A DNA stretch of 64,000 nt from Mesotoga sp. BH458_6_3_2_1 (GTDB taxonomy: Bacteria; Thermotogota; Thermotogae; Petrotogales; Kosmotogaceae), in the NCBI RefSeq assembly GCF_003664995.1, contig NZ_JFHL01000002.1, positions 124,001 to 188,000 on the forward strand. Reading direction: 5' to 3'. Made by a program: the position numbers and the translations under genes. The first letter of the stretch is position 1. Every line of letters begins with the position of its first letter. The notes beneath the pieces were generated by a model, which had not been told where the DNA came from, did not search any database, and saw nothing but the letters and a program-made list of their open reading frames with translations. This document shows positions 1 through 64,000 of the stretch, in pieces.

Positions 1-701
1 TTGATTCTCCGCACAAAACGGTAACTCTCGCAAAATCGATGGGTTCTAGGCTCTCTCATGCTCTTCAGAACGGTGAGCTGATCTTTTACAATTATCTTCT
101 TAAGGATTTTCAGAGATCTGTCATCTATTCGCTAGTTGAGAGACAGAAGATAAGAGTTCTGATAACGACTCCTTCGAGCGATGGCCTGGGTGTCACCTTG
201 GGCAACTCGAATATTGTATTCTACAGCGCGCCAAGAAATTTCCTCGAGGTCATTGATTCCGTATCAACCAGACCTGGCGAGGATTCTGAGCTGTTTCTGA
301 ATTTGTCTTTCAATAAGGCAGATCTTATTTCCAATACAAGTGAAATGGACAGGCTGTTTCCCACCGTTGAAGAACTGGAAGCTGTCTATCAGGATTTGAA
401 GGATGTTCTGCCGGCTTCAGAAAGAGATATAAGAAAGGCGCTCAGCTTTGAAGACGGGATTTCGAAAGTCTTTCTGTCAATGTTGGAGGAGATGAATCTG
501 CTAAGCATAGAAAGTGGCGTATGGCATAGCAGCTCAAGCTCAGATCTTGATACCTCTCAGGTTAAGAAGACCCTGAGATACAGAGAGGGAGTTGCTGAGA
601 AGAGAATGACCAGATGGTTTGCAACCAAACTCTCAACCATGACCACAAGAGGCTTGCTAAGGAGTCTTACAAATGCAGAAGAGGTGCTGAAAGTTGGTTG
701 A
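1..701 (+). CDS. recJ: RecJ-type single-strand DNA exonuclease, C-terminal part (5' cut by window)
   Basis: The reading frame is open from the window edge (codons in phase with base 3), so this is the C-terminus of a larger protein. The first ~80 residues resemble the last motifs of a helicase C-terminal domain (VLITTPSSDGLGVTL, then a tyrosine/proline stretch). The rest resembles the C-terminal region of Gram-positive RecJ: a winged-helix-like stretch ending in a short DLDTS...YRE segment. RecJ degrades single-stranded DNA 5'-3' in recombination and repair. It overlaps the next gene by 8 bp and sits two genes before ruvX, a DNA-repair context. The assignment rests on the C-terminal portion only; the DHH nuclease motifs lie outside the window. 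Confidence 0.62.
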   Translation, partial: DSPHKTVTLAKSMGSRLSHALQNGELIFYNYLLKDFQRSVIYSLVERQKIRVLITTPSSDGLGVTLGNSNIVFYSAPRNFLEVIDSVSTRPGEDSELFLNLSFNKADLISNTSEMDRLFPTVEELEAVYQDLKDVLPASERDIRKALSFEDGISKVFLSMLEEMNLLSIESGVWHSSSSSDLDTSQVKKTLRYREGVAEKRMTRWFATKLSTMTTRGLLRSLTNAEEVLKVG

Positions 702-966
702 CACTCGGCAACTGGATGCTTTGGTCACGGTTTCGAAAAAAGACATCCTTGAAGCTTTGTCACTGCTTAGAAGTGGCGGTTTGCAGGCAAAGATTTTTCC
801 GACGCCACCCAATCTATTCACGGGATGTTCTCTTTCCATTGCGGTCGCCTCGAGAGACCTTGATGTAATTTCAGAACTCCTTTTGGAGGCAGAAATTGAG
901 GTCTTGCTCACAAGTTACTTCGTTGATAATCCGGTAAGGTCCTTCTATGATAAAACTTGGAATTGA
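694..966 (+). CDS. DUF3343-like small protein (putative Se/S carrier-like)
   Basis: 90 residues starting at TTG, with a GAGGTG ribosome site inside the end of recJ (8 bp overlap). The pattern is an N-terminal beta-alpha unit (residues ~9-25), then KIFPTPPNLFTGCSLSI with a conserved-looking Pro-Thr-Pro and Gly-Cys, then a helix and strand. This is the layout of DUF3343 proteins, annotated elsewhere as putative selenium/sulfur carrier-like proteins, with Cys in the GCSLS motif as the likely reactive residue. No experimental role follows from the sequence. It overlaps ruvX by 20 bp, so the three genes are probably one transcript. The family call is moderate and the function unknown. Confidence 0.5.
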   Translation: MVDTRQLDALVTVSKKDILEALSLLRSGGLQAKIFPTPPNLFTGCSLSIAVASRDLDVISELLLEAEIEVLLTSYFVDNPVRSFYDKTWN

Positions 967-1657
967 CTTTGGTACATCAAGAATAGGACTTGCCTTGCAG
1001 ATAGAGGGAGTGGAGATCCCTCTATATTCGATAGATCACGCCGGCTACCGAAAATCTCTCCTTGAAATCTTGAAAGAGAAAAGAATCGAGACAGTTGTTG
1101 TTGGTCTGCCGATTTCAATGTCGGGCAGATACAGTGAATCGACTATGAGAGCAGTCTCATTTGCCGAGAAAGTGAAGAAGATGTTTCCTGGAAATGTACT
1201 GCTGGTTGATGAAACCCTTACAACTGAAAGTGCAAGAAAAATGTCCGTTGAGATTGGGATAGAGTTCGCGAAGGTAAGGGATGTTTTCAGCGCAATGCAG
1301 ATTCTCAGGAATGAGTCCTCCGGGAAGGCTGTTAAATGGGAAGTACACAACAATAGAAGTGTATGCCGGAATTTGCCAGAACTTCCGTCAGGTAGCAGAG
1401 TGTTGTTTTTCAAACCGAAATCTGGACTGATAAAGGGAATAGACTCACTGGAGAAAAAGCCAGGGGTGTTTGTTGAAGACCCACAGGTCTTCCTTTCATT
1501 CTTCAGGAAAGGATTGAAGCCAGTAAACCTCATTGACGACATAGACTTTTCAACTTACGATATAATAGTAATCGCTTGTGGTGAAGCGCTCGATGGGATG
1601 GTTCATTTGAATTCAAGAGGACCGCAGGTTATTGAGTGCTCGTGGCTCAACGGATAG
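947..1657 (+). CDS. ruvX: RuvX/YqgF-family putative Holliday junction resolvase with C-terminal extension
   Basis: 236 residues. The N-terminal ~130 form an RNase H-like YqgF domain: LGIDFGTSRIG (Asp7), VVGLPISMSG (~51-60), LLVDETLTTESAR (Asp88/Glu89) and RDVFSAMQIL (Asp112), matching the acidic positions of the family. YqgF proteins act in 16S rRNA 5' maturation and/or junction resolution. Typical members are about 140 residues; this one carries about 100 extra C-terminal residues I do not recognise. The last seven codons and the TAG stop lie inside the downstream tRNA-Arg gene, so RNase P cleavage of a joint transcript would cut the message within codon 230. The family call is firm; the role of the extension is unknown. 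Confidence 0.85.
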   Translation: MIKLGIDFGTSRIGLALQIEGVEIPLYSIDHAGYRKSLLEILKEKRIETVVVGLPISMSGRYSESTMRAVSFAEKVKKMFPGNVLLVDETLTTESARKMSVEIGIEFAKVRDVFSAMQILRNESSGKAVKWEVHNNRSVCRNLPELPSGSRVLFFKPKSGLIKGIDSLEKKPGVFVEDPQVFLSFFRKGLKPVNLIDDIDFSTYDIIVIACGEALDGMVHLNSRGPQVIECSWLNG

Positions 1658-1711
1658 AGCGCTGGACTCCGGATCCAGAGACTGTGGGTTCAAATCCCAC
1701 CGAGCACGCCA
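1636..1711 (+). tRNA. tRNA-Arg (anticodon CCG), CCA encoded
   Basis: A full cloverleaf is visible. The acceptor arms are GTGCTCG (1636-1642) and CGAGCAC (1701-1707), with discriminator G and encoded CCA at 1709-1711. The D arm is GCTC...GAGC, the anticodon stem is CTGGA/TCCAG with loop CTCCGGA giving anticodon CCG (reads CGG, Arg), and the T arm is GTGGG/CCCAC around TTCAAAT. The 5' 22 bases overlap the 3' end of ruvX, and mreB begins 24 bp after the CCA. It is therefore probably transcribed as part of the ruvX-mreB operon and cut out. Confidence 0.97.
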
Positions 1712-1735
1712 TTTATGTCACACGGGAGGTTATTT

Positions 1736-2746
1736 ATGAAAAAGGGCGATCTTGGCATCGATTTGGGAACTGCTTCACTTTTGGTCTTCCAGAAAGGCAA
1801 AGATATTGTCATAGATGAACCTTCGGTCATCGCCGTTGAAGTGAAGTCCGGGAAGATAATTGCAATAGGGTCTGAAGCTAAGGAAATGATTGGGAAGACC
1901 CCAAAAGATATCAAGGCCGTCAGACCTATTCGAGACGGGGTTATTGCCGATTATCAGATAATTGAACAGGCTCTGAAAGAGCTGGTCAAGAGAACTCGCA
2001 CGAAATTCTCACTCTCTCGACCCGCAGTTGTCGTAGGGGTTCCGGCCAAGGTTACCAGTGTAGAGAGGAGAGCAGTCATTGAGGCTACCACGGCTGCGGG
2101 AGCAAGCAGAGTATATCTGGTACTTGAACCCGTTGTGGCTGCTGTAGGAGCCGGACTTCATATATTCGATTCTGTAGGAAATATGGTAGTAGATATCGGG
2201 GGAGGGACCTCCGATATAGCTGTAATAAGCCTTGGAGGAATAGTGGTTTCTCGTTCTCTAAGAATTGCGGGAGATGCGATGGACGATGCAATAATCAAAT
2301 TTGTGAAGCGTAAATACAAGTTCCTTATTGGAAGCTCGACCGCCGAAGATGTGAAAATCAAGATTGGAAAGGCTTTCCCGACACTGGAGAGCTACGAACT
2401 TGAGGTTCGAGGAAGAGATGCGCTGAACGGCCTTCCAGGGAATATCAGAATCACCTCTGACGATGTTCATGAGGCAATTTCACAGATACTTCAGGACATC
2501 GTGCTAAATCTTCGCCAGATTCTAGAAGACACACCTCCGGAAATCGCTGCAGACATTATGGACACTGGCATTGTACTTACCGGTGGAGGTTCCCTGATAA
2601 GAGGTTTGCCGGATCTAATCATTCAAGAAACCGGTATAAAGACGATAGTTTCCGAGGACCCAAGGACATGCGTCGTCAAAGGAATTGGCGAGTTGCTCGA
2701 CAACGATAAACGTCTTCAGAGGGTTGCAATCAATCATAGTAAATAG
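1736..2746 (+). CDS. mreB: MreB rod-shape-determining actin homologue
   Basis: 336 residues. The actin/Hsp70 fold motifs are present: phosphate-1 GIDLGTASLLVF near the N-terminus, VVDIGGGTSDIAVISLGG (phosphate 2) in the middle, and LTGGGSLIRGLP (adenosine motif) near residue 290. MreB forms membrane-bound filaments that guide the elongation peptidoglycan machinery. I chose ATG 1736 because it follows a GGGAGG ribosome site; an in-frame ATG at 1715 has none and sits almost on the tRNA. The gene follows tRNA-Arg directly, without a visible separate promoter, and converges with the DUF368 gene with no intervening bases. Its elongasome partner rodA is at 43.5 kb. Confidence 0.97.
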   Translation: MKKGDLGIDLGTASLLVFQKGKDIVIDEPSVIAVEVKSGKIIAIGSEAKEMIGKTPKDIKAVRPIRDGVIADYQIIEQALKELVKRTRTKFSLSRPAVVVGVPAKVTSVERRAVIEATTAAGASRVYLVLEPVVAAVGAGLHIFDSVGNMVVDIGGGTSDIAVISLGGIVVSRSLRIAGDAMDDAIIKFVKRKYKFLIGSSTAEDVKIKIGKAFPTLESYELEVRGRDALNGLPGNIRITSDDVHEAISQILQDIVLNLRQILEDTPPEIAADIMDTGIVLTGGGSLIRGLPDLIIQETGIKTIVSEDPRTCVVKGIGELLDNDKRLQRVAINHSK

Positions 2747-3565
2747 CTAGACTTGAATCTTGTTTCTTTTTTCAAGTAAGGCGAGAAGATAAGAAACAAG
2801 AACGCCCAAAATGACTCCTGAAACAATTAATGTGAGATCAGTATTCTTTCCCGGTCTAGTGATTAGATCGGGTATTGAACCTATCATTAGGCCGAGAAGG
2901 AAGGCAAAAGTCTCACTGCGAAACTTCTTCATCAAGTATCTAAGAAGTCTGCTTACGAATAACACTCCCAGGATCACACCTACCCCAATGAAAGCAATGA
3001 TGACCAGGTCGAAGCTCTTGATTGCGGAGATGGCCCTGGCGTACTCTCCCATAATCAGAAGAATAAATGCTCCGCTAAGCCCTGGAAGTACCATAGCTGA
3101 AGCCCCGAAGAAGCCAGCGACTGTATCATAGATCAGACTAATTGCGCCGTGGTCGGTGAGTGAAACGCCTCCAGCACTGGGACTTAGGAGTGATATAAGA
3201 ATAACAACCGAGGCTCCCACTGCCATCGAAAGTAATGCGCTGATGCCTAGTTTCTCGATTCGTTTGAAAACTACTGGAATGCCTCCTATCACAAGTCCTG
3301 AGAATATCCCGTACATAAGTGAAGGGACGGTTGAAAGAGAAAGATCAATAAGAGCTGAGAACCCAAAGATTCCTGTAACGATACCGATGACAAGCTCTAT
3401 CAAGAAGAGAATCTCTTCTCTACGAATCTTGAGAGCTGTAAGCATCGATATAGAACCTACAAAACGTTCATATAGCCCCCCCAGTAGAGCAATAGTTCCA
3501 CCGCTAACGCCTGGAATGAGATTGGCAAGACCCATGAGGAAACCAATAAAGACTACATAGAGCAC
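2747..3565 (-). CDS. DUF368 membrane protein (PopT-type undecaprenyl phosphate translocase family)
   Basis: 272 residues, with about eight hydrophobic helices and two copies of the family's Pro-Gly-x-Ser-Gly motif: NLIPGVSGGTIALLGGLY near the N-terminus and VLPGLSGAFILLIMGEY near residue 165. DUF368 proteins have been identified as undecaprenyl-phosphate translocases that return the cell-wall lipid carrier to the inner leaflet; that role is transferred here by family membership. Start is GTG 3565 with GGAGGTGC just upstream. Its stop codon abuts the mreB stop in convergent orientation, so the two cell-wall genes share no terminator space. An AT-rich TATAAT lies upstream on the minus strand (around 3590-3600), but I see no good -35. 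Confidence 0.87.
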   Translation of the reverse strand: MLYVVFIGFLMGLANLIPGVSGGTIALLGGLYERFVGSISMLTALKIRREEILFLIELVIGIVTGIFGFSALIDLSLSTVPSLMYGIFSGLVIGGIPVVFKRIEKLGISALLSMAVGASVVILISLLSPSAGGVSLTDHGAISLIYDTVAGFFGASAMVLPGLSGAFILLIMGEYARAISAIKSFDLVIIAFIGVGVILGVLFVSRLLRYLMKKFRSETFAFLLGLMIGSIPDLITRPGKNTDLTLIVSGVILGVLVSYLLALLEKRNKIQV

Positions 3566-3639
3566 GAAGCACCTCCATACCTTAATTTCTCCAATTATAT
3601 ATCCTTAGAAACGGTATCTCACTTACAGGTGACGATTAT

Positions 3640-3654
3640 CGGCAATAATTGTCG
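3640..3654. promoter_or_regulatory. 15-bp imperfect dyad upstream of the suf remnant
   Basis: CGGCAATAATTGTCG forms arms of six with one G-T pair around TAA. It lies between the DUF368 start (3565) and the first readable suf codon (3703), where an operator for the old suf operon or for the divergent gene would be expected. No match to a named operator is claimed. Confidence 0.3.
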
Positions 3655-3702
3655 GTATTATGTTAGAACCCAGAAAATAAATTCCGGGTTTGGAGTGATG
3701 AA

Positions 3703-4474
3703 TTGACGCTTCTAGAAGCTAGAAGCTTGCATGCAGTTTTGGCGGAAGATAACGTAAAGATATTGAAGGGCTTGAGCCTCAAAATAGGAAACTGAGAGTT
3801 GCAAGTTATCATCGGACCCAATGGTAGCGGTAAATCAGCTCTAGCAAATGTGCTGAAGGGAAACCCCAAATACAGAGTTACTAGTGGTACTGTGAAATTC
3901 ATGAATAAGAACACAGCTGGATGGGCTGTAGACGAAAGAGCTCGAATGGGAATGTGCATACCTTTCAGCATCTTCAGGAAATTCCAAGGATCAGACTCAG
4001 GAGCCTTCTCATATTAGTCTCTCAAAGGACCGGCAGCCGGGAGCCATTACTGAAAATGAGCAAAGAAATCGACAAACTATCTCTTGAACTTGGTCTCGAA
4101 AGTGAATTAATAGATATTTGAACGTAGGCTTTTCCGGAGGGGAGAAGAAAAAATTCGAGATGGTTAAGAAGAACTTAATTGAGCAAAGGTTTGCGGTTCT
4201 TGACGAAATAGATTCCGGGCTGGATGTCGACGCTATGAAAAGCACAGCGTTGTCAATAAACGGATTCAGAAATCCAGAAACTTCAGTTTTACTAATCACA
4301 CACTATCAGAGGCTTCTTGAGCATGTTGAGCCCAACCATATTCACGTCTTGATCGATGGATCGATAGCAATGAGCGGAGGAAAGGAACTTGCTAGAGAAG
4401 TTGAATTGAAGGGATATGAAGGGACCTTTGGCTCACTCAAGGGGGCCGGATCATACGAGAAGAAGTTTTCCTAG
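3703..4474 (+). pseudogene. sufC: sufC remnant (Fe-S assembly ATPase), broken
   Basis: The translated pieces line up with SufC from end to end: LLEARSLHAVLAED, an intact Walker A IIGPNGSGKSALA (near 3815), NPKYRVTSGTVKF, DERARMGMC, then in another frame NVGFSGGEKKKFEM (ABC signature), FAVLDEIDSGLDVDAM (Walker B) and the C-terminal GYEGTFG...KKFS. It is interrupted by an in-frame TGA near 3793, a frameshift with stops around 4017-4118, and loss of part of the Q-loop region. GGAG upstream of TTG 3703 marks the old start. The motifs survive well enough that inactivation looks fairly recent. It is not expected to make an active ATPase. Confidence 0.88.
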
Positions 4475-4476
4475 AC

Positions 4477-4845
4477 AGTACTGAGTTTGAATTCCTTTCA
4501 GATACTAAGTACCGTTTTATAAGCGGAAGAGGATTCTAGGAGAGGCGGTTTATTCGTTTATGTACCCAAAGGAGTCAAAGTCCCCCTTCCTCTTCAGGTA
4601 CATTCTAGAATGAACGAGGAAAGCAGCGGTCAATTTGAGCACACGTTGATCATTGCAGATTAAGGTTCAGATCTACAGTTCATAGAAGGCTGTTCTGCTA
4701 CGAGATTCAACGATCTCAATCTTCATGTTGGCATGGTAGAAATCTTTGCTCTAAAAGATGCGAAGGTCAGGTATTCTACGATTCAGAACCGATCCAAGAA
4801 AACGTACAACTTGAATACCAAGGGGCAATTGTCGAGGAGGGCGTA
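4477..4845 (+). pseudogene. sufB: sufB remnant, internally deleted
   Basis: It starts three bases after the sufC stop with [18 protein letters not shown], which fits the SufB N-terminus. A stop (near 4538) and a deletion then jump about 100-150 residues to [29 protein letters not shown], a TAA, FIEGCSAT and VRYSTIQNRSKKTYNLNTK, the centre of the SufB beta-helix core. The following AIVEEG is in a shifted frame. After that the similarity switches to SufS. The C-terminal half of SufB, with its catalytic Cys/Glu region, and all of sufD are missing. Identification rests on these order-preserved motifs, not on an alignment run. Confidence 0.85.
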
Positions 4846-5236
4846 ATACAGAACATTTCCGGTGCCGTTTCACTTGCATCGGCCCGCCGATACCTGAACA
4901 AGGTCGGTGTGCCCGCGACACACGAGTGCGTTTCCCATCTTGCATAAATCGCTAGAGAGAAGAAAGAAGAGATCTCCGATGTTACTGTTTACAGTTCACC
5001 AGATAGTCTGCGATTTTGCTATTTTATCACAAGAAAACACACTCTCACGATCTGGCCGAATTCCTTGAAAGAACTCAGGCAGTTGCATCAGGAGCGGTCA
5101 TCATTGTGTTCAACTTCAGATGGATGCACTTGGCATTACTTCGGCTTGTAGAGAGTCACTCTACTTGTGCAATACGGTTGAAGATGTTGAAAGACTTATA
5201 GAAGGGATTTGCAAAGTAGAAAGGTGGTTCTTATGA
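4846..5236 (+). pseudogene. sufS: sufS remnant (cysteine desulfurase C-terminal third), broken
   Basis: From about 4846 the frame reads NISGAVSLASARRYLNKVGV, HECVSHLA (stop), AREKKEEISDVTVYSS, then after frameshifts HDLAEFLE, IRSGHHC, MDALGI, CRESLYLCNTVEDVERLIEGI. This is the conserved C-terminal region of type II cysteine desulfurases, including the RSGHHC segment. The pyridoxal-phosphate lysine and the whole N-terminal two thirds are absent. The old stop TGA (5234-5236) overlaps the sufU ATG by four bases, the usual translational-coupling arrangement, so operon spacing is preserved while the coding capacity is lost. Confidence 0.83.
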
Positions 5237-5617
5237 ACTGCGAGCAACAATATTCCGACTTCATAATGTATCACTTCATGAACAATACGCATCGAGGACG
5301 TCCAGAGGACTCTAATTACACAGTCTAGGGCTCGAACACTTCTTGTGGAGATTCGATTACTAATTATCTGATTATTGGAAGAGGAATTGTTAATTCTATG
5401 GGATTTGAGGGCGAAAGCTGCGCGATAAGCGAGGTATATGCGGCAGTTATGACGGAGATTCTAGAAGGTAAATCTCTTGAAAAAGCCGGTGCGACAATTG
5501 TAATTTCGAGAAAATGAGACGTGGTGAGAGTATGATGGGTCAAAAATCGTTGATGCTGACTTTTTTGAGAGATTGAAGTGTGCAATCCTTCATGGAAAAC
5601 AACTGCGAAAGTTCTAA
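5233..5617 (+). pseudogene. sufU: sufU remnant (sulfur-transfer/scaffold protein), broken
   Basis: It begins YSDFIMYHFMNNTHRGRPED, the SufU/NifU N-terminal pattern. After a TAG near 5323 it continues with TSCGDSI (first metal Cys plus Asp), FEGESCAISEVYAAVMTEIL and GKSLEKA (second Cys). It ends in a shifted frame with RLKCAILHGKQLRKF (third Cys). All three zinc-binding cysteines of SufU are therefore still legible, but in different frames or after a stop. This is the last gene of the decayed suf cluster. A minus-strand terminator for the neighbouring operon follows. Confidence 0.85.
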
Positions 5618-5628
5618 TTTCTGAACAG

Positions 5629-5655
5629 CAAAAAAAGACCGGTGCATAACACCGG
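5629..5655 (-). terminator. Intrinsic terminator of the TPR/90-residue operon
   Basis: On the minus strand, CCGGTG-TTATG-CACCGG is followed by a run of seven T (5630-5636 on the plus strand are A). It lies 47 bp beyond the stop of the 90-residue minus-strand gene. Confidence 0.85.
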
Positions 5656-5701
5656 CTATACTCTGCGCTGAAGTAACCCTACAGGTTGATTATACACCAA
5701 T

Positions 5702-5974
5702 TTAGTCTGTATGATCAACCTTTCTATCCTTTTCCTCCAGATACTTGTCGAGTTTTTCTTGCTCATTGCTGAAGAAGTAGTCCTTCGGGTTCTCCGCCAT
5801 TTTCGTAACCTCTCCGAATAGAGAATCAAGTACGGTAATAAGCATTTCTCTCTCTGAACCGTCAAACTCTTTATGAAGTATCTGGGCGATCGTCTCTTCA
5901 TCAATTCCATCGGCAGTATGCTGCTCGAGTGCATTAAAGAACCTCTTTAGCAATTGATCAATATTGTCCATCAT
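5702..5974 (-). CDS. Small acidic hypothetical protein
   Basis: 90 residues, charged and soluble, apparently all-helical: an N-terminal helix (NIDQLLKRFFNALEQH), a second around residues 26-35, a third around residues 40-58, and a lysine/glutamate/aspartate-rich tail. No signal peptide or cysteine. Its start overlaps the end of the TPR gene by four bases (translational coupling), so it is likely made with that protein and may act with it. I do not recognise a family. The terminator at 5629-5655 closes the operon. Confidence 0.7.
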   Translation of the reverse strand: MMDNIDQLLKRFFNALEQHTADGIDEETIAQILHKEFDGSEREMLITVLDSLFGEVTKMAENPKDYFFSNEQEKLDKYLEEKDRKVDHTD

Positions 5975-7719
5975 TTTCCTCCTATTCCAGAAAGTCTGAT
6001 TATGTACCTGTTAAGCGATTCGTCTTGGATCTTCAAATCGCTGATGGTTCCCTTATCCAGTGCATTTATAATCGCAAGCGTGACATCTTCAGGGTCGGTG
6101 CGAGCCTCCTCTTGAAGGGTATCAATGTCGGTCCCACCATACTCAATCAGTTTTGCGATTTTCAGTGCGAAATCGAAATCAAGATCCTTTAGTTCCTCAA
6201 GGTACTCGTCGACAAACAACTCTATCCTGAAAGGAAATTCGGACAAAGCCCATCTCAGCAGATAAACCAGTGTTCTGAATATTGCGGTGGTTCTTCCGTT
6301 GCCTGAAACTATGAAAGCCATGAGGTATGAAAGGTAATCTTGCTGGGAAGGAAGAAAATCTAGATGAGAAATCATCTCGGTAAAGAGGCCGACCTCGGAC
6401 AACGTGATTTCCCTAGTTTCTCGTGGAATCATTCCTTCAAAGAAGTCTGAGACTCTTCGGATTATGTTTTCATCATTCGCATCCGAAAGAAAGGCCATCA
6501 GATTTTCAACGTTGATTTCTCCCGATTCCAGGAAACTGGGTTCAGTTAACCGTGAATCTCGATAATTCTTCATCAGATAACTGTAGAAAGACTCACTGAT
6601 CGCATCTTGAAAGCTGAGATTGCATGCAATCTCACCCTCTGCCATAGACTTGTGCAGCAGTATTGAATTTCTTAACTCAAGGAGTGTATCATCAAGGGTC
6701 TCGAGAGCCGTGTCGTATTCGCCCATCATGTCAAGAATTCTGGCCCTCAACACGAGAGCCTTCTCGTCCTTTGTATTGCTGTAGTAGCTTTCGCAGTGAG
6801 AAAGTGAATCTTCAAGCATTCCGATGTTCTTCTCTGCTATCGCCATTTCGTATAGAATTTCCGTATTCCTGCTGAGATCATAAGCAGTTCTCAAGTCCTC
6901 AAGGGCTGCGAAAAGCTTTCCCTGCCTCGCCCTTGAATAAGCGCGATTATAGAAGCTTTTCCAGTCATTCGCTAGGCCGATGCAATCGGTGAAAGCCTCC
7001 TCGGCAAGAGAATACTTCTGAATTTCGTTAAGTACTACGCCCTTTCTTAGAAGCACATCCGCGAAAAGAGGAAATCCCTTCTTCACTCTTTCAATTATCT
7101 CCAGCGCTGTTTCATACTCACCCTTAGAAATGAAGCAGTCAATCGTGGCGACCAGGGGAAGTGAGAACTGACCTCCGGACTTCTCAATAGACTTCATGTA
7201 AGAGGAAACTGCATCTTCGTACTCCTCCTGAATCTGTAGAAGCCTTCCAAGTTCGTAGTGCCCGATGTAGAACTCTTCGTTCATCTCGACCGACTTCTTG
7301 AGCTCAATCTCCGACAGCTCAATTTTCTCTTCCTCTCTAAGCAACAGGCCGAGATAAAAGTGATATCTGTAATCTTTTTTAACTCTGGCTGTCTTCTCGA
7401 GAAATTGACCTGCTTCTTCAAGATTGCCTGAATTTAAGGCTCTCTTAAAGGCTTCAAAGTAATAGTAAAGAAGGTACGATTCGTAATAGTCATTCTGCTC
7501 GATCCTATTCTGGGCTTCGAGTCCCCTAATGATTACATCGAGATCAATTCTGTCCCTGTCTGTTATGTACTTCATATCTTCAACCAGGACAGGCAGCTTC
7601 ACTGGGAGATTGTTTGCCTTCGCGATTTCCGGTTTCAATGGAAGATAAACCAAGACCGTCTTGTCTTTCAAAGAATCACCAACTACCTTCTGCTTCTCAT
7701 TTGCTACAAACCCGCACAT
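5971..7719 (-). CDS. TPR-repeat protein of unknown function
   Basis: 582 residues, no signal peptide. Residues ~75-350 are a run of helical-hairpin TPR-type repeats, for example YHFYLGLLLREEEKIELSEI, YIGHYELGRLLQIQEEYEDA and VLLRKGVVLNEIQKYSLAEEAF. The N-terminal ~50 residues (VLVYLPLKPEIAKANNLPVK) and the acidic C-terminal ~200 match nothing I recognise. TPR arrays are protein-protein docking scaffolds, so a cytoplasmic adaptor role is inferred. The start is uncertain: ATG 7719 lacks a good ribosome site and lies inside the divergent secG promoter (7701-7729), so a downstream start is possible. Coupled to the 90-residue gene by a 4-bp overlap. Confidence 0.75.
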   Translation of the reverse strand: MCGFVANEKQKVVGDSLKDKTVLVYLPLKPEIAKANNLPVKLPVLVEDMKYITDRDRIDLDVIIRGLEAQNRIEQNDYYESYLLYYYFEAFKRALNSGNLEEAGQFLEKTARVKKDYRYHFYLGLLLREEEKIELSEIELKKSVEMNEEFYIGHYELGRLLQIQEEYEDAVSSYMKSIEKSGGQFSLPLVATIDCFISKGEYETALEIIERVKKGFPLFADVLLRKGVVLNEIQKYSLAEEAFTDCIGLANDWKSFYNRAYSRARQGKLFAALEDLRTAYDLSRNTEILYEMAIAEKNIGMLEDSLSHCESYYSNTKDEKALVLRARILDMMGEYDTALETLDDTLLELRNSILLHKSMAEGEIACNLSFQDAISESFYSYLMKNYRDSRLTEPSFLESGEINVENLMAFLSDANDENIIRRVSDFFEGMIPRETREITLSEVGLFTEMISHLDFLPSQQDYLSYLMAFIVSGNGRTTAIFRTLVYLLRWALSEFPFRIELFVDEYLEELKDLDFDFALKIAKLIEYGGTDIDTLQEEARTDPEDVTLAIINALDKGTISDLKIQDESLNRYIIRLSGIGGK

Positions 7720-7729
7720 ATTGTATAAT
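7701..7729 (+). promoter_or_regulatory. Promoter of secG-tyrS
   Basis: TTGCTA (7701-7706), 17-bp spacer, perfect TATAAT (7724-7729). Transcription would start near 7736, giving a short leader with AGGAGG before secG. The promoter overlaps the first codons of the divergent TPR gene as annotated. Confidence 0.7.
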
Positions 7730-7767
7730 ACCAGAAGAGCGATAGAAGATACAGGAGGTATTTTTTG

Positions 7768-8019
7768 ATGGTTGTTCTTGCTTACGTACTTATTTCTCTA
7801 CACATTGCAATAAGTGTAGGGCTTGGAATTGCTGTAATGCTCCAGATGTCGAAATCAGCCGAGCTTGGTGGAGCTCTTGGAGGCGGTGCTTCTCACACCA
7901 TGTTTGGAAGAAAGAAAGGGCTGGATACCATGGGAAAGATCACATTAGGTCTTGCTATTGGATTCATGGTGAACAGCATTCTTATTGCATTTGTGATTTC
8001 CAGAGCATTTGGCGCTTAA
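7768..8019 (+). CDS. secG: SecG, preprotein translocase subunit
   Basis: 83 residues with two hydrophobic helices (residues ~3-23 and ~56-78) separated by the family's glycine-rich cytoplasmic loop: QMSKSAELGGALGGGASHTMFGR. SecG associates with SecYE and stimulates SecA-driven export across the inner membrane. ATG 7768 lies nine bases after AGGAGG (7753-7758); the TTG three bases earlier is less likely. It has its own promoter and is followed almost immediately by tyrS. Confidence 0.93.
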   Translation: MVVLAYVLISLHIAISVGLGIAVMLQMSKSAELGGALGGGASHTMFGRKKGLDTMGKITLGLAIGFMVNSILIAFVISRAFGA

Positions 8020-8032
8020 GGTGGTAGATTTG

Positions 8033-9226
8033 GTGGGGCCTGAGGAACAGCTAAAGGAGCTTTCTAAGAATCATGTTTCGCTAATCTCAGAGGAAGAGCT
8101 TCTTGAGAAGCTTAAGAAAAAGTGTTCTTTAAGGGTTAAGCTTGGTGTGGATCCGTCCAGACCAGATCTTCATTTGGGTCACGCTGTAGTATTGAGGAAA
8201 CTTCGGCTTTTCCAGGAGTTTGGTCATCAAGTGGTTCTCATTATTGGCGATTTCACAGCTAGAATTGGTGATCCTTCAGGGAGATCAAAGACAAGACCCA
8301 TGCTTTCCAGGGAGGAGGCCAAAGCGAATGCCGAATCCTATAGCAATCAGGCTTTCAAGATTCTAAACAGAGATCTTACTGAAATCCGATTTAATTCCGA
8401 ATGGCTGGATGCTATGAGTTTTGAAGATGTGATACGACTTTCTTCCAAGTACACTGTCGCAAGGATGTTGGAGAGACACGACTTCGCAAGGAGATACTCG
8501 GAAAACGAACCAATAGGTGTATCTGAGTTTCTTTACCCTCTTGCTCAGGCTTACGATTCCGTCGTGGTTAAGGCAGATGTGGAAATTGGCGGCGATGATC
8601 AGTTCTTCAATCTTGTGGTGGGCAGAAAGATTCAAGAGGAGTACGGACTTGAGGCTCAGGCGATTCTCACCGTCCCTCTCATTGAAGGCACTGACGGGAA
8701 ACTGAAGATGTCAAAGAGCTACGACAACTACATAGCTTTCGAGGACTCCCCGAGGGATATGTTTGGAAAGGTAATGTCCATACCAGATTCTTTGATGATG
8801 AAGTATTTCAGATTGCTTACCAATAAGAGTGATGCCGAACTTGCTGAATATGACAGAGAACTTCTGAATAAGGCAGTTAATCCGCGAGATATAAAATTGG
8901 CACTAGGTGTTGAGATCACGTCCCAGTTCTATGGGAGAGAGATAGCGCTGAATGCTGAAAGAGAATTCGTAAATATATTCAGAAACAAAGAGCTTCCTGA
9001 AGAGATGCCGGAAATAAAACTTCCGGCAGAGAGTATTTCAATTGTCGATCTTCTCGTCTCTCATGCTAATATTTCATCAAGAAGTGAAGCAAGAAGGTTG
9101 ATAGATCAGGGCGGAGTGAGAGTGAATGACGAAGTTCTCGATGATATTCATTCCGTTCTCGATGTTTCCGATGGAGATGTTCTTAGAATCGGAAAAAAGC
9201 GTTTCTATCGCCTTGTCAAGTGCTGA
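8033..9226 (+). CDS. tyrS: Tyrosyl-tRNA synthetase
   Basis: About 397 residues. Class I synthetase signatures are DLHLGHAVVL (HIGH-type, near residue 45) and KLKMSKSYDNY (KMSKS). The C-terminus is an S4 RNA-binding domain (SRSEARRLIDQGGVRVNDE), as in the TyrZ-like branch. It charges tRNA-Tyr. The start is ambiguous: the frame is open from TTG 8009 inside secG, but TAAGGTGG at 8017-8024 places the best start at GTG 8033 (or TTG 8030). It shares the secG promoter; no separate promoter is visible. Confidence 0.95.
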   Translation: MGPEEQLKELSKNHVSLISEEELLEKLKKKCSLRVKLGVDPSRPDLHLGHAVVLRKLRLFQEFGHQVVLIIGDFTARIGDPSGRSKTRPMLSREEAKANAESYSNQAFKILNRDLTEIRFNSEWLDAMSFEDVIRLSSKYTVARMLERHDFARRYSENEPIGVSEFLYPLAQAYDSVVVKADVEIGGDDQFFNLVVGRKIQEEYGLEAQAILTVPLIEGTDGKLKMSKSYDNYIAFEDSPRDMFGKVMSIPDSLMMKYFRLLTNKSDAELAEYDRELLNKAVNPRDIKLALGVEITSQFYGREIALNAEREFVNIFRNKELPEEMPEIKLPAESISIVDLLVSHANISSRSEARRLIDQGGVRVNDEVLDDIHSVLDVSDGDVLRIGKKRFYRLVKC

Positions 9227-9232
9227 ATACTC

Positions 9233-9262
9233 TTGAATATTGACGTATTTTTACTGTATAAT
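9233..9262 (+). promoter_or_regulatory. Promoter of the ompA-like gene
   Basis: TTGAAT (9233-9238), 18-bp spacer, perfect TATAAT (9257-9262). The leader is about 45 nt with AAAGGGGG before ATG 9315. This separates the toga gene from the upstream tyrS. Confidence 0.72.
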
Positions 9263-9314
9263 AAACTCGTAGTCTGCGTAGAAAATGACAACATTTTGAA
9301 AGGGGGTAGGATCC

Positions 9315-11003
9315 ATGAAGAAGCTTTCTATACTGGCGCTAGTCGTTGTTACCTTCGCGAGCCTGGTCTTGGGTGTTGAGTACAGCGATTTGTCAGAGTA
9401 TCACTGGGCCTACGATAGCGTTATTAAGACGACAGCCGGTGGATTGTTCATTGGTTTCCCCGATGGCACATTCAGAGGTAGTGAAGATGTTACTCGTTAC
9501 CAACTGGCTATGACTCTTGCCAGGTTTATGGATTATTCTGATGCCGGGGATGCTAAGCTCCAAGAAGTAGTCTTTTCGCTCACTAAGAAAGTTGCAGGAC
9601 TTTCCTTGGAGATCTCTGACAACAAGAAGAATTTGGTTGATTTAACGGCGGAACTGAGGGCACTCGAAGCAACGGTCGCATCTCTGAAACAAAATGGAAT
9701 GTCTGGAGACTTCGTGTCGTTGAAAACCTTCGATGACGCGATCGCATTCCTTTATGATGAGATCGACAGACTCTCCGCGGAAGCGGTCAGCGCGAATGAT
9801 GGAATTTGGCTCATTAACGAAAAGCTAAGCGCAATGAGTGGAGTTCCATCGGACATCGAATCTCTCAAGAACAGGGCAACCGATCTTGAAGTAACCGTCA
9901 AACTTCTAGGACAGGCCATTGCCAACCTTAAGAAGGATGAGAACGAACAGAATGATGAGGTTGCAGCGCTTAGTTCGAGACTCGGTGTTTCTGAGAATGT
10001 TATGAACAGTTTGACTGCTGATCTATTCGCACTTAGGAGAGGGATGGCCACTAAGGCTGATCTAGCCGATCTTGAGGCAAAGCTGTCGGGCGAAATGCCT
10101 GATCTTGAGCCTTATGTGACCAATGAGGAGTTAAATGACAAGCTTTCTCTTATGTACACAAGGATCCTCATGATCCAGGACAGCATTGCCAAGATGCCCG
10201 AAGTCAAGTACTATGACACTGAAATTGAAGAGATTGAAGTAGCTCTATTTGGGATTGACGAGACCATGGAAGTTCTATTTGATCAGGTTGACCTGAACAT
10301 TGCGAGACTTGATTCTCTGGACAACCAGCTTTCTGAATTGAAGACAGAGCTTTCGGCAAAGGCTTCGTCCGGTGACGTAGATACTCTGAAAGGGAGAGTC
10401 ACCGATCTTGAAGTTCTATCTAGGATGTTGAGCAATGCCGTAATTTCTGCTAATAAGAGAATCTCTGAGCTGAACTATGTGACTCCTGATCAGCTGGCTG
10501 CCAAAATGAACTTCCTTTACACGAAGCTTGGACTGACCGAAGAGAAATTGAAAGCAGAGATCAATGTTCTAGCTGACGAAGTCATTATGGTGAAAAATGA
10601 AGTCGCTGGCAATTACGAAATGTTGGAAGTCGCATTCGATCAAATCGATGCTAACATTGCGGTTCTTGACGAACATGCCGATATGATCGCTTCTATTGAA
10701 GGCAGAACAGCTTCTCTTGAGGGAAAAGTCGGAGTCCTAGAGGAAGAAGTTGACAGCTTGAAGAGTATTACCAACACAATGGCGATTCAGATGTTCAAGC
10801 TCGACAGGAACAAGGCAGACAAGACTGCTCTTGCAGCTGCAGAAACGAGGATCTCTGCGCTTGAAGAGAATGACGTGGCCTTGGAAAGCAAGATATCGGC
10901 TCTGGAAGACACACAGAAGCAGAACATAATCAATACAAATGCAGCCATAATTCTCTCTTTTGTAGCACTAGCATTTGGAGCCGTAGGGTTAATCCTGAAA
11001 TGA
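9315..11003 (+). CDS. OmpA (Omp-alpha)-like toga anchor: SLH domain, coiled-coil rod, C-terminal membrane helix
   Basis: 562 residues. Signal peptide MKKLSILALVVVTFASLVLG. An SLH domain covers ~21-72 (SDLSEYHWAYDSV, GFPDGTFRGSEDVTRYQLAM), followed by a long heptad-rich coiled coil (~80-535) and one hydrophobic helix at the end (AAIILSFVALAFGAVGLIL). This is the architecture of Thermotoga Omp-alpha, which spans the periplasm from peptidoglycan (SLH) to the outer membrane/toga. The rod contains an internal duplication: SLKNRATDLEV near residue 182 against TLKGRVTDLEV near 357, YVTNEEL (267) against YVTPDQL (388), and FDQVDLNIARLD (322) against FDQIDANIAVLD (441). The likely partner barrel is the next gene. 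Confidence 0.9.
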   Translation: MKKLSILALVVVTFASLVLGVEYSDLSEYHWAYDSVIKTTAGGLFIGFPDGTFRGSEDVTRYQLAMTLARFMDYSDAGDAKLQEVVFSLTKKVAGLSLEISDNKKNLVDLTAELRALEATVASLKQNGMSGDFVSLKTFDDAIAFLYDEIDRLSAEAVSANDGIWLINEKLSAMSGVPSDIESLKNRATDLEVTVKLLGQAIANLKKDENEQNDEVAALSSRLGVSENVMNSLTADLFALRRGMATKADLADLEAKLSGEMPDLEPYVTNEELNDKLSLMYTRILMIQDSIAKMPEVKYYDTEIEEIEVALFGIDETMEVLFDQVDLNIARLDSLDNQLSELKTELSAKASSGDVDTLKGRVTDLEVLSRMLSNAVISANKRISELNYVTPDQLAAKMNFLYTKLGLTEEKLKAEINVLADEVIMVKNEVAGNYEMLEVAFDQIDANIAVLDEHADMIASIEGRTASLEGKVGVLEEEVDSLKSITNTMAIQMFKLDRNKADKTALAAAETRISALEENDVALESKISALEDTQKQNIINTNAAIILSFVALAFGAVGLILK

Positions 11004-11033
11004 TCTCTCTGTGCAACTTAGCAACGCATGTGT

Positions 11034-11063
11034 TTGCTTTTGTTACATGAAATGTGGTATATT
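11034..11063 (+). promoter_or_regulatory. Candidate promoter of the ompB-like gene
   Basis: TTGCTT (11034-11039), 18-bp spacer, TATATT (11058-11063), followed by a ~50-nt leader with AAAGGGGGTAA before ATG 11120. The -35 match is partial. Confidence 0.45.
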
Positions 11064-11119
11064 TACGTTATGCGCATCACCAAAAACCAAAAACACTCTT
11101 ATAAAGGGGGTAAGTGTGC

Positions 11120-12367
11120 ATGAAGAAGCTTGTTGGAATCTTAGTGGTACTTCTGGCCATCTCGGTTGCTTTCTCTGCTACAGTAACTCTGAATCCCTAC
11201 TTGAAAGGAACACTGTGGGGGCATGTAGAGCTCGATAAGAACGGTCTGGACACAAATCTGGACTTCACTCTTAAGGGAATCGGTTTCGGAGCGTCTGCAG
11301 ATGTTGATGGTCTGACATTTAGCTTAGACATTGACCTGGCTGATGGAAAAGTAGCTCTCAACTCTTTCACGGTCGAGAATGACAAGGCCGCCGCCAGCTG
11401 GTTCAAGGCAAAGTCTTTTGCCTATGACAGTGGCAAGGGTCTTAACTGGTTCTCGTATTACGGCAAGACAAAGGGAATCACTTTTGTTCTGAATCTAAAG
11501 GAACTCGGCCTTCAGGTTGCCACCCAGGAACCTGATCTACTTGGCGCGAGTGACAGGATTGCATTGAGGGGAGCATGGGATATTTTCTCCTTCTCTGCGC
11601 AGACCGGGCTTAATGCTCTTAAGTGGAGTGGCGATATAATTCTTGAGGCAGCTCTGGTACCTTTCAAGGGTCTAACGATTAAGGGTGGCGTCAGTGCGAG
11701 TGACCTCACGGGAACTCCTGTCTTCAATTACGTAGTCGATGTCGATTATGTTCTTGAAGTGGGTCTTCTGACTCTGAACCCATACGCGAGATACTCAGAT
11801 ACTCTCGGTCAGTGGGTCGGTCTAAACGTTGGATACGCAATTGGTGTTCTTGCTATTGATGCAAACGTAGAATACGACATCGCTGCGAATGCACTTGGTG
11901 CATGGATACAGCCCGTCATTTCCAAGGAAGGAATCGGCTATGCAGGAGTCAAGTTTGTGTATAACTACGACTTCGCAACTCCGGCACAGACGATGGAGCT
12001 TGGCTTCCTGGTCAAGTCTCTCGGTTGGGCAGCAGGTCCTGTTAGTCTCGATGTCTTCGTCGGTTCTGGTGATTTCAGGACTAAGGACGATGCGCACAAA
12101 ACAGGGTTTGGTTACAAAATCCTTACAGACGTTCTTGCCGACTGGACTAATATATCGGCCTACGCAGAAGCTGGTTTGTCACTTGAGATGGGCGGATTCA
12201 AGCCGACTATCGGTGCTAGCGGCGGATACTACATTAAGGACTCTGCATCTGCGCTCAACGTGAACCTGAGCTTCCCAGTACTTGATCTCATTACTTTCAG
12301 GGCGAACGTTGATATTCTCCCCGCAGTTGACTGGTCAGTTGGACTCTACTTCTCCAAAACATTCTGA
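11120..12367 (+). CDS. OmpB-like toga beta-barrel outer-membrane protein
   Basis: 415 residues: signal peptide MKKLVGILVVLLAISVAFSA, then a protein made almost wholly of alternating polar/hydrophobic beta strands with aromatic girdles (for example KGTLWGHVELDKNGLDTNLD, TLNPYARYSDTLGQWVGLNV). It ends in a terminal strand with Phe as last residue (SVGLYFSKTF), the usual BAM recognition signature of outer-membrane barrels. Position directly after the OmpA-like anchor matches the OmpA/OmpB pair of Thermotogales togas. ATG 11120 follows GGGGG; a GTG six bases upstream is possible. The gene ends in a strong terminator. Porin versus purely structural role cannot be decided from sequence. Confidence 0.82.
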   Translation: MKKLVGILVVLLAISVAFSATVTLNPYLKGTLWGHVELDKNGLDTNLDFTLKGIGFGASADVDGLTFSLDIDLADGKVALNSFTVENDKAAASWFKAKSFAYDSGKGLNWFSYYGKTKGITFVLNLKELGLQVATQEPDLLGASDRIALRGAWDIFSFSAQTGLNALKWSGDIILEAALVPFKGLTIKGGVSASDLTGTPVFNYVVDVDYVLEVGLLTLNPYARYSDTLGQWVGLNVGYAIGVLAIDANVEYDIAANALGAWIQPVISKEGIGYAGVKFVYNYDFATPAQTMELGFLVKSLGWAAGPVSLDVFVGSGDFRTKDDAHKTGFGYKILTDVLADWTNISAYAEAGLSLEMGGFKPTIGASGGYYIKDSASALNVNLSFPVLDLITFRANVDILPAVDWSVGLYFSKTF

Positions 12368-12384
12368 TTCAGTTAGTATATGAG

Positions 12385-12410
12385 CCGGCCCTCTTGGGCC
12401 GGTTTTTTTT
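12385..12410 (+). terminator. Intrinsic terminator of the toga genes
   Basis: CCGGCCC-TCTT-GGGCCGG followed by eight T (12403-12410). The next ORF starts only 12 bp beyond, so that gene depends on read-through or an internal promoter. Confidence 0.95.
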
Positions 12411-12421
12411 GAGGTGAGAGC

Positions 12422-12850
12422 ATGAGGGGAATATACATATTTCTTGGTAATCTCTTAATGATCATTGCAGTGGTAATAGCCCTTTTGTTTGGCGGGGGAG
12501 AAGTTGTGAACTCCTTACTAGAAGGAAAGAGTATCGATATGGAGATTATGGACTTTCTCTTTCCAATTGCGTTGTTCATAACCGGATTCTTTCTTCAGTA
12601 CTGTGCATTGGCAAAGAGGATTGCCCTTCCAATATTTGAAGAACTATTGCTTGCCGGCTCTTTAGTTCTCTACATTCGTGAAAGCCTAGCAGGTGGTTTC
12701 ACCTGGTGGCTAATCCCTTTGAGGGACTATATACCTTCTTCGATGATGTTTACTATCATTGGGTATTTGCTGCCAGGAATAATCGTCTTTGTCATGGCCG
12801 CACTGATTGTCCTGATGATAATGGTATCAGGAGACAAAGAAGAAGAGTAG
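12422..12850 (+). CDS. Small integral membrane protein of unknown function
   Basis: 142 residues, about four hydrophobic helices: 4-24, ~44-66, ~73-86 and ~108-133. It has an acidic tail SGDKEEE and no cleavable signal. GAGGTGAG precedes ATG 12422. It begins right after the terminator of the ompB-like gene and is followed by a 644-bp gene-free gap. No motif points to an enzyme or transporter family. I regard it as a real gene because of its start signal and well-formed helices. Confidence 0.65.
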   Translation: MRGIYIFLGNLLMIIAVVIALLFGGGEVVNSLLEGKSIDMEIMDFLFPIALFITGFFLQYCALAKRIALPIFEELLLAGSLVLYIRESLAGGFTWWLIPLRDYIPSSMMFTIIGYLLPGIIVFVMAALIVLMIMVSGDKEEE

Positions 12851-13494
12851 ATTGACAGAGGCTTGTGACTGAATGAGCTATTCAGTTGGGTTGACCGTTA
12901 TAGTGTTGATTGGACAGGGACATTTGTTGATGCCTGTCTAATATTCTAGATGAGAGATTTGACTGTGAGCTGGTCTCTCAAGGGATCTAAAGAAAGTTCT
13001 CGTGCTGTTCTTGTAATAATCGCAATGTACGCAAGCATCTGGGAGTAGTATAAGCCTGGAGCAATAAACTGACACTGGCAACGTTCAGTGAAGAGAGATG
13101 ATTCCCTTAAGGGGAAAAGTGTGGGAAGCAAAATAGTAAGCTTTATTCCACGGCAGAATTTTGAAACTTGTATGCTTACATTTTGTGATCCTTTCAGTTT
13201 CTCTGTCTACTACCTTTCCCCTCATTTTTGCCTCGCAAGTCATCCTTCTTGCTTGAAAATACGGGGGCGAGGATGGTAGAGAGTGTGTTCAGCTACAAAA
13301 TTGCAAGATATTGAAGAGAATAACGGAAGCCTAATTCGGAACAGATACAATAACTCCCTAACTTTCTCTTTCAGAGATGGGATCTTCTTTGCATTTTCTC
13401 TCCTGAATAGAAAACGTTAGCAATACAATTCTCAACTCAATAGATAAGCGGGTCGAATGACCCGCTCAACACAATCTATATACTAGCTCTATAG
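12851..13494. other. Gene-free convergent gap
   Basis: 644 bp between the ends of a plus-strand and a minus-strand gene. It holds only short ORFs (the longest about 60 codons) without ribosome sites, biased composition or recognisable motifs. A 20-bp hairpin near its right edge is listed separately. I see no RNA gene and no readable remnant. For this compact genome the length is unusual, so a fully decayed gene is possible. Confidence 0.6.
13447..13466 (-). terminator. Candidate terminator hairpin after the opp operon
   Basis: AGCGGGTC-GAAT-GACCCGCT, a perfect 8-bp stem located 28 bp past the oppC stop on the minus strand. The following bases are T-rich but not a clean T run, so termination strength is uncertain. 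Confidence 0.55.
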
Positions 13495-15156
13495 TTAGTA
13501 GCCTAGAGATCTGGGATCGAGAGCATCTCTCAGCGCATCGCCAAGAAGGTTAAATCCCATTACCACAATGAATATGAAGATTCCCGGTATTAGTAGCCAA
13601 GGAGCTTCAGTCATTGCCTTTATACTCTGCGCCTGCGATAGCATAAGTCCCCAACTTGCTGATGGCTCAGTTATCCCGAGACCCAAAAAGCTCAATCCAG
13701 CTTCACCTAGAATGTATCCGGGGATCGAAAGAGTGGCCGCAACAATTATGTAGGTTGCAGTGTTTGGAATTATATGTCTGAGAATCACACGGGTTGACGG
13801 ATAACCCATGGCTACAGCTGCCTGCACAAACTCGGTCTCTTTCAGGCCTAGAACCATTCCTCGGATAACCCTCGACATTCCCGGCCACCCAATGAAACTT
13901 AGGATGACAACTATCAAGAGATAAGTCATATGCGAGGGAATACTCGTCGGCAAAACAGCTCTCAGCGAGATCAACAGGTAGAAACTCGGTATAGACATCA
14001 GAACCTCAGTGACCCTCATAAGTATTTCATCTGTAATACCGCCGAAGTATCCTGCAGCACCTCCAATTGAAAGACCTAGAGAGAAGGTGATCAGGATAGC
14101 AAGTAGTCCGATGCTCATTGAGATTCTCGAACCTGCCAGAATTCTCGAAAAAACGTCCCTACCATATCTATCGGCACCGAACAGAAGTAGCTTGGACGGT
14201 TGATCCGTACCAAAGAGATGTATGTTAGTCGGGAACAGCCACAACAATTTGTATTCCCAGGACTTCGCGAAGAACTTGATTGGATACTTCACCGTTTCAT
14301 ATTCTCTTATTTCCGGTTCAACAATCACACCAAGTAAATTAGGTGAGATCTCAAGTTCCGCAAGGAACTCAGTTGCAAGTTTAACATCTCCGCCATCGAC
14401 ATCGATCACTTCATTGTATATGCTGATCGCTTCCAGAACAATATCCTTGATTTCATCTTCCTTTTGCGCAAAAACCCTGTGGAGGGATCGTTCAGTTACC
14501 ACTTTCACAGGCGGGCCAATCCTCTGAAGTTCCCTGAACCTGCTCGGACTCAGGGAATCTATCGTGGTTCTATTTGTAGTCTCAGTAACTAGTTGTCTTT
14601 CGAAAAGCTCAAGTTCATTCAGTTTGATATTCTGGATGATCGAGTAATCGGGTTGACCTAGATTTGCCCTATTGCCTTCTGCGTCGAGAGCGTATCTGAC
14701 AGTCTTTATTGTCAGGAATATATCGAGGACGCCATCTTCGCCCTGTCTGAAAAGAATCTCCTCTCCGGTTGATCTATCTAAGGCAGAAATTGAGCCTATA
14801 GAAACACCTTCAACAAATGTTGTTCTATACGTCTCGGGGTCTCTTTCCATTACCCAGGCGTAAATGTAAGGAGCAGTGAGCTTGCCGCTCTCGTCAGTCC
14901 AATGAACTCTTGAAGGCGGTGCAAAAGACAATCCCTGAGTTTGTTCATAAGGGCTATTGGGTGAAAGAAAATCAGCCAGTAATGCGATTATGTACATGAT
15001 AATTAGAATCCAGAGAGAAACCATTCCGAGCTTATGTTTTCTAAGTGCCCTCCAGACCAGCTGCCAACGGCTCATGTACTTTACTTCAAAGAGGTCTTCT
15101 TTGCTGACTTCCTGACTCTGTAATGTATTGTTATCTATGATTGTTTTCTTCTTCAT
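13495..15156 (-). CDS. oppC: Oligopeptide/dipeptide ABC permease, OppC/DppC type, with large extracytoplasmic insert
   Basis: 553 residues, against about 300 for a typical OppC. The N-terminal cytoplasmic part and first helix (WILIIMYIIALLADFLSPN) are followed by about 220 residues of hydrophilic sequence (~66-290), then the standard five-helix core with the EAA loop for ATPase coupling (LKETEFVQAAVAMG...RVILRHIIPN). The C-terminus ends LRDALDPR as in the family. It pairs with OppB to form the channel. It is the last gene of a minus-strand oppDF-SBP-oppBC order. The insert, on the outer side by topology, may contact the binding protein. Confidence 0.9.
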   Translation of the reverse strand: MKKKTIIDNNTLQSQEVSKEDLFEVKYMSRWQLVWRALRKHKLGMVSLWILIIMYIIALLADFLSPNSPYEQTQGLSFAPPSRVHWTDESGKLTAPYIYAWVMERDPETYRTTFVEGVSIGSISALDRSTGEEILFRQGEDGVLDIFLTIKTVRYALDAEGNRANLGQPDYSIIQNIKLNELELFERQLVTETTNRTTIDSLSPSRFRELQRIGPPVKVVTERSLHRVFAQKEDEIKDIVLEAISIYNEVIDVDGGDVKLATEFLAELEISPNLLGVIVEPEIREYETVKYPIKFFAKSWEYKLLWLFPTNIHLFGTDQPSKLLLFGADRYGRDVFSRILAGSRISMSIGLLAILITFSLGLSIGGAAGYFGGITDEILMRVTEVLMSIPSFYLLISLRAVLPTSIPSHMTYLLIVVILSFIGWPGMSRVIRGMVLGLKETEFVQAAVAMGYPSTRVILRHIIPNTATYIIVAATLSIPGYILGEAGLSFLGLGITEPSASWGLMLSQAQSIKAMTEAPWLLIPGIFIFIVVMGFNLLGDALRDALDPRSLGY

Positions 15157-15166
15157 GTCACACCCC

Positions 15167-16138
15167 TCAGCTCAGTCTATACCGAATTCTGGGATCGACC
15201 CAGGCAAGCAGAAGATCAGCCAGAAGATTGCCGATTACCAGAAGGACAGCAGAAAGAAGCAATGTGGCCATGACAAGGAACAAATCCTGAGCATTCAGGG
15301 CTTCGATAACCAGTCTTCCCATTCCGGGCCATCCAAAAACGGTCTCTGTTAGAACTGCACCTCCGAGCAAGCCGGAAAGAGCATATCCGAACATCGTTAC
15401 AATAGGATTGATCGCATTTCGAACGGCATGTTTATAGATCACATTCTTTTCTGGCATACCCTTTGCCCTGGCAAAGAGAACATAATCCTGTCTCAACTGA
15501 TCGAGCAGTTGACCTCGCATCTGTCTCATAAGGCCGGCCAGTCCAGAAGTTCCCAGTGTAACCATAGGTCCAACCACGTGCCAGAGATAATCTCCGATCT
15601 TTCCCATGACATTCATATCGTTAAAGTTTTGAGAGATAATTCCCCCAATTGGGAACCACCCCGTTTTGGCGGCCATAAATAGCCAGAGCAGTGCAAAAAA
15701 GAAATTTGGAATAGAAATTCCAATGAATGCAAGGAAGGAAAAAGCCTGATCACTGGGCGAGTATTGATGAAGGGCTGAATAAATACCAAGAGGAATACCT
15801 ATTCCCCAAGTGAAAATCAATGTGCTTATGCTGAGTAATAGCGTAGCTCCAAGTCTTCTCCAAACCAGTTCAAAAACCGGGATCCTGTAACTAAAGGAGT
15901 ATCCAAAGTTGCCTGTAAGAACATTGCCCAACCACTTGAAATACTGCACGAAGACATTCTGATCAAGGCCAAATTGATTCTCAAGAACCTTTATTTGATC
16001 TCTCGAAATAGAAGGGTTTAACCTATAGGCATCCAAGAAATCACCAGGGGCAGCGGATATAATCATGAAGGCCAGTATAGAGACTCCGAGCAGAACTGGA
16101 ATTGCCAGAATCAGCCTTCTAACTATATATTTCAGCAC
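15167..16138 (-). CDS. oppB: Oligopeptide/dipeptide ABC permease, OppB/DppB type
   Basis: 323 residues, six helices. The family N-terminus (MLKYIVRRLILAIPVLLGVSILAFMII), the proline-rich start of the periplasmic loop, and the EAA loop (DYVLFARAKGMPEKNVIYKHAVRNA) are present. It ends in LADLLLAWVDPRIRY, typical for OppB. It transports peptides (or oligosaccharides; in Thermotogales members of this family often carry sugars) together with OppC. It lies 10 bp before oppC. Transcription from upstream must pass the hairpin at 16180-16204. Confidence 0.93.
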   Translation of the reverse strand: MLKYIVRRLILAIPVLLGVSILAFMIISAAPGDFLDAYRLNPSISRDQIKVLENQFGLDQNVFVQYFKWLGNVLTGNFGYSFSYRIPVFELVWRRLGATLLLSISTLIFTWGIGIPLGIYSALHQYSPSDQAFSFLAFIGISIPNFFFALLWLFMAAKTGWFPIGGIISQNFNDMNVMGKIGDYLWHVVGPMVTLGTSGLAGLMRQMRGQLLDQLRQDYVLFARAKGMPEKNVIYKHAVRNAINPIVTMFGYALSGLLGGAVLTETVFGWPGMGRLVIEALNAQDLFLVMATLLLSAVLLVIGNLLADLLLAWVDPRIRYRLS

Positions 16139-16179
16139 CTCATTACCTCCTCACACTCTCGCTAAGTCTCTGATTATAT

Positions 16180-16204
16180 AAAAGCGGGAGGGAAGCCCTC
16201 CCGC
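16180..16204 (-). terminator. Hairpin terminator/attenuator between the binding-protein gene and oppB
   Basis: On the minus strand GCGGGAGGG-CTT-CCCTCCCGC, a perfect 9-bp GC stem followed by TTTATATAA. It lies inside the operon, 17 bp after the binding-protein stop, so only a fraction of transcripts should continue into the permeases. Confidence 0.85.
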
Positions 16205-16220
16205 ATCGAGAATCAAGATA

Positions 16221-17945
16221 TTACTCTTTCCACCAGCCTTCTAACTGGAAGAGCAGGCCAGTTGCAGGTGTTAGTTTTTCGACTGGCATCTTAATGTTGT
16301 TTTTGTAGACATAAAGGAAGTTCTGTGCCATTGTGAAGACCACCGGCTGATACTCGGCAAAAAGCACCTGGAACTCCGCAAACAAGTCATATCTGTCCTG
16401 ATCGACAACGGCAGACGTTTGGAGTCTGTAGATCTCGTCTACTCTCTTTTCCCAGTCGGGAAGAACGTAGATGTCTTCAGTTATGTGGTCATCAGGATTG
16501 TAGTCAGGAGGATAGTTCCAGAAATGCAGACCGCCGTCAAGCCTGTAAACGTTCCAGCCTGTTCCAGGATCCACACTGCCTGTCAATCCGATAACGACTG
16601 ATTCGTAGGTTGCGTCTGTCAGTCTTGCAACAACGGTGTTGAAGTCAATTGGTCTGAAATTGACCTTTATTCCAAGTTTGGCAGCCCCATCGACGATAAT
16701 GTTGCTTATTGCCTCTCTGACTACGTTTCCAGCATTGGTTATGAGCTCAAACTCAACTGGGTTTCCATTTGCATCCACACAGGTTCCATCTGGAAGCCAG
16801 TTGAAGCCGCCTCTCCTGAGCTCGAGTCTTGCTCTCGTGATTGAGTACTTGTAGGCAAACTCCTCAATTTCCGGATTGTAGAAACCACTCGATGGAGATA
16901 CAGGCCCATACAGAGGAGAACCAAGTCCATTGTAGAGGGATTCGATGATGGCATCTCTATCCATTGCATAGACAAAGGCCCTTCTAAATCCATCGTTTCT
17001 GAACCATTCTCTCTTGACTGGATCTGTGGAATTGAAGTTGAAAGTTACGAACTGAGAACCGAGAGCCGGTCCACCGACGCCAGTTATCCAGCCCTTTTCT
17101 GCGGCCATTTCTGCCAGCCTTGGGAACTGCTCGGCAGTCGGTCCGTAAAGATCGATTTCGCCAGCCTCAAATCTGAGAAGAGATGTGTTCTGGTCTGCAA
17201 GAAGCTCGTAGTTGAGTTTATCGAAGTAGGGTAGTTGTACTCCACTTGCGTCAACCTTCCAGTAGTAGGGGTTCCTCTCGAATACAATCCTTACGCCTTC
17301 GACGTAATCTGTAATCACAAAGGGTCCCATTCCGACTAGCTTATCAAAGTCTGCAATTGTCCAGAACTCCGGGTAAGTACCATTGGCGACAACTTCCTCC
17401 AGAATGTGCTTTGGCATTATCGGGCGGAAGCCAATCTGCCTTAAAGCAGTAACCTGAGGTACTGTCCATGTGAAGGAGATCGTGGTTTCATCGACGATCT
17501 CGACCACTGGAAGCTGGTCGTTTGAATCGAGATAAGAGCCGTTTCCGTTGGCCGTGTTCTCTGGAACAAAGGACAAGTCAACGAATGTCCAGTACACGTC
17601 GTCCATTGTGAATGGTGCCCCGTCGGACCACTGGAGACCTTCTCTTATTTGTACGAAGAAGGTAAGTCCGTCATCAGAGAACCACCATTTTTTTGCCAGA
17701 CCGGGAAGCGATGGCATACCGCCCTCGTCGGCTTCGATGAGAGTTGCAAGAGTGAATCCGAGAGGATCGGTTGAACTGGTTTCCTGAGCCCAGTCATAGT
17801 TGAAGGTCTTTGGATCTCCCAAGCCCCAGTAATAGAAAGTTCCTCCGGGCTTGCCATTGAATGTCTCTTCTACTTGGTACTCAGGGGCCGCAAAGAGTAA
17901 TCCTGCAGCAATGAGTACTACGAGAAGCACTAAGAGTTTCTTCAT
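16221..17945 (-). CDS. Family 5 extracellular solute-binding protein (peptide/oligosaccharide)
   Basis: 574 residues. Signal peptide MKKLLVLLVVLIAAGLLFAA, no lipobox cysteine. Hallmarks of SBP family 5 include GGTFYYWGLGDPKTFNYD, GLAKKWWFSDDGLTFFVQIREGLQWSDGAPFTMDDV and AFVYAMDRDAI. It captures substrate in the periplasm for OppBCDF. The family binds oligopeptides, but in Thermotogales many members bind sugars, so the substrate is not assigned. The start overlaps the oppF stop by four bases. The hairpin downstream fits a need for more binding protein than permease. Confidence 0.92.
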   Translation of the reverse strand: MKKLLVLLVVLIAAGLLFAAPEYQVEETFNGKPGGTFYYWGLGDPKTFNYDWAQETSSTDPLGFTLATLIEADEGGMPSLPGLAKKWWFSDDGLTFFVQIREGLQWSDGAPFTMDDVYWTFVDLSFVPENTANGNGSYLDSNDQLPVVEIVDETTISFTWTVPQVTALRQIGFRPIMPKHILEEVVANGTYPEFWTIADFDKLVGMGPFVITDYVEGVRIVFERNPYYWKVDASGVQLPYFDKLNYELLADQNTSLLRFEAGEIDLYGPTAEQFPRLAEMAAEKGWITGVGGPALGSQFVTFNFNSTDPVKREWFRNDGFRRAFVYAMDRDAIIESLYNGLGSPLYGPVSPSSGFYNPEIEEFAYKYSITRARLELRRGGFNWLPDGTCVDANGNPVEFELITNAGNVVREAISNIIVDGAAKLGIKVNFRPIDFNTVVARLTDATYESVVIGLTGSVDPGTGWNVYRLDGGLHFWNYPPDYNPDDHITEDIYVLPDWEKRVDEIYRLQTSAVVDQDRYDLFAEFQVLFAEYQPVVFTMAQNFLYVYKNNIKMPVEKLTPATGLLFQLEGWWKE

Positions 17946-19114
17946 TTACTTTCCCCTCCTTGTTCATGAGATGTGGAATAAAGATGGCACGCAACATAAT
18001 GATTCTCATCCGCCCTAAACATGGGCGGATATTCCTTGGTACAAATATCCATCCTGTACTTGCATCTTGGATTGAAGAAACAGCCTGCCGGTCTGTTTAT
18101 TGGACTTGGTACCTGGCCGCCGACAAGATCTTTGCGATTTCGCTTCTTCTTCGGATCGGGTATTGGAGCCGCAGCAAGAAGTGCTTTCGTGTAAGGATGC
18201 AATGGATCCTTGAAAATCGACTCGCTGTTGCCCTGTTCTACGATCCTACCAAGGTACATTACAGAGACGTCTTGCGATATAAATCTTACTAGAGAAAGGT
18301 TATGAGAGATGAAAACATAACCTGCATTGAGTTGCTCCTGCAGTTTTTCAAAGAGATTGACTATCTGAGCTTGAACCGAAACATCTAAGGCAGAAGTCGG
18401 CTCATCGAGAACGATGAGATCCGGGTTTACACTGATAGCCCTTGCAACGGCTATCCTCTGTCTCTGACCACCACTGAACTGGTGCGGATATCTGTCCACG
18501 TGATAAGGTTTAAGGCCGACTTGTACAAGGAGTTCCTTCACCATTTCAACTGCTTCGTCAAGGTCTTTAGCAAGTTTGTGGAAAAGAAGCGGTTCAGTTA
18601 ACATCTGCCCAACTGTCATCCTTGGATTCAGAGAAGACATTGGGTCCTGAAATACTATCTGTGCCTTTTGCCTGAGAAGCTTCTTCTTGTGATCTGACTT
18701 ATCAAACAGGATATCTATCGCCTTTGAAGAGTCCTTATTGACTCCATTATATACATCGTACATCTTCTTTTCGAAAGGTTCGAACACAACACCATCGCCG
18801 TTATTGAACTTCTCAGTATCGAAATACTTCTCTCTCAAATACTGTTTTGCTCTTCGCTTCTTCATGAAGTAGAAAGTGGTGTCTTCTTCGTCAATAAGCA
18901 TTTCTCCATCAGTTACTTCATGTAGACGAATAATCGATTTGCCGATTGTCGTCTTTCCGCATCCCGACTCTCCGACGATTCCTATGGTCTTGCCCCTATC
19001 AACCGAGAAGGATACGTCGTCAACGGCTTTGACAAAACCAACAACTCTCTCTATGAGGAAGCCTTGCTTGATCGGGAAGTACTTCTTCAGATTTCTAACT
19101 TCAAGAAGCTTCAT
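17942..19114 (-). CDS. oppF: Oligopeptide ABC transporter ATPase, OppF/DppF type, with insertion before the Q-loop
   Basis: 390 residues. Walker A GESGCGKT (48-55), Q-loop FQDPMSSLNPRM (~155-166), signature FSGGQRQRIAVARA, Walker B DLIVLDEPTSALD, and the C-terminal oligopeptide extension with Cys-rich GCFFNPRC...C...C, which binds an Fe-S cluster in related proteins. About 60 residues of lysine/acid-rich sequence (~80-148) are inserted between Walker A and the Q-loop, where OppF normally has a short linker. It powers peptide import with OppD. Overlaps both neighbours by four bases. Confidence 0.92.
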   Translation of the reverse strand: MKLLEVRNLKKYFPIKQGFLIERVVGFVKAVDDVSFSVDRGKTIGIVGESGCGKTTIGKSIIRLHEVTDGEMLIDEEDTTFYFMKKRRAKQYLREKYFDTEKFNNGDGVVFEPFEKKMYDVYNGVNKDSSKAIDILFDKSDHKKKLLRQKAQIVFQDPMSSLNPRMTVGQMLTEPLLFHKLAKDLDEAVEMVKELLVQVGLKPYHVDRYPHQFSGGQRQRIAVARAISVNPDLIVLDEPTSALDVSVQAQIVNLFEKLQEQLNAGYVFISHNLSLVRFISQDVSVMYLGRIVEQGNSESIFKDPLHPYTKALLAAAPIPDPKKKRNRKDLVGGQVPSPINRPAGCFFNPRCKYRMDICTKEYPPMFRADENHYVACHLYSTSHEQGGESK

Positions 19115-20148
19115 TCTTGAGCCTCCTTGACCAGCAGTACTTTGTTAGTAATTGGGTTCCAGCATCTGACGAAATGATTATCCTTCATTTGTTCAAGCTG
19201 AGGCATCTCTTTATAGCATTTGTCCGTTGCTCTTGAACACCTTGGAAGGAATGGGCATAGCACGGGTGGATTCAACATTACTGGCGGCTGGCCAGGAATA
19301 GGGAGGAGCTGATCTTGTTTTATATCGAGTCTCGGTATGCATTCGAGTAGCGCAAATGTGTATGGATTCATCGGACTGTCAAAGATCTCAAGAGAATCTG
19401 CCATCTCCATCTGATAGCTTCCATACATTACACTAATTTTCGTGGCTATTTCGGCAATTACAGCCAGATCGTGTGTGATGAAAATCATGCTGCTATTGAA
19501 CTGCTCCTGAAGATCCTTCATCAGTTCCAAAATCTGAGCTTGAACTGTCACGTCCAGAGCTGTTGAAGGCTCATCGGCAACCAGGATTTCCGGATCACAC
19601 GAAAGCGCTATCGCTATCACTACTCTCTGGCGCTGTCCCCCAGAAAGCTGAAAGGGGTAATCATCGATTCGCTCGGAGGGCTTTGGAATTCCCACCTGTT
19701 CGAGAAGCTTTATCGATCGTTCTCTTGCTTCCTCTTCGGTAACTTTCTTATGGTGAACAATGGTCTCTATCATCTGGTTACCGACAGTGTACATCGGGTC
19801 AAGCGAAGTCATTGGGTCCTGAAAGATCATTCCTATGTGTTTCCCCCTGACTCTGGAGAAACTATCTTTTGGAAGCTTTGCCAAATCAATATAGTCCTTT
19901 TCACCGCTCTTACTGAATTCATCGGTCAAAAAGAGAATTTCGCCACCAGCAATGAAGCCTGGGTTATCAACCATCCCCGCAACTGTTTTCACAGTCACAC
20001 TCTTCCCAGAACCAGTCTCTCCAACTATTCCCAAGACCTCATCTCGATAAAGATCGAAAGAGACATCTTGAACGGCCTTAACAACTCCTTCGGCCATATT
20101 GAAGTGAGTAGAGAGGTTTTTTACCGAAAGGATAGGCCTTTCCTGCAA
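19111..20148 (-). CDS. oppD: Oligopeptide ABC transporter ATPase, OppD/DppD type
   Basis: About 345 residues. Walker A GETGSGKSVT, Q-loop IFQDPMTSLDPM, signature LSGGQRQRVVIAIAL, Walker B ILVADEPSTALD, and a C-terminal cysteine set (PVLCPFLPRC...C...C) as in OppD. I place the start at TTG 20148 with GAGGTGAT just upstream; the open frame reaches 20241 but that extension holds the promoter. First gene of the opp operon, divergent from the tRNA-editing gene. Confidence 0.9.
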   Translation of the reverse strand: MQERPILSVKNLSTHFNMAEGVVKAVQDVSFDLYRDEVLGIVGETGSGKSVTVKTVAGMVDNPGFIAGGEILFLTDEFSKSGEKDYIDLAKLPKDSFSRVRGKHIGMIFQDPMTSLDPMYTVGNQMIETIVHHKKVTEEEARERSIKLLEQVGIPKPSERIDDYPFQLSGGQRQRVVIAIALSCDPEILVADEPSTALDVTVQAQILELMKDLQEQFNSSMIFITHDLAVIAEIATKISVMYGSYQMEMADSLEIFDSPMNPYTFALLECIPRLDIKQDQLLPIPGQPPVMLNPPVLCPFLPRCSRATDKCYKEMPQLEQMKDNHFVRCWNPITNKVLLVKEAQE

Positions 20149-20211
20149 CCAAATCACCTCATATTCATTTTTCGAATTATCACCCACGGAGTTAAGAAAT
20201 GCTACTGTATA

Positions 20212-20241
20212 ATTATTACATATATTTGCACATAATATCAA
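20212..20241 (-). promoter_or_regulatory. Candidate promoter of the opp operon
   Basis: On the minus strand TTGATA (20241-20236), 18-bp spacer, AATAAT (20217-20212). The leader to TTG 20148 is about 57 nt. A plus-strand TATAAT at 20208-20213 overlaps its -10, so divergent promoters may compete. Confidence 0.45.
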
Positions 20242-20258
20242 GTGGCCGGGGGCGATGT

Positions 20259-21380
20259 ATGTTAGAAGCAGTAAGGGAAATATGGTTTGGAGAAGGTACT
20301 ACCTACGTCAGGATATGTTACGGTAATGTGTATGTTGATGGAGAAGCAGGACAACTTGGCGACCGTGGAAAAGTGGACGGACTGGATATCTTGTCTGTAA
20401 ATGAGTCGAATAATGAGATTCTTATCGAAGTAGATGGAATAATCGATAAGGGCAGAGGTGAATCGGTGGAAATCAATATCGATGAGACGAGGAGACAGGA
20501 TATCTCCCAACAGCACACTGCGCAGCACTTGTTATCGGCAATATTTCTTCGCGAATTGGATGCCGAAACCGTGGGGTTTCAGATGGGGGAAGAACACACT
20601 TCAATCGATCTTTCTCTTGGAATCCTTAAGGATGATATGATCGATTATGTCGAGAGGACCTGCAATGAGCTGATTAATGACAATCTTCAGGTAAGAAGAT
20701 TCATCGTGAATAGACCTGAGCTTGAAAAACTGAATCTTAGAAAGGAAATCAAACGCGAAATTGCAGAGAGTGAGAGAGACATCAAACTAGTTGAAATAGA
20801 TGGAATAGATTTGAGTGCTTGTTCAGGTCTTCATGTTGAAAGTACCGGCCGAATAAAGTTACTGAAGATCTTGAGACGTGAGAAGGCCAAAGGGGAGTTA
20901 ACCAGAGTCTATTTCGTGGCAGGTGATAGAGCCGTAAACGACTATATTTTGAAGCACAATCTAATTGCTGAGTCGGCCCTCTCCTTGACTTGTAGCTACT
21001 CCGATTTGCCGAATCGAGTAGAATCGCTTCTAAGTGAAGTTAAGAAGAACAGTTCGACAGTCAGGAGTCTTTCCGAAAGATTGGCCATTTATACTGCGAA
21101 AGAGATAGATGAATCTAGCTCTGAAGTGACGTTTCTTGAGGATGAAGAAAGCATCCTAGCATCTATTCCAAGGTTTGTTACTCTAGAAAAGTATCTTATT
21201 GTTGGTAAGGCGAGAGATAGAATCTTTTTATATGGTAAAGGAGTGGACTGTAAAGAGGTTCTAAACAGGGTAAAAGAAGAGTTTGATGTAAAGGGTGGCT
21301 CTGGAAAAGAAAGGGGCCAGTTTGTTTTCGAAGGGGATTATTCGGTAATTAAGAAACTGATTTTGAAGAGCTTTGGATAA
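20259..21380 (+). CDS. Stand-alone alanyl-tRNA editing protein, AlaX-L type
   Basis: 373 residues. It has the AlaRS editing-domain zinc ligands HTAQH (His86, His90) and CSGLH (Cys188, His192), followed by a coiled stretch and a DHHA1-like C-terminus (VKGGSGKERGQFVF). No aminoacylation domain is present. AlaX proteins hydrolyse mischarged Ser- or Gly-tRNA(Ala) in trans. The usual CGGTH is CSGLH here; the metal ligands survive but Gly and Thr are replaced, so specificity may differ. ATG 20259 is preferred over an upstream frame extension to 20199. The end overlaps dnaB by eight bases. Confidence 0.85.
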   Translation: MLEAVREIWFGEGTTYVRICYGNVYVDGEAGQLGDRGKVDGLDILSVNESNNEILIEVDGIIDKGRGESVEINIDETRRQDISQQHTAQHLLSAIFLRELDAETVGFQMGEEHTSIDLSLGILKDDMIDYVERTCNELINDNLQVRRFIVNRPELEKLNLRKEIKREIAESERDIKLVEIDGIDLSACSGLHVESTGRIKLLKILRREKAKGELTRVYFVAGDRAVNDYILKHNLIAESALSLTCSYSDLPNRVESLLSEVKKNSSTVRSLSERLAIYTAKEIDESSSEVTFLEDEESILASIPRFVTLEKYLIVGKARDRIFLYGKGVDCKEVLNRVKEEFDVKGGSGKERGQFVFEGDYSVIKKLILKSFG

Positions 21381-22743
21381 TGTAGAGAAGTTGGTGAGCA
21401 TTTTGAAGGCAAGAGTACCTCCCAATAGTATTGAATCTGAAGAAGCAGTGATAGGGAGCATCCTTATAGATCCAGATGTTGTTCCTGACGTGATGGAGCT
21501 TCTCACTAGTAGAGACTTCTACTCGCGAAAGAACCAGCTTGTGTTTTCCGTTATGGAGAAGCTTTTTGATGAAGGAAGTCCAGTAGACATTGTCTCGGTT
21601 ACTGAGAGGCTGAGAACCGGTGGCGTCCTTGAAGAAGTGGGAGGAGAGGTGGATCTTGCGAAACTTGCCGATGTCGTTCCCACTTCAGCCAATTTCTTTT
21701 ACTATGGAAAGACAGTTAAGGAAAAGTCGCTTCTGCGCTCCCTCATTTCGGCAGCTAGCTCCATTGTCGAAAACGCTTACGAAGGGGAAGAGACTGACGA
21801 TATTCTTGATAGCGCAGAGAAGGCGATATTCCAGATAACAGAGGCGCAGATTTCGAAGACTTACCAGCATATTGGAAAGATAATGCATGAGCTTTTCCAT
21901 AATTTGGAAAGACTGAAGGAGAACGCTGTTACTGGAAGGATTACCGGTATTGCTAGTGGTTACAGACGGCTTGACGAAGTTACAACTGGTTTCCGACCCT
22001 CCGATCTTGTCATTGTTGCTGCTAGGCCATCAATGGGCAAGACTGCTTTTGCATTGAGTATGGCAAGCAACATGGCTTTGAAATTCCAGTTGCCTGTAGC
22101 GGTTTTTTGCCTGGAGATGTCTAAGGAACAGCTTGCTCAACGACTTCTGTGCAATGTGACAAACTTCGAGTTATCGCGACTCAGGGCGGGGGATATCGGT
22201 AATGAAGAGTGGAAGCGCTTGACAAATGGAGCCAGCACCCTGCAAACGGCCCCGATCATCATCGATGATGAACCATCGCTGGACCCCAGATCACTTAGAG
22301 CCAAGGCAAGAAGAATAAAGATGGAGCACAATGTTCAGGTTCTCTTTGTTGATTATCTTCAGCTAATGCATACAAAAGGCAGATCTGATAATCGGCAGCA
22401 GGAGATTTCGGAGATTTCTCGATCCATGAAACTACTGGCAAGGGAGTTGGATATTACTGTAGTAGCTCTTTCTCAGCTTTCGAGGGCTGTGGAACAAAGA
22501 GAGGACAAGATGCCCCGCTTGAGCGATCTCAGAGAATCTGGCGCCATTGAACAGGATGCTGATACTGTAATGTTCCTTTATAGAGAAGACTATTACAAAG
22601 ATAAGAGCGAGGTAAGTGATTCGCCACAAGTTACAAAGGTAATAATCGGAAAACAGAGAAACGGTCCCGTCGGAACTATCGAGCTGATGTTTCACCCGAA
22701 GACGGCCACGTTCTATGATAAGGCGTTTGAGGTAAATCGATGA
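21373..22743 (+). CDS. dnaB: Replicative DNA helicase DnaB
   Basis: About 456 residues. The N-terminal collar domain (~10-110: PPNSIESEEAVIGSIL) leads into a RecA-like motor with ARPSMGKTAFA (Walker A), VFCLEMSKEQL, LFVDYLQLM (Walker B), SQLSRAVEQREDKMPRLSDLRESGAIEQDAD and IGKQRNGPVGTIEL. It is the hexameric 5'-3' helicase of the replication fork. Start at TTG 21373 overlaps the previous gene; GTG 21394 is an alternative. No intein is present, although DnaB is a common intein site. Overlaps the ABC ATPase gene by four bases. Confidence 0.95.
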   Translation: MDNVEKLVSILKARVPPNSIESEEAVIGSILIDPDVVPDVMELLTSRDFYSRKNQLVFSVMEKLFDEGSPVDIVSVTERLRTGGVLEEVGGEVDLAKLADVVPTSANFFYYGKTVKEKSLLRSLISAASSIVENAYEGEETDDILDSAEKAIFQITEAQISKTYQHIGKIMHELFHNLERLKENAVTGRITGIASGYRRLDEVTTGFRPSDLVIVAARPSMGKTAFALSMASNMALKFQLPVAVFCLEMSKEQLAQRLLCNVTNFELSRLRAGDIGNEEWKRLTNGASTLQTAPIIIDDEPSLDPRSLRAKARRIKMEHNVQVLFVDYLQLMHTKGRSDNRQQEISEISRSMKLLARELDITVVALSQLSRAVEQREDKMPRLSDLRESGAIEQDADTVMFLYREDYYKDKSEVSDSPQVTKVIIGKQRNGPVGTIELMFHPKTATFYDKAFEVNR

Positions 22744-23501
22744 TAGAAGCTCTGAATTTGACAAGGAGTTTCGGAAGCCTCATAGCTGTTGACCAGGTTA
22801 ATCTAACCATTCCCTCCGGCGAGATCTACGGTTTTCTAGGACCTAACGGAGCGGGAAAGACAACGACCATTAAGATGCTCACCGGGGTAATTGCCCCTAG
22901 TTCAGGGAAGATTAAAATTGCTGGGTTGGATATTGAGAGAAACAAGCTGGAAATAAAGGGGTTGATCTCTGTTGTTCCTGATGAACCGAAGATGTATGAC
23001 AACTTGAAAGGGGTTGAGTTTGTCAAATTCATAATTGACATTTATCGTCTTCCTCCAAAGGAGACTATGTCGAAGCTTATGGACATTGCCGATGCCTTCA
23101 AAATCGACTACCTCGGGAAATACATAGGCGATTACTCACACGGAATGAAACAGAAGCTGATGGTAGCCATTGCCCTTATGAGAGAGCCGACCGTTATCTT
23201 TCTCGATGAACCCACTGTGGGTCTTGATGCGTCGAGTGCGGGCAAATTGAAGGCCTGGTTGAGAAACATGGCCGATAAGGGAACGACTGTCTTCATGACA
23301 ACTCATGTACTTGAGGTTGCCGAGAAGATGTGTGACAGGATAGGAATCATTGATAGAGGAAGACTCATTGCCGAGGGGACGCTTTCAGCCCTAAGAGAGG
23401 ATTTTGGAAGTGTTGAATCGACTCTTGAAGAGCTCTTTCTTGATATTACAGGCGACAGCAGTATAGATGCTTTGGTCAAGAGTTTACAGGAGGGAATGTG
23501 A
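22740..23501 (+). CDS. ABC transporter ATP-binding protein (CcmA/ABC-2 type)
   Basis: 253 residues, a single nucleotide-binding domain. Walker A GPNGAGKTTT (~37-46), Q-loop VVPDEPKMYDNL, signature YSHGMKQKLMVAIAL, Walker B VIFLDEPTVGLD and switch His in TTHVLEVAEKM. The regular domain followed by GTLSALREDFGSVESTLEELFLDITG is the pattern of ATPases paired with ABC-2 exporters. The next gene, overlapping by four bases, encodes a membrane protein that is the natural partner. Substrate unknown. Confidence 0.9.
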   Translation: MIEALNLTRSFGSLIAVDQVNLTIPSGEIYGFLGPNGAGKTTTIKMLTGVIAPSSGKIKIAGLDIERNKLEIKGLISVVPDEPKMYDNLKGVEFVKFIIDIYRLPPKETMSKLMDIADAFKIDYLGKYIGDYSHGMKQKLMVAIALMREPTVIFLDEPTVGLDASSAGKLKAWLRNMADKGTTVFMTTHVLEVAEKMCDRIGIIDRGRLIAEGTLSALREDFGSVESTLEELFLDITGDSSIDALVKSLQEGM

Positions 23502-24061
23502 AGAGACTGATTATACTCTTTCAGGAGGTTATCATTGGTTTTGTGGCAGTTTCCGTCCTGTTTTTTTGGGACCCCTCTCTATCAAAGGGCTTGCTGCTCT
23601 TCACAATCTTACTGGGAGTCATAGTATATAGACCGCAGTTCGAAAAAAAGATTGAATCTATGTACGCTTTGTCCAGAATCGTTAGAGGGATTTTAAGGAA
23701 GCCATGTACTCTGATTCTGGTGACTGTGATTTTGGCCAATCAGAACAGGAACTTGCAGTCAGCGCTGGGAATAATCTCCTCATACGCTCTTATTGCTTCG
23801 GTAGCTTCGATTTCTTTCCTGATATTCCGAAAGCTGAGGGAGTTCCGGGAGAGCCTAATAGCCGTTTCTATTGCTGCCGTTATGCTTCTTTCGGGTTGGC
23901 TATTTCCGTCGGCTCTCACTCTTCCGTTGTTTGCAAACAGTTACCTTCCTTCTTTCTGGTTCTTCGAAATTGCATCGGGTGATTTGTTTGCCTTTCTGCT
24001 TGTTGGTGTTCTATCTTTGTGGCTGTTTAGACTAAGGCATAGATTCGACAGAAATGACTAA
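23498..24061 (+). CDS. Membrane protein, probable partner of the preceding ABC ATPase
   Basis: 187 residues starting at GTG, coupled to the ATPase by a 4-bp overlap. Five or six hydrophobic segments are visible (~5-24, 28-43, 71-83, 88-108, 115-135 and 160-178) separated by short basic loops. It is too short for a standard ABC-2 permease (about 250-400 residues) and I see no family motif, so it may be a half-size permease or a truncated one. Function is inferred from position only. Confidence 0.65.
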   Translation: MKRLIILFQEVIIGFVAVSVLFFWDPSLSKGLLLFTILLGVIVYRPQFEKKIESMYALSRIVRGILRKPCTLILVTVILANQNRNLQSALGIISSYALIASVASISFLIFRKLREFRESLIAVSIAAVMLLSGWLFPSALTLPLFANSYLPSFWFFEIASGDLFAFLLVGVLSLWLFRLRHRFDRND

Positions 24062-24152
24062 TATTACGATCAAAAACATAGCCTTAACTATAGTTGACCT
24101 TTTCGGTAGTAAAATTACTGTGAGAAAAAACGTTGAAGGGAGCTGAAAAGAG

Positions 24153-24578
24153 ATGCAGATTTCACTTGATCAATTCTTAGGAGCGATAATGTCCAGAGTA
24201 GATAATCTAGAGGCAACTATAGATGATCTAAGGCTCAGAACTAACATAGCTATGCGTTTGGTTAAGACAACGGTGCCCGAGCTTACTAGGGATGATGTCG
24301 AGAAGGCAGTGAGTGAAGAGCTTGAGGTCACTAAGAACGCTGGAATGATGGAAGAAAGCGATGAGATTGAGGAGATTTCTTCTAAGTTGACTGAGAGCAT
24401 TTTCGGTTGGTTAGAAGGAGATGTTACCGAGCTCAAGGAAAAGATGGATGCCTATAGAAAAAGACTCCAAGAGACTATGGAAGCTGAAAAAAGCAAAGTA
24501 ATAGACGTTGCACCAGCGGGTTTTGTAAACCAGCTTGGTCAGGAAAAGGGCCAGAAGAAAGGTAAGATAGTATTCTAG
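24153..24578 (+). CDS. Hypothetical coiled-coil protein
   Basis: 141 residues, acidic, without signal peptide or cysteine. Heptad-like helices at ~1-45 (SLDQFLGAIMSRVDNLEATI) and ~100-125 (VTELKEKMDAYRKRLQETME) suggest oligomerisation. The C-terminus is short and basic (KGQKKGKIVF). GAAGGGAG precedes ATG 24153, and a 91-bp gap separates it from the membrane gene, so it may have its own promoter. TTGACC is present at 24094-24099 but without a well-spaced -10. Not recognised. Confidence 0.6.
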   Translation: MQISLDQFLGAIMSRVDNLEATIDDLRLRTNIAMRLVKTTVPELTRDDVEKAVSEELEVTKNAGMMEESDEIEEISSKLTESIFGWLEGDVTELKEKMDAYRKRLQETMEAEKSKVIDVAPAGFVNQLGQEKGQKKGKIVF

Positions 24579-24589
24579 GATTTTAGATG

Positions 24590-24617
24590 GCTGGGGCGCT
24601 GCTGTGCCTCAGCTTTC
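24590..24617. terminator. Candidate hairpin between convergent genes
   Basis: GCTGGGGC...GCCTCAGC with one wobble pair and an 8-base loop, followed by TTT on the plus strand. It overlaps the stop codon of the M42 peptidase gene. Weak U tract. Confidence 0.4.
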
Positions 24618-25637
24618 AATGTATCCCATCAAAAGCTTCAAGGTATTTTCCAAAGCTCTGTAATGAGTCCTTTCATAACCATGGGATGATTCAACTCCCG
24701 GGCCGACAAGTCCAAACCTAACGTCGTATCCAGCTCTGAGCGATGCTTCGACATCGGAGCCGTAGAAGGGATATATGTCAACTGCATAATCGACACTGAC
24801 TTTTTTTGCTGTTTCGATCAAATTCCTTACAACCGAATTATCGTAAGGGCCGCCTGAATCCTTTGCACATATCGAAACTACGAATTCGTCAGTTTTCAAA
24901 GTATCGCCTATCGCGCCCATATCGACCGAAATAATCTCTTCACAGTCCTCAGGCATCGCCGCAGAGGCTCCGTGACCTACCTCTTCGTAGTTTGAGAAGA
25001 AGAGATATGTCTTTCTTCCAAAGGTCACTTCACCGGATGAGGCCCTTCTTGCCAGATCAAGTAAGACAGCCACGCTTGCCTTGTCATCTAGGTGCCTTGA
25101 CTTCACAAAACCATTATCAGTCACAGTTACTCTGGGATCGAATGAGACAAAATCACCTGCTTCTATTCCCAGTCTTTGAAGTGCTTCAGCGTCTTTAGCT
25201 TCTTCATCGACACGAATTTCCATATTAGAGATCTTCCGCTCAAGGGTTCGAGCATTTTCGAAGACGTGAACTGAAGGTGAAATCGACTGAATAGTTCCTG
25301 TAAAGGATTTGCCAGATTTTGTGTGAACGATGCAGTTTTCGTTTTCTATGCTGTTCATAGTGAAACCACCGATATTCGTCATCTCAAGGCGCCCATTTGG
25401 CTTCAAAGACTTAACCATCGCTCCAAGAGTATCTACATGAGCTGCCAATACTATTGGTCTATCTTGCCCTCCTATCTCGACGACAAGAGCGCCCTTTCTG
25501 GTTCTGCGTGGAATGAGCCCCATTCCACGGAGTTCAGAATCAAGATAAGTAATTATCGTATCTGTGAAACCAGAAGGACTAGGTATCTTGGCTAGATCTA
25601 CTAGTTTTTTCACAAGAAACTGCTCCGAGTAATTCAA
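24609..25637 (-). CDS. M42-family metallo-aminopeptidase
   Basis: 342 residues. Co-catalytic metal motifs: LAAHVDTLGAM (His/Asp), DDKASVAVLL (bridging Asp), NYEEVGHGAS (catalytic Glu-Glu), ISVDMGAI (Asp) and SSHGYERTH (C-terminal His). M42 enzymes are cytoplasmic TET-type dodecamers that trim peptides, a sensible downstream partner of peptide import, although some were first annotated as endoglucanases. I chose TTG 25637, preceded by GGGGGGAG; the ATG at 25676 lies inside the SufB-like gene and has no ribosome site. Last gene of the sufCB transcript. Confidence 0.9.
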   Translation of the reverse strand: MNYSEQFLVKKLVDLAKIPSPSGFTDTIITYLDSELRGMGLIPRRTRKGALVVEIGGQDRPIVLAAHVDTLGAMVKSLKPNGRLEMTNIGGFTMNSIENENCIVHTKSGKSFTGTIQSISPSVHVFENARTLERKISNMEIRVDEEAKDAEALQRLGIEAGDFVSFDPRVTVTDNGFVKSRHLDDKASVAVLLDLARRASSGEVTFGRKTYLFFSNYEEVGHGASAAMPEDCEEIISVDMGAIGDTLKTDEFVVSICAKDSGGPYDNSVVRNLIETAKKVSVDYAVDIYPFYGSDVEASLRAGYDVRFGLVGPGVESSHGYERTHYRALENTLKLLMGYIES

Positions 25638-25653
25638 AGGACTCCCCCCATTT

Positions 25654-26610
25654 CTATCTGAGCATTCCTCTGACAATCATATCAGTTGCCTCTTCTTCAC
25701 TCAGACCCTTGGACATCAATGTCTCCATCTGCTTTACGTTTACTCTTCCGATCGATGCTTCGTGAGTAAGCTCGGCCTTTTCATTTGTGACGTATAACTC
25801 GGGAACCGTTCCGACCTCTACGGAGTCACCTTTGATAATCTCGTTGCATTCTATGTGTCCTCTGGAGAAAGGTGCATTTCCATAGGCCTTGTTAATAATC
25901 TTGGCCCGACTTCTGTCAGTAGCAAATACAGTTGTTCTTGCTATCCCTGAAGAGCCCTCACCATTCAGGTAGAGTTCTTCATCTATTTCGAGATAGTCAT
26001 CTTCGCGTTCATAAACCTTGGATTCTATATGAGCCGATGCGTATTTCTCAAGAGTAACACTCATCTTGACGAAAAGCTTTCCGACTCTGGTCTTCGTTAG
26101 ATAAAAGTGGTTCTGAAAGCTACCGCCCTCTCTGACGATTGTATTGTACGTTGCCTTGACGGTTACACCGCCATCCTTACTGTGCATGTGCGTGTCTTCG
26201 TACAACATTTCTGAGTCTTTTCCAACATCTGTATCGGCGACCATGGAGTGCGTAAAATTCACGCCGCTAGGAAAGACGCAGTGAGAAATGAATTTCACCC
26301 TGGCTCTGTCTCCCAAGTGGTTATGAATAAGAATTTCTTGAGTTCCTTCGGGCTTCAAGTAACCGGTACAGAGATGTATGGGGTTTTCTATTACAGTGCC
26401 ATCATCGATGTCAATCCAAATCTCTACTCCATTGTCCAATTCTTTTGCCCTCACATGCACGCCATCTACCGTATTCCTACCAATTACTTTGTTTCCGCCA
26501 ACAATAATCGATACAATATCCTTCCTCAAGAAATCAGAGACATTGCCGCCTGATTTCTCATACTCCTTGGCAATTGCCGTGAATTCTCTCTCATAGTTTG
26601 ATTCAATCAT
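25654..26610 (-). CDS. SufB/SufD-like Fe-S scaffold of a minimal two-gene SUF system
   Basis: 318 residues, SufBD family but shorter than SufB (about 470-495). It has the beta-helix core and the C-terminal helical part: RGHIECNEIIKGD, ELTHEASIGRVNVKQMETLMSKGLSEEEATDMIV. Cys255 (HIEC) and Glu284 (THEAS) are 29 residues apart, the same spacing as the essential Cys405 and Glu434 of E. coli SufB, which supports an active scaffold. The long SufB N-terminal region is missing, and there is no separate sufD. ATG 26610 overlaps the sufC-like end by eight bases. Fits the SufCB-only ('SMS'-like) arrangement described for archaea and early bacteria. Confidence 0.86.
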   Translation of the reverse strand: MIESNYEREFTAIAKEYEKSGGNVSDFLRKDIVSIIVGGNKVIGRNTVDGVHVRAKELDNGVEIWIDIDDGTVIENPIHLCTGYLKPEGTQEILIHNHLGDRARVKFISHCVFPSGVNFTHSMVADTDVGKDSEMLYEDTHMHSKDGGVTVKATYNTIVREGGSFQNHFYLTKTRVGKLFVKMSVTLEKYASAHIESKVYEREDDYLEIDEELYLNGEGSSGIARTTVFATDRSRAKIINKAYGNAPFSRGHIECNEIIKGDSVEVGTVPELYVTNEKAELTHEASIGRVNVKQMETLMSKGLSEEEATDMIVRGMLR

Positions 26611-27340
26611 TGGCAAGCCCGCCTTCCTTAACCGGCTCATTTATGTGCTGACAGCTGTCACAGAGTTTCCTGTAAAAACTAACGATTTCTTCCGGTTCAC
26701 CCGAAGCAAGTATTCTGCCTCCACAAAGAAGATATGCTTCGTCTGCCATCCTTGCAATTTCTTCCCGGTGAGTGATGATTATAACTATGGAGCCTTTGTC
26801 TCTAAGCCTTTCGAGTACATGCTCAATCATTTCCATAGACATTATGTCTATGCCGGAATCAGGTTCATCGAGAATAGTGACTCGGGGATTAACCAGGATT
26901 ATTGAAGCCAGTTCGACTCTCTTCCTCTCTCCGCCGCTGAGCGATTCATCAACAAACCTATCCAGGTAATCTCTGTTGAGGCCTACTGTGGAAAGCGTCT
27001 CATCGAGTTCCTCTACGGAAAGCTTCAGTTTGCCGCCTAGAGTAAGATATTCTCTAACCGTAAGCCCCTCGAATCTTACCGGTTCCTGCCAACCAAGAGA
27101 GATGCCTTTCTTTGCTCTCTCTGGTACTGACAGTAAATCTATTTCTTCTCCATCAAGATAAACATTTCCCTCGTAGTCTTTATGCGACTCGAGACCCATA
27201 AGAACATATGATAGTGTTGACTTTCCAACGCCATTGTTTCCGAGAATTGCGTAAACTCGACCTTTTTCAAAGGAAGCCGTGAGACTGTTCAGAATCTTCC
27301 GCTCTTCCCTGACTAACTTGATTTCTTTTACCTCCAGCAT
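26603..27340 (-). CDS. SufC-like Fe-S assembly ATPase
   Basis: 245 residues. Walker A LGNNGVGKSTLSYVLMG, SLGWQEPVRFEGLTVREYL at the Q-loop, signature DESLSGGERKRVELASI, Walker B VTILDEPDSGIDIMSME and His-switch IITHREEIA. SufC ATPases drive conformational change in the SufB scaffold. This copy ends CDSCQHINEPVKEG, with a short two-cysteine tail not seen in the dead sufC at 3.7 kb. ATG 27340 follows GGAGG; the frame is open upstream but without a start signal. With the SufB-like gene it forms a complete minimal module. Confidence 0.9.
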   Translation of the reverse strand: MLEVKEIKLVREERKILNSLTASFEKGRVYAILGNNGVGKSTLSYVLMGLESHKDYEGNVYLDGEEIDLLSVPERAKKGISLGWQEPVRFEGLTVREYLTLGGKLKLSVEELDETLSTVGLNRDYLDRFVDESLSGGERKRVELASIILVNPRVTILDEPDSGIDIMSMEMIEHVLERLRDKGSIVIIITHREEIARMADEAYLLCGGRILASGEPEEIVSFYRKLCDSCQHINEPVKEGGLAND

Positions 27341-27441
27341 AAACAAACCTCCATTTACATCAACACTATCATAAGTCCGATTAATAACGTCCACATTACC
27401 CGGCATATTGTCTGTGTAACACCCCGGTGACTTTTGATCTC

Positions 27442-30192
27442 TCACCACTGAGAATAAAGCTGCAGGAACTTATCACATTTGATGAGGGCAGTCTGAGCTT
27501 TATTTAAGGCTTCTCCAGAAAGCTCTCCATTCTCAATCTGCTTTGAGATCTCTACTGAAGTATCTCTGCACCAAGAATGCACTTCCCTATATTGATCTTC
27601 AAACCATTCTTTTGAAATATGTTCTTTGAGAGGAGTCAGTTCTCCTATCGAGCCTGAAGGAACCACTCTATCGGTGACTTTCATTACACTCCATGCGAAC
27701 ACTTCTTTTTCCGCTATTTCAAGTACCTCATCTAGTGCTTCCAAACCGTAAAGTAGGAGCAGGTTTCTCGAATACTCGCCGTAGATGTTATCGTTCCCTT
27801 TCAGCCATCCTCCGGGATTGTAATCAATCGCAATATCGTAAAGAGTCGCAAGGTCTTTTCTTTCTGATTCTGGAATTCTTCTGATCTTCTCTATTAGGCT
27901 ATTCAAGGCGTTAGTGCCAATTACGTAAGGAGCGAAATGCTCAAGCTCGTCTGCGATCATTTCGGCAGAAGCAATTACTCGAAATAGAAGATTCGCTGTA
28001 TTCCTTACTACTTGAAGATCGGGAGATATCTTTAAGGACCGCAAAAGTGCATCTACAGCATCGAGAGTCACTTGATAGTCTATCAACAGGTTTATATCTA
28101 TATCCTGAAAGAGTCCTGATACGTCTGTTGCAGCAAGGTCCGGCTTGAGAAGATCTGCCAGATCGCTCAAATAGGCGTGATCGATTTGGAGTTCACGTAG
28201 CATTGCTCCGGGTGAATTGTCTTCGGCAAGCCAGATTGAGAAAATATCAGCTCTTGAGAAAATCTCTCTGAAAGCGCTTTCGATTCCACCTCCTGACATG
28301 TTGAGTTTCAGACGAAAGTCTTCTTTTCTTTGTGCGGTCAAATACATGTATCCAAGGTAAGCCTCCGACAGATACTGGCCTCCCGAAATTTCCCTTGAAG
28401 TTGATAGATTGCGCATTGCAGAGTAGAAACTATCAGTCGAATCTTGTCTTGCATTCAAAAGAGCCGAAGAAGCAGATCTGAGTTTAGAGTTGAGGCCCGT
28501 CAAAGTCGATTCTAAGGCCTTTTCACGTTCTTCGGAAGCCATTGATTGAAGGAGTTCAAATGGCGCGTTAGGATAACTCTCAGCCAGTGTCTCGAACCGT
28601 TCAGATACATAGGTTTCGCTTTGCAGGTATGAGTATTTTCCCTCCAGACTTTCTGCGGCCTCAACTTCCTTTCTGATGTTACCGATTGAATTCACAAGCT
28701 CTGGAATCTGAGGATTTATGCTTTCAAGTCTTCTATATTCTATGTAGCCTCTAGTAAATAGACCTTCAGAGATGAAAGTTCGGCTCATCAGAACGGATGT
28801 GGTAAGAGCAAACAAAACGATCAATAGAGGAAAAGCTTTGTCCATGGGAAAACCGGGTCTCCTCTCTCCGCTTAGATCAGGGTTCATAATGAATCCAAAG
28901 AGGAAGGCGGCGAACAAAGCGTTGGGCATCAAATGTCCGGGAAAAGAAAGAGTCGAGTGAATAAAAATTACCAGCAATCCTGCGGTAAGAAAAAGATACA
29001 GTATGATTTTTTCTACAGATGAAGACTTTCTCACCACTTTGATTGTGTTTAGCAGCATGGAAATAACGAAACCTGCAATCAATAGGATTCCAATTATTCC
29101 TGTTTCTCCCATTTGTTGAAGATACTCATTGTGAGTGCGAATACTGTTAAGTCCTGCGACATACATGTATTTCGGTTGTTCAACGATCACCTCTCCCATG
29201 TTTTCGGTCGAGAGGTACTTGTATGATCCAAATCCAGTACCAAGTACAGTTGATTTTTCCCACTGTTTGACTGCTGCCTTCCACTGAAGAATCCTGACGT
29301 CAACAGAGATACTGTCTTCTGTAGTATAAGAAATCCTTTCTGAAAAGCTGAATCTTCCACTGGTGAGCACATTGTCGCCCGAGTAGATGATCATTATCCC
29401 CGCGGCAGAAAAAATGAGCAGAATACTGAACAGCTTGTCCAGTGCTGAAGCGAAGGATCTCATCTTGAATCTCAAGAGAGGGAAGATCGAGAAAGCCGCC
29501 ATAAAGATTATGGAACCTATTACAGAGTAATATACAGCTCTGGTTTGACCAATCATAATAACAATAAGGAACAGCGAAAAAAGTGCCAGATAGAAAGCTC
29601 GTCGGATATTATCAAATTTCCAGATTTTTTTCTTTGAAACTGTTAGAAAAGCAGCCGGGAAGAGTAACATCGCCATCAAATCGGTGGTGAAATTGACATT
29701 GCCGATTACTGAAGAGAGATTTCCCCTGGTAAAGGGATTGTTGTCTGTTCCCCACAACAAACCGTGACCAGAATAAAATGAAAAAACTGCATCGAAGGCA
29801 ATTACAAGTCCAGCAAACATAAAGAGCTGAAGAATTATTAGTAGAGTATCGGATCTCTCTGCAGACATCAGAACTGAGAAAAGCACAAAAAGAAGCAGAT
29901 TCATCGCGAACCCGAGCGACGTAAGAAAGACCTGAGGCAGGGTGCCAATCAGCTGAAGAGTCGTGAGGCAGGCGTAAGCGCCAAACAACAGAGCGAAGAC
30001 CTGCGGGGCCGAGACACCTAAGCGATATGGCTTTCTTACTGCTTTCAAAGAACTGAAGACGACAAAAACTGCAATCGAAACAGATGAGAAATAGAACTTA
30101 GGAATGCCCATGTCCCACGTGAACCCCTTGATTGCAAAAAGCGAAGATCCAAAAACCAAAAGAGCAAAAAATGCTAATCTTCCTCTGTGCAT
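27442..30192 (-). CDS. O-antigen ligase/polymerase-family membrane protein with large helical C-terminal domain
   Basis: 916 residues. About twelve helices occupy ~5-470, including the Wzy_C-type loop with RTHNEYLQQMGETGIIG (~350-365) and GNVNFTTDLMAM, typical of WaaL/Wzy ligases and polymerases that join glycan from a lipid carrier. Then come about 440 hydrophilic, mostly helical residues (~475-916) of unknown type. Many homologues carry TPR repeats there; here I see coiled or helical bundles but no clear TPR consensus. Together with csaB and the DUF368 protein it points to a surface glycan. Substrate unknown. Confidence 0.75.
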   Translation of the reverse strand: MHRGRLAFFALLVFGSSLFAIKGFTWDMGIPKFYFSSVSIAVFVVFSSLKAVRKPYRLGVSAPQVFALLFGAYACLTTLQLIGTLPQVFLTSLGFAMNLLLFVLFSVLMSAERSDTLLIILQLFMFAGLVIAFDAVFSFYSGHGLLWGTDNNPFTRGNLSSVIGNVNFTTDLMAMLLFPAAFLTVSKKKIWKFDNIRRAFYLALFSLFLIVIMIGQTRAVYYSVIGSIIFMAAFSIFPLLRFKMRSFASALDKLFSILLIFSAAGIMIIYSGDNVLTSGRFSFSERISYTTEDSISVDVRILQWKAAVKQWEKSTVLGTGFGSYKYLSTENMGEVIVEQPKYMYVAGLNSIRTHNEYLQQMGETGIIGILLIAGFVISMLLNTIKVVRKSSSVEKIILYLFLTAGLLVIFIHSTLSFPGHLMPNALFAAFLFGFIMNPDLSGERRPGFPMDKAFPLLIVLFALTTSVLMSRTFISEGLFTRGYIEYRRLESINPQIPELVNSIGNIRKEVEAAESLEGKYSYLQSETYVSERFETLAESYPNAPFELLQSMASEEREKALESTLTGLNSKLRSASSALLNARQDSTDSFYSAMRNLSTSREISGGQYLSEAYLGYMYLTAQRKEDFRLKLNMSGGGIESAFREIFSRADIFSIWLAEDNSPGAMLRELQIDHAYLSDLADLLKPDLAATDVSGLFQDIDINLLIDYQVTLDAVDALLRSLKISPDLQVVRNTANLLFRVIASAEMIADELEHFAPYVIGTNALNSLIEKIRRIPESERKDLATLYDIAIDYNPGGWLKGNDNIYGEYSRNLLLLYGLEALDEVLEIAEKEVFAWSVMKVTDRVVPSGSIGELTPLKEHISKEWFEDQYREVHSWCRDTSVEISKQIENGELSGEALNKAQTALIKCDKFLQLYSQW

Positions 30193-30245
30193 ATCGCCCC
30201 CTATGTCTTCTCTCGATCCTCAACAAGTACCCGAGACGAGACCCG

Positions 30246-30647
30246 TCAGAGATTTGCTTTTTCTATTACTGTAACAATCACTTCCCTGCTTCTGGGACCG
30301 TCAAACTCACAGAAATAGACGCACTGCCAGGTTCCCAACAGGAGTGAAGCATCCCTGAACGGAATCGAAATTGAAGATCCCACAAGAGTTGCCTTTATGT
30401 GTGCGTCTGAATTTCCTTCCAGGTGTTTGAATTCATTGCTTTTCGGAATCACATCTCCCATCCAATGCAAGATATCGTGAGCAACATCGGGATCGGAGTT
30501 TTCATTAATTGTGATTGCAGCTGTGGTATGTGGTACAAAGACATTGACAAGACCACAAGAAGCTTCTGACTTTCTGACAGACTGGATTACGAGATCTGTA
30601 ATGTCTATTAGCTGGTTTCTGAATTTCGTATTTATGGAGTATCTCAT
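30246..30647 (-). CDS. YjbQ/UPF0047 family protein
   Basis: 133 residues with all the family's blocks: PHTTAAITINENSDPDVAHDI, HLEGNSDAHIKATLVGSS, LLLGTWQCVYFCEFDGPRSRE. YjbQ proteins are small trimeric enzymes; an E. coli member has weak thiamine-phosphate synthase activity, and the true role is not settled. Conserved His and Glu residues in the first two blocks probably bind metal. It starts six bases after the minE stop and ends 53 bp before the ligase start. Confidence 0.92.
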   Translation of the reverse strand: MRYSINTKFRNQLIDITDLVIQSVRKSEASCGLVNVFVPHTTAAITINENSDPDVAHDILHWMGDVIPKSNEFKHLEGNSDAHIKATLVGSSISIPFRDASLLLGTWQCVYFCEFDGPRSREVIVTVIEKANL

Positions 30648-30653
30648 GACAAA

Positions 30654-30929
30654 TCAGTGAAAAACAACGTTTGTAATGATAACCACATATCCATTATGCT
30701 CTTCAAGCTGAACCTTGACATTCTCTTCCTTAACCTTGTATTTATCAGCTACATAGGTCTTTATCTGATGTACCATATCCTTGCCGCTGTTTTGAAGAAT
30801 GTCTTGTGGTATTACCTCTCTCACCGGTACTGAGTATCTCCTGCCACCGGTTATGGAATCAAGTCTATCCTTTGCTTCTTTTCTGCTTCCCTCAGTCTTT
30901 TTCTTCTTCCTGAAAAGTCCAAAGAACAT
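30654..30929 (-). CDS. minE: MinE, cell division topological specificity factor
   Basis: About 91 residues. The N-terminus MFFGLFRKKKK is an amphipathic, basic membrane-targeting segment. It is followed by the MinD-binding region AKDRLDSI and the C-terminal dimerisation domain (IKTYVADKYKVKEENVKVQLEE). MinE stimulates MinD ATPase and sets up pole-to-pole oscillation. ATG 30929 is preferred; TTG 30938 is possible. minC is not between or next to these genes. Confidence 0.85.
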   Translation of the reverse strand: MFFGLFRKKKKTEGSRKEAKDRLDSITGGRRYSVPVREVIPQDILQNSGKDMVHQIKTYVADKYKVKEENVKVQLEEHNGYVVIITNVVFH

Positions 30930-30945
30930 ACACTTCAACTCCCTC

Positions 30946-31758
30946 TTAATTTCTTCTGAAGATGCGCTTCAGGAATTCAAGGAATCCTTTCGATCCATGC
31001 TCAAGGATATCCTGCTCGACCGGGATAGGTTCCCCGTTCATCCTCAAAGCAATGTTCTCGAAGACCTTTCCGATTCCTTCACCGTTTCCGTTCAGGATAA
31101 CAGGTACGCCTTTGTTTGTGGCCACGATTACTTCATCGCTGTCGGGAATGATTCCAATTAAATCTATTGCGAGGTTCCCCTGGATATCCTCTCTAGTAAG
31201 CATATCACCGCGTTTGACCATCTGAACTTTGAATCGGTTTATGACTAGCCTGATATTTGATTCCTGCATTCCAGAGTTTTCGAGAAGTCCGATGACACGA
31301 TCCGCGTCTGTGATTGCGGGCAGTTCAGGAGTGGTTATTATTAAGGCCTTTTCGGCTGCAGCGATTGCGTTTCTAAACCCTCTCTCAATTCCTGCGGGAG
31401 AATCGACGATAATGTAATCAAATTTCGGATAAAGTTCTGCGATCATCTTCTTCATATCTTCTGGGGAAAGCATCTCTTTCGTTGCTATTTGAGAGGCTGC
31501 AAGTAGATATAGCCCTTTGATCTGCTTGTGCCTCACCAGCGCTTCGGAAGCCGTCACCTTACCATTTGCAACATCTAGAATTGTATGAACAACTCTGTTT
31601 TCAAGGCCCAGAGCAATATCTAGATTCTTAAGACCAATGTCTGCATCAATAAGACAGACCTTAGCCCCCTTGTTGGCAAGAGCACAACCAATATTGGCCG
31701 TGATTGTTGTCTTGCCGACTCCCCCTTTTCCGGAAGTCACAACGTATACTTTGGCCAT
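30946..31758 (-). CDS. minD: MinD, septum-site-determining ATPase
   Basis: 270 residues. Deviant Walker A GKGGVGKTTITANIG (10-24), switch I/II regions DADIGLKNLDIALG and VDSPAGIERGFRNAI, and a C-terminal amphipathic helix (GFLEFLKRIFRRN) for ATP-dependent membrane binding. It positions the division site with MinC and MinE. GGAGGTAG precedes ATG 31758, and a TATAAT at 31797-31792 (minus) without a strong -35 may be its -10. Confidence 0.96.
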   Translation of the reverse strand: MAKVYVVTSGKGGVGKTTITANIGCALANKGAKVCLIDADIGLKNLDIALGLENRVVHTILDVANGKVTASEALVRHKQIKGLYLLAASQIATKEMLSPEDMKKMIAELYPKFDYIIVDSPAGIERGFRNAIAAAEKALIITTPELPAITDADRVIGLLENSGMQESNIRLVINRFKVQMVKRGDMLTREDIQGNLAIDLIGIIPDSDEVIVATNKGVPVILNGNGEGIGKVFENIALRMNGEPIPVEQDILEHGSKGFLEFLKRIFRRN

Positions 31759-31835
31759 ATATATCTACCTCCAGCCGTTAGACTTTTCTGAATTATAGCA
31801 TTACATTGATACATCGACAGTATTCGATCCGTCGA

Positions 31836-33014
31836 TCAATAATCAGCTAGCTCAAAAATTCGAAACAGACAGAATTTCAAATATCTGGTTTCGAAGATCG
31901 AGCTAACCTCGGGATGATCTATAGGTTGACCTCCTCTGAATACAATTACACCAATTTTCTTGCTGTCGTGAAAAGCGTCATTAATAGTCCGAGACCAATC
32001 TTCTTCGGAAACGATCTGAGTGCAAGAAGAGGATGCAAGAAGCGCTTCGTTCTTCAGGATCTTCATTGCCCGCAAGTTGAGTTCCTTATATCCTCTCAGA
32101 GCGCTCCTCTTCGAAGATGGAGTCTTTGCCATTGCCGGAGGATCAATTATGACAAGATCGCTACCTGAGAAACGGCTCGTCCTCAGATAATCGAAGGCGT
32201 TTGCTCTCACGAATTCACAACTGTCCGTAAATCGATTTGCTTCTGCTGTTTCTCTGGCTACTGAAAGAGCCCTCTCCGAAGCGTCTAACAGAGTTGCGCT
32301 TCGGGCTCCCTTCTTTAAGCAGTGGAACGAAAAATTGCCAGTATAGGAAAATACATCTAGGACATTTCGGCCGGCCGCATACTCAGACAATCTCTCTGCA
32401 TTTTCTCTTTGATCGAGGAAGAATCCTGTCTTCTGGCCCTTAGTATCAGCAAAGAAAATGATTCCATCTGAAGAAAAAGGGAGGAGCTCCGGTCCGCTTC
32501 CGTAAATCCAATCCTCTCTCGCATCCAGGCCTTCTTTTCTGAGGGAGATTCCCTCACTCTTTTCGAATATCCCCTTCGGTTTCAAGACTGAGATCAAGGC
32601 TTCAACTATCACATCTTTCAAGTGCGCTATGCCGAGTGTGTTGAACTGAACAACGAGCCACCCTGAAAACCTGTCTACTATCAATCCGGGAAGTCCGTCT
32701 GCTTCACCAAAAACGATTCTCATGGCATCGCTGGTTCTTAGCAGAGAAGACTTCAAGAAGGCAGACCTTTCTATCTTCCTCGAGAAGAAATCGACGTCAA
32801 ATCTGCAATTTCTCCTTGTCAGAAGCCTCACTCTTATTGTGGAACCCGAGTTGTAATAGCCCCTACCCAAAAACTGACCGGAATAGGTTAAGACATCGAC
32901 TATGGAGCCGTCGTCAATAACGTCGCTTCTATCTATTTCGTTGTCATAGACCCACGGATGACCGAACGCAATCCGTCTCTTTATTGATCTTTTTAGAATC
33001 ACTCTGGAGGTCAA
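31836..33014 (-). CDS. PUA-containing class I methyltransferase, RlmI-like (23S rRNA m5C)
   Basis: 392 residues. N-terminal PUA domain (~1-75: RSIKRRIAFGHPWVYDNEID), then a linker and a Rossmann methyltransferase: NVLDVFSYTGNFSFHCLKKGA (SAM loop), VIIDPPAMAKTPSSKR (motif IV), ASSSCTQIVSEEDW with the Cys expected to be the catalytic nucleophile of m5C enzymes. E. coli RlmI modifies C1962 of 23S rRNA. TTG 33014 overlaps the dehydrogenase stop by four bases. The exact target is inferred. Confidence 0.83.
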   Translation of the reverse strand: MTSRVILKRSIKRRIAFGHPWVYDNEIDRSDVIDDGSIVDVLTYSGQFLGRGYYNSGSTIRVRLLTRRNCRFDVDFFSRKIERSAFLKSSLLRTSDAMRIVFGEADGLPGLIVDRFSGWLVVQFNTLGIAHLKDVIVEALISVLKPKGIFEKSEGISLRKEGLDAREDWIYGSGPELLPFSSDGIIFFADTKGQKTGFFLDQRENAERLSEYAAGRNVLDVFSYTGNFSFHCLKKGARSATLLDASERALSVARETAEANRFTDSCEFVRANAFDYLRTSRFSGSDLVIIDPPAMAKTPSSKRSALRGYKELNLRAMKILKNEALLASSSCTQIVSEEDWSRTINDAFHDSKKIGVIVFRGGQPIDHPEVSSIFETRYLKFCLFRIFELADY

Positions 33015-34111
33015 TGGTTTTTTATCTCCCGGTACAACTGGGCAAAGAACTGCTTATCGAAATCGCCGGGTGTCTTTTTCAAGTGAGATGCTTTCGCTGT
33101 CTGTTCAGACCATTTCTCAATTTCCTCATCTGAAATCCTTAAATCTACCCTTTCCACACCAAATTTCTTCAAGAAAGCGTTAAGCTCATCAAGATCTTCA
33201 AAAGGTTCGATGGCACTTGCTATTCTCTCTGGATCGGCATTAGCAATCCTCCTGAATACTTTGATCAACATGAGTGCATTAGCCATACCGTGTCTTACCC
33301 CTTTGAAGGATGAAAGTGGATAACCGGCTGCATGAACAGCCGTTGTTCCTGTATGAGCAATCACTATCCCTGCTATTGTGGAAGCGAACTGCATCTGCCC
33401 TCTCAAAGATACGTTGTCTTCGTTCATTAGGACCTTTCCAAGAAATTCCTTGACTATTCCAGTTGCCTCCCTGGAAAGCATCTTAACAAGTGGGTTTTTC
33501 CCATTGTTAACTACCTCTCCCTCCACTGAATGAGATAGGGCATCTAGTGCAGTCGCGACAGTTATGTCTGCGGGCATCGTGACAGTGTACCTTGGATCTA
33601 GAAAGGAGATGTAGGGAAAAGTTGAGGGCATACCAAAGCCCTTTTTGGTTCCTTCGCCGTCAGTTAGAATGGAGTATGGTGTAACTTCACTTCCTGTGCC
33701 GGATGTAGTAGGAATTGCGATTATCGGAAAGGCAGGAAGATTTTGTCCAGTGTATAGATCTCTGCAATCGCATTCGCTGTTCATTCCGATAACTGAGATC
33801 GCTTTGGCGGCGTCAAGTGGACTTCCGCCACCGATTGCGATCACAAAATCGCATCCGCTCGCAGAGAGCTTTTTTCCGCCCTTTTCGATCGTTGCGAAAG
33901 AGGGATTTTCCTCAACTTCATCAAATACCATGTTCGGAATATCTAGGCCCCTTAGTACGCTCAGTACTTCATCGAGCGCCCCGCACTTCTTGGCGGACGA
34001 TTTTCCGGTAACTAAGAACGCATTTGTTCCAACTTCCCTCAATAACTCGGCGTTCTCACTTATAATTTCGATTCCGGCGAAAATCTTTGTCGGCAGGAAA
34101 TACTTCCACAT
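33011..34111 (-). CDS. Iron-containing alcohol dehydrogenase (butanol dehydrogenase group)
   Basis: 366 residues. Nucleotide-binding AIGGGSPLDAAKAISVIG (~95-112), TSGTGSEVTPYSILTD, and metal ligands Asp in the TALDALSHSVEG helix and His in HTGTTAVHAAGYPLS and GVRHGMANALML. The family reduces aldehydes with NAD(P)H, which fits fermentative growth. AAGGTGAT precedes ATG 34111. It sits between csaB and the rRNA methyltransferase in a tight minus-strand run without functional link. Substrate cannot be told from sequence. Confidence 0.9.
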   Translation of the reverse strand: MWKYFLPTKIFAGIEIISENAELLREVGTNAFLVTGKSSAKKCGALDEVLSVLRGLDIPNMVFDEVEENPSFATIEKGGKKLSASGCDFVIAIGGGSPLDAAKAISVIGMNSECDCRDLYTGQNLPAFPIIAIPTTSGTGSEVTPYSILTDGEGTKKGFGMPSTFPYISFLDPRYTVTMPADITVATALDALSHSVEGEVVNNGKNPLVKMLSREATGIVKEFLGKVLMNEDNVSLRGQMQFASTIAGIVIAHTGTTAVHAAGYPLSSFKGVRHGMANALMLIKVFRRIANADPERIASAIEPFEDLDELNAFLKKFGVERVDLRISDEEIEKWSEQTAKASHLKKTPGDFDKQFFAQLYREIKNH

Positions 34112-34115
34112 CTAA

Positions 34116-35183
34116 TCACCTTCTTAACAGCAGTTTCTTGAGTAGCTCTTTGGATTCGCTGATAGTTGTGTCCATCTGTGACCAGTAACGCTCTTTAAGA
34201 TTCATCGGATTCTTCAGTGAACTGTTAATGGCCAGGCTCAAGCTCTCACAACTTCCTTCAAAAAAGAGATCACAGTTCCTGTCGAGAGATTTTACGAATC
34301 TATCGAGTTTACTGTTTCTCTTCCAAACAAATGGAACTCCAAGAGAGATGGCTAGTATTGCTCCGTGAAGACGCTCAGTAATTATCAATTCAGCATTGTT
34401 GAAGATTTTTATCATTCCTTCAAGGTCTTCGGGAGGTTTCCTGACTTTGAAACCATTTGATCGCGCCTTTGATTCAAGCTCACTTCTCTTTTCTTCATCA
34501 TGATGGTTATGGAAGCCCACAGCACAGACTTCGGTGAGATTGTTGAGTCTCAAAGAACTTAGTACATCGTCAACGTTGGTTCCGTTCTTCAAAACAATAA
34601 CTGCAAGTCCATCTTCCATAGTTCGTTTATCAGGAATTATCCCTTCGTTCTGCAGGTAATAGGGACCATAGTCTGTCCCCAAAATCGCGCTTCTGGAAAT
34701 CGATGCAAAATGCTTATAGCTTACTTCATCTCTCATAACTCCGTAAGTCAAGGGATTCTTCAGCAATTTGTTCAGAGCATTCCTGTTCACAGACTTGCCC
34801 ACTGGACCGAACCCCTGTGAGAGAAATAGAAGTGGCTTGCGATTTCTTAGCGTATGTTTTGCGATCTCATAGTAATATAAAAAACTCCTCCAGCTTGTCT
34901 GATCCTGAAGAAGATTACCTCCTCCAAAGACGGTTACCATCGAGTGCTTAATAGAATTTCTGAGATCATTTACGCCGAATCTCTTGATCAACCTGATGTC
35001 GAGCTTTGAAGGAAATCTGTGACCAATGTTGTCAATGTGAGAGGCGGCCGGCAAATAGATCGGCCCTTCAAACCCTATCTCTTGGATGAGAGATAGTGAT
35101 GAAAGCAATAGAAGATCGTCGCCAAGGTTATTGTATCCATAGTAACCCACCAGCGTCAGCCCGCCAAAAGAAAATTGTCTCAC
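34116..35183 (-). CDS. csaB: CsaB-type polysaccharide pyruvyl transferase
   Basis: 355 residues. Motifs GYYGYNNLGDDLLLLSSL at the N-terminus, GGGNLLQDQTSWRSFLYY, LSQGFGPV, and near the C-terminus ITERLHGAILAISLGVPFVW. CsaB adds pyruvyl groups to cell-wall polysaccharide so that SLH-domain proteins can bind, which matches the SLH-bearing OmpA-like protein at 9.3 kb. GTG 35183 follows GGAGG with good spacing; the ATG at 35207 sits inside that ribosome site region and is less likely. Divergent from comEC. Confidence 0.9.
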   Translation of the reverse strand: MRQFSFGGLTLVGYYGYNNLGDDLLLLSSLSLIQEIGFEGPIYLPAASHIDNIGHRFPSKLDIRLIKRFGVNDLRNSIKHSMVTVFGGGNLLQDQTSWRSFLYYYEIAKHTLRNRKPLLFLSQGFGPVGKSVNRNALNKLLKNPLTYGVMRDEVSYKHFASISRSAILGTDYGPYYLQNEGIIPDKRTMEDGLAVIVLKNGTNVDDVLSSLRLNNLTEVCAVGFHNHHDEEKRSELESKARSNGFKVRKPPEDLEGMIKIFNNAELIITERLHGAILAISLGVPFVWKRNSKLDRFVKSLDRNCDLFFEGSCESLSLAINSSLKNPMNLKERYWSQMDTTISESKELLKKLLLRR

Positions 35184-35236
35184 TTCAAAACCTCCAGGAA
35201 CATTCAACGATATTATTCTATCACATGTGAATCATC

Positions 35237-35249
35237 GAACACGTTGTTC
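35237..35249. promoter_or_regulatory. Inverted repeat GAAC-N5-GTTC overlapping the comEC -35
   Basis: GAACACGTTGTTC, arms GAACA/TGTTC. It overlaps the first bases of the comEC -35 (35247-35252). The half-sites equal those of the Gram-positive LexA box, but that box has four, not five, central bases. A perfect TCACATGTGA palindrome (35221-35230) lies just upstream. Confidence 0.4.
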
Positions 35250-35275
35250 ACAAAGCGTTGCGAGGGATGTAGAAT
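35247..35275 (+). promoter_or_regulatory. comEC promoter, apparently leaderless
   Basis: TTCACA (35247-35252), exactly 17 bp, TAGAAT (35270-35275). The ATG of comEC is at 35282, where transcription is expected to begin, leaving no room for a ribosome site. Confidence 0.6.
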
Positions 35276-35281
35276 TAATAT

Positions 35282-36643
35282 ATGCTAGACGGACTTCTGA
35301 AAAGAAAGACGGCTTTCCCATTTTTCTACTGCCTCCTGGCTGTGTTGCTAGGAGAACTGCTTGTTTTTGCACTAATTTGGAAAGCGAATGGCTGGTTGCC
35401 TGTAGTCTTTCTGGCAACTTCCGTACTCCTTTTCTCCTCGAAACAAATCAGTCCGCTGACATGGCTGGTCTTTTTCGTAATAGGTTGCTTCGCCCAAACC
35501 GTAACACTTAGACTTCCTGACACGGGAGAGGTTGAATATGTTGGGTATATATGCAAAGGAGGATCTGGAAGTATCGAGGCAAGTATGGGAAAGATACTCG
35601 TTGGGGGTGAGTGGACGAAACTTCACCCCGCTGTTAATATTAGACTTTCGGATAGAGATGCGACTGCTTTTCCTGGTCAGATAATCTGGACTACCGGTAC
35701 CTTGGAAAGGCAGGAGTCTTATCCGCTATTCAAGATTGTTTCAAGTGTCGAAGGATGCATAGATGGAGTCGAGATCATCTCTTTTCCCGGAAAATTCGTT
35801 GATGGACTGCTTTCGAAGTATAGACTTGAGGACACGGTAGCTGCGGCGGTTTTCACCGGCAACAGAAGGTATATCGATTATGAAACCAGAAGGAGAATCT
35901 CGGATCTAGGAGTAGCTCATCTATTTGCCGTTTCAGGCCTACACATTGGCTTTATGTACTTACTGGTTCATTCCACTCTTTCGTTTCTTTTGCTGGGCAG
36001 AAACACAAGAATCTTGATCTCAATTACGATACTCTTCTTCTACACGCTGTCTACCGGCCCGGCAATTTCGGCACTCAGAACTTTCCTAATGCTGTTTTGT
36101 TATTCTATATTCAAACTAATCGATTACCGCCAGCACCCGCTAAATATACTTGGAATATCGGGAATGACTCTCGTTATTGCTCAGCCTTCAATCGTTGCAT
36201 CCATCTCTTTCCAACTGAGTTTTTTTGCCACCGCTGCCCTGCTAATCTTTCTGCCTGAAATCGAGAACAGGAATCTGATTGGCCAGGCTTTTCTGGTTGG
36301 TTTGATCGCGCAAACAGCGGTTATTCCACTGTCTCTAAGCACATTTGGAACGTTATCGGTTGTCGGAATTCCGCTTACTGTCATCATGGTTCCTATATTT
36401 GTCGTCCCTGCGTATGTCGGAATGATAGTCATCTTAGTGACAGATCTCCTCGGACTGAGAGTGATAAGCGATTTTGTTTCGGGAAGTCTGAGAACTATTT
36501 CGATCTTGCTCGAAGAGACTACGAAGAGAATTGGGGAAGTGCTTCCCTCGATAAGTCTTGAACCATTTCCGGCTTATCTAGTGTCATTGTTGTCACTATT
36601 TCTGTTCTTCATTGTACTCTGGCACTTTGGACACAAGCCGTAG
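35282..36643 (+). CDS. comEC: ComEC/Rec2-type DNA uptake channel (short form)
   Basis: 453 residues. Two or three N-terminal helices and an OB-like domain (~75-160), then the competence domain: VAHLFAVSGLHIGFMYLLVHS (~216-236), TGPAISALRTFLMLFCYS, NILGISGMTLVIAQPSIVASISFQLSFFATAALL. ComEC carries single-stranded DNA through the inner membrane in natural transformation. Longer homologues (about 700-800) add a metallo-beta-lactamase domain, which is absent here. Its last 70 bp overlap fur tail to tail. No ribosome site precedes ATG 35282. Confidence 0.9.
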   Translation: MLDGLLKRKTAFPFFYCLLAVLLGELLVFALIWKANGWLPVVFLATSVLLFSSKQISPLTWLVFFVIGCFAQTVTLRLPDTGEVEYVGYICKGGSGSIEASMGKILVGGEWTKLHPAVNIRLSDRDATAFPGQIIWTTGTLERQESYPLFKIVSSVEGCIDGVEIISFPGKFVDGLLSKYRLEDTVAAAVFTGNRRYIDYETRRRISDLGVAHLFAVSGLHIGFMYLLVHSTLSFLLLGRNTRILISITILFFYTLSTGPAISALRTFLMLFCYSIFKLIDYRQHPLNILGISGMTLVIAQPSIVASISFQLSFFATAALLIFLPEIENRNLIGQAFLVGLIAQTAVIPLSLSTFGTLSVVGIPLTVIMVPIFVVPAYVGMIVILVTDLLGLRVISDFVSGSLRTISILLEETTKRIGEVLPSISLEPFPAYLVSLLSLFLFFIVLWHFGHKP

Positions 36644-37041
36644 AACTTCAGTTGATGATCATCTATTGTATAGCCAGTCCTCGATTTTACGAGCTCCTCT
36701 AGTTCTTCAAGGTTGTCCAGGTGAAATTCGACAACTGCCCCGCAATTAATACAGATTATGTGATGATGGTGATGCTCTCCCTTTTTTACCGGCTCATATC
36801 TGACTACTCCGTCTCTGAAGATGATTTTCCTGAGGAGACCAATTTCCACAAGTAACTCGATCGTCCTGTAGACTGTTGCCTTGCTTATTCTGAATTTTCT
36901 TCCCTGAACCTTCTGATATACTTCGTCTGCACTCAGGTGATCCGTTTCGGCTTCTAGAAAGAACCTAAGCACGTATTCTCGCTGAGCAGTCATCCTCTGA
37001 TTTCTCTTCTTCAGTTCTGCCCTAAGCAGGTCTTTCTTCAT
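36574..37041 (-). CDS. fur: Fur-family metalloregulator
   Basis: 155 residues. Winged-helix N-terminus (RMTAQREYVLRFFLE, KATVYRTIELLVEIGLLRKI) and a metal-binding/dimerisation C-terminus with EHHHHHIICINCG and CPKCQS, giving the structural zinc Cys4 site. The Fur/Zur/PerR subtype is not resolved by these motifs. It lies 28 bp after nusA on the same strand, so it is probably co-transcribed with rimP-nusA. Its 3' end overlaps comEC by 70 bp. With an Fe-S system swap in this window, iron regulation is a natural connection, but no Fur box is identified. Confidence 0.9.
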   Translation of the reverse strand: MKKDLLRAELKKRNQRMTAQREYVLRFFLEAETDHLSADEVYQKVQGRKFRISKATVYRTIELLVEIGLLRKIIFRDGVVRYEPVKKGEHHHHHIICINCGAVVEFHLDNLEELEELVKSRTGYTIDDHQLKFYGLCPKCQSTMKNRNSDNNDTR

Positions 37042-37069
37042 AATCAGCCTCCGTTCAAGCCAGACTGAG

Positions 37070-38098
37070 TTACATTATGGGTTTTATGTCTATCTTCCAG
37101 CCAGTTAGTTTTGCTGCAAGTCTCGCATTTTGGCCTCCCTTTCCAATTGCAAGAGATAGCTGGGTTGGCGAGACATAGACCACTGCCTCATGGTTTTCAG
37201 GATTCGCGATTTTTACTTCAAGAGCAGAGGCAGGCGCAATCGAATTTCCAACGAATTCGGCTGGATCGTCGCTCCACCTCAAAATGTCGACTTTCTCGGG
37301 TTTTATTTCTCTTAGAACTTCAGCGATTCTAGTACCACTCTCACCAATGCAAGCTCCGACTGGATCAACCTTTGTATTTTGGCTGAATACAGCAACTTTA
37401 GACCTGACACCTTCTTCCCTGGCAATTGCTTTGACTGTGACATCTCCTCCAGCAATTTCCGGGACCTGAAGTTTCAGCAGTTCTATTACAAACTCAGGTG
37501 TCCGCCTCGTGACAAGCAAACGAGGTCCTCGCGCAGACCTCGTGACGTCCACAACAAATACCTTCATAAGAGAATTCAGTCTAGGCTGTTCACCAGGGAT
37601 AAGTTCTTTCGTGGGAATTCTGGTTTCCAGTTTGCCGATTCGAAGATCAATCCATTCGGCGGTAACTCTCAATACCTCGGAAGTAGTTGCGGTTCCCTTC
37701 ATATCGACGTACTTATCGAACAGGTTTTCCTTTTCTCTTTCACGAATTTTCTGAATTAGAACCTGTCGAGCAGTCTGAGCGGCAATTCTCTTGAATTTCT
37801 TTATGTTGAGTTTTTTCTCGATTATTGAACCAACTTCAACTGTAGAATCGATTTTAAGAGCTTCCTCCAGCGTCACTTCAACCGAAGGATTCTCGACCGA
37901 TTGGACGACAGCAAGCCTTTCGAAGACCTCTATGTCTCCTGTAAGCCTGTCTATCCTAACGTCAACATCACTTTCGGAAGCAAAGTTCTTCTTATAGGCA
38001 CTTTGCAATGCTTTCTCAAGTATATCTAAGACTTCTTCCTTTTCAATGTTCTTTTCGTCCTGCAACTGATCCAGGGCTTCCAAGAGATTGAGATTCAT
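37070..38098 (-). CDS. nusA: NusA transcription termination/antitermination factor
   Basis: 342 residues: N-terminal RNA-polymerase-binding domain (~1-125, VLDILEKALQSAYKKNF), S1 domain (~130-200), and two KH domains (KVAVFSQNTKVDPVGACIGESGTRIAEVLREI, then PTQLSLAIGKGGQNARLAAKLTGWKIDI). It lacks the acidic repeats of E. coli NusA, as in Firmicutes and Thermotogales. It follows rimP by 21 bp. The operon leader holds an intrinsic terminator (38595-38623), a natural target for NusA autocontrol. infB, its usual follower, is replaced here by fur. Confidence 0.96.
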   Translation of the reverse strand: MNLNLLEALDQLQDEKNIEKEEVLDILEKALQSAYKKNFASESDVDVRIDRLTGDIEVFERLAVVQSVENPSVEVTLEEALKIDSTVEVGSIIEKKLNIKKFKRIAAQTARQVLIQKIREREKENLFDKYVDMKGTATTSEVLRVTAEWIDLRIGKLETRIPTKELIPGEQPRLNSLMKVFVVDVTRSARGPRLLVTRRTPEFVIELLKLQVPEIAGGDVTVKAIAREEGVRSKVAVFSQNTKVDPVGACIGESGTRIAEVLREIKPEKVDILRWSDDPAEFVGNSIAPASALEVKIANPENHEAVVYVSPTQLSLAIGKGGQNARLAAKLTGWKIDIKPIM

Positions 38099-38119
38099 AT
38101 GAACACCTCACCGTCAAAA

Positions 38120-38578
38120 TCATAGTTTTAGGTTGGCACGTCTTACGTCTGAAAAGTGGAATGCTATCTCTTTACCGTTTTCGGAATTCTCAACAGTGAT
38201 AACGTCGCCTTCGCATGAGATAATCTTCCCAATCACAACAGAAACCCCATCAACGGGTTCTTGGAGAATTATTTTCGCCTTCTCGCCTACGAATCTAGCA
38301 TAATCTTTCAGGCTTCTAAGAGCGCGTTCCAGCCCAGGTGACTCTACAACCAGATCATATGAAAATGGTACGAGGTCCGCTGAATCAAGCGCCTTACCAA
38401 ACTCGGCTGAGAACAATTCGCAGTCGCTAATAGATACATACCCATCTAGCTTATCGATCGTGATTTTCACTAGTCTTTTCTTTCCCCTTCTCGAAAGTCC
38501 GAGATCATAGATCGAATAGCCAAGGTTACTTGCGACTTCGTTTGCCAGTTCAAGCAACTCTTTCTTCAGGTCCTCCAC
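38120..38578 (-). CDS. rimP: RimP ribosome maturation factor
   Basis: 152 residues from GTG 38578: GYSIYDLGLSRRGKKRLVKITIDK, SISDCELFSAEFGKALDS and YDLVVESPGLERALRSLKDYARFVGEKAKI are the family blocks. RimP assists 30S subunit assembly. The open frame extends to 38641 but that part encodes the leader hairpin; ATG 38593 abuts the T run and has no ribosome site, whereas GGTGGTG lies correctly before GTG 38578. First gene of rimP-nusA-fur. Confidence 0.9.
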   Translation of the reverse strand: MEDLKKELLELANEVASNLGYSIYDLGLSRRGKKRLVKITIDKLDGYVSISDCELFSAEFGKALDSADLVPFSYDLVVESPGLERALRSLKDYARFVGEKAKIILQEPVDGVSVVIGKIISCEGDVITVENSENGKEIAFHFSDVRRANLKL

Positions 38579-38594
38579 AAACAACACCACCATA

Positions 38595-38623
38595 ATAAAA
38601 AATAGAGGGCAAGAAAGCCCTCT
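38595..38623 (-). terminator. Intrinsic terminator inside the rimP-nusA leader (attenuator)
   Basis: On the minus strand AGAGGGC-TTTCTT-GCCCTCT then ATTTTTTATT. It lies between the rimP promoter and the rimP start, preceded by a small CTCCC-AAA-GGGAG hairpin (plus 38622-38634) that shares two bases with it. It also ends any read-through from the upstream permease gene. Confidence 0.85.
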
Positions 38624-38649
38624 CCCTTTGGGAGTTTTCAACTAGCACA

Positions 38650-38678
38650 ATTATAACTCTTTTGACCACGCCAGTCAA
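38650..38678 (-). promoter_or_regulatory. Promoter of rimP-nusA-fur
   Basis: On the minus strand TTGACT (38678-38673), 17-bp spacer, TATAAT (38655-38650): near-consensus. Start expected near 38643, giving a leader of about 65 nt that contains the terminator. Confidence 0.85.
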
Positions 38679-38693
38679 TATTGCGATCAAGAT

Positions 38694-39830
38694 CTAGTCT
38701 GCGAGTGAGATATCCTCTCTCAGAGTCATAAGGCCAGCAATTATTGTTATTACCACCGCAATTGATAGATTCACTGCAGAAGGGATAACCGCCTTGGACA
38801 GACTGAAATCTAGCATTGAAATTCCCTGAAGGAGTACCAGAAGGGATGTTGTCGGCAGGTTTCTACTGAAAGATTCAAGCCAGTCAGGAAACATCGAATG
38901 GGGAACAATAATTCCGCTCAGAACCAGCAAGGTCGTAACTATTGATATGGAAGTTAGCTGGGCGCTCCTCGAAGAATTGAGAACGGTACCTATCAGCAAG
39001 CCAATAGATGTGAACAAGAAGATATACACTTCTATCACTGCTAAATAGAGCAAAATGTTGGATGCTATTTCCAGTCCAAAGAAACTTCCAGCAATCATGA
39101 ATATCAAGACCTGTGCCGTTGAAAACACCATAAAGCTTACTACTTTAGCTCCTATATACTTTAATGAGCCGATGTTCGAAAGCCTCAGAAGGTCGATTAC
39201 ACCGTTTCTTCTATCTTCAAAAACACCTGTTGCAGCACCTATTGATGTCATGAACATTAGAGTTGTAACCAGCACTATTGGGAAGAGAAGGGAAGAGAAG
39301 CTGAGTTTCGATTCAGAAATCCCCTCTACTGTAAGAGAAGGAGCCACATAATTTGGATCGATATCTACGGTCTTCATAAATTCGGGATCCGCTACAACGG
39401 GGAGAGCCTTGAATTCCCTCAAGACATTACTCAAGACCTGGTAGAGTGCAACTGCGGTCTGCATAGAGCCGGGATTTGGGATAAAGATCAGCTCAGACGG
39501 TTCCTGGAAGAGAAGTTTGTTCGCAAATCCCCTCGGTATTATGAAGACACCGTCAAGGATGTTTATTACTGAATCAATTTCCTCCCTGCCAGACAACTGG
39601 ATGATATTCTCTCCCTTAAGCATTGAGCTGGCATATTGAATAAAGAAAAGTCCTATGAAAGTCTTATCTTCGTTAATAATGCCAATTCTTAGATCAGAAT
39701 AACCTCCAGTATCAGAAGTTATAGCGGAGATTGACGCTAGTAGCACTGGAAGTAAAACCAGGACTATAAGGAAGGTCCTTGACTTGAAAATCAGAAGAAG
39801 ATCGTTTTGCACTAGTCTGAAAAATCTCAA
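38694..39830 (-). CDS. ABC-2 type transporter permease
   Basis: 378 residues: one N-terminal helix (LIVLVLLPVLLASISAI), a ~140-residue extracytoplasmic domain, then five or six helices with the family's EDRRNGVIDLLRLSNI segment and the SGIIVPHSMFPDWLESFSRNLPTT loop. Such permeases export lipids, drugs or polysaccharides with a separate ATPase, which is not adjacent here. A minus-strand TATAAT lies at 39902-39897 in the upstream gap, but its -35 is poor. Substrate unknown. Confidence 0.85.
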   Translation of the reverse strand: MRFFRLVQNDLLLIFKSRTFLIVLVLLPVLLASISAITSDTGGYSDLRIGIINEDKTFIGLFFIQYASSMLKGENIIQLSGREEIDSVINILDGVFIIPRGFANKLLFQEPSELIFIPNPGSMQTAVALYQVLSNVLREFKALPVVADPEFMKTVDIDPNYVAPSLTVEGISESKLSFSSLLFPIVLVTTLMFMTSIGAATGVFEDRRNGVIDLLRLSNIGSLKYIGAKVVSFMVFSTAQVLIFMIAGSFFGLEIASNILLYLAVIEVYIFLFTSIGLLIGTVLNSSRSAQLTSISIVTTLLVLSGIIVPHSMFPDWLESFSRNLPTTSLLVLLQGISMLDFSLSKAVIPSAVNLSIAVVITIIAGLMTLREDISLAD

Positions 39831-39983
39831 GTAATATCCCCCGTTTCAATCAACTCTGATGCTTAATCAAAATCCCCGCGATTTCTTTTCTCAACTATTA
39901 TACTCTCTCGAAACAACTCAAAACCTCTAAGTCTTCTTTACTGAAGTGATTAAGAAGATTTCGCGAAAAGATCACAGGTGGGA

Positions 39984-40012
39984 TTCATCTGTTTTGTGTC
40001 TAATGGTAGAAT
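39984..40012 (+). promoter_or_regulatory. Candidate promoter of the secreted unknown
   Basis: TTCATC (39984-39989), 17-bp spacer, TAGAAT (40007-40012), leader about 58 nt with GGAGGTG before ATG 40078. The -35 match is weak. Confidence 0.4.
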
Positions 40013-40077
40013 CACAATGAGAACAGATTCGCTCCTTTTTGCGTCAAAATCTGGAATGTGATCTTGGAGGTGCATAA

Positions 40078-41412
40078 ATGAAGAGGTTTACAGTATTCGT
40101 TTTACTAATCATCGGGTCTTTGACACTTGCCAGCGTTTATTCTATGGCAGATAAACTCCCTGCAAAGTCTCACAGTATTCTCGTTGTTGAGAATCTCAAA
40201 GAGAATTACGGTGTGACAAAGCAAACCGTTCTCATGGATATGGTTCTTAACCAGCTTGCTATAGAGCAGCTGATAGCACAGTATGTCGAAATGCTTGCTT
40301 ACAACAACGGTCTCGATCCCAAGGATATATACAAGGCTTTTGATAGGGATTTTGGGTTGGCTGTATGGGTCGACTCAGAGGGTGATGATCGTTTCGTGGC
40401 TGTCTTTGGCCCAATTGACAATCCAAAGACACTGAAGTCTGCCATCGAAAAGGTCCTTCCACAGCTGCTGCCCTCGGATTTTAATCTGAATATTGCTGCT
40501 GATCAAGATTACCTTTATATAGGTGATCTTGAGCCCTATTCGCTTGCCGAAAAGGGATTTGACCTCGATTTGGTCATAGCTGAACTTTCTCCCGGCTTTG
40601 GTTACTTCTATTCTGCAACGGGAGATAGTATTCAAAAGGGTTCTATATGGAATGGCGAAGAAGTTCTAATAGCAGAGGTTCTTTCGATACCACAATCGGA
40701 AGAAAGTAGGGAGAAGTTCTTTGAGATTCTTAGCGGAGCCTCAATCTCAGAGCTTGAAGTCGGGCGACATCTTCCACTTGTTTCTGGATCTGTAAAAATT
40801 AACAACTTCTCATTTCTTTCTGATCTAGATGTTGAGCAAATGGGATTGATACCTTTGGATTTGGAGGCGCTAAGAATCGGTAATCTAAGCATTAGTGAGT
40901 TGTCCGAAGATATGAATGGCGAAATTATGATTGATGCCAACATTTCGGTAGATGATATCTTTGCAAGTCTAATGGGTACAGGGGGAACGACAACTGAAAG
41001 TACAGACTCAGTGGGCTACTCATACGTTGTGAGAGCCTCCTACAAGGGCACATTAGATAGAATCAAGTTCATGATAGAGGAGGCAGAACCGAATCTAAAA
41101 GTGTTGGTTTCCAACGACAGCCTGTTAGTGGAAGGGCAGTATATATGGATCCAGAACGGATGGCTTTTCGTTTCATCAAAGAATCAGACTCAAACTACTG
41201 AAGCGCTTAATAATGGAGTAATAGTCTCCGAATTAGCTACATACAGCAAACTTCTGGATTTCACGGGAGTGGAGGGATTCGCCAGGTTGTTTGTCGATTC
41301 CGGGTACATTTTGACAGGTCTCATGGGTCTCGAAATCGAAAGCGGCGTTCTTCTAAACAGCCAGTATCTTGAAGAGATGGGTGGAGTAAGAAGTCTTATA
41401 GTGATTATGTAA
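40078..41412 (+). CDS. Secreted hypothetical protein
   Basis: 444 residues. Signal peptide MKRFTVFVLLIIGSLTLASVYS; the mature part is soluble, acidic and free of cysteine. It contains paired beta-rich segments: FGLAVWVDSEGDDRFVAVFGPIDNPKTLKSAIEKVLP near residues 90-130, and later IWIQNGWLFVSSKNQTQTTEALN. The pattern 'model value, self-consistency, per-residue difference' recalls DUF3352-type periplasmic proteins, but the match is only by eye. It stands alone with its own candidate promoter. Function unknown. Confidence 0.7.
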   Translation: MKRFTVFVLLIIGSLTLASVYSMADKLPAKSHSILVVENLKENYGVTKQTVLMDMVLNQLAIEQLIAQYVEMLAYNNGLDPKDIYKAFDRDFGLAVWVDSEGDDRFVAVFGPIDNPKTLKSAIEKVLPQLLPSDFNLNIAADQDYLYIGDLEPYSLAEKGFDLDLVIAELSPGFGYFYSATGDSIQKGSIWNGEEVLIAEVLSIPQSEESREKFFEILSGASISELEVGRHLPLVSGSVKINNFSFLSDLDVEQMGLIPLDLEALRIGNLSISELSEDMNGEIMIDANISVDDIFASLMGTGGTTTESTDSVGYSYVVRASYKGTLDRIKFMIEEAEPNLKVLVSNDSLLVEGQYIWIQNGWLFVSSKNQTQTTEALNNGVIVSELATYSKLLDFTGVEGFARLFVDSGYILTGLMGLEIESGVLLNSQYLEEMGGVRSLIVIM

Positions 41413-41448
41413 AAAAAGCGCCCCTGCACCTAGCGGAGTGGCGGGGGC
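41411..41448 (-). terminator. Hairpin with a minus-strand T run
   Basis: GC-rich arms GCCCC(TG)C and G(CG)GGGGC with an inner CAC/GTG, followed on the minus strand by GCTTTTTTT (plus 41411-41417 are A). On the plus strand there is no T run. It would end minus-strand transcripts from birA after they cross the S4 gene. Confidence 0.6.
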
Positions 41449-41521
41449 AAGAACATCTCGATGACATAATTATACCTATTTTGAGTTAGTTAGTCAAGTG
41501 TATACTCATAGGAGATTTCTC

Positions 41522-41746
41522 TTGCGGATAGACAAATACTTGAAAACAAATGGGATAATCAAAAGAAGAGTAGTTGCAAAAAGAGCGATTGAGAGGGGTT
41601 ACGTTTCAAGAAACAATACTCCGGCAAAGCCAGCATCGGAAGTAAAACCCGATGACATCGTTTCCATAAGGTTTTCAAACAGAACACTTATTGTGAAGGT
41701 TACTGAGGATTTCCGGTCGGAGGTTGTTCGGGAGATTAGAGAATAA
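41522..41746 (+). CDS. Small S4-domain RNA-binding protein (RqcP/Hsp15-like)
   Basis: 74 residues from TTG 41522, with GGAGA six bases upstream. The whole protein is an S4 fold: LRIDKYLKTNGIIKRRVVAKRAIERGYVSRNNTPAKPASEVKPDDIV. Single-domain S4 proteins include RqcP (YabO), which works with RqcH in C-terminal alanine tailing on stalled 50S subunits, and Hsp15. The first is more likely for a Gram-positive-like ribosome set, but rqcH is not in the window. Its last 11 bp overlap birA tail to tail. Confidence 0.85.
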   Translation: MRIDKYLKTNGIIKRRVVAKRAIERGYVSRNNTPAKPASEVKPDDIVSIRFSNRTLIVKVTEDFRSEVVREIRE

Positions 41747-42464
41747 CCTCCCCTGACTTTATTTCTAGGACTGTTCCGCTTTCTTGTTCGATCAACAGGG
41801 ATGAAGGGGTTATCCTCTTAATTATACCAGTGACTCTTTCATCTTCGCGTAGGGATACAGTTATTTCATCATTCTCTCCGAAAGCGAGGTGTTTTTTCCA
41901 TCGTCGGGTGAGGTATCTACTTTTTCCTCTGATTAGGTAGGTCTTTCTGAGGAATTCTATTCTCTTAAGAAGCCTGTCTAGAAGCGATTCAAGTGATATG
42001 TGATTACCCTTCACGGTACTCAAACTGATCCCGGTTTGCTTAATTTCGTCGGGCATTTCATTGTTTACGTTGACACCTATGCCTACTACTATGGCACCGA
42101 GTGAGCTGCCAGCAAAAACGGCCTCTGTGAGAATTCCGGCAGCTTTCTTGCCATTTACCAGAACATCGTTTGGCCACTTGATCCTTACAGACTTGAAGTC
42201 AAGCTGGAGAAGAGTTTCAACAATAGCGACGGAAGCAAGTTTAGTGTATTCATTTGGTTCTCTAATCAGTGTTGGTTTGAAGACTATTGAGAACCACAAC
42301 CCGCCTTTGCTAGAGTGCCAAACTCGTTTGTGCCTCCCATAACCCTTTGTTTGCGATAAAGCCCAGACTACTGTACCAGAAGGAAGTCTGTCCAGGTTAT
42401 CAACAGCGAACCGATTAGTGGAATCTATCTCAGAGAAAGAAATCACATTCTCTCCCGCCATCAT
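41736..42464 (-). CDS. birA: Biotin-protein ligase BirA, catalytic form without DNA-binding domain
   Basis: 242 residues. It starts directly in the catalytic domain: ISFSEIDSTNRFA, QTKGYGRHKRVWHSSKGGLWFSIVF (biotinyl-AMP loop), IKWPNDVLVNGKKAAGIL, GIGVNVN. The C-terminal SH3-like cap is present (DERVTGIIKRIT). No N-terminal winged helix, so it cannot act as the bio repressor. It attaches biotin to carboxylase carrier proteins. Downstream of panB by 45 bp on the same strand. Confidence 0.93.
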   Translation of the reverse strand: MMAGENVISFSEIDSTNRFAVDNLDRLPSGTVVWALSQTKGYGRHKRVWHSSKGGLWFSIVFKPTLIREPNEYTKLASVAIVETLLQLDFKSVRIKWPNDVLVNGKKAAGILTEAVFAGSSLGAIVVGIGVNVNNEMPDEIKQTGISLSTVKGNHISLESLLDRLLKRIEFLRKTYLIRGKSRYLTRRWKKHLAFGENDEITVSLREDERVTGIIKRITPSSLLIEQESGTVLEIKSGEVIL

Positions 42465-42509
42465 ATTAGGGTCCTACCTCTCCAGACAGTTCAGAAACGT
42501 CAAGGGGCA

Positions 42510-43310
42510 TCAAATTTCTTCGGCGCCCTCAAAGGCATTCTTTTCGTCGGGGAAGGTACCTGACTTAACCTCTTCATCGAAATTCGAGAGGGCCTCAATT
42601 ATCTCCGATTTAAGGTCTGCAAATCTCTTAACGTATCTTGGCCTCGATTCATCGTTTATTCCCAGAAGGTCATGCCATCTCAGAAACTGTCCGTCACAGT
42701 ATCGCCCTGAACCTAGACCTATGGTAGGTACCGAAGAATCCTCCGTTAGCCTCTTTGCCACATCTTCTACCACCATTTCGAGAAGTATTGCAAAGACTCC
42801 GGCTTCTTCAAGATCGTTTACGGACTCAATCAACCTTTTTATGCTCTTTTCGTCTCTTCCCTGAACTTGGTATTCCCCAACCAAACTGGCATGCTGAGGA
42901 GTTATTCCAATGTGCCCCATTATGGGGAACCCTCTGTCTACCAGATACTTTATTAGATCGGCTGTTTCGAATCCTCCCTCAATCTTTACTGCATTGGCTC
43001 CATGCCTAAGAAAAGCCATGACGTTCTCAACGGCTTTTTCTGTAGAACACTGGTAGGATCCGAAAGGCATATCTGCAACAATAAATCCCTTCTTTGAACC
43101 TCGGCGAACGGATTTGAGAGACCAGATCATCTCGTTCATCGTAACTGATAAGGTATCCCTCTTACCCATGACAAGAGTTCCGAGAGAATCTCCGACCAAT
43201 ATTATGTCTACCCCCGCTTCTTCAGCGAATTTTGCTTCAAAGTAACTGTATGCGGAAACCATGGAAAGCTTCCTTTGATCCTTTGATTCAAGAATCTCTC
43301 TCACATTCAT
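42510..43310 (-). CDS. panB: Ketopantoate hydroxymethyltransferase PanB
   Basis: 266 residues. Blocks LSMVSAYSYFEAKFAEEAGVDIILVGDSLG, DMPFGSYQCS, GANAVKIEGG, MGHIGITPQHAS, LIESVNDLEEAGVFAILLEMV and PTIGLGSGRYCDGQFLRWHDLLG. It makes ketopantoate from 2-oxoisovalerate and methylene-THF, the first step to pantothenate/CoA. No other pan gene is in the window. Transcribed from its own promoter (43406-43435); birA follows. Confidence 0.95.
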   Translation of the reverse strand: MNVREILESKDQRKLSMVSAYSYFEAKFAEEAGVDIILVGDSLGTLVMGKRDTLSVTMNEMIWSLKSVRRGSKKGFIVADMPFGSYQCSTEKAVENVMAFLRHGANAVKIEGGFETADLIKYLVDRGFPIMGHIGITPQHASLVGEYQVQGRDEKSIKRLIESVNDLEEAGVFAILLEMVVEDVAKRLTEDSSVPTIGLGSGRYCDGQFLRWHDLLGINDESRPRYVKRFADLKSEIIEALSNFDEEVKSGTFPDEKNAFEGAEEI

Positions 43311-43405
43311 AATATCCTCACTTCTCCTTCAGATTCGTCTGCGTCTCCGGGTTCAGTCTTTTCCTCTCGTTGACTATCTTTGATTATGGAGACCTCTCCG
43401 GTTCG

Positions 43406-43435
43406 ATTATACATTTTTGTCGGCCTCGAAGACAA
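43406..43435 (-). promoter_or_regulatory. Promoter of panB-birA
   Basis: On the minus strand TTGTCT (43435-43430), 18-bp spacer, TATAAT (43411-43406). Leader about 88 nt to the panB ATG. Confidence 0.6.
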
Positions 43436-43537
43436 AGCAAAGTCAAGACCACATTTCTACTGGGATTCCCAGATGAAGGCCTTAATGCGTAAGGTGATTC
43501 AGAAGTTATATAATCATATTGAATGAGAGGAGTGTAT

Positions 43538-44629
43538 ATGAAGCGCAGAGTTGAGTTCTTGCTTCCGTTAATTATGGTTTCACTGATGATATTTGGCCTG
43601 ATAGTGCTCTACAGTGCCACTTTTGGTGATAGAGAAGAGTACCTGTTCGGCAGGCAACTTGTTTGGGTTCTGCTTTCGTGCGCGGTTTTCGTTTTTACTG
43701 CTTATGTAGTTAAGAGAGGTTTTTGGAAGAGTATTTCTTTTCTGTTGGTATTGCTCTCTGTTGTCACATTGGGCGCAGTTCTTTACCTGGGACCGGTCGA
43801 AGGTTCTCGAAGATGGATAGATCTTGGCATTGCCAGCTTCCAGCCATCAGAGCTTGCAAAATTCTCCCTGATAATCTTCCTTGGATATATTTATTCGAGA
43901 GAAGGGAAAAGCAAGTATGGGCTCTTTTTTCTGGGTGTGCTGATTACTGGTGTCTTCGTTGGTCTCATCTATCTTGAACCCGACCTGGGAACGACAATTA
44001 TCGTAATGATCATCTGGTATTTCATGACTCTAGTCAGTAAGAAATACGATAAGCTAATGATTGCAATGACTGCGCTTATCGCTCTATTGGTGCCAGTAGT
44101 TTTTTTGTTCGGTCTAAAACCTTACCAGCGAGATAGACTTCTGAGCTTCCTTCACCCCGAGGAATACGCCTCCGGAGCAGCTTATAATACGATACAGGCA
44201 ATCAGGGCGATTGGCTCCGGTGGTCTGGAGGGCACCGGAATGCTTCAGGGAACGATGAACAGGCTTGGATACGTTCCAGCAGATCACACTGACTTCATAT
44301 TCTCGGTTCTTGGTGAGGAGTGGGGCTTCATTGGAGCCGTTTCGTTGCTTATCATGTATTTGCTTCTGCTTTGGAGGATTTGGTCGATCACAAGAAAAAC
44401 AGGGAGCGAGTTTGGTAGAATAGTTCTTAGCGGAATATTCGCGGTTTTTGCCTTTCATGTGGTTGAGAATGTTGGAATGAATCTGGGACTACTGCCAGTT
44501 ACTGGTATCCCGTTGCCTTTCGTAAGTTACGGCGGATCATCGTCGATGATATTTGCGCTTCAGTTAGGAATAGTCCATAGTTACTCAGTAAAAGAGGTTG
44601 AATATGAAAAAGAACTTGGAGAGCAGTAG
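43538..44629 (+). CDS. rodA: RodA/FtsW-type peptidoglycan glycosyltransferase (SEDS)
   Basis: 363 residues, ten helices. SEDS hallmarks: EGSRRWIDLGIASFQPSELAKFSLI (~90-115), LEPDLGTTIIVMIIWY with the catalytic-type Asp, and PVTGIPLPFVSYGGSSSMIFALQLGI near the end. It polymerises lipid II during elongation together with MreB (1.7 kb). ATG 43538 follows GAGGAG; a TATAAT at 43509-43514 suggests a promoter although the -35 is unclear. First gene of a run of eight plus-strand genes to gltX. Confidence 0.93.
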   Translation: MKRRVEFLLPLIMVSLMIFGLIVLYSATFGDREEYLFGRQLVWVLLSCAVFVFTAYVVKRGFWKSISFLLVLLSVVTLGAVLYLGPVEGSRRWIDLGIASFQPSELAKFSLIIFLGYIYSREGKSKYGLFFLGVLITGVFVGLIYLEPDLGTTIIVMIIWYFMTLVSKKYDKLMIAMTALIALLVPVVFLFGLKPYQRDRLLSFLHPEEYASGAAYNTIQAIRAIGSGGLEGTGMLQGTMNRLGYVPADHTDFIFSVLGEEWGFIGAVSLLIMYLLLLWRIWSITRKTGSEFGRIVLSGIFAVFAFHVVENVGMNLGLLPVTGIPLPFVSYGGSSSMIFALQLGIVHSYSVKEVEYEKELGEQ

Positions 44630-44646
44630 ATTGTGAGGGGGTATGA

Positions 44647-45561
44647 ATGAGACTCATAGAATCAGTGCCAAATTTCAGTGAGGGTAGAAGATTAGACGTT
44701 ATTGAGCAGATTGTTGAGGAAGCCAGGAAAGTAGAGAACGTTTGGGTTCTTGACTATTCAAGTGATCCAGATCACAATCGTTCTGTAATTACTATAACTG
44801 GAGAACCTGAAGCAGTGGAGACTGCGTTGTTTAGCATGGCTCAGAAGGCGGAGGAATTGATCGATTTAAGAAACCACTCCGGTGAACACCCGAGAATGGG
44901 CGCGACGGATGTCATTCCGCTCGTACCAGTAATGAATACGACTAAAGAAGAATGTATTACGCTTTCAAAGAGACTTGGAAAGAGAATCGGGGAGGAACTA
45001 AAGATTCCCGTCTACTTGTACGAAGATTCTGCATCTGCACCTGAACGGGTAAGTCTTTCAAACATCCGAAAAGGGGAGTTTGAGAATTTTGCTTCGAAGA
45101 TTGAAAGTGAGCAATGGAAGCCTGACTTCGGCCCTTCGGAGATTCATCCGTCTGCGGGAGTAGTAGCTATAGGTTGCAGAGAATATTTAATTGCTTTCAA
45201 CGTCAATTTGGGAACTGATAAGATCGAGATTGCGGACAGAATATCTAGATCGATAAGGAATATAAGTGGAGGGTTTCGCTACGTGAAAGCTCTTGGATTT
45301 AGGCTAGAGGATAGAGACATCGTTCAGATTTCGATGAACATGACGAACTATAGAAAGACTCCTCTTTTCAGAGTTTTTGAGGTAATAAAGTCAGAAGCGG
45401 AGAGATACGGTGTTCCGATTGTTGGCTCCGAAATCGTCGGTCTTACTCCTTTACAAGCGCTTGTCGAGGTTGCTGAGCACTACTTAAGACTGGAGAAGTT
45501 CTCAGGTTCTACGATTCTTGAGAAAAGGGTGCTGGACTTCATCGCAGATAGGGATAAATGA
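44647..45561 (+). CDS. ftcD: Glutamate formimidoyltransferase (FTCD N-terminal type)
   Basis: 304 residues; begins MRLIESVPNFSEGRRLDVIEQI, with DYSSDPDHNRSVITITG (catalytic His), NHSGEHPRMGATDVIPLVP and GVVAIGCREYLIAFNVNLGT. This is the transferase domain alone, without the cyclodeaminase half of vertebrate FTCD. It transfers the formimino group of histidine catabolism to tetrahydrofolate. It overlaps hutI by four bases, so two late histidine-degradation steps are coupled. hutH and hutU are not in the window. Confidence 0.93.
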   Translation: MRLIESVPNFSEGRRLDVIEQIVEEARKVENVWVLDYSSDPDHNRSVITITGEPEAVETALFSMAQKAEELIDLRNHSGEHPRMGATDVIPLVPVMNTTKEECITLSKRLGKRIGEELKIPVYLYEDSASAPERVSLSNIRKGEFENFASKIESEQWKPDFGPSEIHPSAGVVAIGCREYLIAFNVNLGTDKIEIADRISRSIRNISGGFRYVKALGFRLEDRDIVQISMNMTNYRKTPLFRVFEVIKSEAERYGVPIVGSEIVGLTPLQALVEVAEHYLRLEKFSGSTILEKRVLDFIADRDK

Positions 45562-46775
45562 AAGTGCCTGCCGAGCTCGCCATTTTGAATATACGACAGG
45601 CCGTATCTCCTCCAAAGGCCGGCCCTCTCCGGGGCAAAGAGATGTCTTCTCTCGAGATAAAGCACGATGTGAACATCGCTATTGAGGAAGGGAAGATATC
45701 GTACATCGGTCGGGAATACGTGGAGGCCTATCAGTATATTGACGGAAGTCAACTCGTCGTCATGCCAGGGTTTGTTGACTGTCACACACACATCCCATTC
45801 GTTGGAAGCAGGAGCAGCGAGTTCATAATGCGACTTTCAGGGAAGAGCTATATGGATATCATGAGAGCCGGCGGAGGCATCATATCTACCGTCAAAGAGG
45901 TAAGAAAGGCTTCGGCCACGAGCATCCTTGCCGACTCCTTAAGTTCTCTGGATTCAATGCTCTCGCTCGGTGTTACAACTGTTGAAGGGAAAAGCGGATA
46001 TGGTCTGGATAAAGAAAATGAGCTCAAACAGCTGAAGGTCTTGAGAGCTCTGGATTCGATTCATCCGGTAGATGTTGTCCCAACTTTTCTGGGAGCGCAT
46101 GCAGTAACTGATGAGTATGGATCACCAGAGGAATTTCTGGATCTAATGGCGGGGATATTCGATGATTTGGTGGAACTGACAGACACGATCGATATTTTCT
46201 GTGAGAATGGGGTCTTCGACGAAGCCCTGTCCAGACAATACCTTATGAAGGCACAAAAGAAGGGTTTCAAAGTTAAGCTCCATGCTGATGAACTTTCATC
46301 GTCAGGTGGAGGAAGACTGGCAGTTGAACTGGGAGCCGTTTCGGCAGATCATCTGATTTCAGCTGACAATGAGACTTTAGTACTTCTGGCAGAAAGTGAG
46401 ACAGTTGCTACTCTTCTTCCCGGGACTTCATTCTTTCTCAATGAGCCTTTTGCCAAAGGTAGAAAACTCATCGATCTCGGGGCGATAGTAGCGATAGCAT
46501 CGGATTTTAACCCGGGCTCTTGCAATATATTCAATCCGTTTTTCATTATCTTCCTTGCGGTATCCCGTTGCGGTCTTTCTGTTGAAGAGGCTATAAATGC
46601 CTATACGGCGAACAGTGCAAAGGCGTTGTGCCTTGAGAAAGAGAAGGGAATGCTTGAGGTAGGATACGATGCAGATATGGTGCTAATTAGGGCAGAAGAT
46701 TATAGCGAAATAGTTTACAATTTTTCGAGGGATCTTGTAGAAGGAGTAATTAAGAACGGGAACAGGGTAAGATGA
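45558..46775 (+). CDS. hutI: Imidazolonepropionase HutI
   Basis: 405 residues, amidohydrolase fold. Metal ligands DCHTHIPFVGSR (~74-85), KLHADELSSSGG, SADHLISAD, and IASDFNPGSCN (Asp). It hydrolyses imidazolonepropionate to formiminoglutamate, the substrate of the upstream transferase's reaction. Coupled by 4-bp overlaps to ftcD and rlmH. Starts ATG 45558. Confidence 0.95.
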   Translation: MKVPAELAILNIRQAVSPPKAGPLRGKEMSSLEIKHDVNIAIEEGKISYIGREYVEAYQYIDGSQLVVMPGFVDCHTHIPFVGSRSSEFIMRLSGKSYMDIMRAGGGIISTVKEVRKASATSILADSLSSLDSMLSLGVTTVEGKSGYGLDKENELKQLKVLRALDSIHPVDVVPTFLGAHAVTDEYGSPEEFLDLMAGIFDDLVELTDTIDIFCENGVFDEALSRQYLMKAQKKGFKVKLHADELSSSGGGRLAVELGAVSADHLISADNETLVLLAESETVATLLPGTSFFLNEPFAKGRKLIDLGAIVAIASDFNPGSCNIFNPFFIIFLAVSRCGLSVEEAINAYTANSAKALCLEKEKGMLEVGYDADMVLIRAEDYSEIVYNFSRDLVEGVIKNGNRVR

Positions 46776-47239
46776 ATATAAAGGTTGTTGTTACCGGAAA
46801 GCCAAAGTCGCATTTCATAGTTGAAGGAATCGAACAGTACAGAAAATGGCTTACTAGCTTTGCAAGAATTGATCTTGAGTATTTCCCACTGGGTGGTAAA
46901 ATCCATAGGGAGAGGGAAAGGGTTAAAGAGAAAGAGGGAAAGAGGTATCTGAAAATTGCCAGTCCTTATGACACAATTCTCCTTCTCGATGATCGTGGAG
47001 ATCAATACTCATCAGAAGAGTTTGCACGAATGCTTGAAAAATGGCAAAATATAGGAGTAAGTAGTCTGTCTTTCTTTATCGGAGGACCATTAGGTTTCAG
47101 CGAAGAGGTTCTTTCGAGAGACTGGCAGAAGTTGTCTTTGTCAAGGATGACATTCACTCATGAAATGGCTGTTCTCTTACTTTTGGAGCAGCTCTTCAGG
47201 GGATTCACAATTCTGGACAACAGACCGTATCATTATTGA
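46772..47239 (+). CDS. rlmH: RlmH, 23S rRNA (pseudouridine-1915-N3)-methyltransferase
   Basis: 155 residues, SPOUT fold. Typical features are the FFIGGPLGFSEEVL loop (SAM site), LSLSRMTFTHEMAVLLLLEQLFRG and the terminal RPYHY. It methylates the pseudouridine in helix 69 of assembled ribosomes. ATG overlaps the hutI stop by four bases. This housekeeping gene sits between catabolic and transport genes, with no functional relation evident. Confidence 0.96.
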   Translation: MNIKVVVTGKPKSHFIVEGIEQYRKWLTSFARIDLEYFPLGGKIHRERERVKEKEGKRYLKIASPYDTILLLDDRGDQYSSEEFARMLEKWQNIGVSSLSFFIGGPLGFSEEVLSRDWQKLSLSRMTFTHEMAVLLLLEQLFRGFTILDNRPYHY

Positions 47240-47259
47240 TCTGGAGGTGCAAATTAGAA

Positions 47260-48627
47260 GTGGAAGACCCTACTAGTAGCGGGGATCCTGTTTCGCTCTT
47301 ATTGAACTTTGTACTACTTGGCTTTCTTCTTTACCTTTCGGGTGTCTTCTCTGGAACAGAAACGGCTCTCATGACTATGAGCAAATTGAAACTACGCGAT
47401 CTTATGGATAGCAAAGAAAAGCGCTTCAGCAGTTCTGTGAAATACTTTGTCGATAACCCGAATTCAGTTCTTACTGCAATACTTGTGATGAATAATGTTG
47501 TAAACATCCTTTCTTCGTCACTCGCGACTTTACTTGCACTTCGACTTCTTCCGAATAATTCGGCCGGAATTGCCGCGGCGCTTGTTACGGGGGTCATGAC
47601 TTTTCTCATTCTGGTGTTTGGAGAGATAACTCCTAAGATTTTCGCACGTGAGAATTCAGAGAGATTCTTCAGAAGAATGATAACGGTAATCACTGTAATC
47701 ACCGTGGTTTTGAAACCTCTCTTATGGCTCTTATTGCATATCTCGAATTTCTTCATAGTAGTTGTTGGGGGAAAGAAGGTTGATTTTGCGCCATTCATTA
47801 CTGAGGACGAAATAAGATCTGCAGTAGATGCCGGTCATGAAGAGGGAGTACTCCAATCGGAAGAAAGAATGATAATGAAGAGAACTCTGGAATTGAAAGA
47901 CATCTCAGTAAAAGAGATAATGACTCCGAGAGTAGAGATCGAGGCGCTGGAAGAAGAGCAGCCGCTCATAGATTTGATGGAACTTGTCGAATCGGAAGGA
48001 TATTCTCGATACCCGATCTACAGAGAGAACATAGATAGAATTGTTGGAGTATGCTACGCGAAAGATCTGCTGAATTTCATTCTAGAGAGAAAGGACAATA
48101 ACGTTCTTAAGACTATTCATGTTGAAGAGATAATGAGGTCTCCGTATTTCGTGCCTGAAACTAAAAAGGTCGATGACCTGCTGAGAGAATTCCGAGAGAA
48201 GAAAAATCATCTCGCGGTGGTCATTGATGAGTATGGAGGAACGGCAGGAATAATAACGATGGAAGACGTTATTGAGGAACTGACAGGCGAGATCCTCGAT
48301 GAGTACGATGAGGAGTCAGAAGAGATGATGATAGAGAGACTTGGTGAAAGTGAGTATATTGTTGATGGAATGACTCCGATTAACGATATAGAGAGAGAAC
48401 TGGAGCAGCCATTTCCCAATACTGAATTTGAGACAATAGGCGGGTATCTTCTTGAAGTTCTTGAGAGATTTCCGGAAGTGGGAGAAAAAATAATCGTAAA
48501 TGGTTTCACTTTCGAAATCCTGGCGGCCGGAAAGAATAAGGTAGAGAAGATTAGGCTCAATGTTGATAGGAGGGATGTTGATGAAAGACACTTCAGAGGA
48601 GAAAGCACTAATACAGAAGGCTATTGA
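47260..48627 (+). CDS. CNNM/CorC-type membrane protein with CBS domains
   Basis: About 455 residues: DUF21 membrane domain with four helices (~10-185, including SGVFSGTETALMTMSKLKL), a CBS pair (~205-325: VKEIMTPRVEIEALEE, YSRYPIYRENIDRIVG), and a C-terminal CorC_HlyC domain (VIDEYGGTAGIITMEDVIEELTGEI, TIGGYLLEVLERFPEVGEKI). Related proteins mediate Mg/Co efflux or Na/Mg exchange; the older name is hemolysin-like. GTG 47260 follows GGAGGTG; a TTG inside rlmH is less likely. Confidence 0.88.
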   Translation: MEDPTSSGDPVSLLLNFVLLGFLLYLSGVFSGTETALMTMSKLKLRDLMDSKEKRFSSSVKYFVDNPNSVLTAILVMNNVVNILSSSLATLLALRLLPNNSAGIAAALVTGVMTFLILVFGEITPKIFARENSERFFRRMITVITVITVVLKPLLWLLLHISNFFIVVVGGKKVDFAPFITEDEIRSAVDAGHEEGVLQSEERMIMKRTLELKDISVKEIMTPRVEIEALEEEQPLIDLMELVESEGYSRYPIYRENIDRIVGVCYAKDLLNFILERKDNNVLKTIHVEEIMRSPYFVPETKKVDDLLREFREKKNHLAVVIDEYGGTAGIITMEDVIEELTGEILDEYDEESEEMMIERLGESEYIVDGMTPINDIERELEQPFPNTEFETIGGYLLEVLERFPEVGEKIIVNGFTFEILAAGKNKVEKIRLNVDRRDVDERHFRGESTNTEGY

Positions 48628-48973
48628 GGCAAAGGATAGATCATATTCACCGTACTCGGAATTTCCCGTTGGAGCGGCTCTGCTGACAGAGGAGGGTGAG
48701 GTTTTCGTTGGAACTAATGTGGAGAACGGTTCATACGGACTCTCCATATGTGCCGAAAGAGCGGCAATAGTATCTGCAGTCTCAAGAGGTTACAGGAGAT
48801 TCAGGAGTATTGCAGTAGTGAGCGACCAGAAGGAGCCAACCTCTCCATGTGGAGCATGTAGACAGTTTATGGTTGAATTTGGTGACTTCGAAGTAATTCT
48901 CGTAGGAAGTGAAAGAATTCTAAGAACAAGCACCTATGAGTTACTGCCTCTTCATTTCGAAATGGAGAAGTAA
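48581..48973 (+). CDS. cdd: Cytidine deaminase
   Basis: 130 residues, homotetrameric short type. YSPYSEFPVGAALLTEEGE, GTNVENGSYGLSICAERAAI with catalytic Cys-Ala-Glu, and PCGACRQFMVEF with the two further zinc cysteines. It deaminates cytidine and deoxycytidine to uridine for salvage, complementing udk and the nucleoside transporter at 51-58 kb. ATG 48581 follows AGGAGGG; the start region overlaps the previous gene by 47 bp. Confidence 0.95.
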   Translation: MKDTSEEKALIQKAIEAKDRSYSPYSEFPVGAALLTEEGEVFVGTNVENGSYGLSICAERAAIVSAVSRGYRRFRSIAVVSDQKEPTSPCGACRQFMVEFGDFEVILVGSERILRTSTYELLPLHFEMEK

Positions 48974-48974
48974 G

Positions 48975-49511
48975 ATGGAGCTTTCAATTGCGAAGGAAGA
49001 AATCTTCTCTGGCAGAATCCTAAAACTCGAGAAGCACACTGTGACCTTGCAGGACGGAAGCACCGCATCTCGAGAGGTTGTAAGACATCCTGGGGCAGTG
49101 GCAATTGTTGCGGTTTCGGGCAGCAAATTGCTTCTTGTCAAGCAGTTCCGTTTTCCTGTTCAGAAGTATATGCTCGAAATTCCGGCAGGAAAACTCGATG
49201 CAGGTGAGAGTCCTGAAGAATGTGCCCGAAGAGAGTTGCTGGAGGAGACGGGATACATTCCGAAAGATCTGCGAAAACTGGCAACGATTGAGACTTCGCC
49301 GGGTTTTTCCGATGAGATAATTCACATCTACTCTTCGGAAGTTGAAAGATTTCAGGTTCCGTGTCCCGATGTGGGTGAATTTGTGGAACCGGTTCTGATT
49401 GACACTAAAGAGGTTATCAAGATGATAATCGACGGGCAGATAACTGACAGCAAAACGATCTCAGGTATTTTGCTCTCTTTTCTTGGAAAGGAAAGTGATT
49501 ATAATGATTAG
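48975..49511 (+). CDS. Nudix hydrolase, ADP-ribose pyrophosphatase type
   Basis: 178 residues. A complete Nudix box, GKLDAGESPEECARRELLEETGY (quoted in part: G...GE...RELLEETGY, ~72-94), with the preceding LVKQFRFPVQKYMLEIPAG as in ADP-sugar hydrolases. The upstream FSGRILKLEKHTVTLQDGS beta hairpin is typical for dimeric ADPRases. It probably cleaves ADP-ribose to AMP and ribose-5-P. ATG 48975 is one base after the cdd stop; overlaps gltX by eight bases. Confidence 0.92.
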   Translation: MELSIAKEEIFSGRILKLEKHTVTLQDGSTASREVVRHPGAVAIVAVSGSKLLLVKQFRFPVQKYMLEIPAGKLDAGESPEECARRELLEETGYIPKDLRKLATIETSPGFSDEIIHIYSSEVERFQVPCPDVGEFVEPVLIDTKEVIKMIIDGQITDSKTISGILLSFLGKESDYND

Positions 49512-50952
49512 AGTGAGATTTGCGCCCAGCCCTACTGGATTTCTCCATGTCGGCGGAGCGAGAACTGCGCTTTTTAACTATCTGTACGCAAAGCACTACG
49601 GAGGGAAACTCGTTCTGAGAGTTGAAGACACAGATATTTCCAGATCCACGAAGGAGTTCGAAGAACAACTGATGGAAGCACTCCTGTGGTTGGGCATTAC
49701 ATGGGACGAGGGACCAGACGTTGGTGGTTCATCTGGACCGTACAGGCAGAGTGAAAGAGGTGAGATTTACAGAGACATGGTCATAGATCTCCTTAAAAGA
49801 GATCTGGCCTATAAGGTTTACGCTTATCCAGAGGAGATAGAGGGACTTCACGACAAGCTTCTTTCGGAAGGTAAAGCTCCACACTACGATCACTCGATGC
49901 TGGAGTCCTTCAATTCAGCCGATAGAGTATCTGAATTTGAATCGAAACAGCTGAATCCCGTTGTCTTCTTCAAAATGCCACGTAAAGAGTACCGGCTTTC
50001 GGACAAGATAAAGGGAGAGGTCGTCTTTAAAGAGGGAGCGATTGGTGATTTCGTGATAATGCGGTCCAACGGGCAGCCAATCTACAACTTTGCCGTAGTT
50101 GCCGACGATATCTCAATGGAGATCTCTCACGTGATAAGAGGAGACGACCATCTTTCAAACACACTGAGACAGCTGGCTCTGTATGAAGCCTTCGGGGTCG
50201 CAATACCCTCATTTGCCCATGTGTCTATGATCCTTGGACCTGATGGAAAGAAGCTCAGCAAAAGGCATGGCGATACCTCGGTCGAGCAGTTCAGAGAAAA
50301 AGGATTTCTTCCTGAAGCGTTCTTCAATTTCCTTGCTTTGTTGGGTTGGTCTCACCCGGATGGGAAGGAAATCTTACGACATGAAGAGATAGTTGAAAGC
50401 TTCACAATTGAAAGGGTCAATACAAGTGCGGCGATCTTTGACGACGCTAAGGTAAGGTGGATGAATGGGGTTTATATTCGCGAAACCGACCTTGACAGGA
50501 TAACGGATCTGACAATCCCCTTTATTGTGGAATCGAAGCTAATGACTTCTGAAGAGGTTGTTGCCAACAGAAAGTGGTTAAGAAGAGCCATTGACTCTGT
50601 TCGAAAGGGAGTTGAGACACTTTCTGAAGTACCAGAGAAAATGAAGTTGTATTTCGATGACCCTGAGCTGACTCAATTCAGCCCATCCAGTGATAGCGAA
50701 AGGGAAGTTTACAGGGCTCTTGAAGCCTTCAAAGACAGAGTAGAATATCTTGATTCCTGGAATAACGATGAAATAATTGGGACCATAAGAGCTATCATAA
50801 AAGATATGAAACCTGATAGAAAGGGTTTCTACATGACGTTAAGGTATATCCTTACATCGGCCGAAGAAGGGCCCGAACTAGTAGATGTTATATTCCTTCT
50901 TGGAAGAAATAAGACACTTAATCGGCTTCAGCGGGCACTAAGGATGGCATAG
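49504..50952 (+). CDS. gltX: Glutamyl-tRNA synthetase
   Basis: 482 residues. Class I motifs RFAPSPTGFLHVGGARTALF (N-terminus) and GKKLSKRHGDTSVEQFRE (KLSKR), with GGSSGPYRQSER. The C-terminal anticodon domain is helical (DPELTQFSPSS...). Whether it is discriminating (Glu only) or also charges tRNA-Gln cannot be told by eye; Thermotogales often carry two GluRS copies. ATG 49504 follows AAAGGAAAG. Last gene of the operon, closed by a long hairpin. Confidence 0.93.
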   Translation: MIRVRFAPSPTGFLHVGGARTALFNYLYAKHYGGKLVLRVEDTDISRSTKEFEEQLMEALLWLGITWDEGPDVGGSSGPYRQSERGEIYRDMVIDLLKRDLAYKVYAYPEEIEGLHDKLLSEGKAPHYDHSMLESFNSADRVSEFESKQLNPVVFFKMPRKEYRLSDKIKGEVVFKEGAIGDFVIMRSNGQPIYNFAVVADDISMEISHVIRGDDHLSNTLRQLALYEAFGVAIPSFAHVSMILGPDGKKLSKRHGDTSVEQFREKGFLPEAFFNFLALLGWSHPDGKEILRHEEIVESFTIERVNTSAAIFDDAKVRWMNGVYIRETDLDRITDLTIPFIVESKLMTSEEVVANRKWLRRAIDSVRKGVETLSEVPEKMKLYFDDPELTQFSPSSDSEREVYRALEAFKDRVEYLDSWNNDEIIGTIRAIIKDMKPDRKGFYMTLRYILTSAEEGPELVDVIFLLGRNKTLNRLQRALRMA

Positions 50953-50980
50953 GAGAAGAGGCCCCTGGGGGCCTCTTCTC
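50953..50980. terminator. Hairpin between convergent gltX and nucleoside transporter genes
   Basis: GAGAAGAGGCCC and GGGCCTCTTCTC form a perfect 12-bp stem (53-64 and 69-80) with loop CTGG. Neither side has a clear T run, so it may stop transcription both ways or act with Rho. Confidence 0.6.
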
Positions 50981-50985
50981 AATTA

Positions 50986-51945
50986 TCATGATTCCTTTTC
51001 GTAAGGCGTTCCCGAAGCTGCAGGTGATCTTGTTTTCCCAATAAAGCCGCCAACAACAATAAGCGTTACTACAAAAGGAAGCATATTGAAAAGCGGTTTG
51101 ACACTTGCAGATACCGAGACAATCGAACTGCTTTGCAGCTGAAGATTCATCGCTTCTGCAGCCCCAAACAAAATCGCGGCCCACATCGCGCCAACTGGAT
51201 TCCAGTTACCTAGAATCATCGCTGCAAGAGCAATAAACCCTCTTCCGTGAATCATATTCTCAACAAACCTTCCTAGCTCTCCTACTGATAGAAAAGCTCC
51301 TGCAAGACTGGCAAAGACACCACTCATAAGAACTCCAAAATATCTTATCCTGAATACGTTTATCCCAAGAGTATCCGCGGCCTCCGGGTTCTCTCCAACG
51401 GCTCTCATTCTCAGTCCTAGAGGTGTCTTGTACATCAGGAACCAGCTTGCTGCTATGGAGATGATCGCAAGATAGGTAAAAGGGCTCATAGAACCGAAAA
51501 TATCCCCTATGAAAGGGATTTCCTTCAGCCAACCGGCTTCAAGATACGCAACTCTACCAATGAAATCAGTTTGGCCTTCATTTCCGAATATTGGAATCAT
51601 CAAGAAGGACGTCGTCCCTTGAGCAATGATGACAAGGGCTGTAGCGCTTACAATCTGGTTTGCAGACCACCTTATGCTAGCCCATGCATGGAACCACGTG
51701 AACCCTGTTCCAATAATTACTGCCATAAGAACTCCAATCCACGCATTGCCTGAAAGAAGGGTAAAAACAATAGAGGTAAACGCTCCCATAAGCATGATAC
51801 CTTCGAGAGCAATATTCGTTACCCCAGTGATTTCGCTGTATGTACCTCCGAGAGAGGCGAAAATCAAAGGAGTTGCGGAAAGCAGAGTCAGTTTGTAGAA
51901 CAAAGGGTTGACAAGTATAGCAAAGATCGCTTCGATCCAGCTCAT
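50986..51945 (-). CDS. Nucleoside-type ABC permease (NupQ/YufQ-like)
   Basis: 319 residues, eight to nine helices. GGTYSEITGVTNIALEGIMLMGAFTS (~28-52) is the family signature of BPD_transp_2 permeases, with AVGENPEAADTLGINVFRIRYFGVLMSG as cytoplasmic coupling loop and HGRGFIALAAMILGNW. It pairs with the next upstream permease to import nucleosides or simple sugars; the PnrA-type binding protein and udk favour nucleosides. The start overlaps its partner by four bases. Confidence 0.9.
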   Translation of the reverse strand: MSWIEAIFAILVNPLFYKLTLLSATPLIFASLGGTYSEITGVTNIALEGIMLMGAFTSIVFTLLSGNAWIGVLMAVIIGTGFTWFHAWASIRWSANQIVSATALVIIAQGTTSFLMIPIFGNEGQTDFIGRVAYLEAGWLKEIPFIGDIFGSMSPFTYLAIISIAASWFLMYKTPLGLRMRAVGENPEAADTLGINVFRIRYFGVLMSGVFASLAGAFLSVGELGRFVENMIHGRGFIALAAMILGNWNPVGAMWAAILFGAAEAMNLQLQSSSIVSVSASVKPLFNMLPFVVTLIVVGGFIGKTRSPAASGTPYEKES

Positions 51946-52997
51946 ATTGCAGTCACTCCTTTCTTTCGCCTCCAGGATATGAGTGTGGATACGATCCTTT
52001 CAGCTGCAACAAGAAAGATTACTATCCCCTGGATTATTGAAACAATGTCGTTTGGTATCTGGGCTCTAATTTGCATCGCGTTTGAGCCGGTCCTAAGGGC
52101 AGCAATAAGTAGAGCAGCAAAAATTATACCGATAGGATGATTTCTACCGATCAAAGCTATTGTGATCCCATCGAATCCCCTTCCACCGGTCAGTTCGCCG
52201 ACAAATCTGTGAGGTGGGACCCCAATGAGATCAACTATTCCTGCCATTCCGGCAAGAGCACCACTGATCGCCATGGTTAGAATTATACTCTTTCTTATGC
52301 TAATACCACCGTACTCTGCTGCATGAGGGTTGAACCCAACGGCCTTTAGCTTGTATCCAGTTGTAGTCTTCTCTATCAAGATGTACATTATTATTGCCAC
52401 GGCAATGGCAATAAAAATCCCAATACTGAGTTCTGTGGCTTGAACCTTTAGTATTACTGGAAGCTTAGCCGCTTCTGCAATTTCTGGGCTCTTAGGAGTA
52501 CCCGAGCCCACCGCAAGAGGTCCAGATACCATAAAAGAGGCAATGTTTGCAGCAATCCAGTTGAGCATTATCGTCGAGATAACTTCGTGAGCCCCTGTAA
52601 ATGCCTTAAGAAAACCGGCTATAGACGCCCAAAAGGCACCGGCAAGCATTCCAACAAGTATCGAAAGAGGAATAGCGATTACCGAGGGTATTCCCCCAAT
52701 GTTCATAGCTACTATGGCGCCAATGAGTGCGCCCATTGTCATTTGGCCCTCTGCGCCTATGTTGAAAACTCCCGCTCTGAAACCGAACCCTACTGCAAGA
52801 CCGGTTAGAATTAGAGGTGTCATCTTCATGATTGTATCCGCGACTGCTTCCTGACTGCCGAATGCACCTTCAAGCATTATGGAATAGGCAGTTATCGGAT
52901 TTTTTCCGATCATTATGATGATAATGGAGGCGATCAGGAGAGCTATTAAAACGGAGACAACAGGTACTAGTAATGCGTAGATTTTGCTTGTATTCAT
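51942..52997 (-). CDS. Nucleoside-type ABC permease (NupP/YufP-like)
   Basis: 351 residues. One N-terminal helix followed by FGFRAGVFNIGAEGQMTMGALIGAIVAM, AISGALAGMAGIVDLIG, and the coupling loop LKAVGFNPHAAEYGGISIRKSI. It forms the heterodimeric channel with the downstream permease. It is coupled by 4-bp overlaps to the ATPase gene upstream and to the permease downstream. Longer than its partner by one helix, as usual for this pair. Confidence 0.9.
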   Translation of the reverse strand: MNTSKIYALLVPVVSVLIALLIASIIIIMIGKNPITAYSIMLEGAFGSQEAVADTIMKMTPLILTGLAVGFGFRAGVFNIGAEGQMTMGALIGAIVAMNIGGIPSVIAIPLSILVGMLAGAFWASIAGFLKAFTGAHEVISTIMLNWIAANIASFMVSGPLAVGSGTPKSPEIAEAAKLPVILKVQATELSIGIFIAIAVAIIMYILIEKTTTGYKLKAVGFNPHAAEYGGISIRKSIILTMAISGALAGMAGIVDLIGVPPHRFVGELTGGRGFDGITIALIGRNHPIGIIFAALLIAALRTGSNAMQIRAQIPNDIVSIIQGIVIFLVAAERIVSTLISWRRKKGVTAI

Positions 52998-54607
52998 TCT
53001 TCATCACTCCGTTCCCTGACGACCTCGGCCTTCTTGTGACCGGCCATCATCAGTCCTATTTCTTCTCGATCGACTTCATCAGGAGTTACTTCCCCCATTA
53101 TTTCGCCCTCATAGAAGACGAGTATTCTATCAGAAAGGGAAAATATCTCGTCCAGCTCCATTGAAATCAGAAGCATTGCAATACCCTTGTCACGCATTGA
53201 AATCAAAGTTGTGTGTATGAACTCAATGGCTCCTATATCTAGTCCTCTTGTCGGCTGAGAGACTACCACAACTTTCGGTTCTATCGGTACGATACTCAGT
53301 TCACGCCCTACAACCACTTTTTGCTGGTTTCCGCCTGAGAGGTTTCCAGCAAGCATGTTTATATTCTTTGGCCTGACATCAAATGTATCCACAACTTCCC
53401 TGGCGAAATCCTTAACAGCTTTCTGGTTAATAAACCCCTCCTGTGAAAAGGGTTCTTCGTCCTGTTTCCCAAGGATAAGATTGTAAAATACGGGGTACTG
53501 AGTTACCATGCCTCGTTTGATTCTGTTCTCCGGAATATGAGTTAAGCCTGTCTCTCTAATCTCCAGCGCGGTTTGATTGGTAAGATCCATGCCGCTAAGG
53601 AAGACATTGCCTTTTTCAACCTTCCGTAAACCAGTTATTGCCTCAACAAGCTCTGTTTGACCGTTGCCTGCAACACCTGCTATTCCCACGATTTCGCCCT
53701 GACGGACCGAAAAAGAGACTCCGTTAACAGTGTATAGATTTCTGTTGTCTTTGACATGGAGGTCTTTTACCTCGAGAACAGTATCACCAGCCTGCTTCTC
53801 TTCCTTTTCCACACGTAGAAGAACTTCTCTTCCGACCATCATTGTGGCGAGTTGTCTCGGGTTAGTGTCTTTAGTGTTTACTTGACCGGTAACTTTACCA
53901 AGTCTCATTACCGTTACTCTGTCAGTTATAGCCATCACTTCGTTCAGTTTGTGAGTAATGAAGATGATAGTCTTACCATTCTCTTTAAGTACTCGGAGAA
54001 TCTTGAAAAGCTCTTCAGTTTCCTGGGGAGTAAGAACGGCTGTCGGTTCATCGAAGATCAGAATCTCAGCGCCCCTGTAGAGAATTTTTAGAATTTCAAC
54101 CCTTTGCTGCATTCCAACAGGAATGTCTTCGATATACGAATCAATATCAACGGCCAATCCAAACTTCATCGACAATTCTTTAACGATTTTTCGTGACTTT
54201 CCAGTGTCCAAGAAGAGTTTTAGAGGGCCGTACTTCGGTTCAGAACCGAGGACGACGTTTTCAGCTACAGTCTGATTGTCCACAAGCATGAAATGCTGAT
54301 GAACCATACCAATACCCATTTCAATAGCATCTTTAGGACCATTGATTACTGTCCTCTTGCCATTTATAAAAATCTCTCCTTCGTCAGGAGTATAAAGTCC
54401 ATACAACTGATTCATGAGTGTCGATTTTCCTGCACCATTCTCGCCAACAAGTGCGTGTATTTCACCCTGTTTGACTTGGAAATCGACATGATCATTAGCG
54501 ACAACGGAAGGAAATGTCTTTACAATTCCCTTCATTGCAACTGCGATGCCGGAGAGATCGAGGTTTTCAACGTTGTTTTCTTTCACACGCTCACCTCCAT
54601 CGTACAT
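52994..54607 (-). CDS. Nucleoside-type ABC ATPase with two nucleotide-binding domains (NupO/YufO-like)
   Basis: 537 residues. First domain: Walker A GENGAGKSTLMNQLYG, signature IPVGMQQRVEILKIL, Walker B ILIFDEPTAVLTPQ. Second domain: degenerate Walker A GVAGNGQTELVEAI, signature LSGGNQQKVVVGREL, VVVSQPTRGLDIG. The degenerate second site is normal for this family. It powers import by the two permeases. GGAGGTGAG precedes ATG 54607; a strong hairpin upstream separates it from pnrA. Confidence 0.93.
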   Translation of the reverse strand: MYDGGERVKENNVENLDLSGIAVAMKGIVKTFPSVVANDHVDFQVKQGEIHALVGENGAGKSTLMNQLYGLYTPDEGEIFINGKRTVINGPKDAIEMGIGMVHQHFMLVDNQTVAENVVLGSEPKYGPLKLFLDTGKSRKIVKELSMKFGLAVDIDSYIEDIPVGMQQRVEILKILYRGAEILIFDEPTAVLTPQETEELFKILRVLKENGKTIIFITHKLNEVMAITDRVTVMRLGKVTGQVNTKDTNPRQLATMMVGREVLLRVEKEEKQAGDTVLEVKDLHVKDNRNLYTVNGVSFSVRQGEIVGIAGVAGNGQTELVEAITGLRKVEKGNVFLSGMDLTNQTALEIRETGLTHIPENRIKRGMVTQYPVFYNLILGKQDEEPFSQEGFINQKAVKDFAREVVDTFDVRPKNINMLAGNLSGGNQQKVVVGRELSIVPIEPKVVVVSQPTRGLDIGAIEFIHTTLISMRDKGIAMLLISMELDEIFSLSDRILVFYEGEIMGEVTPDEVDREEIGLMMAGHKKAEVVRERSDEE

Positions 54608-54612
54608 GATAC

Positions 54613-54641
54613 GAAAAATCGGGAGAGTCTGCTCTCCCGAT
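54613..54641 (-). terminator. Hairpin terminator/attenuator between pnrA and its ATPase gene
   Basis: On the minus strand ATCGGGAGAG-CAGA-CTCTCCCGAT (10-bp perfect stem) then TTTTT. It is inside the operon just after the binding-protein gene, as in the opp operon. Confidence 0.9.
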
Positions 54642-54675
54642 CTTTGATATCACACGATTGTGTGAAGAGCTTCCA

Positions 54676-55698
54676 TTATGGAAGGGTTATTTCTGGGACA
54701 ACGAATGCATCCAGCTCTTCCTGTGTATCTGGAACAACAAATGTTCCAGCCTTAAGAAGACCTCTTAGGAATTCAACTTCGGAAAGGATAACTGGTCCAA
54801 CAACATCCTTAGTATAAGTCATGGGGCTGATTCCAACGCCTTCATCCTTAATACCGAGGGTCTTCGTTCCTGGTTCAAAAGTTCCAAGTGCAATACTCAT
54901 AACGGCCTGATAAGAAGCCATGTCGACTCTCTTGACTGAACTGGTAAGGACTCTTCCAGGAGCCATGTAGTCCTGATCAACGTCAACTCCTACTGCAAAG
55001 AAACCTTCTCCCTTTTCAGCAGCGGCTTCAATTACTCCGTTTCCACATGCACCTGCTGCGTGGAAGACGATGTCTGCGCCTTCAGCGAACTGAGCGAGTG
55101 CGAGGTCCTTACCCTTCTTTGGATCGTTAAAGTCCATAGTGTATCCCTGAAGCATGCTAATGGTCTTTCCGTGAAGCTCTTCGTAAACTCTAATGCCGGC
55201 CTCATAGCCATAGCGGAATCTTTCGACCGGAGGAATTGGGAGACCACCAACAAAACCTACCATGTTTGTCTCAGTCATAGCGGCTACTACATAGCCTACC
55301 AGGAAAGCTCCTTCCTGTTCTTTAAATAGATACGTTGCCACGTTGTTGGGCATATTCTCGATCGGATCGATGTCGATACCGATGAAGTAAGTGTCCGGGA
55401 ACTGAGGAGCAACCTTGTAAAGCGCATCGGCCATCATGAAGCCGACTCCGAAGATAATATCTGCTTCCTTTGCGGCGTTGGATAGATTCGGTATGTAGTC
55501 GGCCTGTTCTTTGGATTGAACTACTTCCCTTTCCAATCCAAGGAAATCAGAAGCTTTCACAATTCCTTCCCATGTTCCGTCGTTAAAAGACTTGTCTCCA
55601 AGTCCGCCGACGTCAGTAACCATGATTACCTTCATTGCCATTACTGGGAGGGCAATCATGAGAATAAGTGAGAACACCAGCAATAATCTTAGTTTCAT
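54676..55698 (-). CDS. BMP-family nucleoside-binding protein (PnrA/Med type)
   Basis: 340 residues. Signal peptide MKLRLLLVFSLILMIALPVMA without lipobox Cys, so it is probably a soluble periplasmic protein and not a lipoprotein. Family blocks VTDVGGLGDKSFNDGTWEG, DIIFGVGFMMADALYKVAPQFPDTYFIGID, GFVGGLPIPPVERFRYGYEAGI and GADIVFHAAGACGNGVIEAA. PnrA-type proteins bind purine nucleosides. It overlaps the large membrane gene by four bases and precedes the transporter hairpin. Confidence 0.93.
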   Translation of the reverse strand: MKLRLLLVFSLILMIALPVMAMKVIMVTDVGGLGDKSFNDGTWEGIVKASDFLGLEREVVQSKEQADYIPNLSNAAKEADIIFGVGFMMADALYKVAPQFPDTYFIGIDIDPIENMPNNVATYLFKEQEGAFLVGYVVAAMTETNMVGFVGGLPIPPVERFRYGYEAGIRVYEELHGKTISMLQGYTMDFNDPKKGKDLALAQFAEGADIVFHAAGACGNGVIEAAAEKGEGFFAVGVDVDQDYMAPGRVLTSSVKRVDMASYQAVMSIALGTFEPGTKTLGIKDEGVGISPMTYTKDVVGPVILSEVEFLRGLLKAGTFVVPDTQEELDAFVVPEITLP

Positions 55699-58016
55699 TC
55701 ACTAACACTCCCTTTCTTATGAGATAGTAAGATCCATAGAACTGATAAAACAATTATACCCGCAAAAACAATCAAAAACAAAACGTTTATTGAGGGATTA
55801 ATGGTCACTCTTAAGATTGGAGACCCGCCTTGAACAAAGAGATTCAAGCTGCTAATTCCTGGCAGAACCAAGAAGAAATAGAGGACGATAATTGCCAGGT
55901 TGATATAGGAGATCATGGGCCTTCTAACAACGAATAGAGAAACTGCTAGTAATAATAGAGCGACTAATAGTGCCGCAAATTCACGAACTCTATATACTTT
56001 TACAGGTACTGGTGAGGGGTCGCTTTCGAGAAGGGGATCAATCTCTTCATGATAATCATTTAGAGCAATTGCCAATTCTGGTTTGGATCCAAGGACCGTT
56101 TCGAGCGAGTAGGTGAAATCCTCCCTCATTTTCTCTCCGGCGTAAACAACTATTTTTTCCGACGTTGCTATCAGAGTCGATACCGACGTTGAGTAACTCC
56201 TGCTATTTCTATTGCTATCCCTTATGAAACTATCAATGTCCTTTGTAAGGCCCTGGAGCTCGGAGATGTATGTAGTTTGATTCTCAATGGAGAAATACTC
56301 AGTGAAGGCGGGAGCCGCAACTCTAAGTCTTCCATTGCTGTCGACACTGTAACTCATTTCGGCTGATGCTGAGAATGAATTCATCTTATTTGGAATGACT
56401 ACTCGCAGAATTCTCTTGAAAGCGTTCAGTTCGCTTGAAACAAGAGAGTTCAGGTCTCTAGTCTGCAGACTAATCATCGATTCTGGAGCGAGAAACACAT
56501 CATTCTTCAGTGTCGAATAATAGACGGAATCATAGAATCCCTCGAAGCTGTCCATAGCTATCTCTGGCTGCTCGTTAAGAAGATTGAGGAAGGGGAATAT
56601 TGAGATCAAGACAAGGAGGATCAACTTCAGGATAAGAATCCTGCTTCTTTTCCTTCTGTTCAGCAGAGAAGAGATAGTTAGTATAAATATGAAAGCAAAG
56701 GCTGGAAGCCCGACTATTGAATGAAGGGATAGGTCAAAGATACCTGCAGTGATATTGCCTATGAAAAATAGATAGAGGGTTTCGAGAAGTATTATTAAGC
56801 CAATCAGATACTTCTTGACGGAAGGGAGAATTGTGAACGCCAGAACCACTAATAATGCATACACAAGAACCCTCAGCCACCAGAGATTGAGGCTCCTTTC
56901 AACACTCCGAACAAGATTTGCAGAGAGTTCATTCCTTATTCCACCCATAATATTCGCCTGAATTGGAACAATCTTCCTTACTTCGTCTGCAATATCGCTT
57001 TCGATTAGACCTACGGGAGTGAATTGCTTCATTGAAAGAAGCTGTGCTCCCATTCCAATCTTTTCTATTACAGTTGTCCTGACTCCAGGGTTCTGCTCAA
57101 GTGAGTCGATTAGTACTTCATACTTGGAGTCTACGGGTTCAATATCAAGCTGAAATCCAGCAATTTCCTTTTCTCTTACGGCAATCGACTCGGGGAAAAA
57201 AGGTGCGTATTCGATCAGCCCCATGGATCTCAGAAGCCAAAGTCGAAAAAGCTCTCTTCCATCGGACATCAATTGGGCATCTCCTAATTGAGCGAGATCC
57301 ATGGCCGTCTGTATCGCCAACCTGCTGATTTCTTCTTCAACTAGAGTACTCACACTGTACTCTTTTGAGCTTAGCTTGGCTACTGTCTCGTTAAGCGCAT
57401 CGATTATTCTGTTATCGGAAAGACTTAATATTTCCCGCTCTGACTCAATTGGAGCGTCAACGTTCAAACTGAAAGAGGAAAATGAGTTAGATACCCCTAA
57501 CGCTTCAGGAAATGCTCCTGGCTTCTCCTCCAATAGACCCAAAGAGTAGGCGATCCACTCCTTGTAGACAACCTCGGCCATACTTCGCACTCTTGAGGAA
57601 TAAGCATTGAAGACTTCGAGGTAGGCCGGCATTTCATTAAGCGAGTATGTCTCAAAGGCCTTTCCCGAAATGTCTGAAAGAACCCACGCGAGAAAAGCGC
57701 TGTAAGCAATTCTGTCGTCGCTATCGCGGAAGTCCTCTTCAGCGAATGCCTCAAGATGCTTTGTGAGGAGTCCTGCAATTGTTGTCGAACTTTCTTTTTT
57801 CTCAATACTGCCTACCATCTGAAGCTTATACAATCTGTAAATCGACAGATAATCGAGGTCTTCAATAAGTTTGACGACCTTCGGTAGCTGTGGTTCTTGC
57901 TGGCCGTAGTCATCTACATAAGTGTTAAAGTCCTCAACAATCAGTTTCTGGCTAAAGGAAAAGGAAAGAACAGCTATTGCCAGAAAGAAGATGACCGAGA
58001 GTATAGTCTTTGGCAC
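55695..58016 (-). CDS. Large membrane protein of unknown function, coupled to the nucleoside transporter
   Basis: 773 residues. Signal peptide (MPKTILSVIFFLAIAVLSFSFS), then about 360 mostly helical, extracytoplasmic residues, a central group of four or five helices (~385-485), a second extracytoplasmic region (~490-665), and a C-terminal group of three or four helices (~670-765). No motif of an enzyme or transporter is visible. Its end overlaps pnrA by four bases and its start lies 18 bp after udk, so it is made with the nucleoside import system. A role in uptake or in handling imported nucleosides is inference only. Confidence 0.7.
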   Translation of the reverse strand: MPKTILSVIFFLAIAVLSFSFSQKLIVEDFNTYVDDYGQQEPQLPKVVKLIEDLDYLSIYRLYKLQMVGSIEKKESSTTIAGLLTKHLEAFAEEDFRDSDDRIAYSAFLAWVLSDISGKAFETYSLNEMPAYLEVFNAYSSRVRSMAEVVYKEWIAYSLGLLEEKPGAFPEALGVSNSFSSFSLNVDAPIESEREILSLSDNRIIDALNETVAKLSSKEYSVSTLVEEEISRLAIQTAMDLAQLGDAQLMSDGRELFRLWLLRSMGLIEYAPFFPESIAVREKEIAGFQLDIEPVDSKYEVLIDSLEQNPGVRTTVIEKIGMGAQLLSMKQFTPVGLIESDIADEVRKIVPIQANIMGGIRNELSANLVRSVERSLNLWWLRVLVYALLVVLAFTILPSVKKYLIGLIILLETLYLFFIGNITAGIFDLSLHSIVGLPAFAFIFILTISSLLNRRKRSRILILKLILLVLISIFPFLNLLNEQPEIAMDSFEGFYDSVYYSTLKNDVFLAPESMISLQTRDLNSLVSSELNAFKRILRVVIPNKMNSFSASAEMSYSVDSNGRLRVAAPAFTEYFSIENQTTYISELQGLTKDIDSFIRDSNRNSRSYSTSVSTLIATSEKIVVYAGEKMREDFTYSLETVLGSKPELAIALNDYHEEIDPLLESDPSPVPVKVYRVREFAALLVALLLLAVSLFVVRRPMISYINLAIIVLYFFLVLPGISSLNLFVQGGSPILRVTINPSINVLFLIVFAGIIVLSVLWILLSHKKGSVSE

Positions 58017-58034
58017 TTTACACCTCCAGCCCGA

Positions 58035-58640
58035 TCACTTGTTCAACATGTTTTCAATAGCGTTTATTATTACATTTAGCCCAGTAGTGTTAGCGGCTCC
58101 GTCAGGTAAAACTATATCACAAAAGTATTTCTGCGGTTCTATGAAGCTCTCAAACGAAGGCGCAACAAACTTCCTGTACTGCTCAATTATGCTGTCCACA
58201 GACCTTCCTCTCTCCTTGGTATCGCGCTCAATCCTTCTAATCAGTCTCTCATCTGAAGGAGCATCTATGTATATAGAAAAATCGAAGAGATCTCTCATCT
58301 CTTTCTTGAACATAACAAGGAGCCCTTCAACAATAACAAGCGGCTTTGGTTTGAACTCTCTGCATATTCCCTCTTCCCGTCGGTAAGTAACCATACTATA
58401 GACTGGAACCATAATGCTTTTGTTCCCTTTTGTCGACTTCAGGTGTTGTTCAAAGAGTTCAAAATCGAAGGCTCTTGGTGAGTCGAAGTTGAACTCTCTT
58501 GGATCTGTCCCAGGATCGAGGTTCTTGTAGTAATCATCCATTGAGAGTATTGCAGCTCTATCCTTGAAGTGGTTGTAGATTACGTTGGTAACCGATGTCT
58601 TGCCTGAACCACTGCCGCCGATTATCGAAACAAGCACCAT
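58035..58640 (-). CDS. udk: Uridine/cytidine kinase
   Basis: 201 residues. P-loop GGSGSGKTSVTNVIY (8-22), LSMDDYYKNLDPG, NFDSPRAFDFELFEQHL, VIVEGLLVMFKKEMRDLFDFSIYIDA and RRIERDTKERGRSVDSIIEQY. It phosphorylates uridine and cytidine to the monophosphates. It shares one base with rex upstream and precedes the transporter genes, which supports nucleosides as transporter cargo. Confidence 0.95.
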   Translation of the reverse strand: MVLVSIIGGSGSGKTSVTNVIYNHFKDRAAILSMDDYYKNLDPGTDPREFNFDSPRAFDFELFEQHLKSTKGNKSIMVPVYSMVTYRREEGICREFKPKPLVIVEGLLVMFKKEMRDLFDFSIYIDAPSDERLIRRIERDTKERGRSVDSIIEQYRKFVAPSFESFIEPQKYFCDIVLPDGAANTTGLNVIINAIENMLNK

Positions 58641-59293
58641 TATCTTATTCTTACCCTTCTTGAAGATCCAAAGGTCATGTTGAAGGCCAGTGACCTGAAT
58701 GAGACAGAGATATCTATCTCTTCATTCCTCACTTCTGGCGGCAACGAGAGTCTCACTGGAGCGAAATTGACTATTCCCTTAATGCTGGCCTCGATTAGCA
58801 GTTCAGCAGTACTTTGTGCAGCATTTGCGGGAACTGTAATGACACCAATCTCAATATTTCTTTCCCTGACAATCTCTTTCAGCAACAAAGTAGAGTCGAT
58901 TACAAGATCATTTGGCATTGGGATTCCTATCTTATTGGGGTTGTTGTCAAATAGAGCTCTTGTAATGAAGCCTGAATTGGAAAGGCCCGGATAGTTTGCC
59001 AGAGCCATCCCCAGGTTGCCCATTCCAACGATGCAAGTATTCCATTTTTTCCTGATTCCAAGTATCTCGCTTATACTGTCAAGCAGAAGCTCGGTGGCAT
59101 AGCCTACGCCTCTCTTTCCGAATTCTCCAAAATAAGATAGGTCTTTCCTGACTTGGCTAGCTTTGATTCCAAGCCTTTCCGCAAGATCCTTTGAGGATAC
59201 GCTAGGCACACCAGAGATAACCAAATTCTCTAAACATCTGTGGTATACGGCAAGCCTTTTTATCGTAGGTTTGGGGATCCTCCTGCTATCCAT
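58640..59293 (-). CDS. rex: Rex redox-sensing repressor
   Basis: 217 residues. Winged helix (~10-80: [34 protein letters not shown]), Rossmann NAD(H) domain with [17 protein letters not shown] and the C-terminal domain-swap helix. Rex represses fermentation and respiration genes and lets go when NADH is high. Being first in the operon with nucleoside salvage, it may control its own operon. TATAAT at 59334-59329 (minus) has a poor -35, and GTTAATGAGTAAC just upstream (59341-59353) is a partial dyad, not a textbook Rex box. Confidence 0.94.
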
Positions 59294-59442
59294 TGTTAAT
59301 CAACCTCCCGGCCGGTTTCTTTGCGAAAATTATAACACGGTTACTCATTAACTACCTTTGATCAGACCACTCAAAAAATGTCATACATCAACGTGCTATA
59401 ATTACTCTTAGAATGTTCATAATATAGACTGGAGCACTTTTT

Positions 59443-59778
59443 ATGGGAAAGAGAGTTGGGTTGAATAGTCAATTTGCGTCGGTAGTGCTGCTGATTTTGT
59501 CTCTCTTCCTTTTCGTAGAAACTCTCTTCATTTACAGGTACGTAAAAGAAGCGCAGTCTACCGAATTTGAAGTTGGTTTTTTTGATATTACAAGTCGATT
59601 GAGAGTGCTTTTTGATGATGAAGGGTATTTGCTTCAACCAGGAGAAAACCTGGTACTGAAGATAAAACGAAACGATAGACTTGTCGTTGAACAAGAGCTA
59701 CCCGGAAGGTACTCAATAATGAGTGGCGGGAAGATTATCAACGTGAGTATTCCACTGGCGGAAGTGAGTGTAAGGTGA
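59443..59778 (+). CDS. Hypothetical single-pass membrane protein
   Basis: 111 residues: one N-terminal helix (FASVVLLILSLFLFVETLFIY) and a ~75-residue mostly beta outer domain (VLFDDEGYLLQPGENLVLKIKRND). It looks anchored and extracytoplasmic; no family recognised. Its ATG has only a weak ribosome site (TTTTT region). It overlaps the DUF4416 gene by four bases and starts the plus-strand run to recX. Confidence 0.65.
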   Translation: MGKRVGLNSQFASVVLLILSLFLFVETLFIYRYVKEAQSTEFEVGFFDITSRLRVLFDDEGYLLQPGENLVLKIKRNDRLVVEQELPGRYSIMSGGKIINVSIPLAEVSVR

Positions 59779-60314
59779 TGGGAAGTTATCGAAAGACAGA
59801 AATGGTGAATCTCGTTGTCTTTATGTTCGGTTCATACATAGATTACAGGCTTCAGGAAATTCAGCCAGTTCTTGAGAGGAAGTTTGGACCGGCAGATTAT
59901 ATATCGAGGTCTCTGGACTTCGACAAGTACACGTCTTATTATAATGATGAAATGGGCTACAACCTCAAAGGCAAGCTGATCTCCTTCAAAAGACTGGTTC
60001 ATCCTCAGCAGCTTTCGTTGATAAAGAAGATTACCAATGGGGTTGAAGAGAACTTCAGACTTGAAGGGAAGCGAAAAGTTAATCTCGATCCGGGTTACGT
60101 CCACCATGCACAGTTTGTTCTTGCTTCCACAAAGCACTGGGCAAATCGAATCTATTTGTGGGACGGCATCTCTGCGGAAATTACACTTATGTTTGTCAAC
60201 GGTTCTTTTACACCTCTTCCATATACCTATCCTAACTACAGGGATCGGGAATACATCGAAGAATTGATGAGAATTAGAGAGTTGTATCTCCTGAAGAGAA
60301 AGGAAAGACTATGA
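59775..60314 (+). CDS. DUF4416 family protein
   Basis: 179 residues. The family pattern is visible throughout: ERKFGPADYISRSLDFDKYTSYYNDEMG, LISFKRLVHPQQLSLIKKITN, RKVNLDPGYVHHAQFVLAST, NRIYLWDGISAEITLMF and YTYPNYRDREYIEELM. Members are uncharacterised and often neighbour RNA or translation genes, as here (rimO follows with 4-bp overlap). Conserved Asp, Tyr and His suggest an enzyme, but no reaction is known. Confidence 0.85.
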   Translation: MMGSYRKTEMVNLVVFMFGSYIDYRLQEIQPVLERKFGPADYISRSLDFDKYTSYYNDEMGYNLKGKLISFKRLVHPQQLSLIKKITNGVEENFRLEGKRKVNLDPGYVHHAQFVLASTKHWANRIYLWDGISAEITLMFVNGSFTPLPYTYPNYRDREYIEELMRIRELYLLKRKERL

Positions 60315-61612
60315 AATTTGGAGTCCTTTCCCTGGGATGCTCTAAGAATATGGCCGATATGGATAATTTCATGGGCATTATGATAGGCAGGGGACATGAG
60401 ATTGTGAAAGATGCCTTGATTGCTGACTTGCTAGTCATTGACACCTGCGGATTTATAGACGACGCGAAAAGGGAAAGTCTTGAAGAAATATTCAAGTCCA
60501 TTTCCTTCAAAGCAAGAAATCCTGGGCTCAAAGTACTTGCAGTAGGATGTCTTGTTCAGAGGTATTTTGAAGAGTTGAAGTCGGAGATTATAGAAATCGA
60601 TGGTTTGATAGGGGTTACAAGCCCGATGACTCTTGCTGATTTGATTGAGAAGGAAGAGTTTTTCTATCACAGAGAGCCCGAGGTAGTCTATGATTATTCC
60701 AACAGAGTGGCAGGCAAGTATTCTGCATACGTGAAGATAGGAGACGGATGCAATCGAGATTGTGCTTTCTGTTCAATTCCCAGTTTCAAAGGAAGATCGG
60801 TTAGTCGCGCCTCAGAAAGTGTGGTTAAGGAGACGCTTTCTCTTGTGAAAAAGGGTGTTAAGGAGGTAGTCTTGGTATCTCAAGACTCCACGCAGTATGG
60901 CAGAGATCTGAATGAAGGACTTGACCTCAAAGGACTTCTCAGGAAACTGAATGATCTCGAAGGCGATTTCTGGATACGCCTTCTATACCTTCATCCCGAT
61001 CATGTTGATGATGCTTTGGTGGATACGATCATCTCGTTGCCGAAAGTAGTAGATTACTTTGACATGCCTGTTCAGAGTGGTTCGGACAAAATTCTGAAGA
61101 GAATGGGGAGATCCAGGAATTCTGCCGAGCTTCTTGAGATGCTTCTATGTATAAGGCAGAAGGCTCCTCACGCTATTTTGAGAACTACAGTCATGGTTGG
61201 ATTTCCTGGTGAAAGCGAAGTTACTTTCAATGAGACTTTGGACTTTGTGAGAACTGTAGAATTCGACCGACTTGGAGGCTTTGTTTATTCCAGGGAAGAA
61301 GGAACAAAAGCGTTTGGCCAGAGAGCGACGGTCGGAAAGGAACATGCGACACAAATGCTAGAGACACTAATGGAAGAACAGGATACCATTTCCGCTGAAA
61401 GGCTTTCACACTTCAAAGGAAAGGTATTGACTGTATTGCTTGAGGAAAGCGGTGCCAGCTACACTTTGGGAAGAGCTTACAACAGTGCTCCTGAAGTCGA
61501 CGGAGTGGTCGTGTTGAAGGGTCATAATGAGGAAGGAGTTTTCTTGAAGGCAAGAATTACGGAAACTTATGAACATGACATGGAAGGTGTTGTGCTGGAT
61601 GAACTTGCCTAA
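60311..61612 (+). CDS. rimO: RimO, ribosomal protein S12 methylthiotransferase
   Basis: 433 residues. N-terminal UPF0004 domain with cluster cysteines LGCSKNMADMDN (Cys10), DTCGFIDDAKRES and AVGCLVQRY; radical-SAM motif GCNRDCAFCSIPSFKG (three Cys); and a C-terminal TRAM domain (~370-433). It methylthiolates Asp of ribosomal protein S12. The enzyme carries two 4Fe-4S clusters, so it depends on the cell's Fe-S assembly system, relevant to the SUF change seen in this window. Overlaps pgsA by 14 bases. Confidence 0.95.
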   Translation: MKFGVLSLGCSKNMADMDNFMGIMIGRGHEIVKDALIADLLVIDTCGFIDDAKRESLEEIFKSISFKARNPGLKVLAVGCLVQRYFEELKSEIIEIDGLIGVTSPMTLADLIEKEEFFYHREPEVVYDYSNRVAGKYSAYVKIGDGCNRDCAFCSIPSFKGRSVSRASESVVKETLSLVKKGVKEVVLVSQDSTQYGRDLNEGLDLKGLLRKLNDLEGDFWIRLLYLHPDHVDDALVDTIISLPKVVDYFDMPVQSGSDKILKRMGRSRNSAELLEMLLCIRQKAPHAILRTTVMVGFPGESEVTFNETLDFVRTVEFDRLGGFVYSREEGTKAFGQRATVGKEHATQMLETLMEEQDTISAERLSHFKGKVLTVLLEESGASYTLGRAYNSAPEVDGVVVLKGHNEEGVFLKARITETYEHDMEGVVLDELA

Positions 61613-62138
61613 TATTCTAACGTTGTCAAGAATGGTGCTAACCTTGCCTGTTCTCGTGCTCCTAATGACAGGGAACACAATTGGATACTATTTTTCGTTT
61701 GCTGTCTTTTTGATTGCTTCTCTTACTGATTTTTTTGATGGAAGGATTGCCAGAAAACGCGGATTGGTTACTGATTTAGGAAAATTCCTAGACCAGATAG
61801 CTGATAAAATTCTGGTCACTTCTATATTTCTCGGTTTCATGGCTCTTTCGAAAGTCAGTCTATGGTTCCTATTTGTAGTTGTAACTAGAGATACAGTGGT
61901 TTCGGGAATCAGAATGGTGGCATCGAACAAGGGAAAAGTGATCGCCGCTGACATTTTTGGAAAAGCAAAGACGGTCTCTCAAATGACTTTTTTGATTCTG
62001 CTCTACTCCAATTTGCTCTGGGATATTCCTCCCAGGGGAGTGATGTTATGGCTAGAGATATTAATTGCGGCAGTTACAGCAATAAGTGGCGCCAATTACC
62101 TGCTTAAGAATATAGATATTTTCAAGGGGGGAAAGTAA
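61599..62138 (+). CDS. pgsA: CDP-diacylglycerol-glycerol-3-phosphate 3-phosphatidyltransferase
   Basis: 179 residues, five or six helices. CDP-alcohol phosphatidyltransferase motif from LTDFFDGRIARKRG to LGKFLDQIADK (D-G-x2-A-R-x8-G-x3-D-x3-D pattern, ~45-70). It makes phosphatidylglycerophosphate for membrane lipid synthesis. ATG 61599 starts MNLPNILTLSR, the common PgsA start; the open frame upstream is the rimO overlap. Confidence 0.92.
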   Translation: MNLPNILTLSRMVLTLPVLVLLMTGNTIGYYFSFAVFLIASLTDFFDGRIARKRGLVTDLGKFLDQIADKILVTSIFLGFMALSKVSLWFLFVVVTRDTVVSGIRMVASNKGKVIAADIFGKAKTVSQMTFLILLYSNLLWDIPPRGVMLWLEILIAAVTAISGANYLLKNIDIFKGGK

Positions 62139-62139
62139 A

Positions 62140-62712
62140 TTGCGCTCGTTTATTGCAGTAGATACAGGAGAGAAAGTTCCGGCGATGATAGATGGTATTT
62201 CGGAAAGACTTAGGAGAATGGGATTCAAAGCTTCATGGGTTCCGGGCACAAACGCCCATCTTACCCTAGCCTTTCTAGACAATATTGAACCGGAGAGACT
62301 TTCTTTGATAGCATCAATGCTATCGCGTAGACTTAGGGGTTTCCCTTCGTTTACACTTGAAACTGGAAGGATAGGTTATTTTAAACATAAGGAGTTGCCA
62401 AAAGTGATCTGGGTAGCGATAGAGCGGAATCAAAGTCTTCTGAATCTCCAGAGGGAAACCAAAGTTGTTTTGGAGGCGATGAATCTGCCGGTTGACGGAA
62501 ACTTCAGACCTCACTTGACCGTTGGAAGAATGAAGTTCAGCCCGCCAATGTGGCGCAAATTCCTAAGCACTATTGAAGATGAACGAATAATCTTTCCCGT
62601 TGGAGAAGTATCGGTATTCGAATCTATCCTCTCCAGGGATGGAGCGAGGTACAGGAAGGTCTTCACATGCAGCTTTGAAGGAGGACTGATTGAACATGCT
62701 GTCGAAGGATAA
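62140..62712 (+). CDS. thpR: RNA 2',3'-cyclic phosphodiesterase (ThpR/LigT)
   Basis: 190 residues. The two catalytic histidine motifs, HLTLAFLD (~46-53) and HLTVGRMK (near residue 125), stand at the family spacing, and the N-terminus [16 protein letters not shown] is typical. 2H phosphoesterases hydrolyse 2',3'-cyclic phosphates. Starts TTG 62140 after GGGGGGAAAG. Overlaps recA by 17 bases. Confidence 0.92.
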
Positions 62713-63745
62713 GAAGAACGCACTCGAAAGAGCGATAAAGGATATCGAAAAGCAGTTTGGAAAGGGTTCGGTTATGTTGATGGGAGAGAAGGAAGACCGA
62801 AAAAACATTGAGGTAATCTCGACCGGGTCACTTGCAGTTGATATCGCCCTCACAGTGGGAGGATATCCTAGAGGTAGAGTTGTTGAGGTCTACGGTGCGG
62901 AATCAAGCGGAAAAACAACAATAGCCTTGCATGCCATCGCAGAAGTTCAGAAACGTGGCGGAATAGCTGCCTTTATTGATGCAGAACATGCCCTGGATAT
63001 TCATTACGCTCAAAATCTTGGCGTGGACGTTGATAATCTTCTGATATCTCAACCGGACTACGGTGAACAGGCCCTCGATATCGTAGATGGTTTGATCAGG
63101 TCAAATGCAGTGGACCTCATTGTAGTAGATTCGGTTGCCGCACTCGTGCCTAGAACTGAAATAGAGGGCGCTATGGGTGAGTTACAAGTAGGTTTGCAAG
63201 CTCGTTTGATGTCACAGGCATTGAGGAAGATTTCGGGAAATGTGAGCAAGTCAAAATGCATTGTGATATTCATCAATCAAACGAGAATGAAAATCGGAGT
63301 AGTCTATGGTAACCCTGAAACCACTACAGGAGGTGTCGCACTGAAGTTTTATGCTTCGGTCAGGCTAGAAGTCAGAAGAGGCAGTGCGATAAGAGAAGGA
63401 AATACAGTCTTGGGGAATGAAACAACCATTAAAGTTGTCAAGAACAAAGTTGCTCCCCCTTTCCGCGAAGCGAAGGTAGACATAATCTACGGACAGGGAA
63501 TAGAACACGCGAATGAGCTTTTCAATCTTGCACTCTCAGAAAACATGATTGATAGAAAAGGTGCATGGTATGCATACATTGCCACCGATGGTAATGAAGT
63601 AAGCCTTGGCCAGGGAAAGGCCAACGGAGTGGAGTTCATGAAGGAGAACCCCGAGTTAATGCTGGAAATGGAAAACAGACTGAGAACGAAATTTAATCTG
63701 CCGCTTCTGGAAGTGAAGAAAGAGGAGAAGGACGAGGATAGCTGA
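62696..63745 (+). CDS. recA: RecA recombinase
   Basis: 349 residues. Walker [13 protein letters not shown], Walker [51 protein letters not shown] (loop L2 and neighbours), ending in a short acidic tail. It drives homologous recombination and LexA cleavage. It lies in the rimO-pgsA-thpR-recA-recX order with no SOS-type box right upstream of it. ATG 62696 follows GGAGGACTG. Confidence 0.97.
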
Positions 63746-64000
63746 TGCTTTCCGATCCGTTGAAAGATGCTCTGAGATATTTGAGATACAGGTTAAGATC
63801 AAGAAAGGAAATCCGCACACAGCTCTTCAAGAAGGGGTATTCCGAAGAAGAGATTGAAGAGGTCATTGAGAAGTTGGAAAAGCAGAATCTACTGAACGAC
63901 AGGGTCTTTGCCAGATTTTATATCAGTGATGGGCTGAATGTTTATTATAAGGGACCTTTCAGACTGAAACAAGAGCTTCTGAAGCTTGGCGTTTCGGAAG
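63745..64000 (+). CDS. recX: RecX regulatory protein, N-terminal part (3' cut by window)
   Basis: 85 residues before the window ends. The start ATG overlaps the recA TGA by one base. Helical repeats fit RecX: DALRYLRYRLRSRKEIRTQL, YSEEEIEEVIEKLEKQNLLND and FARFYISDGL. RecX binds RecA filaments and limits their activity. Position right after recA supports the call. Confidence 0.93.
   Translation, partial: MLSDPLKDALRYLRYRLRSRKEIRTQLFKKGYSEEEIEEVIEKLEKQNLLNDRVFARFYISDGLNVYYKGPFRLKQELLKLGVSE

Follow-up and report, generated by a model that had tools for sequence, protein, structure and literature searches.

A two-gene SUF-like minimal system for Fe-S cluster assembly beside a decayed SUF operon in a Mesotoga genome

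We analyzed a stretch of 64 kb of a Mesotoga genome (hereafter the window), in which an adjacent pair of intact genes corresponds, as judged from sequence comparison, phylogeny and predicted fold, to smsC and smsB of a SUF-like minimal system (SMS) in a bacterial host. Very probably, this pair was formerly a second system working beside SUF; the SUF operon has decayed, leaving SMS as the sole scaffold of a known type, and the [4Fe-4S] cluster is probably carried by SmsC, with the complex, the cluster, the ATP cycle, the sulfur source and the essentiality of the pair extrapolated from work on M. jannaschii and T. kodakarensis. Regarding the whole phylum, we lean towards the proposal that Thermotogota ancestrally hold an archaeal-type SMS beside SUF and have repeatedly shed the latter, and that some free-living bacteria would make all their Fe-S clusters on SMS, possibly from sulfide without a dedicated desulfurase.

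The pair is located on the minus strand, with the following features:

26603 to 27340, minus strand: smsC, ABC-type ATPase of SMS, 245 aa
25654 to 26610, minus strand: smsB, short SufB-like beta-helix scaffold, 318 aa

Both reading frames are open and overlap by 8 nt, so that the complete SufC-like ATPase and the short SufB-like scaffold recognized in an earlier note on this DNA are indeed intact. The start assigned to smsB by the ORF caller (26640, a longer form) is probably too early, since the orthologues in two congeners are of 318 aa, and residue numbers of SmsB given here refer to the 318-aa form. The order smsC-smsB, with no sufD, sufS or sufU at the locus, shows synteny across the Mesotoga genomes that were compared, and no intact copy of SufD, SufS or SufU was found within the 64 kb, in agreement with the earlier note. 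Both genes are under strong purifying selection, with dN/dS values of 0.04-0.08 against the two closest sisters. Promoter and terminator scans around smsCB gave nothing above chance, and no SmsB relatives were detected on viral contigs in our scan.

The minimal SufCB arrangement that had been proposed for this pair is backed by sequence, tree and predicted fold. In a phmmer search of the Protein Data Bank, SmsB matched M. jannaschii MJ0034 (SmsB) with 192 bits (E=1e-55) and E. coli SufB with 28 bits; likewise, SmsC matched M. jannaschii MJ0035 (SmsC) with 230 bits (E=3e-67), its best SufC match being that of T. thermophilus with 126 bits. A profile built from 37 SmsB sequences scored 341 bits against MJ0034, 120 against the M. 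mazei protein of entry 4dn7, 60 against SufB and 37 against SufD. Phylogenetic analysis of 68 SufBD-core proteins placed the window SmsB together with MJ0034 in the SMS clade (support 99), separate from SufB and SufD; this is a clade of Fe-S scaffolds and not the non-Fe-S SufBD clade that the earlier note had considered as the alternative. Within the same tree, the 21 labelled Thermotogota SmsB constituted one group (support 100) whose branching follows taxonomy, the window copy nesting inside its own genus and family; the SmsB of an early-branching Thermotogae MAG (L132) fell outside this group. The AlphaFold model of SmsB (pLDDT 92) had 9h78_B as its first Foldseek match (TM 0.83/0.91), and its predicted fold contains the SMS hallmark of a beta-helix with a C-terminal helical hairpin docking SmsC. 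The NCBIfam SmsB model NF052511 gave 77 bits, below its cut-off of 650; with its 445 positions this model resembles the long SmsB type, and it sets a naming threshold rather than a biological definition of SMS. Relatives were found in named public genomes (n=546), of which the best 80 span many bacterial phyla and some archaea, smsC adjoining smsB at 79 of these 80 loci. A divergent short SufBD protein (G100:C74:19816-20730), with 25% identity to the window SmsB, lies outside the orthologous set.

Conserved residues point in the same direction. By alignment, C206, C227 and C230 of SmsC correspond to C218, C239 and C242 of M. jannaschii SmsC, which are the ligands of a [4Fe-4S] cluster that resides on SmsC and not on SmsB (PMC12192291). 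The Cys triad is present in every Thermotogota SmsC extracted, and among 35 diverse SmsC sequences C230 is invariant while C206 and C227 are conserved in at least 90%, which extends the cluster site described in M. jannaschii to Thermotogota and to most bacterial SmsC sampled. In SmsB, residues C111, C255 and E284 align with C254, C405 and E434 of E. coli SufB, where C254 is the sulfur entry and C405 and E434 constitute the cluster site (PMC5571166); H283, beside E284, is likewise conserved. The spacing of 29 residues between Cys255 and Glu284, which the earlier note had equated with that of the E. coli pair, was confirmed by this alignment. The pair is present, as claimed, but in M. jannaschii it is not this pair that carries the cluster, which sits on the C-terminal cysteines of SmsC (PMC12192291); these cysteines, absent from the earlier note, are conserved here. 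On the evidence of these alignments, the SmsC triad is a stronger sign of SMS than the Cys/Glu pair of SmsB. Ten SmsB residues are invariant in the 37 sequences (H79, C81, H110, C111, H121, H141, H143, H252, C255 and H283), a His/Cys set whose potential metal or sulfur ligands outnumber those accounted for by the SufB site; M. jannaschii SmsB has been reported not to bind a cluster (PMC12192291).

From the retention of the SmsC triad and of C111, C255 and E284 in SmsB, we infer the same mechanism as in M. jannaschii. SmsC and SmsB would probably form an SmsC2B2 heterotetramer, with SmsB as a beta-helix dimer and SmsC as the ABC ATPase, and the [4Fe-4S] cluster would probably be built on C206, C227 and C230 of SmsC. 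Binding of ATP and of the cluster would alternate, as in the M. jannaschii system, where the two are mutually exclusive (PMC12192291). Clients could then receive the cluster either directly or via Mrp/ApbC. Sulfide and the housekeeping IscS-like desulfurase are the two candidate sulfur sources, used singly or jointly, and SmsB may provide a second route for sulfur.

The same window holds what is left of a SUF operon. In sister genomes, the order of this locus is mreB, DUF368, sufCBDSU, a TPR gene and tyrS, and the intact sufCBDSU at the same place comprises 5.0 kb, from which about 1.9 kb are left here as the following remnants:

3703 to 4447, plus strand: sufC remnant with one in-frame stop and two frameshifts (tblastn with SufC of the sister genome G028)
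4453 to 4846, plus strand: sufB remnant, an N-terminal piece and a stop-bearing middle piece with about 443 bp missing between them (blastn/tblastn against G028, PF01458)
4836 to 5233, plus strand: sufS 3' remnant, following a deletion of about 2560 bp (comparison with G028, Aminotran_5 tail match)
5224 to 5646, plus strand: sufU remnant with stops and an eroded C-terminal half (comparison with G028, NifU_N)

Two deletions are thus combined with frameshifts and stops, the larger of them having taken the remainder of sufB, the whole of sufD and most of sufS. The dN/dS values of the remnants are 0.23-0.35, as compared with 0.07-0.17 for the intact SUF genes of sisters. The dead SUF operon described in the earlier note is therefore real, and syntenic with the intact sister operon.

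The search was extended to the whole genome, a draft of 3.23 Mb in 36 contigs with 99.98% completeness. Matches to PF01458 were restricted to the window SmsB and the broken sufB, those to NifU_N to the broken sufU, and no match to Nfu was found genome-wide. A SUF system comprises a SufB-SufD heterodimer, SufC, SufS, and SufU or SufE, and the genome holds remnants of it; of the IscU/NifU-type scaffold that characterizes ISC, MIS and NIF, it holds no intact copy. As no intact SufB, SufD, SufS, IscU/SufU/NifU or Nfu was found, SMS is the only known scaffold type left, and the genome-wide search suggested in the earlier note yielded no second intact SUF or ISC; an unrecognised scaffold may exist elsewhere in this genome. 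The Mrp/ApbC carrier is intact, and 28 radical-SAM matches indicate that the demand for Fe-S clusters persists. The Aminotran_5 search returned one strong, intact IscS-like desulfurase, alongside the tail of sufS and weaker matches of the same fold class; its gene adjoins ligA, encodes the catalytic loop GTSSACSS and is kept in 17 of 17 genomes of the family.

This enzyme bears on the sulfur source, for which the earlier note had suggested sulfide instead of a desulfurase. It appears possible, if doubtful, that SMS needs no desulfurase in this Mesotoga and draws on sulfide, whether environmental or produced by the cell. The dedicated desulfurase gene sufS is broken, sulfide production from elemental sulfur is known from one Mesotoga strain (PMC4603820), and E. 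coli devoid of both ISC and SUF is rescued by the M. jannaschii SMS only when Na2S is supplied and oxygen is excluded (PMC12192291). However, the intact IscS-like desulfurase is conserved throughout the family, a desulfurase acting on cysteine can serve the SMS of T. kodakarensis (PMC12442378), and SmsB C111, aligned with the sulfur-entry residue of SufB, is invariant. The use of sulfide is thus compatible with the evidence but not required by it, and sulfide-only operation is unproven because the IscS-like desulfurase remains.

All seven other nearly complete Mesotoga genomes harbor SMS together with an intact SUF, and SMS occurs beside an intact SUF in most Thermotogota. In a second Mesotoga genome (G031, 80% complete), the whole SUF operon has been cleanly deleted and SMS kept, DUF368 and the TPR gene being separated there by some 370 bp of unrelated sequence (L108:5205-6000, G031:C195). 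In the tree of the flanking TPR gene, the window species branches with three genomes that carry SUF and G031 branches with M. prima, which indicates two independent SUF losses in Mesotoga. Within the phylum, SUF has broken down a third time in G069 (one contig, 99%), where an IS240-type transposase adjoins a sufD truncated near residue 72 (L212:5737-9151, G069:C1). This locus has intact sufC and sufB but lacks sufS and sufU; genome-wide, NifU_N gave no match, and an intact SMS is encoded at another site. Judging from the sequences compared, the SMS genes of Thermotogota are orthologous, of old standing in the phylum and passed on vertically. Hence, of the switch to a minimal system envisaged in the earlier note, the loss of SUF and the integrity of SMS stand, but the term replacement should be amended, since SMS is the older second system, inherited vertically and coexisting with SUF in most relatives.

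This coexistence would also fit an SMS-clade relative with another function, such as a special client or repair, general assembly being carried out by an unrecognised scaffold; furthermore, SMS is dispensable in M. acetivorans, where its deletion left the Fe-S content unaffected, suggesting that it might serve another role (PMC10500019). We consider this improbable, as the cluster ligands of SmsC are conserved, SUF has been lost repeatedly where SMS stays and no other scaffold family was found, and, in a transposon screen cited in PMC10500019, SufBC of M. maripaludis was reported as essential. It is still less credible that the decay of SUF is an assembly artefact, or that the 36-contig draft misses an intact copy in one of its gaps: the completeness is very high, the locus is internal to a single contig and its flanks match those of the sisters, large deletions accompany the stops and frameshifts, and the remnants occupy the syntenic position at which the sisters carry SUF, with no second copy found. 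Finally, a recent horizontal acquisition of SMS displacing SUF, which the location of both systems within one window might suggest, was rejected, being contradicted by the single Thermotogota group in the SmsB tree with the window copy inside its own genus and family, by the presence of both systems in 7 of 7 other nearly complete congeners and by the synteny of smsCB in the Mesotoga genomes compared.

Under the preferred reading, namely an ancestral SMS left behind by the decay of SUF, the closest counterpart is the M. jannaschii SMS (MJ0035/MJ0034; PDB 9h78, 9h7y, 9hbl; PMC12192291), with which the pair shares gene adjacency, a short SmsB, the Cys triad of SmsC, the fold and the lack of SufD. 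In contrast, the host is here a bacterium that once ran SUF too, and its genome encodes an IscS-like desulfurase, whereas none was identified in M. jannaschii (PMC12192291). The T. kodakarensis SmsB-SmsC (PMC12442378) is similarly a scaffold without SufD, of SmsB2C2 composition, but its SmsB is long and SufB-like (430-450 residues), unlike the short type of the window (318 residues). The sufC1B1/sufC2B2 genes of M. acetivorans (PMC10500019) likewise represent a minimal SufBC next to another system; there, however, ISC remains and SMS is dispensable, while this Mesotoga has lost SUF and yielded no ISC in our searches. The SUF of other Mesotoga (sufCBDSU) resembles the pair in its SufC and SufBD folds and lies in the same neighbourhood, about 21 kb off, but it has SufD, SufS and SufU, belongs to a separate clade and is dead in the window species.

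SMS itself was already known, best from methanogenic archaea, and the novelty here is that of bacteria caught falling back on it. The need for SMS in vivo is disputed, as it rescues E. coli with sulfide (PMC12192291) and is dispensable in M. acetivorans with ISC (PMC10500019). The combination of a decaying SUF, no ISC and an intact SMS amounts to a natural knock-out, which makes two-gene sufficiency directly testable in bacteria, and this Mesotoga supplies a native set of SMS partners for study.

Among other genomes, one that is 94% complete (G098) gave no match to the SufBD core or to NifU_N and no SmsB, owing to a missing contig or to another system, which advises caution on absences in drafts. 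An IscU/SufU/NifU-type gene also occurs in 33 of 43 other SMS genomes, so that SMS without such a gene is uncommon in that set. A Dehalococcoidia chromosome record of 1.03 Mb (L202, CP070810.1) has SMS and no IscU/SufU/NifU match, which makes it, as far as these gene types are concerned, a candidate SMS-only bacterium. Two genera of a further family (f8), both devoid of SufB and SufD, carry SMS, IscU and IscS genes at one locus. An in-gene TGA flagged in the second NifU-like gene of these genera was considered as a selenocysteine codon and rejected, the TGA being the terminal stop. Their loci (L115:3309-8901 and L116:3156-8778) are arranged as smsC-smsB followed by a purine nucleoside phosphorylase, two IscS-like desulfurases, IscU and a short NifU-like protein.
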